Translations under genes and position numbers: made by a program
The notes under the pieces: generated by a model
What the model was told of the DNA's origin: nothing
The model's input: the letters and a program-made list of their open reading frames with translations, nothing else
The model's database searches: none
Source: a virus
Direction: 5' to 3' (one strand)
IMG/VR virus record: IMGVR_UViG_3300020057_000018
Coordinates: 1-32,790 of that record
DNA length: 32,790 bases
Shown here: in pieces, positions 1-32,790 of the stretch
Layout: each line of letters begins with the position of its first letter
Numbering within the stretch: the stretch's first letter is position 1

Positions 1-127
1 CCACCTAGTATATCTGCAGACTCTTTTAGGAAGGTTGACATTTCGTAAGCCTTGCCAACTTCTGTCTTATACTCCGGTACAGCCGACTTTATTATGTCGT
101 CCAAATTGCGTCGGGCTTGCGTTAGGG
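1..127. repeat. Left copy of the 127-bp end repeat (circular closure)
   Basis: Bases 1-127 are identical to 32664-32790. The repeat lies inside one open reading frame that stays in frame across the join. An exact 127-base overlap is the usual mark of a circular contig from a de Bruijn assembler run with k = 127, so it is more likely an assembly overlap than a physical terminal repeat. The non-redundant unit is 32,663 bp. Confidence 0.93.
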
Positions 128-1307
128 TTTTATTTCCAAGATCACTTTGGAATTTACCAGGGACTGTCAAATACTCGACCTCATTATCAATCGACTTGAT
201 AATGTTCTTAAGTGTAATAGCGTCGACTTCTTTCGGAAGCGTATCTAAGTCAGATAGTAGAGCCTGTACCTTACCTTTCGCAGCCTTAGCGCTTTCACCA
301 ACAATACCGGCACGGTTAAGTGGGCTGGCTGCAACTTCAATTGCTTTCTTAAGATCGTCACGACTAAAAACCTTACCGCTTTCAACCAGCTTCTGTGTCG
401 CAATATCAGACTGATTGAGAACTTCGGCTTTCATCTTATTAAGTCCGCTTTGAATTGAATCCACCAAATTAAGTTTAGATCTTTGCGCCTCTTCCTTGAT
501 TGATGTAGCCGCCAACTGTGCAAGCTCTGTAATTTGTTCCTTTGGTAAAGCTTTTTTCCCCGCTTTTATATCGGACATTAATCTGGAAATTGTTTCCTCT
601 CTAGGTCCTAGAAAAGTTGTTACTGCCCTCTTTCCAGCAATCCCTAAGCCTTTACCCACTAATGGAATCGCAGACAGTGCAGCCCCTAGCTTAACAGAGG
701 TTCCGGCCTCTTCTAGCGATGAAGCTGGCTCTTCTCCGGGCTGTATAAAGCCAGTAGCTTCTCCAATTGTTTTACGTGGAATTTCAGTAGCCAAAGTTCC
801 AAGACCAGCACCAAGACCTCCTGCGGCTATTTTGCCTATGGCAGAACTCGCTCTAGGAATCATTCCCGCCAACTTGGACGCTCCCCCAAATACTGCTGCC
901 GCTGGGCCAGCCGGAGCCAAGGCTCCCGCAATAGCTCCAGCCATGTCAGCCCCTGGTGCCTGCTCTTGAAGCCCTCTACGTCTAGTAACGTCTTGCTGAT
1001 AAAGGTCCGCCAACGAAGTCGGCTCTCTTGGAACTTCATCCACACCTAGGTCCGAACCCGAAGGTCCCGGAGCAGGGAGTCTCTCCTGTGCCGCGTACCC
1101 TAGGGCATTAATGCCAGACAGTACCGGTTCGGAAACACCTAAACTAGCTGAGCCCAGTCCGCTTCTAGCGAAAGTTTCAATTTGTTCCAGAACGCCAGCA
1201 GCGGCTTTTTGTTGTAGGTCATGATTTTGAAGAGATTGAATAAGTCGGCTTCGCTCGTCGTCTTGCTGCAACTTCTTAATTAAGTCGTTTTTCGCTGGCT
1301 GGGCCAT
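1..1307 (-). CDS. Large ejection-type virion protein, N-terminal 435 codons (continues at 32663-31796)
   Basis: The frame is open from ATG at 1307 to base 1 and continues in the same phase at 32663, giving a 724-residue protein once the circle is closed. The start overlaps the upstream stop as TAATG. This part has a charged N terminus, then Ala/Gly-rich hydrophobic stretches at about residues 125-185, where glycines recur every few residues as in membrane-inserting glycine zippers, followed by long helical, probably coiled-coil sequence. Size, composition and position after two other Gln/Ala-rich proteins and before the endolysin resemble podovirus internal or ejection proteins that enter the cell envelope with the DNA. 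I see no lytic transglycosylase motif. The role is inferred from context, not from a recognised family. Confidence 0.85.
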   Translation of the reverse strand, partial: MAQPAKNDLIKKLQQDDERSRLIQSLQNHDLQQKAAAGVLEQIETFARSGLGSASLGVSEPVLSGINALGYAAQERLPAPGPSGSDLGVDEVPREPTSLADLYQQDVTRRRGLQEQAPGADMAGAIAGALAPAGPAAAVFGGASKLAGMIPRASSAIGKIAAGGLGAGLGTLATEIPRKTIGEATGFIQPGEEPASSLEEAGTSVKLGAALSAIPLVGKGLGIAGKRAVTTFLGPREETISRLMSDIKAGKKALPKEQITELAQLAATSIKEEAQRSKLNLVDSIQSGLNKMKAEVLNQSDIATQKLVESGKVFSRDDLKKAIEVAASPLNRAGIVGESAKAAKGKVQALLSDLDTLPKEVDAITLKNIIKSIDNEVEYLTVPGKFQSDLGNKTLTQARRNLDDIIKSAVPEYKTEVGKAYEMSTFLKESADILG

Positions 1308-2347
1308 TATCTTAGACCTCTTTTTTTAGCTTCTTCCACTAACTGCTCATAACTTAACTTATTGTAATCAGCTGGCGGAGCCGCTACGGCCTCATTCTCA
1401 ATAGATAAAGCGTTAATTCTTCCGGGTATTTTCTTATCTTGAAACTGTTGTAATTCCGGTAATTGCATCGGTGTAAAGCCAGCGACGTTTGAGCCTGCTT
1501 TAGCGAAAGTAGTCAATGCAGAAGATTGTTGCTGAGCGATCATGCGCTGTAACTGATTAGCCTTAGCGTTAATTACTTCGGGAGTGTCTGTCATTGTGGG
1601 CAAAATACCGAGGTAGAAAGCTCTATCCCCATCGGTCATCTTTCCACTCTCTAATGCCTTGCCAATATTTTGAGCTACTGTTTTAAATCTAGCCTCTACA
1701 GCTTTAGCTCCAGTGTTATATGGATTAATGCCTGCTAATCGGCCAGCCACTGGCCCTAGAATATCGCTATTCGCCCCAGCTGTTGCTGTTAGATCTTTTA
1801 GTGACTCACTAGCAGACTCGTAAGAGGCCAATCTGTCCGACTGTTCCGACGCAAGAGGCTTGCCTGGTTTCTCTTGGCTCTTTAGCCCAAGCTCAATACC
1901 TTTAAGCCGTAACTCTTCTTTATCGTGGGCAACTTTTCGTTCAAGCTCGCCAGCATCAATCTTCGCTCTCTCTACCTTTTCCTTCCTTGTTGCTTCAATA
2001 GCCAGCTTGTCTAGCCCCTCTCTACGTTCAGACGCCTCAAGATTGTTAAGCGTATTAACACTAGCTTCGCCTGACTGCGCCCCAGCCGCTGCTCCCGCTG
2101 AGCCTCCAAACAATCCACCAAGAGCGGACGAGCCTGCACTCAGTAATAACTTAGCTATCATTCGTTTAGTGTCTGACGACATATCATCAGAGGCTACTGA
2201 TTCGTTACCCACTGCCTTAGGTGGAGCGCCAAGAGCGGCCAGGTCTTTATCCTTAGCTGTAGCCAAGTCTTCTTCAATAGACCCACTTAGTTGTCTTTTT
2301 GTAAGTGCCCTACTTCTTGCCGCTGTATCGCTTATTTTAGATGCCAT
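1307..2347 (-). CDS. Internal or ejection-type virion protein, 346 aa
   Basis: The protein starts at ATG 2347, 12 bases after the preceding gene. It has a polar N terminus, a Gly/Ala-rich segment at about residues 65-95 (SSALGGLFGGSAGAAAGAQSG) that could insert in a membrane, a highly charged coiled coil at about 100-165, and a compact C-terminal region around 185-275 containing LAGINPYN and later LPTMTDTPEVINAKANQL. From memory, phage internal and structural proteins with such a helical C-terminal domain are common in podoviruses. It is the middle of three consecutive ejection-type genes and is coupled to the next by a TAATG overlap. No enzymatic motif is visible. Confidence 0.8.
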   Translation of the reverse strand: MASKISDTAARSRALTKRQLSGSIEEDLATAKDKDLAALGAPPKAVGNESVASDDMSSDTKRMIAKLLLSAGSSALGGLFGGSAGAAAGAQSGEASVNTLNNLEASERREGLDKLAIEATRKEKVERAKIDAGELERKVAHDKEELRLKGIELGLKSQEKPGKPLASEQSDRLASYESASESLKDLTATAGANSDILGPVAGRLAGINPYNTGAKAVEARFKTVAQNIGKALESGKMTDGDRAFYLGILPTMTDTPEVINAKANQLQRMIAQQQSSALTTFAKAGSNVAGFTPMQLPELQQFQDKKIPGRINALSIENEAVAAPPADYNKLSYEQLVEEAKKRGLR

Positions 2348-2359
2348 AAATTCCCCTGG

Positions 2360-3385
2360 TTATTTGTTGGAGTTCGCAATCATGGCCTTAGCTTGCATGT
2401 CGCCCATGATTTGCTGCATGAGCGCAGACTGTTGAGCTGCGTTAAGTCCCGCGTAACCCATTTCGGTGGTAAGCTTTCCGAATAATTCTTTATTCGCTTG
2501 AGCTTGGTTGTAGATTTGTTTTTCGTTCTCAGATTTTTCGGCTCCAGTAATCGAACCCTCAAGAGCCCCAAGAGCTCCAGTCTTACGTCCCAACTCTTCT
2601 GTCTCCGCAGCTCTACGTGATGCTTCAAGAGCGCTAAGTGTGTCTTGCTGTCTAGCGTACTGAGTTCCTTCAATACCAGTTGAAGACTGTTCAAAGGCTG
2701 CAAGTGCTTTCTCTTTTTGACCTATGTTCTGTAGGAATAAATCCCTAGCGAGTTGCCCGCGTGCTGCTTGCCCCGCATTAAGGGCTTGTGCTTGCTGAGC
2801 TGCCTGTAGTCCGCCACGTATACCAGACCCAGCCTGGACTCCACGTAATTGACGTAGCGCAGTTTGTTGTCCCTGCTGAATTCCTTGAAGGCCCTGCTCA
2901 CGTAAAGCGTTATTTTCTTGTGAATTAAACCCTTGAAGCGCAGACCTACGCATTGATAAAATGTCTTGGTTATTTTGCGATAAGCTTTGCTGTTGCCCTT
3001 GAGCCTGCTCTCTTCTTGTTAGTATGTCTGTAATAGCGTTAGTTCTTTGACCAGCAGTAGATGCCATTGATCTTCTTTGGTCGATAATGCTTTGCAAATC
3101 AGCACTGCGGCCAGCGCTAATTCTTCCTAGAGCATTGTTACCGAAAATTTCGTTACCGCGAGTTCTGCCTTTTTCGATAGCGGCATTTTGCGAATCTGTC
3201 GCAGATTGTAGCAACTCTTGTTTTCTAGCGTCTGCCGCTATCTGGTTAGCTCTCTCAATACTGCGCTGAGCGGCTGCGTCGCCTTCTTTGCTGATACGCA
3301 TTTTCTCAGCCAGTCGATACGAATCTTCTCTGTCTTCTTTTAGCTTATCTTCTGCACTCGCACCAAACCCAAAAAAACCCGCCAT
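2360..3385 (-). CDS. Gln/Ala-rich internal virion protein, 341 aa
   Basis: Starts at ATG 3385 with MAGFFGFG. Nearly the whole sequence is Gln, Ala, Arg and Glu in predicted alpha helix, with few aromatics apart from the first residues. The centre (about 125-215) carries many QQ, QG and AQ steps, including GLQGIQQGQQTALRQLRG. This composition is typical of podovirus internal core proteins, which are stored in the head and ejected. It follows the nozzle and the 120-aa protein and precedes two further ejection-type genes, so the three probably act together. No named family can be assigned from sequence alone. Confidence 0.8.
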   Translation of the reverse strand: MAGFFGFGASAEDKLKEDREDSYRLAEKMRISKEGDAAAQRSIERANQIAADARKQELLQSATDSQNAAIEKGRTRGNEIFGNNALGRISAGRSADLQSIIDQRRSMASTAGQRTNAITDILTRREQAQGQQQSLSQNNQDILSMRRSALQGFNSQENNALREQGLQGIQQGQQTALRQLRGVQAGSGIRGGLQAAQQAQALNAGQAARGQLARDLFLQNIGQKEKALAAFEQSSTGIEGTQYARQQDTLSALEASRRAAETEELGRKTGALGALEGSITGAEKSENEKQIYNQAQANKELFGKLTTEMGYAGLNAAQQSALMQQIMGDMQAKAMIANSNK

Positions 3386-3415
3386 ATAAACTCCATTTTT
3401 ATACTAGTTAACTGT

Positions 3416-3778
3416 CTACCTAATGAATGCAGCTGTAACAGTGACTGTTACCGCTCCCCTATTTTGAAGATACACATAGTTTATATCCCATGCAGTATCG
3501 CCGTCAGTAATATTTTGAGCACCACTACCACCACGAAGGATTATTTTTTGCGTAGGGGTTTGAGACTCCTTGAGTTGGTTTCGTATGGCCACCTCTGTCA
3601 TTGCTGGCAGTGACACCTCCACAACGAAACAGTTAAAATTATCATTAAAACTAAGCTTAGTAAGCCCCAGTTGAAGTTCTCTAATGATCTTTTTTAGGTC
3701 GTCTCTTAAATACGAATTCACGTCTACAATGAGGTCCTGGCTAAAAGAACGAAACTCTTTAAATAAGCTAAACCTCAT
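3416..3778 (-). CDS. Small virion-module protein, 120 aa, function unknown
   Basis: ATG 3778 overlaps the stop of the nozzle gene as ATGA, so the two are translationally coupled. The N-terminal half is helical (about residues 5-45); the second half is beta-rich and ends in a run of alternating Val/Thr (GAVTVTVTAAFIR) that looks like the edge of a beta-sandwich. There is no signal peptide. Its place between the nozzle and the internal proteins suggests a tail accessory or assembly factor. I do not recognise the family. Confidence 0.75.
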   Translation of the reverse strand: MRFSLFKEFRSFSQDLIVDVNSYLRDDLKKIIRELQLGLTKLSFNDNFNCFVVEVSLPAMTEVAIRNQLKESQTPTQKIILRGGSGAQNITDGDTAWDINYVYLQNRGAVTVTVTAAFIR

Positions 3779-6291
3779 GTTTTAAACGCCTGCTTGTATG
3801 GTGCCGCAATTTCTAATTCCCATCCAGTAATCAGAACATTCTCTTGTGGTCTTTGATTCTCAAATATCGCTCTTAATGCCCTAAATCTTCCGTTGCTGAG
3901 CTTGTGCTTCTGAACTAACGCGAACGTATCGCCGTAAGGCTCGTTTCCGTACTCACTAGCCCCGTAACCGTCAGCGCTAAAGTCGTAGGAAAAGTTAGCC
4001 TTAGTAGCGCCAGCAACATAATCAGCTTCTGTCTTTACGGTCAACATCAGCGCGTTATTTAAAACATCCTCAAGAGAGAATAACCTTAAGGACAAGAACC
4101 TTTTTAAAACAGACGGCTCACCTAAAGCCTCCCATTGATTTGAGTAACTGAATGATATGGCGCCAGTATTATCTTGGTAATCCCAAGCGTCATCCATAGA
4201 CATTTGCTTAAGTAGCTTAAACTCAAGTGCTGTATTGAAATCGCTGTAGGCGCGTTCTTTGAAATAAACTTCATCGTTATGGATGCAGATACCGCCACTA
4301 AAGTTAAGAGTTCCCCATTTGAGCCACGCGTCTTTAGTGTAATCGTAAGCCATCACTACAGAGTTAGCGTTAGTGAATACACTTCCAGCCGTTACGGTTT
4401 CTACTGCCAGCAGTAACCAATATTTCTCACCACTACGGTCATGAAACCCGATAGACTTACGTAAGTTGAAAGTATTGTATTCCGCTATCCCATTTTGATC
4501 TAAAAAAGGGTCTATACGCGATGACTTTGAGTTCGGATCATCTAAGGCTCTCCCAAGTGGTTCCGGTAGCTGTCCACCTACCATTTTTCTAGGTCCTTGA
4601 GGGCTTAAAAAATAAAGAGTTCCACGCACCTCTTGAATAGAGTGATGACTAGCACAACCAACATCGTTAGAGATCGTATCCACTCTAATGTTTAAATTAG
4701 CAATATCGCCGCTAACTATGTGAATTCCTCTATTCTGAAAAATTGCAAAAACTTCGTTATTGGGTGCGATACCTGTAATGTACGTACCTTGCTGGCTTAA
4801 TACATCGAATTGGTTTGTCCCAATATTTGGGAAATATTCCGGCCCGTCTATATCGCTAAAGTAAACCGTGTTTGGTTCGTTTGTATTACCAGAAATAATA
4901 ACCTGATTTCTAAACGAAGAAATGTACTTACCTTTAGGAGGGGTAGACCTGTCAGTGATCGGAGGAATAAATTCCGCGTTGAGTTGAGCATCCGTTAAGT
5001 TGTCATTATAAACTTGAGTGGCTGAGAATGAGTTGTTGGGAATTTCCGCAACCACAAAGAAAATAGACGGGACACTTCCAGATGTTGGGTTTCTATAAAT
5101 ACCAATTCGTAAGTTGTTCGAAACTACAGCGTTGTCCGCAACTGTAACAGCCAACCCCGCCACCGAGATGGTTGATGCCGATACAGCAGTCACCAGTCTC
5201 ACAACATACCCAACCGACACACTGTCATAAAAATACGCTGTATCACCAACCTTGATTGTGTGACTACCACCAGAACCATTATCAACTGCGATGATATTTA
5301 CTGATACTTGAGCCCCATCTATAATAGCGCAATTTGTATTAAACCCAGTACCTGCAACAATATTTGAAACAGTAACGTCAATAGACTGCGCAGTAGGGCT
5401 AACCCCTGCCGCTGTTGTCGTAACGTTTGCCTCCGTAAAGTTTCCCGTATTATCAAAGAATAAATACTGAGCTTTATAGTAGTAATTTGTCCCCGTAATA
5501 GCCCCAGCCGCACCTAGTGCCTGTGAAACACTGCCAGGCGTCGGTAGCCCCGCTCTATAAACTGTCTGACCGTCGTACTTATGCACTTCATCGTAACCGT
5601 TGCTTAGTAGTATAATGTTGCTGAGTTGCGATGAACTCATGAGTTCGAAATTAGCGTCATTAAAATGAGAGAGTCCTAATGCGAATGGAGTTGTAACGGT
5701 CTTGTTTACTTCGGTGCTGTATTTTGCGGTAAACATGTAAACCCCGCCAGATATCTCCGCGTTTCTAGTCACCTTAAGAAAAGCAGCTGAAACAGAACCG
5801 TCCCCAGTAATGGCAGAACTAAAGTTAGGGATTAAATTAATAGCAGCACTTAATTGAGTAATTGTAACCGGAGCCGCCTCGTCAAACCCAACCCCTACGT
5901 CTTGGTTTAGAGCCATCAAGGTGCCTTCTTGAATCTCAAACCGATACACGCTGTCGTCAGTGTCAAAGAAATGACTTATTAAAATAGTAGGGTCTGCACC
6001 TGAATAAGTAATTACTAAAGAGACGTTAGAGACTTTCCACAAGCTACCGTCAGCCACTAACAACTCAGATACAGGCAATCCAGACGCGACACGGTCATAG
6101 TTATAAAGACCAAGCCCACCTTTCGAAGAGCCACTCGCTTGATAGCCCTTACGTTTTTCAATAGAGTTATTCTTTCGATACTGAGCATTTAGCATGTCAG
6201 TGGCGTAGTTCTCAGCCCTCACCAGGTCGTTAGATGCTAGATCTAACCCGTAGTAATTAGTGTACCTTTTTTTAAGTATGTACTCTGACAT
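3775..6291 (-). CDS. Tail nozzle / tail tubular protein B-like, 838 aa
   Basis: Starts at ATG 6291, two bases after the adaptor stop, with a GAGG ribosome-binding site overlapping that stop. The N terminus holds YTNYYGLDLASNDLVRAENYATDMLNAQY followed by EKRKGY, in the style of podovirus nozzle proteins that open by describing colour-like blocks of subunit contacts. The middle is beta-rich, and around residues 440-520 it contains SFRNQVIISGNTNEPNTVYFSDIDGPEYFP, a stretch common in T7 gp12-like and other nozzle proteins. Length and position directly after the adaptor fit this role: it would form the distal tail tube below portal and adaptor. The start was chosen over later methionines because of spacing and overlap. 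Assignment rests on remembered family features and order. Confidence 0.82.
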   Translation of the reverse strand: MSEYILKKRYTNYYGLDLASNDLVRAENYATDMLNAQYRKNNSIEKRKGYQASGSSKGGLGLYNYDRVASGLPVSELLVADGSLWKVSNVSLVITYSGADPTILISHFFDTDDSVYRFEIQEGTLMALNQDVGVGFDEAAPVTITQLSAAINLIPNFSSAITGDGSVSAAFLKVTRNAEISGGVYMFTAKYSTEVNKTVTTPFALGLSHFNDANFELMSSSQLSNIILLSNGYDEVHKYDGQTVYRAGLPTPGSVSQALGAAGAITGTNYYYKAQYLFFDNTGNFTEANVTTTAAGVSPTAQSIDVTVSNIVAGTGFNTNCAIIDGAQVSVNIIAVDNGSGGSHTIKVGDTAYFYDSVSVGYVVRLVTAVSASTISVAGLAVTVADNAVVSNNLRIGIYRNPTSGSVPSIFFVVAEIPNNSFSATQVYNDNLTDAQLNAEFIPPITDRSTPPKGKYISSFRNQVIISGNTNEPNTVYFSDIDGPEYFPNIGTNQFDVLSQQGTYITGIAPNNEVFAIFQNRGIHIVSGDIANLNIRVDTISNDVGCASHHSIQEVRGTLYFLSPQGPRKMVGGQLPEPLGRALDDPNSKSSRIDPFLDQNGIAEYNTFNLRKSIGFHDRSGEKYWLLLAVETVTAGSVFTNANSVVMAYDYTKDAWLKWGTLNFSGGICIHNDEVYFKERAYSDFNTALEFKLLKQMSMDDAWDYQDNTGAISFSYSNQWEALGEPSVLKRFLSLRLFSLEDVLNNALMLTVKTEADYVAGATKANFSYDFSADGYGASEYGNEPYGDTFALVQKHKLSNGRFRALRAIFENQRPQENVLITGWELEIAAPYKQAFKT

Positions 6292-6292
6292 C

Positions 6293-7222
6293 TCAATCCT
6301 CTTCGGGGTGATATTGCGAGTCTAACATAGGCACCAAGTTAACTCCCCCGTCTGGTTCTTTAAACCCTTGAACAATGTCCGCTGCAAGTCCCGACAACTC
6401 TTGTGCTGCCTCGCTTGAGTCGTTCGATGAGTCACGCTTTAAAATTTTCCAGTTCATGTATGAGATTAAATATCTCTCACAGTTGTCAGCCAGCTGGCTG
6501 TTAGTGGTAGACTCTTTACCGCGTAGAACGTAGTCGCCTGCTGCGATTGTTTCCCCACTACCAAATAAGAACCCAGCGTCTACTGTTACAACTCCGGTAA
6601 TGGTATCAATCCCAGTGACTGGAATTCTTCGCATCTTTACAATGCCGTTTTTATCCACAACAGTGCAGTAGCCTTCTTCTAGAAGTTCGGTTTGATCAAT
6701 CTGTTGAGTAGAGTCTAGAACTAACGCTGTAATCGCACTACCGGTTAGAACTACAGAAGAGACCACGGCCCTGCGTAGATCAATTCTAGGTAAAGTCTTC
6801 TGATACAAGATACGTATCTTTCCAGATGACTGCGGCGCAGGCTGTAACAGTATCGAACCACTGCGGCGAATATAGAAGCTAGGGGAGGAGTAAACCCCAC
6901 TAATGCGCTCGCTATTACTTCCTTTTTGCACTACGTAGTAGTCGCCCGCTCTTCCGGTTTGGCTATACTCAAGAAGATCAATGCGGTTACCTAGAAACGC
7001 ATCGTCAGGAATAGCGTACTCTTCTTGACGAACTAACGCGTCTACAATTTTCTCGACTTGGAAGATGTCCGTAAACTGCACAGAGATTAAGCTTTGAAGC
7101 TGATCCTGAGCGTCGTTTACATATTGAAGAAATTCTTCATCACTAATACCAGTTGAATCTGAGAACTCGACGTTCTCGGTAGCTCTCCTGGACTGATTAA
7201 TGAGTAAGTCTATTCTTCGCAT
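6293..7222 (-). CDS. Head-tail adaptor / tail tubular protein A-like, 309 aa
   Basis: ATG 7222 overlaps the stop of the preceding 106-aa gene by one base. The N-terminal region (about residues 1-75) is helical with SDEEFLQYVNDAQDQLQS, a pattern I associate with podovirus adaptors, and is followed by IPDDAF and a beta-rich middle. The C-terminal part contains ADNCERYLISYMNWKILKRDSS, the helical pair that ends many adaptors. It directly precedes the nozzle gene, the normal order for portal-adaptor-nozzle tails. It would bind below the portal ring and close the head after packaging. Confidence 0.8.
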   Translation of the reverse strand: MRRIDLLINQSRRATENVEFSDSTGISDEEFLQYVNDAQDQLQSLISVQFTDIFQVEKIVDALVRQEEYAIPDDAFLGNRIDLLEYSQTGRAGDYYVVQKGSNSERISGVYSSPSFYIRRSGSILLQPAPQSSGKIRILYQKTLPRIDLRRAVVSSVVLTGSAITALVLDSTQQIDQTELLEEGYCTVVDKNGIVKMRRIPVTGIDTITGVVTVDAGFLFGSGETIAAGDYVLRGKESTTNSQLADNCERYLISYMNWKILKRDSSNDSSEAAQELSGLAADIVQGFKEPDGGVNLVPMLDSQYHPEED

Positions 7223-7542
7223 TACTCGCCCTTAGCTTGTTTAGCTTTTTGCTGAGCGATAATAATGAGCGCCCTTTTCGGGTCACCCTTACCATATCCA
7301 GATTTCGGTTCTGGAGCATCTTCAGCTTCTTCAGCTTCTTCAGCTTCTTCAGCATCTTCAGACTCGTAACCTTCATCGCACTTAGAGATTAATTCACTAA
7401 GATCCATACCCATAGAAGAGGCTAGTTGCTTTAGGTCTTCGACCTTTTTCATCGCTAGATCCATCTTAGGGTCTGATCCCTTGTCGCTTGACTCTCTGCT
7501 CATTTTTTCAATCATATCCATCATCATAAAATCATCCTCCAA
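7222..7542 (-). CDS. Small acidic protein with a Glu-Ala repeat, 106 aa
   Basis: ATG 7542 lies inside the end of the 75-aa gene (11-base overlap). The sequence opens with a Met/Asp-rich helix, then SELISKCDEGYESED, an acidic repeat built from EEA units at about residues 63-75, and a basic tail with KRALIIIAQQKAKQ. No domain is recognised. The acidic-then-basic organisation and its place beside virion genes would fit a small internal, scaffold-like or assembly protein. The acidic repeat is encoded by a 9-base tandem repeat and may vary in length. Confidence 0.72.
   Translation of the reverse strand: MEDDFMMMDMIEKMSRESSDKGSDPKMDLAMKKVEDLKQLASSMGMDLSELISKCDEGYESEDAEEAEEAEEAEDAPEPKSGYGKGDPKRALIIIAQQKAKQAKGE
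7319..7362. repeat. 9-bp tandem repeat (TTCAGCTTC units)
   Basis: About four copies of a 9-base unit, in frame in the minus-strand gene, encode the EEA repeats. The unit length keeps the frame when copies are gained or lost. Confidence 0.8.
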
Positions 7543-7759
7543 TTAACGAAGACTTGTAACCGTTCAATAACTGCTGATAAGCGGCCATTTGACCTTCGCC
7601 CATGCTTTTAGCTCCACCTACTTGCGCCTCAAAACCTGTCTTGATAGCTTCTTCTTTAGCTTTCTTTTTGGCTGCTTCTGACTGGGCATTTACTCCAAGA
7701 AGGTTTGACATCAAGCCCGCCAAGCCCGCTATAATCGCTCCACCTGTTACCGGATCCAT
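7532..7759 (-). CDS. Small Ala/Gly/Lys-rich protein, 75 aa
   Basis: Starts at ATG 7759 with MDPVTGGAIIAGLAGLMSNLLG, a glycine/alanine-rich hydrophobic stretch that could be a short membrane-active helix, followed by a Lys/Glu-rich coiled-coil segment (SEAAKKKAKEEAIKTGFEAQ) and a polar end. Upstream (TAAGGAGAT) there is a clear ribosome-binding site. The N-terminal pattern resembles that of short podovirus internal proteins. It sits between a fibre-like gene and the adaptor. Function unknown. Confidence 0.72.
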   Translation of the reverse strand: MDPVTGGAIIAGLAGLMSNLLGVNAQSEAAKKKAKEEAIKTGFEAQVGGAKSMGEGQMAAYQQLLNGYKSSLIGG

Positions 7760-7769
7760 ATCTATCTCC

Positions 7770-8294
7770 TTAGCTAAAGTTTAATTCCCACTGACCACGG
7801 TATTCGGTGCCAGTGTAAAATAGTGTTATTAAATCAACCGTTCCAGCACCCGTGGCTGTCATGATAGGCGCTTGGCCTTGAGGCCACTTTACCGAAGCAG
7901 GCCACACCAAATCTCTAAACGTTGCGCCTTGAGTAACCCACACCAAGTAGCTACTACCAGCGGCTGGGTTAGATAACGTAAGTGTTACATTTCCCGTCGC
8001 CGAACTTAGATCCAGACTCTGAACATTCCCTAGGTTGAAGTCTACTGCCTGAGTAGTGCCGACTGGGACAAGAGGTGTGGCTTGAGTATATCCGTAATTC
8101 TTAAAAAGCTTAATAGTTGTAACAGAGTTGTCACTAAGCCCCGCTGTCGGAATAGTCGCACCGTCTCCACCTCCTTGATGTCTATGCTGGGAGATCTTTG
8201 TCCATGTCGTATTGAGCATGGTGGTTCCCCAGTTACGAGTCCCGTTGGTCGGTATCGTTAGAAGAATGCCGAGGTTAATTGTAGTAAACGCCAT
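7770..8294 (-). CDS. Short fibre-like protein, 174 aa
   Basis: Begins at ATG 8294. The N-terminal half contains TPTNGTRNWGTTMLNTTWTKISQHRHQGGGDGATIP; the HRHxGG block is a frequent trimerising or metal-binding element of phage fibres. The C-terminal half (about 85-174) is a beta-rich fold with FNLGNVQSLDLSSATGNVTLTLSNPAAGSSYLVWVTQG and WPxxVKWPQG, a module seen at the ends of many phage tail-fibre and tail-spike proteins. It lies 10 bases downstream of the 690-aa fibre gene and probably forms part of the same host-recognition apparatus. Confidence 0.75.
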   Translation of the reverse strand: MAFTTINLGILLTIPTNGTRNWGTTMLNTTWTKISQHRHQGGGDGATIPTAGLSDNSVTTIKLFKNYGYTQATPLVPVGTTQAVDFNLGNVQSLDLSSATGNVTLTLSNPAAGSSYLVWVTQGATFRDLVWPASVKWPQGQAPIMTATGAGTVDLITLFYTGTEYRGQWELNFS

Positions 8295-8306
8295 TCTATC
8301 CCCTTG

Positions 8307-10379
8307 TTAGTTTATTTTCTTAATGGTCAGCATCGTATTCCCACCAGTAGACGTTGTCACTGAAGACCCTGAGTTCTGGTAACATCTAACATCAAGCAAA
8401 TCACCAGCAACACATTGAGTTAACGCACTTACTGACGGAGTATTGGGGGCCGACGCTGTTCTGTCTACAACTATAAAAGGGACATCAGAAACAGAGACAC
8501 CGTTTTTATATAGAGCGACGGATATCTCGTTACCGATTGTCCATGGTGCCGATATAAATACTGACGATTGAACTTCATAGAATCCAGCCACTTGAACCAA
8601 ATAACGATTAGTGCTTGTATTGAATGCGTTCATAGTATCAAACACCCGTGTGTTAAAAGTGAGTATTGTAGGCGTTCCGCTAGGGACTACTGAACCCGTG
8701 CCAATTCTCAACGACGCAGCAACGACAGCGTTTGAAGCTGAAGAAACTCCGCTACCTGGTACTTTAGTAAAGTTCAAGCGGGCGTTAACACCAGCAAAAG
8801 TGTTTAATGAAACTCCGGAGGTCTGAGTGCATCGTATGAGTATAAACTCACCAGCCAATAAGTACACAGTTTCACGTACAGCTATATTTGGGTAATCCTC
8901 TCCAGTGTAGGGTCTCCTGTCCACGGCTGCGACCACCACTGCACCCTTAAGTATCTCAAGCGATACATACTCACCTGCATCAAAGTCCGCAGTTGTATTA
9001 AGGTACACACTAGCGGACACGTCATAATAGCCCGATTCTTGAGCTGTTATTTTCCCAGTGGCTGTATCATAAAGTGAATCGGTATCAACGGTTTTAGCGG
9101 TATACAGTAGGGTCGTATTTGATGTGACTGCTTGTACAGATCCACCGTATGAACCGGTTACTACTTTTCCAGCGTTTGAAGCTGAAGAAACTCCACTGCC
9201 TGACGACACTTCAAATACAGTTACAAAACTTTTTGTGCCGTCCGCAACGATAGTCAAAGTACCGCCAGAATTGTTATCAATTCTAAGGTCAATATACTCT
9301 CCAGCGTTCAACTGCACAGCGTCTGTCATTTGTGCGTCACCGTTAACCGCTACGGTACTTCTAGATACTTGAGAACCATTTTTAAAAATCTGCAATGAGA
9401 ATGCATTCGTTGCTGTCTGGTTAGTCCGAACTTCCGCAGATACACTGTACACGCCTGTTTTTTGCGCTGTAAACTTCCACGCTGCGCCCACTGTTACATT
9501 AGATGCATAGTCGAATGATTTATTTTCAAAATTAACGATATCCACGTTACCGTTTGCGATTGTTTGAGTACCAGCAGAGGAGTTATATCTGGATGAGGCA
9601 ATAGCGTTAGGCAACCCCAACGCTTGAGGCCCAACAACCACGTCGTCAATCTTTACTGTGTACGCCGACGCGCTAGTGGTAGCGACGTGTAGAATAAGTC
9701 TATAGCTAGTAGAGTTTGAGCTTGTTTGAAACGAGCTTCTGAACTTTAGCTTGCTAGAAATAACTGCGCCGTCAATAACCAAAGTGCTCGGCTCAATAAG
9801 CACAGAATTCGTAACATCATAAAGATACACAATGAGGTCAGAGTTAACAGTATTGACTCCACTACCAACAAAAGTCCCAGACGCAGGAGAATAGTCAAAA
9901 GATATCCCGAGCACTTGACCCTGATCAGACGAGTCAATCGCGAAAGCATAAGCTACCCCTTGGCCTTGGGAATTGACTGCTGTTTTAGTAAACAAGAAAC
10001 TAGAGATCCCATCAAGTGGCGCCGAAGTGGTTGACGTCCAAGTTACGGCAGGGGAACCACCAACACCGTCTACTGGGCGTGTCCCAGCGGCGTCGGCGTA
10101 AGTTGCCCAACCAGTAGTTGATGAGCCGTCACTCGCTAAAATGTAATTTTTTCCAGACGATCCACTTCCAAGTTCTGTCCAGTTAACTGTCAAACCAGCA
10201 TCTAACTTTCGATAAGTTTTTCCAGTCGAGTTATTGAGATACAAAGAACCAATCGGCGCCGATGTTGCCGAAACAGTTGGGTCAACTGCGCCAGACATAA
10301 TCTTATTACTGCCATTGATATCAATGTTGCTTTTAAGTGTTTTTACATCGTTGCCGCTAAAAATTACTGCTGAACCCAT
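8307..10379 (-). CDS. Fibre protein with three C1q/TNF-like jelly-roll domains, 690 aa
   Basis: Residues 1-75 carry a virion-anchor-like start with an IGSLYLNNSTGKTYRK block common in phage fibres. Residues about 80-250 look like a carbohydrate-binding jelly roll ending in YTVKIDDVVVGPQ. Three similar domains follow at about 258-392, 403-540 and 551-690, each with the order F-x-V/YDT start, a GYY/GVYSVSA/GFYEVQS strand, LEIxKxG, a LxAGEYxxLR strand and a final beta strand, which is the C1q/TNF-like pattern. Domains 2 and 3 are preceded by the linker GSGVSSASNA, encoded by near-identical DNA. A trimeric receptor-binding fibre is the natural reading; the domain names rest on pattern only. Confidence 0.8.
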   Translation of the reverse strand: MGSAVIFSGNDVKTLKSNIDINGSNKIMSGAVDPTVSATSAPIGSLYLNNSTGKTYRKLDAGLTVNWTELGSGSSGKNYILASDGSSTTGWATYADAAGTRPVDGVGGSPAVTWTSTTSAPLDGISSFLFTKTAVNSQGQGVAYAFAIDSSDQGQVLGISFDYSPASGTFVGSGVNTVNSDLIVYLYDVTNSVLIEPSTLVIDGAVISSKLKFRSSFQTSSNSTSYRLILHVATTSASAYTVKIDDVVVGPQALGLPNAIASSRYNSSAGTQTIANGNVDIVNFENKSFDYASNVTVGAAWKFTAQKTGVYSVSAEVRTNQTATNAFSLQIFKNGSQVSRSTVAVNGDAQMTDAVQLNAGEYIDLRIDNNSGGTLTIVADGTKSFVTVFEVSSGSGVSSASNAGKVVTGSYGGSVQAVTSNTTLLYTAKTVDTDSLYDTATGKITAQESGYYDVSASVYLNTTADFDAGEYVSLEILKGAVVVAAVDRRPYTGEDYPNIAVRETVYLLAGEFILIRCTQTSGVSLNTFAGVNARLNFTKVPGSGVSSASNAVVAASLRIGTGSVVPSGTPTILTFNTRVFDTMNAFNTSTNRYLVQVAGFYEVQSSVFISAPWTIGNEISVALYKNGVSVSDVPFIVVDRTASAPNTPSVSALTQCVAGDLLDVRCYQNSGSSVTTSTGGNTMLTIKKIN
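8727..8750. repeat. Linker repeat between jelly-roll domains, copy 1
   Basis: A 24-base sequence identical to 9171-9194, encoding the GSGVSSASNA-type linker in the fibre gene. It marks the edge of a duplicated domain. Confidence 0.85.
9171..9194. repeat. Linker repeat between jelly-roll domains, copy 2
   Basis: Second copy of the 24-base linker repeat, 444 bp (148 codons, one domain) from the first. The distance is a multiple of three, as expected for in-frame domain duplication. Confidence 0.85.
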
Positions 10380-10407
10380 TTAAGTAGCCCTCCAAGGCTA
10401 GTGTACG

Positions 10408-12162
10408 TTAGCCGTACAAGTTAATTGCTATTTCGCCTACCGATGCGCTTGCACTGACTGCTTTAATGCTAAGACGTGTACCTGCCGGAATTGCTAGTTT
10501 TACTCGCCCGTTTCCGCCAGGAAATACTAAGATTTGGTCCACCTCAGAAGCCGCTGCACCTACTGCCAGTTTTAATGTTTGGCCTGATGAATCGAAAATC
10601 TCAATCTCTTTAGCCGCTGCAGAAGTTGAAGCGATAAGCGTTACATATGCCGCTGTTGTCACAGGTCCAGATGTGTAGTCATTACGAACAAAGCCAGACG
10701 CTGAAAAACCAGCCTCTACAGACGCGACAGTCCACACTCCAGACTGAGTAGCCGATACTGTACCGCTATCAATTACCGCATGTAGATTTGTCCCAGTAGC
10801 TTGAGTGACTGTCACAGTCGTTACAGGTGTAAGAGCTGTAATCTGAGCAGCAGTCAACACCACAGGTACCGACGCCGCTGCTAGAGCCTGACCTAGAGCT
10901 GGGGTTTTACCATCTATAGAACTTAATGAACCGTTACCAGTAGACTGATTAGCAGACGTTGAAGCCCCAGTAGGTAGGCTGACCGTGCCAGATACATTGT
11001 TAACGTTCCAAGTCCCTGACTGTACCGCGCTTACCGAGTCAGTCACCGATGTGAGATCTCGAATATCTAAGTCTGTAGATGTGACCACTAACGATACGTT
11101 ATTGATTGTGACATCACCAATATCAACGCCTGGCTGTGCAGTAGCTAAAACGTTAAGCTCTCCAGCCGCAGTAATCAAAGCGTCATCAGTCCCGTCAGTG
11201 ATTTGGGTGAACTGTGATTTATTAATTTGATTAGCACTACTAGCTGCCCCTGTAGGCAATGACACCGTGCCAGATACGTTATTAACGTTCCAAGTGCCCG
11301 ACTGAATGGCGGAAACTGTAGATAACGGTGTAAGGGTTGCGACTTGAGCAGCAGTCAACACCACAGGTACTGATGCCGCCTCTAAAGCTTGACCAAGCGC
11401 TGGAGTCTTGCCGTTAATGGAACTAATAGTTGCCTCAGTTGAAGCCCCAGTAGGTAGGCTGACCGTGCCAGATACATTGATGACGCTTCCAAGGATATTT
11501 GTACCGGAAGGGAGCGGTTGAGTAACTGATACTTTAGCTTCGTTAGAAGCTGTAAAGGTCTGATAATTTGATCCATCACCTATACGGGTGATATCAAAGT
11601 TCGCACCTTGATCAGACAACTGAACATTTAAATCTCCAGCCGTAATGTTGATTGGGCCAGACGCTCCAGTGATCTCTACTGGAAGCGGAACCGAGTTAGC
11701 TGGGACAGCTGTGTCTTTACTTACCTTGGTGGAAACACCATTTAGATCAAACCTGGTAGAGCTTGGGTTGATCGTTGTAGCTGTAATGACCTCGCCCGAA
11801 GCGTTCACTGTAGGGTATCTGTGTCTTAAAATTTGGAAAGTAACGGCTACCGCCAAGGCTGTGTCTAGAGTCTCAGCAAAGGTGATAAGATTGGCCGATG
11901 TATCAGCTACCTTGATTTCTCTTCCGCTATAAGTGCCAGAAGTAAACCGGATAACATCGCCTTTTTTTGCAGCGTGTCCAGTGGCAACGATAGAATACGC
12001 TGTACTAGCTGCCTCTGTTGCGTCTGTTCCGATAAGTTCAACGAATTCATGCGCAACCACTGACATGCCATGCTGTAGTTCTCTGACTGGTTCGATTGTA
12101 GCGAATTCTGATTTAAGACGATCGTCTTTTTCTTGAGTTGACCAACCTTTAGGTGCGCTCAT
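10408..12162 (-). CDS. Modular beta-rich virion protein with duplicated 160-aa unit, 584 aa
   Basis: Starts at ATG 12162, preceded by GGGGAGGA and an 80-base leader with a promoter-like element. Residues 1-110 form a separate head domain containing ELIGTDATEA and SGTYSGREIKVADTS. The rest is repetitive: SGTWNVNNVSGTVSLPTGA occurs repeatedly, and a unit of about 160 residues with ING/IDGKTPALGQAL and SVPVVLTAAQ is present twice (about 228-390 and 388-550). DLDIRDL occurs near residue 360. The C-terminal 85 residues form a distinct beta domain (VTTAAYVTLIASTSAAAKEIEIFDSSG). Such repeats are seen in head-fibre or tail-fibre-like proteins of many environmental phages; exact place in the virion is unknown. 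Confidence 0.78.
   Translation of the reverse strand: MSAPKGWSTQEKDDRLKSEFATIEPVRELQHGMSVVAHEFVELIGTDATEAASTAYSIVATGHAAKKGDVIRFTSGTYSGREIKVADTSANLITFAETLDTALAVAVTFQILRHRYPTVNASGEVITATTINPSSTRFDLNGVSTKVSKDTAVPANSVPLPVEITGASGPINITAGDLNVQLSDQGANFDITRIGDGSNYQTFTASNEAKVSVTQPLPSGTNILGSVINVSGTVSLPTGASTEATISSINGKTPALGQALEAASVPVVLTAAQVATLTPLSTVSAIQSGTWNVNNVSGTVSLPTGAASSANQINKSQFTQITDGTDDALITAAGELNVLATAQPGVDIGDVTINNVSLVVTSTDLDIRDLTSVTDSVSAVQSGTWNVNNVSGTVSLPTGASTSANQSTGNGSLSSIDGKTPALGQALAAASVPVVLTAAQITALTPVTTVTVTQATGTNLHAVIDSGTVSATQSGVWTVASVEAGFSASGFVRNDYTSGPVTTAAYVTLIASTSAAAKEIEIFDSSGQTLKLAVGAAASEVDQILVFPGGNGRVKLAIPAGTRLSIKAVSASASVGEIAINLYG
10958..10999. repeat. 42-bp direct repeat, copy 1
   Basis: Identical to 11438-11479; encodes the VSGTVSLPTGAST block in the second unit of the 584-aa protein. 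The 480-bp distance is exactly 160 codons. Confidence 0.9.
11438..11479. repeat. 42-bp direct repeat, copy 2
   Basis: Identical to 10958-10999. A second matching block, 26 bases around 11345-11370 versus about 10845-10870, has a similar spacing and shows that a whole module was duplicated. Confidence 0.9.
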
Positions 12163-12208
12163 TGCTTTGACTCCTCCCCGTGCTAGTTGCCGGATCTTTG
12201 TAATTCAT

Positions 12209-12241
12209 TAAATGTTAAGAGCAGTTAACAATTAAGGCAAG
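12209..12241 (-). promoter_or_regulatory. Promoter/operator element B upstream of the 584-aa gene
   Basis: On the minus strand this gap reads CTTGCC, AATTGTTAA, CTGC, CTTAACATTTA in order, the same blocks as element A at 24603-24634. TTGCCT (12240-12235) and TAACAT (12217-12212) are 17 bases apart, a sigma70-like arrangement, and GTTAA/TTAAC half-sites lie between them. It would serve the genes from 12162 downwards. Promoter activity is inferred. Confidence 0.55.
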
Positions 12242-12718
12242 CTAGATCTTTTTATGGATCAAACTTTTATAAAGTGAGTATGGACTTGTGATGGCGAGGT
12301 CATCACCTCTAGGGCAGATATACGTTGGAAGTTGTGACGCGAGTTCGGTGCATAAAAACGCGTTATTCCTGCCCCAAGGGTTAGTCTTAGGGATAGGCTT
12401 ACCAAGAACCCGAAACAGGAGCGCCCTATAAAGGAAATAGATAAAAGCTGTCCAGTCATAAGGCGACGCATCGCAATTATTCATAATGTCTGAATAAATG
12501 TTTTCTTCTACCTGGTTCATTACTTTGTACTCAATTTCGTAAACCACTTCGGCGTGTTTTGTAAACGTCGAGAACCACTTTAAGCCTACTCCGTACAGGT
12601 TTGAGTGAATAACGAACTTATCATCAAAGACTATTGCAAAATGTGACACTGGTTCTTTTAGTCCATGCCTAATTAACCACGATAACGGACTTGTGCCTTT
12701 GGTGAATATTAGTTTCAA
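12242..12718 (-). CDS. Permuted papain-fold (YiiX/NlpC-like) peptidase or amidase, 158 aa
   Basis: ATG 12718 overlaps the previous stop as ATGA. Residues 1-32 read as a short strand, helix and then PVSHFAIVFDD, with His26 in the position of the catalytic histidine of permuted NlpC/P60 (YiiX, LRAT-like) enzymes; a second His is at 38. The conserved FLCTELASQLP motif supplies Cys123 with Glu125 near the C terminus, the typical order H...C for the permuted fold. The middle has DWTAFIYFLYRALLFRVLGKP, a helix often present before the Cys. The substrate could be peptidoglycan peptides, lipids or a protein bond. It is the last gene before a promoter-bearing gap and lies among fibre-like genes, so it may be a virion-associated enzyme rather than the endolysin. 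Confidence 0.72.
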   Translation of the reverse strand: MKLIFTKGTSPLSWLIRHGLKEPVSHFAIVFDDKFVIHSNLYGVGLKWFSTFTKHAEVVYEIEYKVMNQVEENIYSDIMNNCDASPYDWTAFIYFLYRALLFRVLGKPIPKTNPWGRNNAFLCTELASQLPTYICPRGDDLAITSPYSLYKSLIHKKI

Positions 12719-13341
12719 GTTTTGACCTCGTTCAATAAGAGATTAACGCCAATTGTTTTATTAGATGCAGACACGTAAGTGAGTTGCATTACCATGCCCA
12801 CATACACGTCAGAATCGTATGGAGAAACTCTCTGATAGAAATCTTTCGGAAGGTTTACTGTGTACCCAAATTGATTTAGTAACGCATTCGGATAACCACT
12901 ATAGGTACCAGCTGCGTTGTCATAAACTTTAAAGTTGATAGTGTCTAACGCTTCGCAATTAACAATCTCCGCGCCTAGTAACTTAGCCCATGCATAGGTC
13001 ATCGTGTAAGTGAGCGTGTTACTTCCAGTGACAACAGCGAACTGCATCCCTGTATTACGGGCAAAGAGTTTCTTAATTACACCGTTAATATTAAGTGTTT
13101 TAGCTCCAAATGGGGTTAGTGCCTGTACAGCCGTGGATGTTACGAGTGCTTTATTCCCCACCGTTTTATAGTTTGCTTCAAAGTCTGTCTGATCAGCTCC
13201 GCCGTCTTTATTGACTACACAATCCAAATTAAACAACCCATCAAAGAGCTTGAGATAATAACTCTCTGTTAGGTCTACATACTGAATAGATAGGCTTTTA
13301 GTGTCTACTAGTGATTTGAATATAGCCCACGTTACAATCAT
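12715..13341 (-). CDS. Virion-module protein of unknown function, 208 aa
   Basis: ATG 13341 follows the preceding stop by three bases; the end overlaps the peptidase start by four. The protein is soluble, with few charged residues and a mixed alpha/beta pattern (MIVTWAIFKSLVDTKSLSIQYVDLTESYYLKLFDGLFNLDCVV at the start, then beta-rich sequence with TGSNTLTYTMTYAWAKLLGAE). No signal peptide or catalytic motif is visible. Because it is coupled on both sides, it probably belongs to the same structure or assembly step as the 289-aa and 158-aa products. Confidence 0.72.
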   Translation of the reverse strand: MIVTWAIFKSLVDTKSLSIQYVDLTESYYLKLFDGLFNLDCVVNKDGGADQTDFEANYKTVGNKALVTSTAVQALTPFGAKTLNINGVIKKLFARNTGMQFAVVTGSNTLTYTMTYAWAKLLGAEIVNCEALDTINFKVYDNAAGTYSGYPNALLNQFGYTVNLPKDFYQRVSPYDSDVYVGMVMQLTYVSASNKTIGVNLLLNEVKT

Positions 13342-13344
13342 AAG

Positions 13345-14214
13345 TTATTCCTCAATCCATTCCATCGACACAGAAAAAACAGGCCCCGTAACAGTCGTGG
13401 CGTTTAAATTAATAGCCAACACCTCCGAAGTGCCCCTTAATACCAGTGGCTCACTACTATTTTCCCCGAAGCGATAATTGATGGGGTCACTTACCCCAGG
13501 GGACGACGCAGTTACAACAAACATCCTTTTAGCCCTAACCACTCCCACTAATGTTCCAAGTGTCGGATTAGCTGTATAAGACCGAACTGTAGCCGTTCCC
13601 GATGCGCTTGCTGAGTCGTTCGGTACAGGTGTGATGGACGAGCTTGTCCCACCTGTGTTGGCGGTTGATCTTTTCACGAATGTTACATTAACAGCCGCGC
13701 TAGAACCGGAGGTGGTTGTTCCGTTTATCAATATTGCAGATATCTTTACAGTCTTAGTAGCGCTACCTGTAATGGTGAAAATGTCGGTTGCTGAAGAGGC
13801 AGTTACAAGACCACTTGCACACGCCGCGTATGTTGCACTTTTCCCGTCGTTGGAAATGGTTGTACTGGTTCTTAATAGTCCACTAGTCCCAAGCGATAAC
13901 GGTGACGTTTGACCTGTAGTGTAAGTAGGTGCAGCTGTAGTAACTGCTCCGAATGTGAGGCTGCCCGTTTGTCCCGATGTTGCACTACCTTGCGCAAGCG
14001 TCAAAGTGGTGGCGATAGTCCCTAGGCTAGTATTCGCAGTGGTTTGATTTACGGATGTTGCGGCACCTGTTGGTAGAGATACCGTTCCGCTTACGTTGTT
14101 AACGTCCCAAGTGCCCGACTGCCCAGCAGACACCTTAAGCGAGTCTCCAACGTTGCCTATGTTAGTTCCGTCTGTAGCTCCTTGAAGGACCTGATCAAAA
14201 TCAGATAGTGACAT
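13345..14214 (-). CDS. Beta-rich fibre/decoration-like protein with shared VSGTVSLPTGA module, 289 aa
   Basis: The start ATG 14214 overlaps the previous stop by one base. The first 70 residues contain SGTWDVNNVSGTVSLPTGAATSVNQTTANTSLGTI, nearly the same as the repeated unit of the 584-aa protein. The rest is Thr/Ser/Gly-rich beta sequence with a run of ITGSATKTVKISAILINGTTTSGSSAAVNVTFVKR at about 145-180 and a final domain ending VFSVSMEWIEE. The shared N-terminal block suggests a common anchor to the capsid or tail, with different distal domains. Confidence 0.75.
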   Translation of the reverse strand: MSLSDFDQVLQGATDGTNIGNVGDSLKVSAGQSGTWDVNNVSGTVSLPTGAATSVNQTTANTSLGTIATTLTLAQGSATSGQTGSLTFGAVTTAAPTYTTGQTSPLSLGTSGLLRTSTTISNDGKSATYAACASGLVTASSATDIFTITGSATKTVKISAILINGTTTSGSSAAVNVTFVKRSTANTGGTSSSITPVPNDSASASGTATVRSYTANPTLGTLVGVVRAKRMFVVTASSPGVSDPINYRFGENSSEPLVLRGTSEVLAINLNATTVTGPVFSVSMEWIEE

Positions 14215-14468
14215 TATTTCTTCTTACCCTTCTTATCGGGCTCTGTGATGGGGTTTTTAATTTGCGGCAACGAGGTATAAATCGCGTCTTTAGGCGTAGT
14301 CTCTTGCAATTCTTTTATACATTCACTCAAACAGTCACTCAACCATTGAAGATCAAGAGCGACCCCTAGGGCTTCGCCTCCTGTCATCTCAAGTTTCGCG
14401 CGCTGTACATACTTTGCGAGATTCCTTGCGTGTTTGATGTCTTCTTTACCCCATTGCCGCATATTCAC
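14214..14468 (-). CDS. Small helical basic protein, 84 aa
   Basis: Starts at ATG 14468 (MNMRQWGKEDIKHARNLAKYVQRAKLEMTGGEALGVALDLQWLSDCLSECIKEL), a helical hairpin-like pattern, and ends in a Lys-rich tail (DKKGKKK). There is no known motif. It is overlapped with the 289-aa gene by one base and follows the 281-aa gene by four. A small chaperone or connector for the neighbouring fibre-like proteins is possible; this is inference from position alone. Confidence 0.7.
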   Translation of the reverse strand: MNMRQWGKEDIKHARNLAKYVQRAKLEMTGGEALGVALDLQWLSDCLSECIKELQETTPKDAIYTSLPQIKNPITEPDKKGKKK

Positions 14469-14472
14469 TTCC

Positions 14473-15318
14473 TTAAGCTAATTCCCAAACCCGAACAGCG
14501 TTGCCAGCGCCAGCGGCGATAGCGAACAATGCGAGACTTGGACCGACTTCCATTTCAAGAGTCGCACCCTTACCAACGCGTAAGCCTGTAGTTGTTAGAA
14601 CCCCAGTAGGACCAACATAGATGTCGTTAGCCGCTGTATTCTGAACAATGATCTTACGTCGATTAGCCAAAGCACTCGCTGGTAGTGCGACTTCAGTTGC
14701 CCCTACAGTGACGTTGCCTTGAACTTGTGAAACGTTTGGCCCAGCATTAACCCAAGCACGCCCAAGCGCGTCTGTTTTAATCGAACCATAGTCCCCATCA
14801 GCTGCATCAGCCGCTGGTACTGCTTGAATGACTCCAAGCATGTACCCACCGATATCTCCAGATAGGTGTGCTGCGTCTTCGGCTTTTTCAAATGAGTTAA
14901 CAACCGATAAGTCGGCAACAACATTGATAGAACCGTCTGCATTCACGGCTAAGAAATCAGTACCATCACCGATTTTAATACTGTCCTGTGAATGTGAAAG
15001 GTCACGAATATCTAAGTCTGTAGCCGTAACGATAGCACTGATGTTCTCAAGAGCTGCAAGAGTTGCCGCATTTAAAGAAACCTCAGAGCCTGAAACGTCT
15101 ACCTTATCTGTCGCGAACGCTAAGTCACGAATATCTAAGTCTGTAGCCGATACAACCATTGACGTACTGATAACGTTAACGTCGATACCTTCTTTGCCGC
15201 CAACGTTAGTGCTAGAGATGAGATCCCCGTCACTGCCAGCTCTCAAGTAAGCGCCGATATTATCGCTTTCTGCTAGATCTGCTGCATCAAAAATCAATCT
15301 GTCCTTTGATAATGCCAT
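14473..15318 (-). CDS. Virion protein with two DLDIRDL repeats, 281 aa
   Basis: ATG 15318 has a good upstream AAGGGG site. The N-terminal part contains ATDLDIRDLAFATDKVDVSG and, about 40 residues later, ATDLDIRDLSHSQDSIKIGDG, encoded by 26 identical bases at 15001-15026 and 15124-15149. The same block occurs in the 584-aa protein. The C-terminal 90 residues (from about 195) form a beta-rich domain with RRKIIVQNTAANDIYVGPTGVLTTTGLRVGKGATLEM, which resembles small phage head-decoration or baseplate beta-barrels found in many phages. A surface or fibre-anchoring role is inferred. Confidence 0.76.
   Translation of the reverse strand: MALSKDRLIFDAADLAESDNIGAYLRAGSDGDLISSTNVGGKEGIDVNVISTSMVVSATDLDIRDLAFATDKVDVSGSEVSLNAATLAALENISAIVTATDLDIRDLSHSQDSIKIGDGTDFLAVNADGSINVVADLSVVNSFEKAEDAAHLSGDIGGYMLGVIQAVPAADAADGDYGSIKTDALGRAWVNAGPNVSQVQGNVTVGATEVALPASALANRRKIIVQNTAANDIYVGPTGVLTTTGLRVGKGATLEMEVGPSLALFAIAAGAGNAVRVWELA
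15001..15026. repeat. DLDIRDL-coding direct repeat, copy 1
   Basis: Twenty-six bases identical to 15124-15149; nineteen of them also occur at 11060-11078 in the 584-aa gene. The repeat spreads the DLDIRDL module between genes. Confidence 0.85.
15124..15149. repeat. DLDIRDL-coding direct repeat, copy 2
   Basis: Second copy, 123 bp (41 codons) from the first, so the duplication is in frame. Confidence 0.85.
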
Positions 15319-15351
15319 TTATTTATCCCCTTCTATTATGTTTTTACTTAA

Positions 15352-15678
15352 TTATGACCATTCTAGTATCTCAACAATCTGCGCTGCTTTACTGGACGCG
15401 AAGTAAATTGTTCCACTGAAGTTGAGGTTACTATCATTGTACGTACAACCGGACGGTATTGTAATGTAATTTGTAGCGGTATCACCGAGATCAAACGCCA
15501 CCTTCAAAGTCGCGCTACCGCGAACTCTGACTGTAATTTGTTTTGTAGATGCTGTAAGTGCTTGTGAGTATTCTGTACCAGCAAGAGTAGCCGTAACGTT
15601 ATATATTGTTGGTGTAGCGCTCCCGCCTGACGATACGGTAGCGTTAAGACTTCTAATGCTAGTGGTAATATTACTCAT
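15352..15678 (-). CDS. Small beta-rich virion protein, 108 aa
   Basis: The start overlaps the preceding stop by one base. Sequence is Thr/Ser/Val-rich with alternating hydrophobic residues throughout (YNVTATLAGTEYSQALTASTKQITVRVRGSATLKVAFD), as in small capsid decoration or fibre-base beta sandwiches. The pattern KQITVRVRGxATLKVAFxxGxTxxNYITIPSG is one I have seen in phage proteins of unknown function. It belongs to a set of four similar-sized beta-rich proteins between the capsid gene and the modular proteins. Confidence 0.74.
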   Translation of the reverse strand: MSNITTSIRSLNATVSSGGSATPTIYNVTATLAGTEYSQALTASTKQITVRVRGSATLKVAFDLGDTATNYITIPSGCTYNDSNLNFSGTIYFASSKAAQIVEILEWS

Positions 15679-16115
15679 TACGAAAGCTCCGTTACTTTTA
15701 CCCGAATAGTCTTACCAGCTGGTGCAATCCCGTAAAGAATAATGTTTGCTGTAATGTCAGTATTGAATGCGTCATTAGGATTAACTTCTAACCCAGACGT
15801 AGTTCCGATAACCGTGTCTGCTGTTACGTTACTGTTTCCAATGTAAAGAGTGTCCACGCCAGACTTGTTATGTACGGTCATAGCGTTTCTAGATGTCAAA
15901 GCAATGGCGGGTAATGGAGTGGCGACATCGGTCACATCCATTGTTGTGGTTCGTATCGCCGTACGCAACCCACTAGGAGTCAAGTCTCCGGTGACAGTTC
16001 CGCCATAGACAAAAACGTCTTGCGCCATCTTATCGCCTGCAACGTTCGTTCCTGTAGCAGGACCAGCGGCGGATGGAGGCGACTTCTTATTAGGGTAAAG
16101 ATCAATTCTACTCAT
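15678..16115 (-). CDS. Small beta-rich virion protein, 145 aa
   Basis: ATG 16115 follows the previous stop by three bases. It starts MSRIDLYPNKKSPPSAAGPATGTNVAGDKMAQDVFVYGG, a flexible arm, and continues as a beta-rich domain in which SRNAMTVHNKSGVDTLYIGNSNVTADTVIGTTSGLEVNP closely matches the style of the C-terminal domain of the 281-aa protein (RKIIVQN...DIYVGP...TTTGLRV). The two probably share a fold and may occupy equivalent sites on the virion. No enzyme motif is present. Confidence 0.74.
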   Translation of the reverse strand: MSRIDLYPNKKSPPSAAGPATGTNVAGDKMAQDVFVYGGTVTGDLTPSGLRTAIRTTTMDVTDVATPLPAIALTSRNAMTVHNKSGVDTLYIGNSNVTADTVIGTTSGLEVNPNDAFNTDITANIILYGIAPAGKTIRVKVTELS

Positions 16116-16118
16116 GAA

Positions 16119-16466
16119 TTATCTTTTTTTATCATGATAAAGAACCACTAGAGCTGTAGCCGATGTAGTCACACCACTTAACGCTACATTGCATCTTACA
16201 TGCGGGAAAAGATGCGCAGTAATATTTAGAGACTTAACGCCCGTGGTATTAACCACTGTTGCGAATGTTCCAACGTCTACCCAGTTAGTACCGTCTGCGG
16301 AGTGCTGAATATTCGCCGTGACAGTTGTTGCACCGTCATTCGCACTTACATGTAGCCAGCCCGCAAAGTCTGTCTGGAGTAATTCTAACACCCTTACCGG
16401 GCTGCTTGTGTTTGCGGCTGTAAGAGCCGTTACTTCTAAGAGAACTGTTCTATTCATGCATGCCAT
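16119..16466 (-). CDS. Small beta-rich virion protein, 115 aa
   Basis: The start was set at ATG 16466 because GAGGGG lies six bases upstream; a second Met at residue 4 is less well placed. The sequence is a continuous beta pattern (RVLELLQTDFAGWLHVSANDGATTVTANIQHSADGTNWVDVGTFATV), where the HSADGTNWVDVGTF segment is a familiar block of phage beta-sandwich decoration or fibre proteins. It ends in YHDKKR. It lies just after the tRNA-like gene, which fills the space upstream. Confidence 0.75.
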   Translation of the reverse strand: MACMNRTVLLEVTALTAANTSSPVRVLELLQTDFAGWLHVSANDGATTVTANIQHSADGTNWVDVGTFATVVNTTGVKSLNITAHLFPHVRCNVALSGVTTSATALVVLYHDKKR

Positions 16467-16487
16467 ATCATACCCCTCGTTACTAGG

Positions 16488-16566
16488 CGCGGTAGGGGTG
16501 AGTCGAACACCCGTCTTCTTTACGCCGTCCGTGCGTAAAGATGCTTTACCGTTAAGCTACTACCGC
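16488..16566 (-). tRNA. tRNA-like gene with 9-bp anticodon stem, no clear decoding identity
   Basis: Minus strand, 79 nt, fills the gap between two virion genes. Acceptor stem GCGGTAG/CTACCGC pairs perfectly (7 bp). U8 and A9 are present. The D arm is GCTT/AAGC around AACGGTA, with A14, G18-G19 and A21 in place. The T arm is GGGTG/CACCC around TTCGACT, perfect. The variable loop is AGAC. The anticodon arm is not normal: the stem is TCTTTACGC/GCGTAAAGA, 9 bp, with loop ACGGACG. If read as a standard loop the anticodon would be GGA (Ser), but position 33 is C, not U, and 37 is C. The 3' end reads G-CC-T, so CCA is not encoded. A folded tRNA body with a changed anticodon arm is seen; a non-decoding or altered role is inferred. 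Confidence 0.72.
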
Positions 16567-16578
16567 AAACCCTACAGT

Positions 16579-16929
16579 TTATACTTCATCACTCGCATCT
16601 GATCCAAGGATCATGACATGAAAATCTGCGTCTGTTGCAGTCGATCCGTCAGCTACTTGTTTCACCAGGATACGAACAGCAGTCGTAGAGACAGTACTAA
16701 TCATTGCATACGTGTTTGTGGTCAACAAAGTAGCCACTACCGTTGGCACACGAACAAAGGCTTGCGCGAATGTAAGTGTGTAATCGCCAACGCCGTTGTC
16801 TGTTAGTACTAACTCTTGTTTACCTTCCAATACAGCTGCTGTGCCCGTTCCATCGATACGAGCAAAGATCATATGTGGGAGGCGTTGACTCACACTAATG
16901 GCCCGTGCGAATTTTCTTGCGCTTCTCAT
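16579..16929 (-). CDS. Small beta-rich head or fibre protein, 116 aa
   Basis: ATG 16929 has an AGAAAGG site upstream. After a basic N terminus (MRSARKFARAISVSQRLPHMIFARIDG) the sequence is beta-rich, with GVGDYTLTFAQAFVRVPTVVATLLTTN at about 45-72, a block often found at the C terminus of phage fibres and in small virion proteins. It is the first gene after the capsid gene, 112 bases away, where decoration proteins are frequent. No further motif is visible. Decoration or fibre function is inferred. Confidence 0.75.
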   Translation of the reverse strand: MRSARKFARAISVSQRLPHMIFARIDGTGTAAVLEGKQELVLTDNGVGDYTLTFAQAFVRVPTVVATLLTTNTYAMISTVSTTAVRILVKQVADGSTATDADFHVMILGSDASDEV

Positions 16930-17041
16930 AATAAATACCTTTCTAAAGTGAGGGACGGCTGCAGTGCTGTTACCGCCCCTCTTAAATCAACTAAAGTTCC
17001 CAATAGTCAGCACCGATCGTTAGTTACACCCTAATTAGCGA

Positions 17042-18244
17042 TTAAGTCGCCAACCCAGTGATAACTCCTTGAAATGAAGGAGTGATAAGATTCTCATAGT
17101 AGCCGCCGTATGTTGCGCCATACGCGTCGATTGAACCTGAACCACCACCGACACGCATAAATACCGAACCGTCATCGTCGAACCAACCGAAGTCAGGGCG
17201 ATGATGCAAATGGATATTATGATCGTTCAATGCATACAGACGATCGTCTTCCACGAAACGCTCAGGGAAGATAGGCACTGCGCCAGCCGATGACATGAAC
17301 TCAAGACCACGGAAAGAGATCTTTCCTTTGAGGTCTTCAGAACGTGGCTCAACCAAGTACTCTTTTTGATCTTCAAGAACGTTCAAAATCTTACGATATT
17401 GAGTGAATGAAGTAACGATCAAGTTAGGCACTTTGCCGCTCTTGCGTTGTACATCAAGCATCAATTGATTCATAAGGTCTGGAGTGATCCCTGCGCCTGC
17501 TGCGGCGATTTGGGAAGCCTGCCATCTACGAGATACCGGAATCCCATAAAGAGTTCCTGTTGTCGCATCACAGACTGCTTTCAATCCTGACGGAGCCATG
17601 TCTTTACTGTTTTGCAAGTAAACAACCAAGCCTGATCCAGCAGCTGTAAGATCCAAAGCGCCGCTGATGCGGTTCAATGTAACTGTACGTGTAGCTGGAA
17701 CAACTGCGATAATTTCGAACACCGAAGCGTCAGTACCGCAGTTTACATAGTCCTTTTCTTCGAACGATGCTTCTTTCCAAGTAGCTGCCGAGATGACAAC
17801 CACTGGGTCAGCTGCTGTTCCAGATGCATTGGCGCTAACAGTTCCCAAAGAACCGTCACTATTACCAAACAAGAACATTGAAGCGACTCGCATGAATGAC
17901 TCAACTCCACGCTGTGCTGCGTGCTTTGTCATCTCTATAAAAGCGCCTTGATTTTCAGAACTTGCCTTAATTGCTTCACGGTCAATTTGAACTGTCGAGT
18001 ACACTTTTTTTGCAGTGACTGCGATGTCCGCAACGCTTTGATAGTTGCTAGTAGGAAGAAGTCCTGCGCCAACGCCGCCAGCAAAGCTGAGGGGTTGAGC
18101 GATGAGCATCTGCTTACCGACGAAATCATAAGATTTCTTGACGCGTCCGAGAGTAACGTTACTTGAGTTGTAAACGTTGTCGCTTAGTTTGCCATATTTA
18201 ATCTTAAAAAGATTAGAGGCTGTTGATAGATCATACTTTGCCAT
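17042..18244 (-). CDS. Major capsid protein (HK97 fold), 400 aa
   Basis: Starts at ATG 18244 with an AAGGA site. It follows portal and scaffold. The N-terminal region has GKLSDNVYNSSNVTLGRVKKSYDFVGKQMLIAQPLSFAGGVGAGLLPTSNYQ, then a long spine-helix region (ASSENQGAFIEMTKHAAQRGVESFMRVASMFLFGN) at about 95-135. A beta insertion with YVNCGTDASVFEIIAVVPATRTVTLNRI fits the peripheral domain. The later part contains PNLIVTSFTQYRKILNVLEDQKEY and ISFRGLEFMSSAGAVPIFPERFV, a typical axial-domain segment of phage capsid proteins. Length, order and these blocks agree with an HK97-fold coat protein without a visible protease or delta domain; the separate scaffold supports this. Confidence 0.9.
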   Translation of the reverse strand: MAKYDLSTASNLFKIKYGKLSDNVYNSSNVTLGRVKKSYDFVGKQMLIAQPLSFAGGVGAGLLPTSNYQSVADIAVTAKKVYSTVQIDREAIKASSENQGAFIEMTKHAAQRGVESFMRVASMFLFGNSDGSLGTVSANASGTAADPVVVISAATWKEASFEEKDYVNCGTDASVFEIIAVVPATRTVTLNRISGALDLTAAGSGLVVYLQNSKDMAPSGLKAVCDATTGTLYGIPVSRRWQASQIAAAGAGITPDLMNQLMLDVQRKSGKVPNLIVTSFTQYRKILNVLEDQKEYLVEPRSEDLKGKISFRGLEFMSSAGAVPIFPERFVEDDRLYALNDHNIHLHHRPDFGWFDDDGSVFMRVGGGSGSIDAYGATYGGYYENLITPSFQGVITGLAT

Positions 18245-18260
18245 ATGTGTTATTCCTTAT

Positions 18261-19442
18261 TTAAATTTCATCAAAAGATAGTGGTGCAGACATCGGGTTT
18301 TTGACCACTGTTCTCTCTGAGTTTTTGTTTATGTTTTTGTTTATTTTCTGATTCAGACGATCCACCGTTTTATCTCCGAATACTACCTGAGCTATATGTC
18401 TAATATCCTCACTGCTAAGATCTTTGTTGTCAGGATCTGACAGAATCTTTCGCATTGCTTTGACATCGGCCTCTCTGGTTTCAGGGTTTGACTTTACCGA
18501 ATCAAGAAGAGTCTTTGCTTTGTCACTTTGCTGAATAGCAACGTGATACTCGGCAACTACGTCTGGAGTAATTTGATCTAAAGTAAAGTGCCCTGTTTTT
18601 GATAGCTCTTCGTGTAAATCAATGAACGTCTTGTCATCGATACTATGTTGGTCTTGAACCCTCTTAATCCAAGATTCCACTTCCCGCAGTGTTTTTTCTT
18701 GGGTTGCCTTGGTACGCGCAGATTCGTCGCGTTCTTTATAAAAGCTAAGCTCGTCTTGGAGTTGTTTAGCCTTTAACTCTTCTGGACTGAGAGCCTGGTA
18801 CTGCTCCATCTGTTCCATAATGCTTTTATTATATTTGTTTGATGTCTCAATAGGATCTAGTCCGACTGCTTCAGCAAGGTACTGAATAGCTTGTTGGGTT
18901 TTATTCCCATTAATGAGAGTCGATACATGGTTAAGCATGTGATCAACCTCTTTTTTATCTGACTCAAACTTATTCTTTTCTGTTTTAAATTGTTGGTAAT
19001 TACGATGGAGACTTTTAGCGCCACTAAAGTTGGTAAGCAGGTCTTGAAGTTTTACTTTCTCTATCTTTCCATCAATCTTGACTTCAAACGGAAGATCTGA
19101 CTTAAGCTCTAACTCATGTTCCCCGTCTCTCACCTTAATAGTCTTGGCGGACGGTTCCTCATTAGTCTTATCTTTGGAGGCATCTTCGGATTCTGCCTTA
19201 GCTTCTTTAGTTTCGACTTCCTTTTCTAGAGCACTCTCCTTGGATGGTTTCTCTGCTTTTTCTTTACTAGCCTCTTTACTAGTCTCCTTGGATGGTTTCT
19301 CTGCTTTTTCTTTACTGTCTGAGTGTGCGTTTCCTATTTTATGTACTTGTTCTAAATCATCAAAGCTTACAGAAGATGACCCCGCGACTACTTCAATCGG
19401 TTCAGATACGGACGTTAGTGTTTGATTTACCGACTCTTGCAT
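18261..19442 (-). CDS. Scaffolding protein, 393 aa
   Basis: ATG 19442 lies 20 bases after the portal stop. The N-terminal third is extremely rich in Lys, Glu and Ser with repeated KEKAEKPSKE blocks at about residues 40-75. The centre is long coiled-coil helix (KTEKNKFESDKKEVDHMLNHVSTLINGNK, later LQDELSFYKERDESARTKATQEKTLREVESWI). The C-terminal end is short and basic-then-polar (KINKNINKNSERTVVKNPMS). An elongated, soluble, charged helical protein between portal and capsid gene is the standard feature of a scaffold that is later removed. No protease motif is seen, so release rather than cleavage is likely. Confidence 0.88.
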   Translation of the reverse strand: MQESVNQTLTSVSEPIEVVAGSSSVSFDDLEQVHKIGNAHSDSKEKAEKPSKETSKEASKEKAEKPSKESALEKEVETKEAKAESEDASKDKTNEEPSAKTIKVRDGEHELELKSDLPFEVKIDGKIEKVKLQDLLTNFSGAKSLHRNYQQFKTEKNKFESDKKEVDHMLNHVSTLINGNKTQQAIQYLAEAVGLDPIETSNKYNKSIMEQMEQYQALSPEELKAKQLQDELSFYKERDESARTKATQEKTLREVESWIKRVQDQHSIDDKTFIDLHEELSKTGHFTLDQITPDVVAEYHVAIQQSDKAKTLLDSVKSNPETREADVKAMRKILSDPDNKDLSSEDIRHIAQVVFGDKTVDRLNQKINKNINKNSERTVVKNPMSAPLSFDEI

Positions 19443-19462
19443 TACTTAATACCCCTTTGAGT

Positions 19463-21682
19463 TTATAGCGGCACAGGAGGCTCTATCACTCCTGAAGGCT
19501 CCTGGATCCGCTGCTCTTGTGCTAATTGATCTTGAATCGAAGGAGGCGGCACATTCACAAGCTCCTCTGGAACTTGAGATACTCCCTGACTCATCTCTGC
19601 CGGGACTGTCGGCATGGATGTCGGTAAAGGTTGTGATGGTTGTGCTGGCAATATTTCTGGGGACCGATAGAAAAGAGGAAACCCCTCTAGAGTCATTAAC
19701 TTTTCTTTGTATATTGGATTGATATTCGCAAAATTAACCATCATCATTTCATGGGCAATAACCATGTCTTTAAGTTCTTCGCGAATCTCGGGAGGTGTCT
19801 CAAACTTAAATGGATACTTGCGCATTTCTTGAACGTGAGTCTTCCAGTGAATGATATGATCCTCATACGGTTCTGGCTCTAAGCTTTTACCAATCTGCCC
19901 AGCCTTACCCTGGAGAATTAACTCGTTCTCAGCTTCGGCGGTACGCACCGAAGAGGTGGCTGTATCTATAAACTTATCATTTTGAGCTAGGTCAAGAATG
20001 TCTACCACCTGCTCTTGGGTCATGATGTTGGGAAACTTTTCCGCTAGGTCCAGAACGTTCTGAGTACGTTGAGCGCGGGACATAGATAGCGCTGACGAGT
20101 TCTGAACTCTGACGTCATAATCTTTAGATAGATTTGAAACATCAAAAAACTCTGTCATCCATTTATTGTCTTTACCGATGACCCGAATCATACGCTCGTC
20201 TGAGGCGTCATAATAAGAGCCGGCCACACTTAAAGTCATCACTGCCACGCGCTTGACAAAGTCGTTGTACTTAAGAATGAACTCATTGAACCGTTCGTTT
20301 TCTTGTTCACTTAAGAATTGAAGTGCTACGCCTGCCTTAATCCCAGCAGGAGGTTCTCCGCGTGACACGCCATAGATACCGTATATTTGTTGAAACTCTT
20401 CTTTAAGAGTCTTCATGAAGCTGAAAGTTTCAGGAGATGTCGCATTGCTTTGGACTAACGCTGGTGGTTGAGGCCCTTTGTATTCAACGATAGTGATATC
20501 GTTACCAAGAGACTCTTTTTTAGCGGCTCCAGCTGGCATCATCCATTTAGGATGCGACACCATAATTTGATTACGAAGCACTAGATTGAGTAAGTTGTTA
20601 TAACTAGAAGTGAGGGCCTTGATGTTCTCAATTCCCGACTTACCGTACACCTCACCTGGTACGTCGATATCTGTTAAGCGTACGAACGGCAGTTCTCGGT
20701 GGTCGTAAGGGTAATCCCTATTTACTAAAATGCAGTCTTTAGTGAATACAATATACCGGCCCTTATCTAGTCCGAGTGACGGCTTATGATAAAACTCCCA
20801 GTACACTGTTTTATGTGTGACTGGTTCCATTTGCATTTTTTCGTAGTCGTACACTTGGGAGTCGGTAGTGGGATGGATCTGATCAGCAAAGTCTGGATAA
20901 AGTAGCCGCAACTCTTCGGCGGACTTTATTCTCATACGATAACAGTAGTCTACATCTTCAAACTTAGCTCGATGCTCTAGAAGGACTTCCAAAGGATAGA
21001 CGACATCGTAATCGACATCCCCAGTACGAACAGGGCGATTAATATATACTGGTTCTCCTCGTTCATCTTTTTGATGCTCCCCATTCTCATTAAGTAGCGG
21101 GATCTTTTCGTCTCCCTTACCTTTAAGCTTCTTGTAATCTGGGTGTAAGTCACCTAGGTCTGGGTTCCAGGTGATAAAGAGATACGCCTCACCCATAATC
21201 GATTTAAGCTTTGCGATGTCTACAGAGATTTTACCCTCGAAAGCCCGCTCATACCAAATATGGTCAAGTAGGTACTTACTCATTTTAGCTGATACCTTAT
21301 CGGAGAACTCATCATTGGTAGCTAGTACGGATACCGCTGGTTTGTACTTAATAAGGCGCGAGACGTGATCTTGAACTAAAGCATAGATCTGGTTAGCTAC
21401 GATCTTGCGAACCCCGTGGGAGCGCTTTGAGCCACTCTCTCGGTGGTCTGAGCGTGTCTCTTGATCCGTGTACTGGATACCTTTGTACAGCACCAAGTTT
21501 TTCTGCATGAGTCTGTGACGCTCAAGAGCCACATCTTTCAGATAGTTCAGCTCCCCATTAAGCCAGTCGAGTGTCTCTTTATTGTTAGCTTTGTCATCTA
21601 AGCCAAGAGCCCATATAGGTTTCCTTGGTTTAGTAATAGCGTCCTGCTCAAGTGAATCATTAAACGATGAATAACTAGACAT
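19463..21682 (-). CDS. Portal protein, 739 aa
   Basis: ATG 21682 has a GTGAGGAT site, and the gene starts six bases after the 77-aa gene. The N-terminal half contains KIVANQIYALVQDHVSRLIKYKPAVSVLATNDE and, near 145-175, KLKSIMGEAYLFITWNPDLGD, both typical portal-clip/stem blocks. The middle has GKSGIENIKALTSSYNNLLNLVLRNQIMVSHPKWMMPAG and IYGVSRGEPPAGIKAGVALQFLSEQENERF, which are the classic segments around the portal core. The C terminus is Pro/Gln-rich, as in P22-like portals. Twelve copies would form the ring at one vertex through which terminase packages DNA. Confidence 0.93.
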   Translation of the reverse strand: MSSYSSFNDSLEQDAITKPRKPIWALGLDDKANNKETLDWLNGELNYLKDVALERHRLMQKNLVLYKGIQYTDQETRSDHRESGSKRSHGVRKIVANQIYALVQDHVSRLIKYKPAVSVLATNDEFSDKVSAKMSKYLLDHIWYERAFEGKISVDIAKLKSIMGEAYLFITWNPDLGDLHPDYKKLKGKGDEKIPLLNENGEHQKDERGEPVYINRPVRTGDVDYDVVYPLEVLLEHRAKFEDVDYCYRMRIKSAEELRLLYPDFADQIHPTTDSQVYDYEKMQMEPVTHKTVYWEFYHKPSLGLDKGRYIVFTKDCILVNRDYPYDHRELPFVRLTDIDVPGEVYGKSGIENIKALTSSYNNLLNLVLRNQIMVSHPKWMMPAGAAKKESLGNDITIVEYKGPQPPALVQSNATSPETFSFMKTLKEEFQQIYGIYGVSRGEPPAGIKAGVALQFLSEQENERFNEFILKYNDFVKRVAVMTLSVAGSYYDASDERMIRVIGKDNKWMTEFFDVSNLSKDYDVRVQNSSALSMSRAQRTQNVLDLAEKFPNIMTQEQVVDILDLAQNDKFIDTATSSVRTAEAENELILQGKAGQIGKSLEPEPYEDHIIHWKTHVQEMRKYPFKFETPPEIREELKDMVIAHEMMMVNFANINPIYKEKLMTLEGFPLFYRSPEILPAQPSQPLPTSMPTVPAEMSQGVSQVPEELVNVPPPSIQDQLAQEQRIQEPSGVIEPPVPL

Positions 21683-21688
21683 TTATCC

Positions 21689-21922
21689 TCACATGATGTT
21701 TTCGAAGGTGTCTTTAGATAGTTGATCTTTTTGATCGTCGGTCAAGTCCTGTTGAAACGAATTTTCTAGGGACTCACCCGTCAAAGGATTGACGTAGGCT
21801 ATACGGTGGGTTGATCGTTGCATCGCTTTCACTTCAATCAGTAAGTAGATGACCAGGCTTGTCTCGAACAATAAAGCGACAGACAAAACGCCGAGCAGTA
21901 AATAGATTAAAGTGAGTCCCAT
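21689..21922 (-). CDS. Small membrane-anchored protein between TerL and portal, 77 aa
   Basis: Starts at ATG 21922 with MGLTLIYLLLGVLSVALLFETSLVIYLLIEV, one long hydrophobic segment (about residues 3-29), followed by a polar tail with NPLTGESLENSFQQDLTDDQKDQLSKDTFENIM. A GGG-rich site lies only three bases before the start, so initiation may be weak or the site may be a promoter feature. The promoter-like element C lies immediately upstream. Its place in the packaging cluster suggests assembly or host-membrane interaction; no family is recognised. Confidence 0.72.
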   Translation of the reverse strand: MGLTLIYLLLGVLSVALLFETSLVIYLLIEVKAMQRSTHRIAYVNPLTGESLENSFQQDLTDDQKDQLSKDTFENIM

Positions 21923-21927
21923 TAACC

Positions 21928-21960
21928 CTTAATGTTACTTAACAATGTTAAGAGTGCAAG
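21928..21960 (-). promoter_or_regulatory. Promoter/operator element C upstream of the 77-aa gene and portal
   Basis: Minus strand reads CTTGCAC then CTTAACATTGTTAAG, a perfect 6-3-6 inverted repeat at 21938-21952, then TAACATT. TTGCAC and TAACAT are 16 bases apart. This matches elements A and B. It would add a promoter within the late gene block. Activity is inferred. Confidence 0.55.
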
Positions 21961-21967
21961 GACTAAT

Positions 21968-23389
21968 CTAGTCTGGTTCCCATTCGTTTATAAACCCGCC
22001 CTCGTTCATGTGCGGAAAATCATCCTCAATACGTGCTCCACGCCACAATGGGTCTTTCTCTTTAATGAATTCTTCGGTCTCATGAAGATTATAATACGAC
22101 GCATCCAGGATATATCTAAAGTTATCGAGCAGGTGATCGTCCTTCTTAGCTATGTTACCGCGCTCGTCTTTACGGTACTTGTCCATTTCCCAATAAAGCT
22201 TTACGCAACGTGAGGAGATGACCAACTTATCTTTCAATATAATATCTTTAATAAGTGACAGCCCCGATATCTTATCGATGCGTGATTTTTGAGTAGGTTC
22301 AAACGCCTCGTCGAAGTGGGCTAGCATCTCGTTACGGAACCAAGTAGCGGCCTCGTCATATCCTTGGCGCCACTCATACCGGTCATTCAACTCGCGCTTC
22401 TTCTTTAGTAACGCCTCGCCAATTATTCGAACGGTCATATTCGCCTGAGACGTCTCATAAAGCTCGTCCAACATGTACCACTTACGAGTGTATGGATTAA
22501 GAGCCGCGAACAATACAGCAAAGCATGTAGCGCCAGCTGGATCGGCCCACACAAACCACTCAAGTTTTTTCTTATCCCTCTCTATTTCTTTAAGTACCCT
22601 GTCGTGAGGTACAACCATCGATTCACTAAGCATCGGGAATATCTTATGAGCGCCACCCTTAACATACTTAGCCTCATATTCCCTCTCCCATACATCACCC
22701 TCACCACGTGCATAGAGGCGTTCTTTCTCTTCGGTTAACCATTGCTTGGGGATGTGAGGGTTTACCCATGTTGGTGCGTGGTAGTAGAGTTTGCCAGGCG
22801 CCTCTTTATGTTCTTCCGCAGTCTTAAGAAATTCGTTATTTGATTCATCCCCTGTATCCTCAGGAGGTGTACCAATAAATATCTCTGGAGCATTATAGAC
22901 TGATAAGTTTGGCCGCATGACTTCGCGAAACTCTCGTCGGTGGTCTTTGTACTCTTCATAAACAAGAATGGATGGTCTAGTTCCTCTGTGTTTCTCGTAA
23001 TTATCAGATCCATCCACCTTAATGAATGAGCCGTTTTTGAACTTAATACGCATCTCGGTGTTATTAATTCCCTCAGGACCGTCATGTAACCACTCTCTAG
23101 GACCGAAGTTAATAAGTCTAGGATCGGCCCAAATGATTTCGCGTCCCTGATTTAGGTGCGGAGTAATATAGTAACAAGAAGAGTTGGGATAATACTGAGC
23201 CCACCTCCAAAGGATATAGGTGGCAATCTCTGTTTTGCCAAACTTTCGGCCACACTGAACGAAGATGGATCTTATGTTATGCTTAAACAGAGCCTGAATA
23301 ATGCGTTGCTGCGACTCGTGAGGGCTAAAAGAAACGTGTAGTTTTTGCAGTTCTACAAGAGCATCTATCTGCTCTTTAGACGGACTCAT
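21968..23389 (-). CDS. terL: Terminase large subunit, 473 aa
   Basis: ATPase: GRKFGKTE at residues 47-54 is the Walker A motif, and SILVYEEYKDH near 135-145 is the Walker B region with the catalytic Glu. FIGTPPEDTG near 170 fits the coupling motif. The nuclease domain (about 255-470) contains WFVWADPAG, with the first catalytic Asp, then YDEAATWFRNEML and DDHLLDNFRYIL, which holds further acidic residues. Order ATPase then RNase H-like nuclease and the length agree with TerL. ATG 23389 lies inside the end of the 61-aa gene (14-base overlap). It cuts concatemers and pumps DNA through the portal. Which packaging type it uses cannot be decided from sequence alone. Confidence 0.95.
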   Translation of the reverse strand: MSPSKEQIDALVELQKLHVSFSPHESQQRIIQALFKHNIRSIFVQCGRKFGKTEIATYILWRWAQYYPNSSCYYITPHLNQGREIIWADPRLINFGPREWLHDGPEGINNTEMRIKFKNGSFIKVDGSDNYEKHRGTRPSILVYEEYKDHRREFREVMRPNLSVYNAPEIFIGTPPEDTGDESNNEFLKTAEEHKEAPGKLYYHAPTWVNPHIPKQWLTEEKERLYARGEGDVWEREYEAKYVKGGAHKIFPMLSESMVVPHDRVLKEIERDKKKLEWFVWADPAGATCFAVLFAALNPYTRKWYMLDELYETSQANMTVRIIGEALLKKKRELNDRYEWRQGYDEAATWFRNEMLAHFDEAFEPTQKSRIDKISGLSLIKDIILKDKLVISSRCVKLYWEMDKYRKDERGNIAKKDDHLLDNFRYILDASYYNLHETEEFIKEKDPLWRGARIEDDFPHMNEGGFINEWEPD

Positions 23390-23561
23390 GAATGGGGTCG
23401 ATCTCGCCTTTAGATACGACTACACGAAGAGCTTGCACTAATGCGTGACGCTCTCCTTGCAGTTTGATGACCATAGCTTTTAGATCATTTATTTCTTCAT
23501 GCAGTCTCATGACAATGCCGTCTTTATTGTCTAATTGTTCCAGTAACACTTTAGAGTCCAT
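23376..23561 (-). CDS. Short coiled-coil protein between TerS and TerL, 61 aa
   Basis: ATG 23561 directly follows the TerS stop at 23562. The product is almost wholly one helix (KVLLEQLDNKDGIVMRLHEEINDLKAMVIKLQGERHALVQALRVVVSKGE) with heptad-like hydrophobic spacing. Its end overlaps the TerL start. It may be a terminase accessory or assembly factor; translational coupling on both sides supports expression. No family is recognised. Confidence 0.7.
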   Translation of the reverse strand: MDSKVLLEQLDNKDGIVMRLHEEINDLKAMVIKLQGERHALVQALRVVVSKGEIDPIHESV

Positions 23562-23981
23562 CTATTCGCTATCCTTCAACGCTGGGTCACCTTGAAGTAA
23601 CGCGCGTAACTCAGCTGGGGTCATGGGTTTAGATTTATCTGTCACTTCCACTTTTGATTCTACCTTATGAGTATCAGTCCATTCTTTTCTGAAACGGTTC
23701 TTCATATTAAAGATCCAAACTGTAGCATTTAGTTGTGGCCCATCTTTACCGCTAAACAACCCCTGTGTACCAGCTTCCTCCCAAAAAACCCTATTTTTAG
23801 CGAACGCTCTCTTTTTGGCGGCGGAAAACTCAGGGTGTCTTGACTCCCATTCACGCAGAGTATCATCACATACATCTACAGTGCCGGCGAACGACTCGAA
23901 CGACAGTCCTGTAGTCATATGCTTAATAAGCATCTCACAGTATTCGGGTCTATATTTAGAGGGTGCGCCTACTTTAGCCAT
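23562..23981 (-). CDS. terS: Terminase small subunit, 139 aa
   Basis: ATG 23981 overlaps the stop of the 97-aa gene as TAATG. Residues 3-55 contain GAPSKYRPEYCEMLIKHMTTGLSFESFAGTVDVCDDTLREWESRHPEF, a helix-turn-helix pattern typical of small terminase subunits (family-level resemblance), followed by AKKRAFAKNRVFWEEAGTQGLF and a predicted oligomerisation helix. The C terminus has TPAELRALLQGD, a common tail. It precedes TerL with one small gene between. It would recognise the packaging site and regulate TerL. Confidence 0.88.
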   Translation of the reverse strand: MAKVGAPSKYRPEYCEMLIKHMTTGLSFESFAGTVDVCDDTLREWESRHPEFSAAKKRAFAKNRVFWEEAGTQGLFSGKDGPQLNATVWIFNMKNRFRKEWTDTHKVESKVEVTDKSKPMTPAELRALLQGDPALKDSE

Positions 23982-24274
23982 TAATTTAATTCCTTACGTG
24001 GAGGGCGTCCGCGTCTTTTTTGTTTTACGGGTTCTTCTATATGTTCCGGTTGTGACTCTTTATTTATGATGTCGGTAAAATGATCAATGATTGTGTATAA
24101 GTCTGGAATCTGGCAGTGCCTGAGACGTTGGTATATTTCATCGTGGAGCTTTTCATAGACTAAATCAGAAGCAATTTTAATGTAGATTTCTGGATCTATC
24201 TTAGCCTCTGAGATAAACTTAACACGCTCTTGTAGAACATTCAGATCACGTATTACTTGTTCTTTTAATTTCAC
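23981..24274 (-). CDS. Helical protein at the head of the late block, 97 aa
   Basis: The frame is closed by TAA just upstream of GTG 24274, and there is no internal Met, so GTG is the only plausible start. No clear ribosome-binding site precedes it, while a promoter-like pair (TTAACA and TAGTAT, 17 apart) ends three bases before GTG, so the message could be nearly leaderless. The protein is mostly helical (VIRDLNVLQERVKFISEAKIDPEIYIKIASDLVYEKLHDEIYQRLRHCQ) and ends with KQKRRGRPPRKELN, an AT-hook-like GRPPR. It is coupled to TerS. DNA binding is inferred from the tail. Confidence 0.7.
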   Translation of the reverse strand: MKLKEQVIRDLNVLQERVKFISEAKIDPEIYIKIASDLVYEKLHDEIYQRLRHCQIPDLYTIIDHFTDIINKESQPEHIEEPVKQKRRGRPPRKELN

Positions 24275-24282
24275 TTAATACT

Positions 24283-24313
24283 AGACTAAATCAAGCCAAT
24301 TGTTAAGACAAGC
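24283..24313 (-). promoter_or_regulatory. Promoter/operator element D (divergent gap, late side)
   Basis: The block AATTGTTAAGACAAGC (24298-24313, plus strand) is identical to 25462-25477. On the minus strand TTGTCT (24311-24306) and TAGTCT (24288-24283) are 17 apart; another choice is TTAACA with TAGTAT. It lies upstream of the 97-aa/TerS genes and also between them and the divergent zinc-ribbon gene, so it may control both sides. Inferred from repeats and spacing. Confidence 0.5.
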
Positions 24314-24357
24314 TTATTCATTGTTGACTTAGGTTTCATTGTGTTAATGGCCTTAAC

Positions 24358-24561
24358 GTGGAACAGACCCCCCTTCCCATCATAGCGTACTGCACAGCCG
24401 ACTCGTGCCAGAGGGTGTACCGCAGGACTTTAGATATTACGAAGATGAAGCGCACCAGGACCTGTAATCTACATGTACCGAAGCTTAAGGCATCGAAGAA
24501 CCAGATGAACTGTACGGAGTGCAACCATACACTCGTGTGGAAGAAACAGTTAAGAGATTGA
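24358..24561 (+). CDS. C4 zinc-ribbon protein 1, 67 aa (paralogue of 24640-24939)
   Basis: Starts at GTG 24358, directly after GCCTTAAC. It has AYCTADSCQ near the N terminus and NLHVPK followed by NCTECNHTLVWK near the C terminus. The Cys spacing is C-x4-C and C-x2-C, which suggests one zinc site. The neighbouring downstream protein has AYCTSRSCQ, NLHVPK and CCECGFTLVYK in the same order, so the two are paralogues despite different sequence between motifs. The codons differ, so the duplication is old. Small basic zinc proteins often bind nucleic acid or polymerase, but no function is known here. No good ribosome-binding site is visible. Confidence 0.72.
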   Translation: MEQTPLPIIAYCTADSCQRVYRRTLDITKMKRTRTCNLHVPKLKASKNQMNCTECNHTLVWKKQLRD

Positions 24562-24597
24562 CCCTAGAGTTTGTGGGATGCGTAACGGCACATTTGA

Positions 24598-24634
24598 TAT
24601 AACTTGCCAATTGTTAAGACTGCCTTAACATTTA
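24598..24634 (+). promoter_or_regulatory. Promoter/operator element A upstream of zinc-ribbon gene 2
   Basis: Plus strand reads CTTGCC, AATTGTTAAGAC, TGC, CTTAACATTTA. GTTAAG-ACTGC-CTTAAC (24613-24629) is a perfect 6-5-6 inverted repeat. TTGCCA (24604-24609) and TAACAT (24626-24631) are 16 apart. TATAAC at 24598-24603 gives another possible -10, with the inverted repeat then at the start of transcription, as an operator would be. Fifteen bases (GCCAATTGTTAAGAC) are identical to element D. Inferred. Confidence 0.55.
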
Positions 24635-24639
24635 TCGTC

Positions 24640-24939
24640 ATGGGGAATTTTGAAACGTTAAGAAGTGCAGGCTTATTAAACGAAAACACACAGGACTTAA
24701 GAGACTTAGAAATAGTCTGTAAGAAGTACATGGCCTACTGCACGTCGCGGTCTTGTCAGCTGGCTTGGGTCAGAGCTAACCCACGCTCTAGACAGGCCAG
24801 GGCGCGTGAGATGAACGAGAACTTGCATGTACCGAAGCCTGATGCTCCCACCAGGTCTAGGGAGTGCTGCGAGTGTGGCTTTACGTTGGTCTACAAGGAG
24901 CTTAAGGCATACGGGATTAACGAGCACCGTACGAGATAA
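24640..24939 (+). CDS. C4 zinc-ribbon protein 2, 99 aa (paralogue of 24358-24561)
   Basis: ATG 24640 (MGNFETLRSAGLL) was chosen because a longer frame beginning at 24604 would start in the promoter. Residues about 35-45 hold AYCTSRSCQ and about 75-90 hold NLHVPKP and ECCECGFTLVYKEL, giving a C-x4-C/C-x2-C zinc site shared with the upstream protein. It has an additional N-terminal helix (NENTQDLRDLEIVCKKYM) and a longer basic linker rich in Arg. Paralogue duplication including the upstream element is visible. A regulator or nucleic-acid-binding role is possible but not shown. Confidence 0.78.
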   Translation: MGNFETLRSAGLLNENTQDLRDLEIVCKKYMAYCTSRSCQLAWVRANPRSRQARAREMNENLHVPKPDAPTRSRECCECGFTLVYKELKAYGINEHRTR

Positions 24940-24996
24940 CGCGTCGCAACTAGATAGATGTTTACCTGGTGCGTTACACGTGTTACAATTAAGGGT

Positions 24997-25212
24997 ATGT
25001 TTGTTATTATTCGAGCATGCAAAGTACACTTAAAGAATATCCCTGTTCACAGTATTATCTACCGATCGGACTCTATGGACGAGGTCTATAGGGAACATAC
25101 TAAGCGTGCCAGACGACACCCAAGGCAGGAGTACATTATCGCTTTTATTAAGGGGCATTGTAAGAAGAAGGCTCCAGGCGTTTTAGACCAAGAGCCCTCT
25201 CTTAATCTCTAG
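24997..25212 (+). CDS. Small basic protein of unknown function, 71 aa
   Basis: ATG 24997 was preferred to the upstream ATG at 24958 because AAGGG precedes it, though very closely. A TGnTACAAT-like extended -10 box lies at 24984-24989, so the message may begin at or near the ATG. The protein begins MFVIIRACKVHLKNIPVH and has a basic middle (REHTKRARRHPRQEYIIAFIKGHCKKKAPG). The last stop base touches the end of the convergent 66-aa gene. No family is recognised; the basic charge would suit nucleic-acid binding. The longer frame from 24958 cannot be excluded. Confidence 0.55.
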   Translation: MFVIIRACKVHLKNIPVHSIIYRSDSMDEVYREHTKRARRHPRQEYIIAFIKGHCKKKAPGVLDQEPSLNL

Positions 25213-25413
25213 CTACTTCTTTTCGTGACCACCAACGTCTAGATCTTTATACTGAGCGCCGTCCTTTTTCTTTTCGGACCCCATCAGTTTATCTAACTTA
25301 GACTCACCAGACTTAACGCCAAATTCACTTGGAACTTTAGCCTTAGGTGCTGAACCATATCCTGATTCTTTCGCTTCTTCTTTGCCCATATCCATTTTCT
25401 TATCCATTGCCAT
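25213..25413 (-). CDS. Small highly charged protein, 66 aa
   Basis: ATG 25413 has AAAGGGG nine bases upstream. The sequence is unstructured and charged: MAMDKKMDMGKEEAKESGYGSAPKAKVPSEFGVKSGESKLDKLMGSEKKKDG. There is no hydrophobic core, so it may be an internal, disordered or partner-dependent protein. It is preceded by promoter-like element E and is read towards the zinc-ribbon genes, with only one base between the convergent stops. Function unknown. Confidence 0.68.
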   Translation of the reverse strand: MAMDKKMDMGKEEAKESGYGSAPKAKVPSEFGVKSGESKLDKLMGSEKKKDGAQYKDLDVGGHEKK

Positions 25414-25446
25414 AAGTACGTACCCCTTTCCTAATTAGGTGACTCA

Positions 25447-25477
25447 AGAATACCGCCCATGAATTGTTAAGACAAGC
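25447..25477 (-). promoter_or_regulatory. Promoter/operator element E upstream of the 66-aa gene
   Basis: The 16-base block 25462-25477 is identical to part of element D. On the minus strand TTGTCT (25475-25470), a 17-base spacer and TATTCT (25452-25447) form a sigma70-like promoter, with CTTAAC overlapping the -35 side. The 135-base gap 25414-25548 holds no other recognisable feature. Inferred. Confidence 0.55.
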
Positions 25478-25548
25478 CATGATTGATCTTGGCTACTACT
25501 GCCGTTATTTTGCTTTTTGAACCGTAATCCATAAGTGGGCTGTTTGAT

Positions 25549-26100
25549 TTATTGTAGAGTTTCATTGACCATATGCCTAATGGCTTGAGCTACTTCTGGT
25601 TTTTGTACTTCTAATTTTTCTAGTTCTAGTTTTTTTAGTTCAAACTTGGTGTTTAATTTCCCAACTTTAGACATCCGTTGCGATGCTTCAACTAGGTCTC
25701 TTACTTGCGCAAAAAACATACCACGATCGTCTTGCGTTGTTCCACAAACGGTTTCCCATCCGCCCATAAGTTTCACAATTACCCACGTGGACTCGCCTAA
25801 GGCTTCTTTAGCTAATTTAATTTGGTAACTCCCATACACACTGATCGCGCTCCTAATTCTGCCCGCTTCAACAGTCGCTTCATCACGGTCTGTCACACAA
25901 GACCCTAATGCTTGCTTAAGTGCCGCAGGTAATGGAAATCGTACGTTGCCTGGTGTTTGTCTGTATTTAATAATTACTTGCCTTAATTCGTCTGGAGGAA
26001 CATCCGCTAAGTCTTCAGCAAACATACTGAGTTGATTCTCGGTAATTGGAAAGCAGTAATACTCGGCGAGCCTTAAAAGTAAATATTTTATCTGTTCCAC
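25549..26100 (-). CDS. Probable helicase loader (P-like), 183 aa
   Basis: GTG 26100 overlaps the initiator stop as TAGTG. The N-terminal 70 residues (LLLRLAEYYCFPITENQLSMFAEDLADVPPDELRQVIIKYRQTPGNVRFPLPAALKQAL) resemble, in style and length, the N terminus of phage helicase loaders such as LIG/P-type proteins: a short helical domain with a FP/LP turn. The middle has GGWETVCGTTQDDRGMFFAQVRDLVEASQRM, often seen in small phage replication proteins, and the C terminus is a charged helix. It follows an initiator, just as P follows O in lambda. No Walker motif, so it would load host helicase without hydrolysing ATP. Confidence 0.66.
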   Translation of the reverse strand: MEQIKYLLLRLAEYYCFPITENQLSMFAEDLADVPPDELRQVIIKYRQTPGNVRFPLPAALKQALGSCVTDRDEATVEAGRIRSAISVYGSYQIKLAKEALGESTWVIVKLMGGWETVCGTTQDDRGMFFAQVRDLVEASQRMSKVGKLNTKFELKKLELEKLEVQKPEVAQAIRHMVNETLQ

Positions 26101-27002
26101 TAAATCTCGCCTCTCCGAAGTTTTTCCAATAAGGCCTGATTACTGTGAGATACTTTTTCTGTATATAGAATACTTGTTGGGTCTTTTACTTCCATACCTG
26201 TTTCATGAAACTGTAAAATAGCGTTTAAATTTCCTTTCATCGTAAACAAGTCATGACGCTTTATGACAAGCCATCTGTCAGTCATTGCTAAATAACTCGG
26301 GATAACGTCGATAGCCCTTTTTAAAGTCAGTGCTTTTATAATATTTTTAACGACCCCTACCTGGTCAGATATTACGGGAGATACTCCGTACTTAATTTTG
26401 TACGCCTCACAGTAGGCAGCAATGAATAAATTAACCCCATCAGTTTGTTGAGAGTTAAGACCCTCGGAGTATAGATTCGCAGAATCTATATTCTCCGTTC
26501 CCTTTCTTTTCTCTGAGTTAGAGTTAGAGTTAGAGTTAGAGTTAGAGAATTGAGTAAGAGTAAGAGGAAGAGTAAGAGTAAGAGCTTCAGAGCCGTTCAG
26601 AGTCCGTTCAGTAATTACTGAACACCCGTTCAGTGTTTCCTTTAAACTTTTATCCGACTTTTTTTGTCTAGCATTCTGAAGAGAATCCATTTTTTTCTGA
26701 CTTAGAGATTTCCCAGAGTTCGATTTTTGTTTCAGCCAAGCGAATTGCTCCTCTTGTCCGCAAGCTTCCACACCACCATTAACGCGACTAGCCCAGCCTG
26801 TGGTTATTAGGTATTCTGGTAGCCCGGTTTGTATCCATTTGTGATCAGGTATAAATCCATATTTGAGATAGTATTCTTGAGCTTCTATCCAAAGCCACGC
26901 CAATGCTCCTAACGCAGTGTATCTTGAACCTCCAGTAGCTACACAAAGTTCAATAAACCTTCCATCTTTAAAGATGGAGTCTTCTATATTAATGCGTGCC
27001 AT
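26100..27002 (-). CDS. Replication initiator (lambda O-like), 300 aa
   Basis: ATG 27002 has AGGGG upstream. Residues 1-95 (MARINIEDSIFKDGRFIELCVATGGSRYTALGALAWLWIEAQEYYLKYGFIPDHKWIQTGLPEYL) form a winged-helix pattern seen in phage O-like initiators and DnaD-like proteins. Residues about 95-165 are a low-complexity linker rich in Ser, Lys, Thr-Leu repeats and (Ser-Asn) repeats, encoded by an origin-like repeat cluster. The C-terminal domain (about 185-290) contains GVNLFIAAYCEAYKIKYGVSPVISDQVGVVKNIIKAL and RAIDVIPSYLAMTDRWLVIKRHDLFTMKGNLNAILQ, a block frequent in phage replication proteins. It would bind the origin and recruit the loader and host helicase. The linker as origin parallels lambda O. 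Confidence 0.78.
   Translation of the reverse strand: MARINIEDSIFKDGRFIELCVATGGSRYTALGALAWLWIEAQEYYLKYGFIPDHKWIQTGLPEYLITTGWASRVNGGVEACGQEEQFAWLKQKSNSGKSLSQKKMDSLQNARQKKSDKSLKETLNGCSVITERTLNGSEALTLTLPLTLTQFSNSNSNSNSNSEKRKGTENIDSANLYSEGLNSQQTDGVNLFIAAYCEAYKIKYGVSPVISDQVGVVKNIIKALTLKRAIDVIPSYLAMTDRWLVIKRHDLFTMKGNLNAILQFHETGMEVKDPTSILYTEKVSHSNQALLEKLRRGEI
26465..26633. other. Candidate replication origin inside the initiator gene
   Basis: Three CCGTTCAG copies start at 26593, 26604 and 26626 (steps of 11 and 22, one and two helix turns), with a weaker TTCAG copy at 26586 and a perfect palindrome GTTCAGTAATTACTGAAC at 26606-26623. Next come a purine-rich tract, with five GAGTTA copies (26515-26544) and GAGTAA units to 26584, and a large inverted repeat, TATAGATTC-GCA-GAATCTATA flanked by CGGAG/CTCCG (26465-26497). 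Order iterons, low-complexity tract, inverted repeat resembles lambda ori. Function is inferred. Confidence 0.6.
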
Positions 27003-27084
27003 TTTGATCCCCTCTTAATGTTGTCTTTGCAGTCCAAAAAGGGTATTGGTTAGGTAATCTTTTTGGTCGTACTTAAAGATCTAC

Positions 27085-27129
27085 AACCTCACCTTGTGGA
27101 TGTAAATATCTCTTGGTGGGGTTTTTTTT
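27085..27129 (+). terminator. Rho-independent terminator-like hairpin with T8
   Basis: AACCTCACC (27085-27093) pairs with GGTGGGGTT (27115-27123), 9 bp including one G-T pair, loop 21 bases, and is followed by a run of eight T (27122-27129) and ATTT. It faces rightwards, upstream of the early operon, so it could stop read-through from the left or act as an attenuator. Confidence 0.6.
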
Positions 27130-27200
27130 ATTTCCTAGTCTACCTACGTTTCGTGGTACAACTAGCCCATCAAGCACGAAAGTGTTTCTTACAAAGTCTT

Positions 27201-27240
27201 TAAGAGCCTGCCAGCGTTCCTGGTAGGCTCTTATTGTTTA
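27201..27240 (+). terminator. Long hairpin upstream of the early operon, terminator-like
   Basis: TAAGAGCCTGCCAG (27201-27214) pairs with CTGGTAGGCTCTTA (27220-27233) over 14 bp with one G-T pair and a 5-base loop, followed by TTGTTTA. The stem is very stable but the T tract is poor. It may terminate, pause or protect transcripts before the ERF gene. Confidence 0.5.
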
Positions 27241-27302
27241 AAGAGTGGCTTTTTTTTAAGAGTGACGTATAGTCCTCTCACTTGAAAGGAAACCCGTGCG
27301 TT

Positions 27303-28106
27303 ATGAATACATCTCCAGAAGTGAAGGACCTCTTCACAGCCCTCTCCCTACTACAGTTAGAACTAGAGCCCGCCACTAAAGATACGATCAATCCCCACTT
27401 TAAGTCCAAATACGCGGACTTAGCGGAGGTTATACGCGTGTCTCAGTCCCTAATGGGAAAGCATGGCTTCTGCATCATACAAACCATCAGCCCCGACAAC
27501 GTCATGACAACAATCCTAGGGCATACGTCAGGCCAGTGGATACGCTCCGAATTGAAACTGGTACTACAGAAACAAGATATGCAAGGGCTTGGATCAGCAA
27601 TAACCTACGCTAGGCGTTACGCAAGAGCCGCTATCCTAGGGATTACTCAAGACGACGACGATGCCAACGACGCTTCTATAAGCCCCACACAAGCCTCCAC
27701 CCGTTTACCCAGGGTAACGCCCCTCACGGTTCAGAAAGCCTCGCCACAAGCGTCTGGCGACGTAGTTAAGGCAGTTAAAGCCGTGGTAACAGAAGCAACC
27801 TCCGACTCTAGAGCTAGAGACTTAGCAGGTCTTTTCATATCCAAGGGCTGGACCACCGTGCAAGCTAAGGAATATGTTCTAAAGGCATACGGTGTGCTTT
27901 CAATGAAAGACCTCACCCTAGAACAAGCTAAGGCGTTTCACACCGTTCTAACCGAGAGCGTGAACTTCTATGTAGCTGCCTCTAAGTTAGATCTACAGCA
28001 CACACCTGAACCAAACCCTTTAAGTGGGTTCGATGCTTTTAAGGTTAGCACCAAACCAGGCGAGGTAAGTAGTGGAGTGGTTGACTATGATGATGTGCCT
28101 TTTTGA
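27303..28106 (+). CDS. erf: ERF-family single-strand annealing protein with SSB-like C-terminal tip, 267 aa
   Basis: ATG 27303 was chosen over TTG 27282. Residues 1-130 read PEVKDLFTALSLLQLELEPATKDTINPHFKSKYADLAEVIRVSQSLMGKHGFCIIQ, then LKLVLQKQDMQGLGSAITYARRYARAAILGITQDDDDAND, the typical ERF (Essential Recombination Function) domain. A variable Ser/Thr/Val-rich region and a helical stretch (DLAGLFISKGWTTVQAKEYVLKAYGVLSMKDLTLEQAKAFHTVL) follow. The last seven residues are DYDDVPF, an acidic tip ending in PF like that of bacterial SSB. It would anneal complementary strands during concatemer formation, and the tip may recruit SSB-binding host proteins. First gene of the early operon. Confidence 0.88.
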   Translation: MNTSPEVKDLFTALSLLQLELEPATKDTINPHFKSKYADLAEVIRVSQSLMGKHGFCIIQTISPDNVMTTILGHTSGQWIRSELKLVLQKQDMQGLGSAITYARRYARAAILGITQDDDDANDASISPTQASTRLPRVTPLTVQKASPQASGDVVKAVKAVVTEATSDSRARDLAGLFISKGWTTVQAKEYVLKAYGVLSMKDLTLEQAKAFHTVLTESVNFYVAASKLDLQHTPEPNPLSGFDAFKVSTKPGEVSSGVVDYDDVPF

Positions 28107-28157
28107 ACGACCGTATAAAAGATCCGTACCTTAATTAAACTCACCCAAGGAGAATAG

Positions 28158-28532
28158 ATGAACAAAGTAATTCTAATAGGTAACATTAGTAACCAGCCCG
28201 AAGTAAAGACCGGGTCTAAAGACGGTAGAGACTGGGCCAGTCTAAGGTTCAACCTGGTGACCTCTGAAAAGATAGGGGACGGCTATAAAAGGGAATGGCA
28301 CCGATGCTCCTGGTTTGGTGTGCGTGCTCAGAAAATGGCCTCCTATTTAGTGGAGGGAGCTACTCTTCAAATAGAAGGTCGCCTTACAACTAAGAAGTGG
28401 ACCGATCGTAACGGAACAGAGAAATACTCAACAGAGATTGAATTGAACGACGCTAATTTCCTACCAAAGCAATTTGAACCTAGAACGGGCGATAACGTGC
28501 TCCCATCCCCTAATGAAAGCGATGTATTCTAG
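28158..28532 (+). CDS. ssb: Single-stranded DNA-binding protein, 124 aa
   Basis: ATG 28158 has a strong CAAGGAGA site. The OB fold is evident: MNKVILIGNISNQPEVKTGSKDGRDWASLRFNLVTSE, then REWHRCSWFGVRAQKMASYLVEGATLQIEGRLTTKKWTDRNGTEKYSTEIELND, with the usual strand order and aromatic DNA-contact residues. The C terminus is short (PNESDVF) and lacks the usual PF tip. It coats single strands during replication and annealing by the adjacent ERF protein. Stop TAG overlaps the GTG of the next gene. Confidence 0.93.
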   Translation: MNKVILIGNISNQPEVKTGSKDGRDWASLRFNLVTSEKIGDGYKREWHRCSWFGVRAQKMASYLVEGATLQIEGRLTTKKWTDRNGTEKYSTEIELNDANFLPKQFEPRTGDNVLPSPNESDVF

Positions 28533-28738
28533 TGACTAAACGTGACCCTGTCTTGTTTAGAGAGATGGCCATCGGTGCTGAAACTGACTACGCCTATACG
28601 TTTAAAATGGCTGGAAAGCACAACGTCACACTGGACGATGGGACTGGCTGGGTCATTGAAACTAAAGCGAATGAAGAATGGAATGAAGATAAAATACGCG
28701 CACTCGGCGAGATCTATTACACGCCGCCCCGTCATTAA
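28532..28738 (+). CDS. Small early protein of unknown function, 68 aa
   Basis: GTG 28532 overlaps the SSB stop as TAGTG, giving translational coupling like that used between initiator and loader. An ATG at 28565 gives a shorter form but with a poorly spaced site. The protein (TKRDPVLFREMAIGAETDYAYTFKMAGKHNVTLDDGTGWVIETKANEEWNEDKIRALGEIYYT) looks like a small alpha/beta domain with no cysteine and no membrane segment. No family is recognised. Confidence 0.66.
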   Translation: MTKRDPVLFREMAIGAETDYAYTFKMAGKHNVTLDDGTGWVIETKANEEWNEDKIRALGEIYYTPPRH

Positions 28739-28750
28739 GCATAACACACC

Positions 28751-28779
28751 TATACAAGAGCTAAATAGTATGGTATTAT
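28751..28779 (+). promoter_or_regulatory. Weak promoter candidate upstream of the DUF6948-like gene
   Basis: TATACA (28751-28756), 17 bases, TATTAT (28774-28779) with a TG extension. Start of transcription would fall at the GGGAG ribosome-binding site, which makes the call doubtful. Confidence 0.3.
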
Positions 28780-28798
28780 ACCCCTGGGAGAATTAAAA

Positions 28799-29086
28799 AT
28801 GAAAAAACAATATGTTATAGTTAGGACGCAGTCGGCTGGAGTATTCGCTGGGTATATTAAAAAACGGACCGGGCAAGAGGTTGTTATGACCGAAGCTAGA
28901 CGGCTTTGGTACTGGGACGGTGCCGCTAGCCTATCTCAGCTGTGCATCGATGGGGTCTCTAAACCTCAATCTTGTAGATTCCCCGAAGCCGTGCCGCGTG
29001 TGCTGTTAATGCAAGTGATTGAGATTTTAGACTGCTCTGACAAAGCAAAAAAATCGATAGGTTCGGTGCCTATATGGAGAGCGTAA
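28799..29086 (+). CDS. DUF6948-like phage protein, 95 aa
   Basis: ATG 28799 follows a GGGAG site. The sequence KKQYVIVRTQSAGVFAGYIKKRTGQEVVMTEARRLWYWDGAASLSQLCIDGVSKPQSCRFPEAVPRVLLMQVIEILDCSDKAKKSIGSVPIWRA matches the family I remember as DUF6948: YVIVRTxSAGVFAG, ARRLWYWDGAASLSQL and EIL are its marks. Members are found in many phages, often with glycine-rich neighbours; the function is not known to me. It could be a small virion or regulatory protein. Its end overlaps the first Gly-rich cassette by 13 bases. Confidence 0.75.
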   Translation: MKKQYVIVRTQSAGVFAGYIKKRTGQEVVMTEARRLWYWDGAASLSQLCIDGVSKPQSCRFPEAVPRVLLMQVIEILDCSDKAKKSIGSVPIWRA

Positions 29087-29181
29087 ACCCAGGCCAAGGT
29101 AACGGCTCAGGCGTAGGCTCTGGCTATGGTGACGGCTATGGTAACAGCTCAGGCTACGGCTACGGAGATGGCCATGGGTAA
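29074..29181 (+). CDS. Gly/Ser/Tyr-rich cassette 1, 35 aa
   Basis: ATG 29074 overlaps the previous gene. The product (MESVNPGQGNGSG..., ending GYGYGDGHG) is built of alternating glycine with Ser, Tyr, Asn and Asp. It ends at TAA in GGG-TAA-C, and the ATG of cassette 2 lies inside the same eight bases (ATGGGTAA). The following frame is +1. Expression alone, reinitiation, or +1 slippage into cassette 2 are all possible. The region is short and of low complexity. Confidence 0.55.
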   Translation: MESVNPGQGNGSGVGSGYGDGYGNSSGYGYGDGHG

Positions 29182-29183
29182 CA
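29147..29183. repeat. 37-bp cassette-end repeat, copy 1
   Basis: Identical to 29412-29448; includes the GGG-TAA-C stop and the overlapping ATG. The 265-bp distance is 1 modulo 3, which moves the frame by +1. Confidence 0.9.
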
Positions 29184-29446
29184 GCTCCGGCTTAGGTTCT
29201 GGCTATGGTAACAGCTTAGGCTCAGGTGATGGCTCAGGTAACGGCCCAGGTTTAGGCACAGGTTGGGGTGACGGCTCAGGTTGGGGTAACAGCGCGGGCG
29301 CGGGCTATGGTAACAGCTCAGGCTATGGTGATAACTATGGTAACGGCGAAAGTGATGGCTCAGGTATGGGCGAAAGTGACGGCTATGGTAACGGCTCAGG
29401 CTATGGTGATGGCTCAGGCTACGGCTACGGAGATGGCCATGGGTAA
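29174..29446 (+). CDS. Gly/Ser/Tyr-rich cassette 2, 90 aa
   Basis: ATG 29174 is the ATG of ATGGGTAA. The product starts MGNSSGLGSGYGNSLG and ends GYGYGDGHG*, again GGG-TAA-C. It is glycine in nearly every second position, with units such as GYGNSSG, GDGSG and GMGESDG. The pattern suggests a flexible or polyglycine-II-like beta-helical structure. The 37 bases at its end (29412-29448) equal those at the end of cassette 1 (29147-29183). Confidence 0.6.
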   Translation: MGNSSGLGSGYGNSLGSGDGSGNGPGLGTGWGDGSGWGNSAGAGYGNSSGYGDNYGNGESDGSGMGESDGYGNGSGYGDGSGYGYGDGHG

Positions 29447-29448
29447 CA
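29412..29448. repeat. 37-bp cassette-end repeat, copy 2
   Basis: Second copy of the 37-base repeat, with the same stop and start. The third junction at 29661-29670 is shorter but keeps GGG-TAA-C. Confidence 0.9.
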
Positions 29449-29669
29449 ACTCAGGCTATGGTTCTGGCTCAGGCTCCGGCTCAGGCTATGGTAACAGTTT
29501 AGGCTCAGGTGATGGCTCTGGCTCCGGCTCAGGCTATGGTAACAGTTCAAACTATGGTTATAGCTACGGTAACGGCTCAGGCGTAGGCTCAGGTTATAGT
29601 AATGGCTCAGGCGATGGCACAGGTGATGGCTCAGGTTGGGGTGACGGCCCAGGTATGGGCGATGGGTAA
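29439..29669 (+). CDS. Gly/Ser/Tyr-rich cassette 3, 76 aa
   Basis: ATG 29439, again in ATGGGTAA, +1 to cassette 2. It starts MGNNSGYGSGSGSGSGYGNS and ends GMGDG*, with GAT-GGG-TAA-C. A further ATGGGTAAC start at 29662 would open a 27-aa frame (29662-29745) ending in YSGTTWWV; I do not call it as a gene because it overlaps the next one and lacks the repeat. Composition as in cassettes 1 and 2. Confidence 0.58.
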   Translation: MGNNSGYGSGSGSGSGYGNSLGSGDGSGSGSGYGNSSNYGYSYGNGSGVGSGYSNGSGDGTGDGSGWGDGPGMGDG

Positions 29670-29701
29670 CAGTGTATTCGTAAACACTCTGGAGAGTAAG
29701 T

Positions 29702-29914
29702 ATGGGTTTCTTATCTTTTATAGCGGTACTACTTGGTGGGTATAGTGCTTTATCTTTATTGGTTGCCGCCTACGACGAGACCATTAACGCCTCTCAGTTA
29801 GCTACAATGAAGCACTACCACTGGGACGAGTTCATACAGCGACGTAAGGTTAAAGGTGTCTACCTGGTGACCTTATTGATGTGCTCTGTCTACCTCTGGG
29901 TGCGACACCTGTAA
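29702..29914 (+). CDS. Small membrane protein, 70 aa
   Basis: ATG 29702 has GGAGAG seven bases upstream. The product starts with a hydrophobic helix (FLSFIAVLLGGYSALSLLVAAY, about 3-24), then a polar loop with DETINASQLATMKHYHWDEFIQRRKVK, and ends with a second hydrophobic helix (GVYLVTLLMCSVYLWV, about 51-66). Two membrane segments with a cytoplasmic or periplasmic loop are expected. Role unknown; early expression could mean host takeover or exclusion. Confidence 0.72.
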   Translation: MGFLSFIAVLLGGYSALSLLVAAYDETINASQLATMKHYHWDEFIQRRKVKGVYLVTLLMCSVYLWVRHL

Positions 29915-29915
29915 T

Positions 29916-30146
29916 ATGCGTGTAACTATTTGTACACACTGTCATGAAGGCGTCAATGCTTGGCAAGATCCAGAGTCTGGCGTCTATCACGAAGACGAGT
30001 GTCAGATGTGTACACGTCAAGGAATGAGATGGGCCAGTAATCATTATGGAACCATTACCCACATTCCAATGTCTAAAGACCTTGAGGAAGCTATCCATAA
30101 AGTATTAGCTAACGTAAAATCTGGAAAGCCTCCGCTCTCTAGATAG
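29916..30146 (+). CDS. Small Cys/His zinc-binding protein, 76 aa
   Basis: ATG 29916 is one base after the previous stop. Residues 1-45 contain ICTHCHEG and DECQMCTRQG, giving two C-x2-C pairs with His nearby, as in small zinc-finger proteins. The remainder is helical (SKDLEEAIHKVLANVKSGK). The gene ends convergently with RusA, overlapping it by eight bases. Function is unknown; it is the last early gene. Confidence 0.72.
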   Translation: MRVTICTHCHEGVNAWQDPESGVYHEDECQMCTRQGMRWASNHYGTITHIPMSKDLEEAIHKVLANVKSGKPPLSR

Positions 30147-30525
30147 TTCTGACAGTTAAGAATATGCCCGGCTTCATTGCGTATTCTTTAGTGGCGGATA
30201 AACTAACGATCTGCGCGTCATCATGCCAAATCACACCATTCAACGCATCTAAACACTTCACAAGATTATCTAAGTCAGGCTTTATTGTGTGGTGCTCTCT
30301 CTTAACTGATTTAGGTCTTTCAAACCGAAACACCACACCTACGTGTAGTGGTCCTAAAAGTAACGACTCTTTAAACTGTGACCTAGCTAAAGCCCCTAGG
30401 GTGCGTTCAAATACTCGTGTCTTTGTCGGAGTAAACACTCTTCCGAATCTCCCTAAACGTGGCCGCCCCTTAGCGACAGGTGTTACAGCAAACTCTAGAG
30501 AAATTGTTCTAACGTTGTTTTCCAT
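30139..30525 (-). CDS. rusA: RusA-type Holliday junction resolvase, 128 aa
   Basis: ATG 30525 overlaps the stop of the XhlA-like gene. The sequence has VTPVAKGRPRLGRFGRVFTPTKT at the N terminus, a basic patch, and KPDLDNLVKCLDALNGVIWHDDAQIVSL at about 82-110, with the acidic residues (D in PDLDN and DD) that coordinate magnesium in RusA. Length and order fit. It would cut four-way junctions formed by ERF annealing so that DNA can be packaged. It is last in the late/lysis transcript rather than beside ERF and SSB. There is no terminator between it and the convergent early gene. Confidence 0.9.
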   Translation of the reverse strand: MENNVRTISLEFAVTPVAKGRPRLGRFGRVFTPTKTRVFERTLGALARSQFKESLLLGPLHVGVVFRFERPKSVKREHHTIKPDLDNLVKCLDALNGVIWHDDAQIVSLSATKEYAMKPGIFLTVRTI

Positions 30526-30733
30526 TCATCTTATCCAAAATCTTATCTATTTTATCGTCAATCTTATCGAGTCTTTTTTCGATAGATCCCTGGTCTTTTA
30601 CATAGGCATCTTTAGTTAAGAAGTTGGCATAAGCAAACGAAATGAGCCCCGACGTGGCTGCAATAATCCCGACTATAAAAGTTACACCCTGGAGCATTGC
30701 AAAGTCTTTTTCTACTATCGCGTCGGCCCTCAC
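30509..30733 (-). CDS. XhlA-like membrane/coiled-coil protein, 74 aa
   Basis: GTG 30733 was chosen over TTG 30757: AAAGGA precedes it, and it overlaps the lipoprotein stop as GTGA. The protein has a hydrophobic segment (LQGVTFIVGIIAATSGLISFAYANFL, about 14-39) flanked by charged residues, then a C-terminal coiled coil (SIEKRLDKIDDKIDKILDKMNG). A membrane segment plus heptad coiled coil resembles XhlA/hemolysin-like or holin-associated proteins found in lysis clusters. A role in lysis or its regulation is inferred. Confidence 0.7.
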   Translation of the reverse strand: MRADAIVEKDFAMLQGVTFIVGIIAATSGLISFAYANFLTKDAYVKDQGSIEKRLDKIDDKIDKILDKMNGKQR

Positions 30734-31002
30734 TTGGGTGTCCTTTTGGTTTTGCAATAGTTAATCAAAGCCTCAAAGTCGTCGGCTGGGGTTGCTATGT
30801 ATCCGTCTACATCCACAAAAACACGGTGCAAAACCTTGCCAGACTTATCGACACAGTTAAGCCCATTATCCGCAGACGACACAACGCAGATCTCTATAGA
30901 CGGTCCGCCACTTACACAAGACGCACCCATCAGACATGGAACTAAACTAAAGACGCTTGATAATATCTTGTAGTTTCTTTGGATCTTTCTTGTCTTTAAC
31001 AT
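30730..31002 (-). CDS. Small lipoprotein, possible spanin-type lysis protein, 90 aa
   Basis: The start was set at ATG 31002 because GAGG lies nine bases upstream; ATG 31017 is also possible. The N terminus is a lipoprotein signal: MLKTRKIQRNYK (basic), ILSSVFSLVPCLMG (hydrophobic), then AS-Cys29. The mature part has EICVVSSADNGLNCVDKSGKVLHRVFVDVDGYIATPADDFEALINYC, a pattern I have seen in phage lipoproteins near lysis genes. It overlaps the 59-aa gene in another frame, as Rz/Rz1 pairs do, but is not proline-rich like Rz1. Outer-membrane or periplasmic location is expected. Confidence 0.7.
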   Translation of the reverse strand: MLKTRKIQRNYKILSSVFSLVPCLMGASCVSGGPSIEICVVSSADNGLNCVDKSGKVLHRVFVDVDGYIATPADDFEALINYCKTKRTPK

Positions 31003-31126
31003 CACGCATTGCCTCATGTAAGTCTGTCACAAACTTAGCGGGGTCTTCCTTGGTGGTTTCTTTGATCCAATCAACCAACTCAATCAATAAAGGAATAAGT
31101 GCTAGGAGTGTTTTAATAACGATCAT
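30947..31126 (-). CDS. Short hydrophobic-then-charged lysis-cluster protein, 59 aa
   Basis: ATG 31126 overlaps the holin-like stop as ATGA, which supports translation. Residues 1-19 are hydrophobic (MIVIKTLLALIPLLIELVD), and the rest is charged helix (WIKETTKEDPAKFVTDLHEAMRDVKDKKDPKKLQDIIKRL). It overlaps the start of the lipoprotein gene by more than 50 bases in a different frame. The layout resembles an inner-membrane/outer-membrane spanin pair, but it is shorter than known i-spanins. A small holin partner is the alternative. Confidence 0.68.
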   Translation of the reverse strand: MIVIKTLLALIPLLIELVDWIKETTKEDPAKFVTDLHEAMRDVKDKKDPKKLQDIIKRL

Positions 31127-31356
31127 TTTTTGTCTTCTAGGTCTTTCCCTAGAATGACACCCTTTACAGATAAGCTCTTAACCATATTAACTAGCCACTG
31201 CAATTTATTCACACACCACTGGAGCTCTTTATCTGGATGGTCTCCAGGCAATAACAAAGAAACAGCCAGCCCAGCACTCCCCAACATAAGTACCGCACTT
31301 AACAATGCTGGACCGTGCTCGACAATAACCTTACCTGCCGATAATAATTGTTCCAT
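31123..31356 (-). CDS. Holin-like membrane protein, 77 aa
   Basis: ATG 31356 lies 14 bases after the endolysin stop. It has one clear hydrophobic helix (ALLSAVLMLGSAGLAVSLLLPG, about 17-38), preceded by a short amphipathic N terminus and followed by a charged C-terminal helix (LQWCVNKLQWLVNMVKSLSVKGVILGKDLEDKK). Small size, membrane segment, charged tail and position beside the endolysin fit a holin or holin partner. A second membrane segment around residues 47-66 is possible but weak. Confidence 0.65.
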   Translation of the reverse strand: MEQLLSAGKVIVEHGPALLSAVLMLGSAGLAVSLLLPGDHPDKELQWCVNKLQWLVNMVKSLSVKGVILGKDLEDKK

Positions 31357-31370
31357 ATATCCCCCCTAAA

Positions 31371-31796
31371 TTACGCCATACCTATTTTAGTGTAGTACGG
31401 CATGATTACCGCCAATAAATCTTTTCTGTTCTTGATTAATCTTACCCTGACGAATGCGTTACTAGCAACGGCATCCGCCGCACTTAATGTCTTACTGGTT
31501 CCGCCGCCAGCTTCCAGCATTCGGTATTGATCTAAACAAAACCCAATGTGACTCACAGACTTAAAATCTTTGCCGAAAAAGGACAGCGCCCCTAAGCCCC
31601 AAGTATTTATCTTACCGTTCTGACTGAAATGATCGTAAAGACCTTGCGCGTTCTGGTCTCCTTGTGGATCGACTCCAGCGCTTGCTAGAATTTCTTGTAC
31701 AAGCCCCGAACAATCAAAACCCCTCATAGGATCATCACCACCATAAATGTAAGGGATGCCCATAAAGGTCATTGCGTAATCATAGATTATTTTCAT
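31371..31796 (-). CDS. NlpC/P60-family endolysin, 141 aa
   Basis: The start overlaps the stop of the ejection protein as TGATG. The catalytic set is seen: GFDCSGLVQ with Cys29, and SVSHIGFCL with His83, as in NlpC/P60 peptidases, which cut gamma-D-Glu-diaminopimelate bonds in peptidoglycan. The usual third polar residue is not obvious; AGGGTSK follows at about 95-101. No signal peptide or cell-wall-binding domain is visible, so export would need the holin. Its place between the largest virion gene and the holin favours the endolysin, though a virion-bound peptidase is possible. Confidence 0.84.
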   Translation of the reverse strand: MKIIYDYAMTFMGIPYIYGGDDPMRGFDCSGLVQEILASAGVDPQGDQNAQGLYDHFSQNGKINTWGLGALSFFGKDFKSVSHIGFCLDQYRMLEAGGGTSKTLSAADAVASNAFVRVRLIKNRKDLLAVIMPYYTKIGMA

Positions 31797-32790
31797 CAGT
31801 ATTCAGTGCCTCGCTTGGTTCTTACAAAGTCCGCAACGCTCGACCGGTTTACTGGTTTACTGTCAGGCTTATTCTTAAAGGTAGATGGTTGCTGCTCTTG
31901 GGGCTTCTTGCCGCTTAAGACTAGTTCTTGCATTCCGTCTATTTCGCCTTTGTCGTTTAAATCAGTTATCATTTTTGCTTTTTTTGATGGGCTCAAACCC
32001 TCAGCAGCATGTAACTCCTTAGTGAGCGAAGCTCTCATGTGAGGCTCAATAAAGGTTTTAGTATTCTCTTTTCTGCCAGTTGTAACAGTTCTAACAAATG
32101 AATTAATCATGTCTTGTTTCGCTTCCGGGGATACACCCTCTAGCGCTCTGTCAATCTTCTGAATTGTTGGCAACCCTTGGATCTTTGATACGCCTTCTAG
32201 AATTTTTCTAGCAATCTTTGGACCGTATTTATCGATTAAAGCTCCCGTAGCTGAACCTATTGCAGCCCCAACCATTCCACCACCGATAGCAGCGCCGCTA
32301 CCAGCACCTAGCACAGTCCATAGATTGACATTCTTTGACCCATTTATAAATTCTTGCTCAAATTTATGAGCCGTTCCCGTTGCTTCAATTTCTCTTACAA
32401 AGTCTAAATCATTACCTGGTGCTTTAGATAGAAGCGCAAACTGTTGCTTGATGGCGTCACTTCTATCGCTCATTAAGCTCTTAACTTTTTGCTCCGCAGT
32501 CGAAAGCGTATCCCAGTTGTTGAAAGCTTTAGCATCTTCCTGAACTTGCTTGAAACGTTCAATATCAAATCCCTGCTTACGCAAAAACTGCTCTGTCGTT
32601 TGATTATTGATGGCCATTTTGTCGTTAATTAAATTACCAATAGCCTTAAATGATTTATCTTCCCCACCTAGTATATCTGCAGACTCTTTTAGGAAGGTTG
32701 ACATTTCGTAAGCCTTGCCAACTTCTGTCTTATACTCCGGTACAGCCGACTTTATTATGTCGTCCAAATTGCGTCGGGCTTGCGTTAGGG
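31796..32790 (-). CDS. Large ejection-type virion protein, C-terminal part (same gene as 1-1307)
   Basis: This is the remainder of the gene that starts at 1307; the stop TGA at 31798-31796 overlaps the endolysin ATG as TGATG. Bases 32664-32790 repeat the window start, so the unique part is 31796-32663. The segment is mostly charged helix but holds a glycine-zipper stretch near full-length residues 550-590 (repeated GxxxG spacing inside GAAIGGGMVGAAIGSATGA), a typical membrane-penetrating feature. The C terminus is basic and rich in Ser/Lys. Together with the first part it forms the largest helical virion protein of the genome and is the best candidate to line or cross the envelope during DNA delivery. 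Function is inferred. Confidence 0.85.
   Translation of the reverse strand, partial: LTQARRNLDDIIKSAVPEYKTEVGKAYEMSTFLKESADILGGEDKSFKAIGNLINDKMAINNQTTEQFLRKQGFDIERFKQVQEDAKAFNNWDTLSTAEQKVKSLMSDRSDAIKQQFALLSKAPGNDLDFVREIEATGTAHKFEQEFINGSKNVNLWTVLGAGSGAAIGGGMVGAAIGSATGALIDKYGPKIARKILEGVSKIQGLPTIQKIDRALEGVSPEAKQDMINSFVRTVTTGRKENTKTFIEPHMRASLTKELHAAEGLSPSKKAKMITDLNDKGEIDGMQELVLSGKKPQEQQPSTFKNKPDSKPVNRSSVADFVRTKRGTEY
32664..32790. repeat. Right copy of the 127-bp end repeat (circular closure)
   Basis: Second copy of the first 127 bases of the window. Removing either copy gives a closed circle in which the large ejection-protein gene is intact. True termini, if the virion DNA has fixed ends, are not visible here. 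Confidence 0.93.

What the first reader, a model, noticed from the sequence alone, without database searches (positions are those of the whole stretch)
29074..29745. Chain of Gly-rich cassettes joined by a conserved GGG-TAA-C / ATGGGTAA stop-start that steps the frame by +1
Three successive Gly/Ser/Tyr-rich frames (29074-29181, 29174-29446, 29439-29669) each end at GGG-TAA-C, and at each place ATG GGT AAC opens the next frame within the same eight bases. Cassette lengths between junctions are 265 and 223, both 1 modulo 3, so every junction moves the frame by +1. GGG-TAA-C in the P and A sites is the arrangement used by the RF2 +1 shift (CTT-TGA-C): a glycine tRNA slipping from GGG to GGT would continue as N-S-S-G, which fits the repeat exactly. 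So either tandem reinitiation produces several short proteins, or +1 frameshifting produces ladders of fused glycine-rich proteins. A third option is repeat expansion or contraction switching the frame. It follows a DUF6948-like gene.
Basis: partly seen in the sequence, partly recalled or inferred. Interest (0 to 1): 0.75.

Follow-up and report, generated by a model that had tools for sequence, protein, structure and literature searches.

The report
Tandem phage glycine-repeat genes, overlapping stop-start
A phage carries three glycine-repeat genes in a row whose ends and starts overlap by eight bases; comparison with relatives indicates ordinary overlapping genes started afresh each time rather than a ribosome changing frame, and they sit behind a gene for a predicted Sm-like (RNA-binding-type) protein, as in nearly every related virus examined.

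Summary
In detail: three (Gly-X)n frames (29074-29181, 29174-29446, 29439-29669) each end ATGGGTAA, and at the first two ends the ATG opens the next cassette in the +1 frame. The +1-frameshift reading is not supported. In 18 tandem junctions between (GX)n ORFs from 11 records (window included), frame steps are 0, +1 and +2, six each. Junction starts carry Shine-Dalgarno pairing (mean -6.8 kcal/mol, against -2.4 at 1325 internal ATGs). In the window the only two GGA codons of the array create GGAG six bases before the two junction ATGs. So these are tandem overlapping genes of the common -8 nt overlap class, most likely translated by termination-reinitiation or SD-driven initiation. The octamer inside a (GX)n array was found nowhere else in IMG/VR with the pattern used, but a GenBank phage (MW202898.1) has ATGGGTAG in the same place. 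The wider setting is the more novel part: a (GX)n ORF directly follows DUF6948 in 151 of 156 evaluable distinct loci, usually overlapping its stop, and DUF6948 is predicted with high confidence to be an Sm/LSm-like barrel. Translation, reads and function remain untested.

The parts
28799..29086 (+). DUF6948 gene (95 aa), predicted Sm/LSm-like small beta-barrel; its stop overlaps the start of cassette 1 by 13 nt
   Evidence: Pfam PF22253 E=1.7e-31; AlphaFold2 pLDDT 96.7; listed top 50 PDB fold hits essentially all Sm/LSm or related decapping-factor LSm domains, best E 7e-3
29074..29181 (+). (GX)n cassette 1, 35 aa, starts MESVNPG
   Evidence: same -13 overlap with the DUF6948 stop in 89 of 151 distinct loci
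29164..29167 (+). GGAG, SD-like, 6 nt before ATG 29174; one of only two GGA codons among the array's glycines
29174..29181 (+). ATGGGTAA: stop of cassette 1 and start of cassette 2 (-8 overlap, +1 frame)
29174..29446 (+). (GX)n cassette 2, 90 aa
29429..29432 (+). GGAG, SD-like, 6 nt before ATG 29439; the other GGA codon
29439..29446 (+). ATGGGTAA: stop of cassette 2 and start of cassette 3
29439..29669 (+). (GX)n cassette 3, 76 aa
29662..29669 (+). terminal ATGGGTAA; no GGAG, only a 27-residue non-Gly frame follows; probable ancestral gene end
29147..29183 (+). 37-nt exact repeat unit carrying SD-stop-start (copy at 29412-29448)
29702..29914 (+). next gene, 70 aa, hydrophobic N-terminus, SD GGAG at 29691; no relative found

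Best explanation
Three tandem copies of a (Gly-X)n low-complexity gene, each a separate ORF, follow the DUF6948 gene, whose product is predicted to be an Sm-like barrel. The ribosome ends each cassette at TAA; a GGAG just upstream then positions it (reinitiation or coupled new initiation) on the ATG overlapping that stop by 8 nt. The junctions most likely arose by recombination between the gene end (GATGGGTAACAG) and an internal in-frame repeat (TATGGTAACAGC), which share GGTAACAG; such an event creates stop, start and +1 step together. Likely outcome: several (GX)n chains per DUF6948 chain. Shown: the ORFs, SD and overlap geometry, varied frame steps in relatives, gene-pair conservation. Inferred: translation, birth by recombination, stoichiometry, partnership of the (GX)n protein with the DUF6948 protein.
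For: Eighteen tandem junctions in 11 records have frame steps 0/1/2 at six each, with SD energy -6.8 against -2.4 kcal/mol at 1325 internal ATGs. Some junctions cannot be crossed by a +1 shift because the next ORF is in the same frame (L040, L161, L036). Where the array continues straight past the first stop (6 of 147 closed ORFs) a start codon is present there. In the window the junction ATGs have the strongest SD pairing of the ATGs inside the array. MW202898.1 has an equivalent GAT-GGG-TAG overlap. All 11 internal GGTAAC copies are in frame as GGT-AAC and only the three cassette ends carry it out of frame. The -8 nt overlap is the third commonest gene overlap across 1,695 prokaryotic species, and coupling falls off sharply with distance (PMC10666635); translational coupling at overlaps was shown in 13 of 14 tested pairs (PMC6728339).
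Against: No expression or mass-spectrometry data exist. The two internal junctions are copies of one 37-nt unit, so the SD evidence inside the window is a single event. Cassette 1 (35 aa) is short for the family (median 85, 5th percentile 48). GGAG alone is a moderate SD (-6.6). The MW202898.1 junction ATG lacks a well-spaced SD. Some junctions have weak SDs (L308 junctions 2 and 4). No close relative of the window was found, so the recombination step is not traced.
Confidence: 0.8

Rival explanations
1. Programmed +1 frameshifting at GGG-TAA-C fuses the cassettes into ladders of longer glycine-rich proteins, as in RF2 (prfB).
For: A P-site Gly-tRNA could slip from GGG to GGT and continue N-S-S-G in frame; a 3' C weakens termination at the RF2 stop (PMC5009743); GGG codons occur only at the cassette ends.
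Against: Frame steps at homologous junctions are uniform over 0, 1 and 2. TAA is read by both release factors, while the RF2 site is UGA. GGAG-to-GGG spacing is 8 nt, against about 3 nt in prfB (from general knowledge). No stimulatory structure. The GGG-TAA-C arrangement in a (GX)n array is not found elsewhere in IMG/VR with the pattern used.
Confidence: 0.06
2. Sequencing or assembly error (an extra G in ATGGTAAC), so that the real gene is one long (GX)n ORF of about 200 aa.
For: ATGGTAA occurs 7 times in the array, one G short of the junction octamer; long repeats are hard to assemble; most relatives have a single ORF.
Against: The same octamer forms the natural end at 29662. Relatives have tandem cassettes with unrelated junctions. 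MW202898.1, assembled independently, has the same -8 overlap. About 200 aa of GX repeat would be far above the family median of 85 aa. An error would not place the only GGA codons 6 nt before the ATGs.
Confidence: 0.06
3. Repeat-slippage phase variation: indels in the array switch cassettes on and off.
For: The repeats are unstable: L333 loses and regains the GX frame, and one L040 cassette is broken.
Against: No population data; cassettes 2 and 3 are fully open in the GX frame with their own starts.
Confidence: 0.08

Closest known systems
Overlapping gene pairs coupled by termination-reinitiation (-4, -1, -8 nt overlaps; PMC6728339, PMC10666635)
   Same: ATGNNTAA is the -8 class; SD inside the upstream gene; same strand
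   Different: Here both members are copies of one low-complexity gene and the junction itself is duplicated
RF2 (prfB) programmed +1 frameshift site (PMC5009743)
   Same: Stop followed by C, SD-like element upstream, +1 geometry
   Different: TAA not TGA, GGG not CTT, SD spacing fits initiation, frame step not conserved in relatives
Acinetobacter baumannii Hfq (Sm core with GGFGGQ repeat tail; PMC11617691)
   Same: Sm-type barrel paired with a repetitive glycine-rich segment
   Different: In Hfq the tail is fused to the Sm domain; here it is a separate overlapping ORF (0 fused of 294 loci), the repeat is strict Gly-X rich in S, Y and D, and no common descent is shown
3by7, protein structurally similar to Sm/LSm-like RNA-binding proteins (JCVI_PEP_1096686650277), in the PDB
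   Same: Fold match to the DUF6948 model
   Different: Weak fold-level match (E 0.03, 13-14% identity); no sequence-profile match to any PDB chain

Membership tests
Overlapping gene pair (-8 nt class) | Stop of the upstream gene and start of the downstream gene overlap by 8 nt on the same strand | tested here: met
   29174 and 29439
Overlapping gene pair (-8 nt class) | SD-like element at proper spacing before the downstream start | tested here: met
   GGAG, 6 nt spacing, -6.6 kcal/mol
Overlapping gene pair (-8 nt class) | Translation of the downstream ORF depends on translation of the upstream ORF | not testable with these tools
   needs reporters or ribosome profiling
RF2-type +1 frameshift cassette | UGA stop with slippery CUU before it | tested here: not met
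   GGG-TAA
RF2-type +1 frameshift cassette | SD about 3 nt before the P-site codon | tested here: not met
   GGAG is 8 nt before GGG (the RF2 spacing is from general knowledge)
RF2-type +1 frameshift cassette | +1 step conserved in relatives | tested here: not met
   steps 6/6/6 at 18 junctions
DUF6948 (PF22253) | Profile match above the gathering score | tested here: met
   108.6 bits against 27
Sm/LSm fold | Five-stranded small barrel matching Sm/LSm structures | tested here: met
   model with pLDDT 96.7; listed top 50 PDB hits essentially all Sm/LSm type, best E 7e-3, none below 1e-3
Sm/LSm fold | Sm1/Sm2 sequence motifs, ring assembly, RNA binding | not tested
   no profile match to any PDB chain; assembly and RNA binding need experiments

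The most novel reading that the evidence does not exclude
DUF6948 and the (GX)n protein form an undescribed two-gene phage system: an Sm-like ring whose Hfq-like glycine/tyrosine-rich tail is supplied in trans by an overlapping ORF, with tail dosage raised by self-propagating stop-start cassettes.
Probability: 0.35. Interest if true: 0.75.

Novelty: new variant of a known kind. Interest (0 to 1): 0.45.

Why it matters
It shows how a repetitive gene can multiply into tandem overlapping ORFs with ready-made start signals, and warns against reading such junctions as recoding. The wider result, a nearly universal pairing of a predicted Sm-like phage protein with a strict Gly-X repeat protein, points to an unstudied phage system found in environmental and gut phages.

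Tried and rejected
Exact junction pattern in IMG/VR: 38 matches, none with (GX)n on both sides. The downstream 70-aa gene as a synteny anchor: no relative. The window's SSB as an anchor: distant loci only, none with a (GX)n array. Megablast of 12.8 kb against phage records: no match. Literature: no paper held contains the term DUF6948, and searches for phage glycine-repeat proteins gave nothing relevant. Frameshift-stimulating RNA structure: none. The C-terminal domain fused to (GX)n in some, mainly gut, relatives: no credible Pfam match to the domain and no PDB fold match. A fused DUF6948-(GX)n protein, suggested by phrog_18306 matching both parts, was not found in 294 loci.

Full report
What is there. 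The window is a 32.8-kb virus record with SU10-like adaptor and portal genes and a weak SU10 capsid match. ERF (27282-28106), SSB (28158-28532) and DUF6948 (28799-29086) precede the array. Three open (Gly-X)n frames follow, with ATGGGTAA at 29174, 29439 and 29662. The first two copies are stop-starts between cassettes; the third ends the array and only a 27-residue non-glycine frame follows it. The octamer is unremarkable for the window as a whole but far above chance within the array (3 against 0.03). Junctions 1 and 2 share an exact 37-nt unit, so they count as one event.

Signals at the junction. The array's glycines are coded GGC or GGT except for two GGA codons (29164, 29429) and three GGG codons (each cassette's last codon). 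Each GGA is followed by GAT, giving GGAG six bases before the junction ATG. Anti-SD pairing at those ATGs is -6.6 kcal/mol, the strongest of the ATGs inside the array and close to the next gene's -6.8; the terminal ATG at 29662, with no cassette behind it, has -4.7 and no GGAG. No unusual RNA structure is predicted. GGAG is 8 nt from the GGG codon, which does not fit the RF2-type stimulator.

Why +1. Any NAT-GGN codon pair (24 in the three cassettes) places an ATG in the +1 frame, so an ATG start made from such a pair must step by +1. All 11 internal GGTAAC copies are in frame as GGT-AAC; only the three cassette ends carry it out of frame. Joining an end to an internal copy through GGTAACA(G) would give the observed junction. 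This origin is inferred; no intermediate was found.

Relatives. Scans with DUF6948 queries, plus phage records, gave 294 loci, with duplicates. Of 185 distinct DUF6948 sequences, 156 had enough sequence downstream and 151 have a (GX)n ORF there. Its start overlaps the DUF6948 stop by 13 nt in 89, 17 in 23, 8 in 7 and 4 in 7. Of the five others, three have short (GX) peptides on inspection, one lacks one, and one appears to be a partial or unrelated match. X is S 38%, Y 26%, D 22%. Most arrays are one ORF (median 85 aa).

Tandem arrays. The census finds 18 junctions in 11 records including the window: frame steps 0, 1 and 2 at six each, mean SD energy -6.8 against -2.4 at 1325 internal ATGs, 2% of which reach -6.6. 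Where several starts were possible the script preferred ATG and then the strongest SD, which favours low energies somewhat. Junction DNA differs: TAATAAGGAGAAAGCAATG in L009, TAAGGAGGTAATTTG in L036, GGGGGTAGGCGATG in L040. Several downstream ORFs are in the same frame as the upstream one, which no +1 shift could serve. Where the array continues straight past the first stop (6 of 147) a start codon is present there. GenBank phage MW202898.1 has GAT-GGG-TAG with ATGGGTAG opening an 82-aa (GX) frame in +1, unannotated in the record.

Mechanism. The data fit separate ORFs joined by stop-start overlap. The -8 nt overlap is the third commonest in prokaryotes and coupling needs such short distances (PMC10666635; PMC6728339). 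Whether reinitiation or SD-driven initiation dominates cannot be told from sequence.

Setting. DUF6948 folds with mean pLDDT 96.7; the listed top 50 PDB matches are essentially all of Sm/LSm type, best E 7e-3, none below 1e-3, and one weaker viral hit is an Sm-like protein of a Synechococcus phage. No PDB chain matches by sequence profile. The (GX)n region of a relative is modelled with very low confidence, as expected of disorder. Overlapping pairs are enriched in subunits of one complex, so a partnership is plausible but untested; the Acinetobacter Hfq tail is an analogy only.

Noticed in passing
window 28799-29086 and about 290 related loci: DUF6948 is predicted to be an Sm/LSm-like barrel and is almost always followed by an overlapping (Gly-X)n ORF; neither seems described in the papers searched.
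   Followed up: partly
L219, L213, L215, L053, L081 and others (alignment A2): In some relatives, mainly gut-associated, the (GX)n segment is fused to a conserved C-terminal domain of about 150 aa (WHHxLTGSC motif) with no credible Pfam match and no PDB fold match; the model of that domain is confident.
   Followed up: partly
L308:2746-4432: Six tandem (GX)n cassettes with two alternating junction types (TTG start 33 nt after the stop; ATG overlapping it by 10-13 nt).
   Followed up: partly
L040:3283-4229: Near-identical (GX)n cassettes with the same junction sequence repeated, one cassette broken by an indel.
   Followed up: partly
L120:3065-3313 (MW202898.1): Unannotated (GX)n ORF; the record annotates an overlapping frame at 3138-3536 instead.
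   Followed up: yes
window 26515-26584: GAGTTA hexamer repeated about 11.5 times.
   Followed up: no
window 8307-10379, minus strand: 690-aa protein with a C-terminal C1q-like domain, possibly a tail or fibre protein.
   Followed up: no
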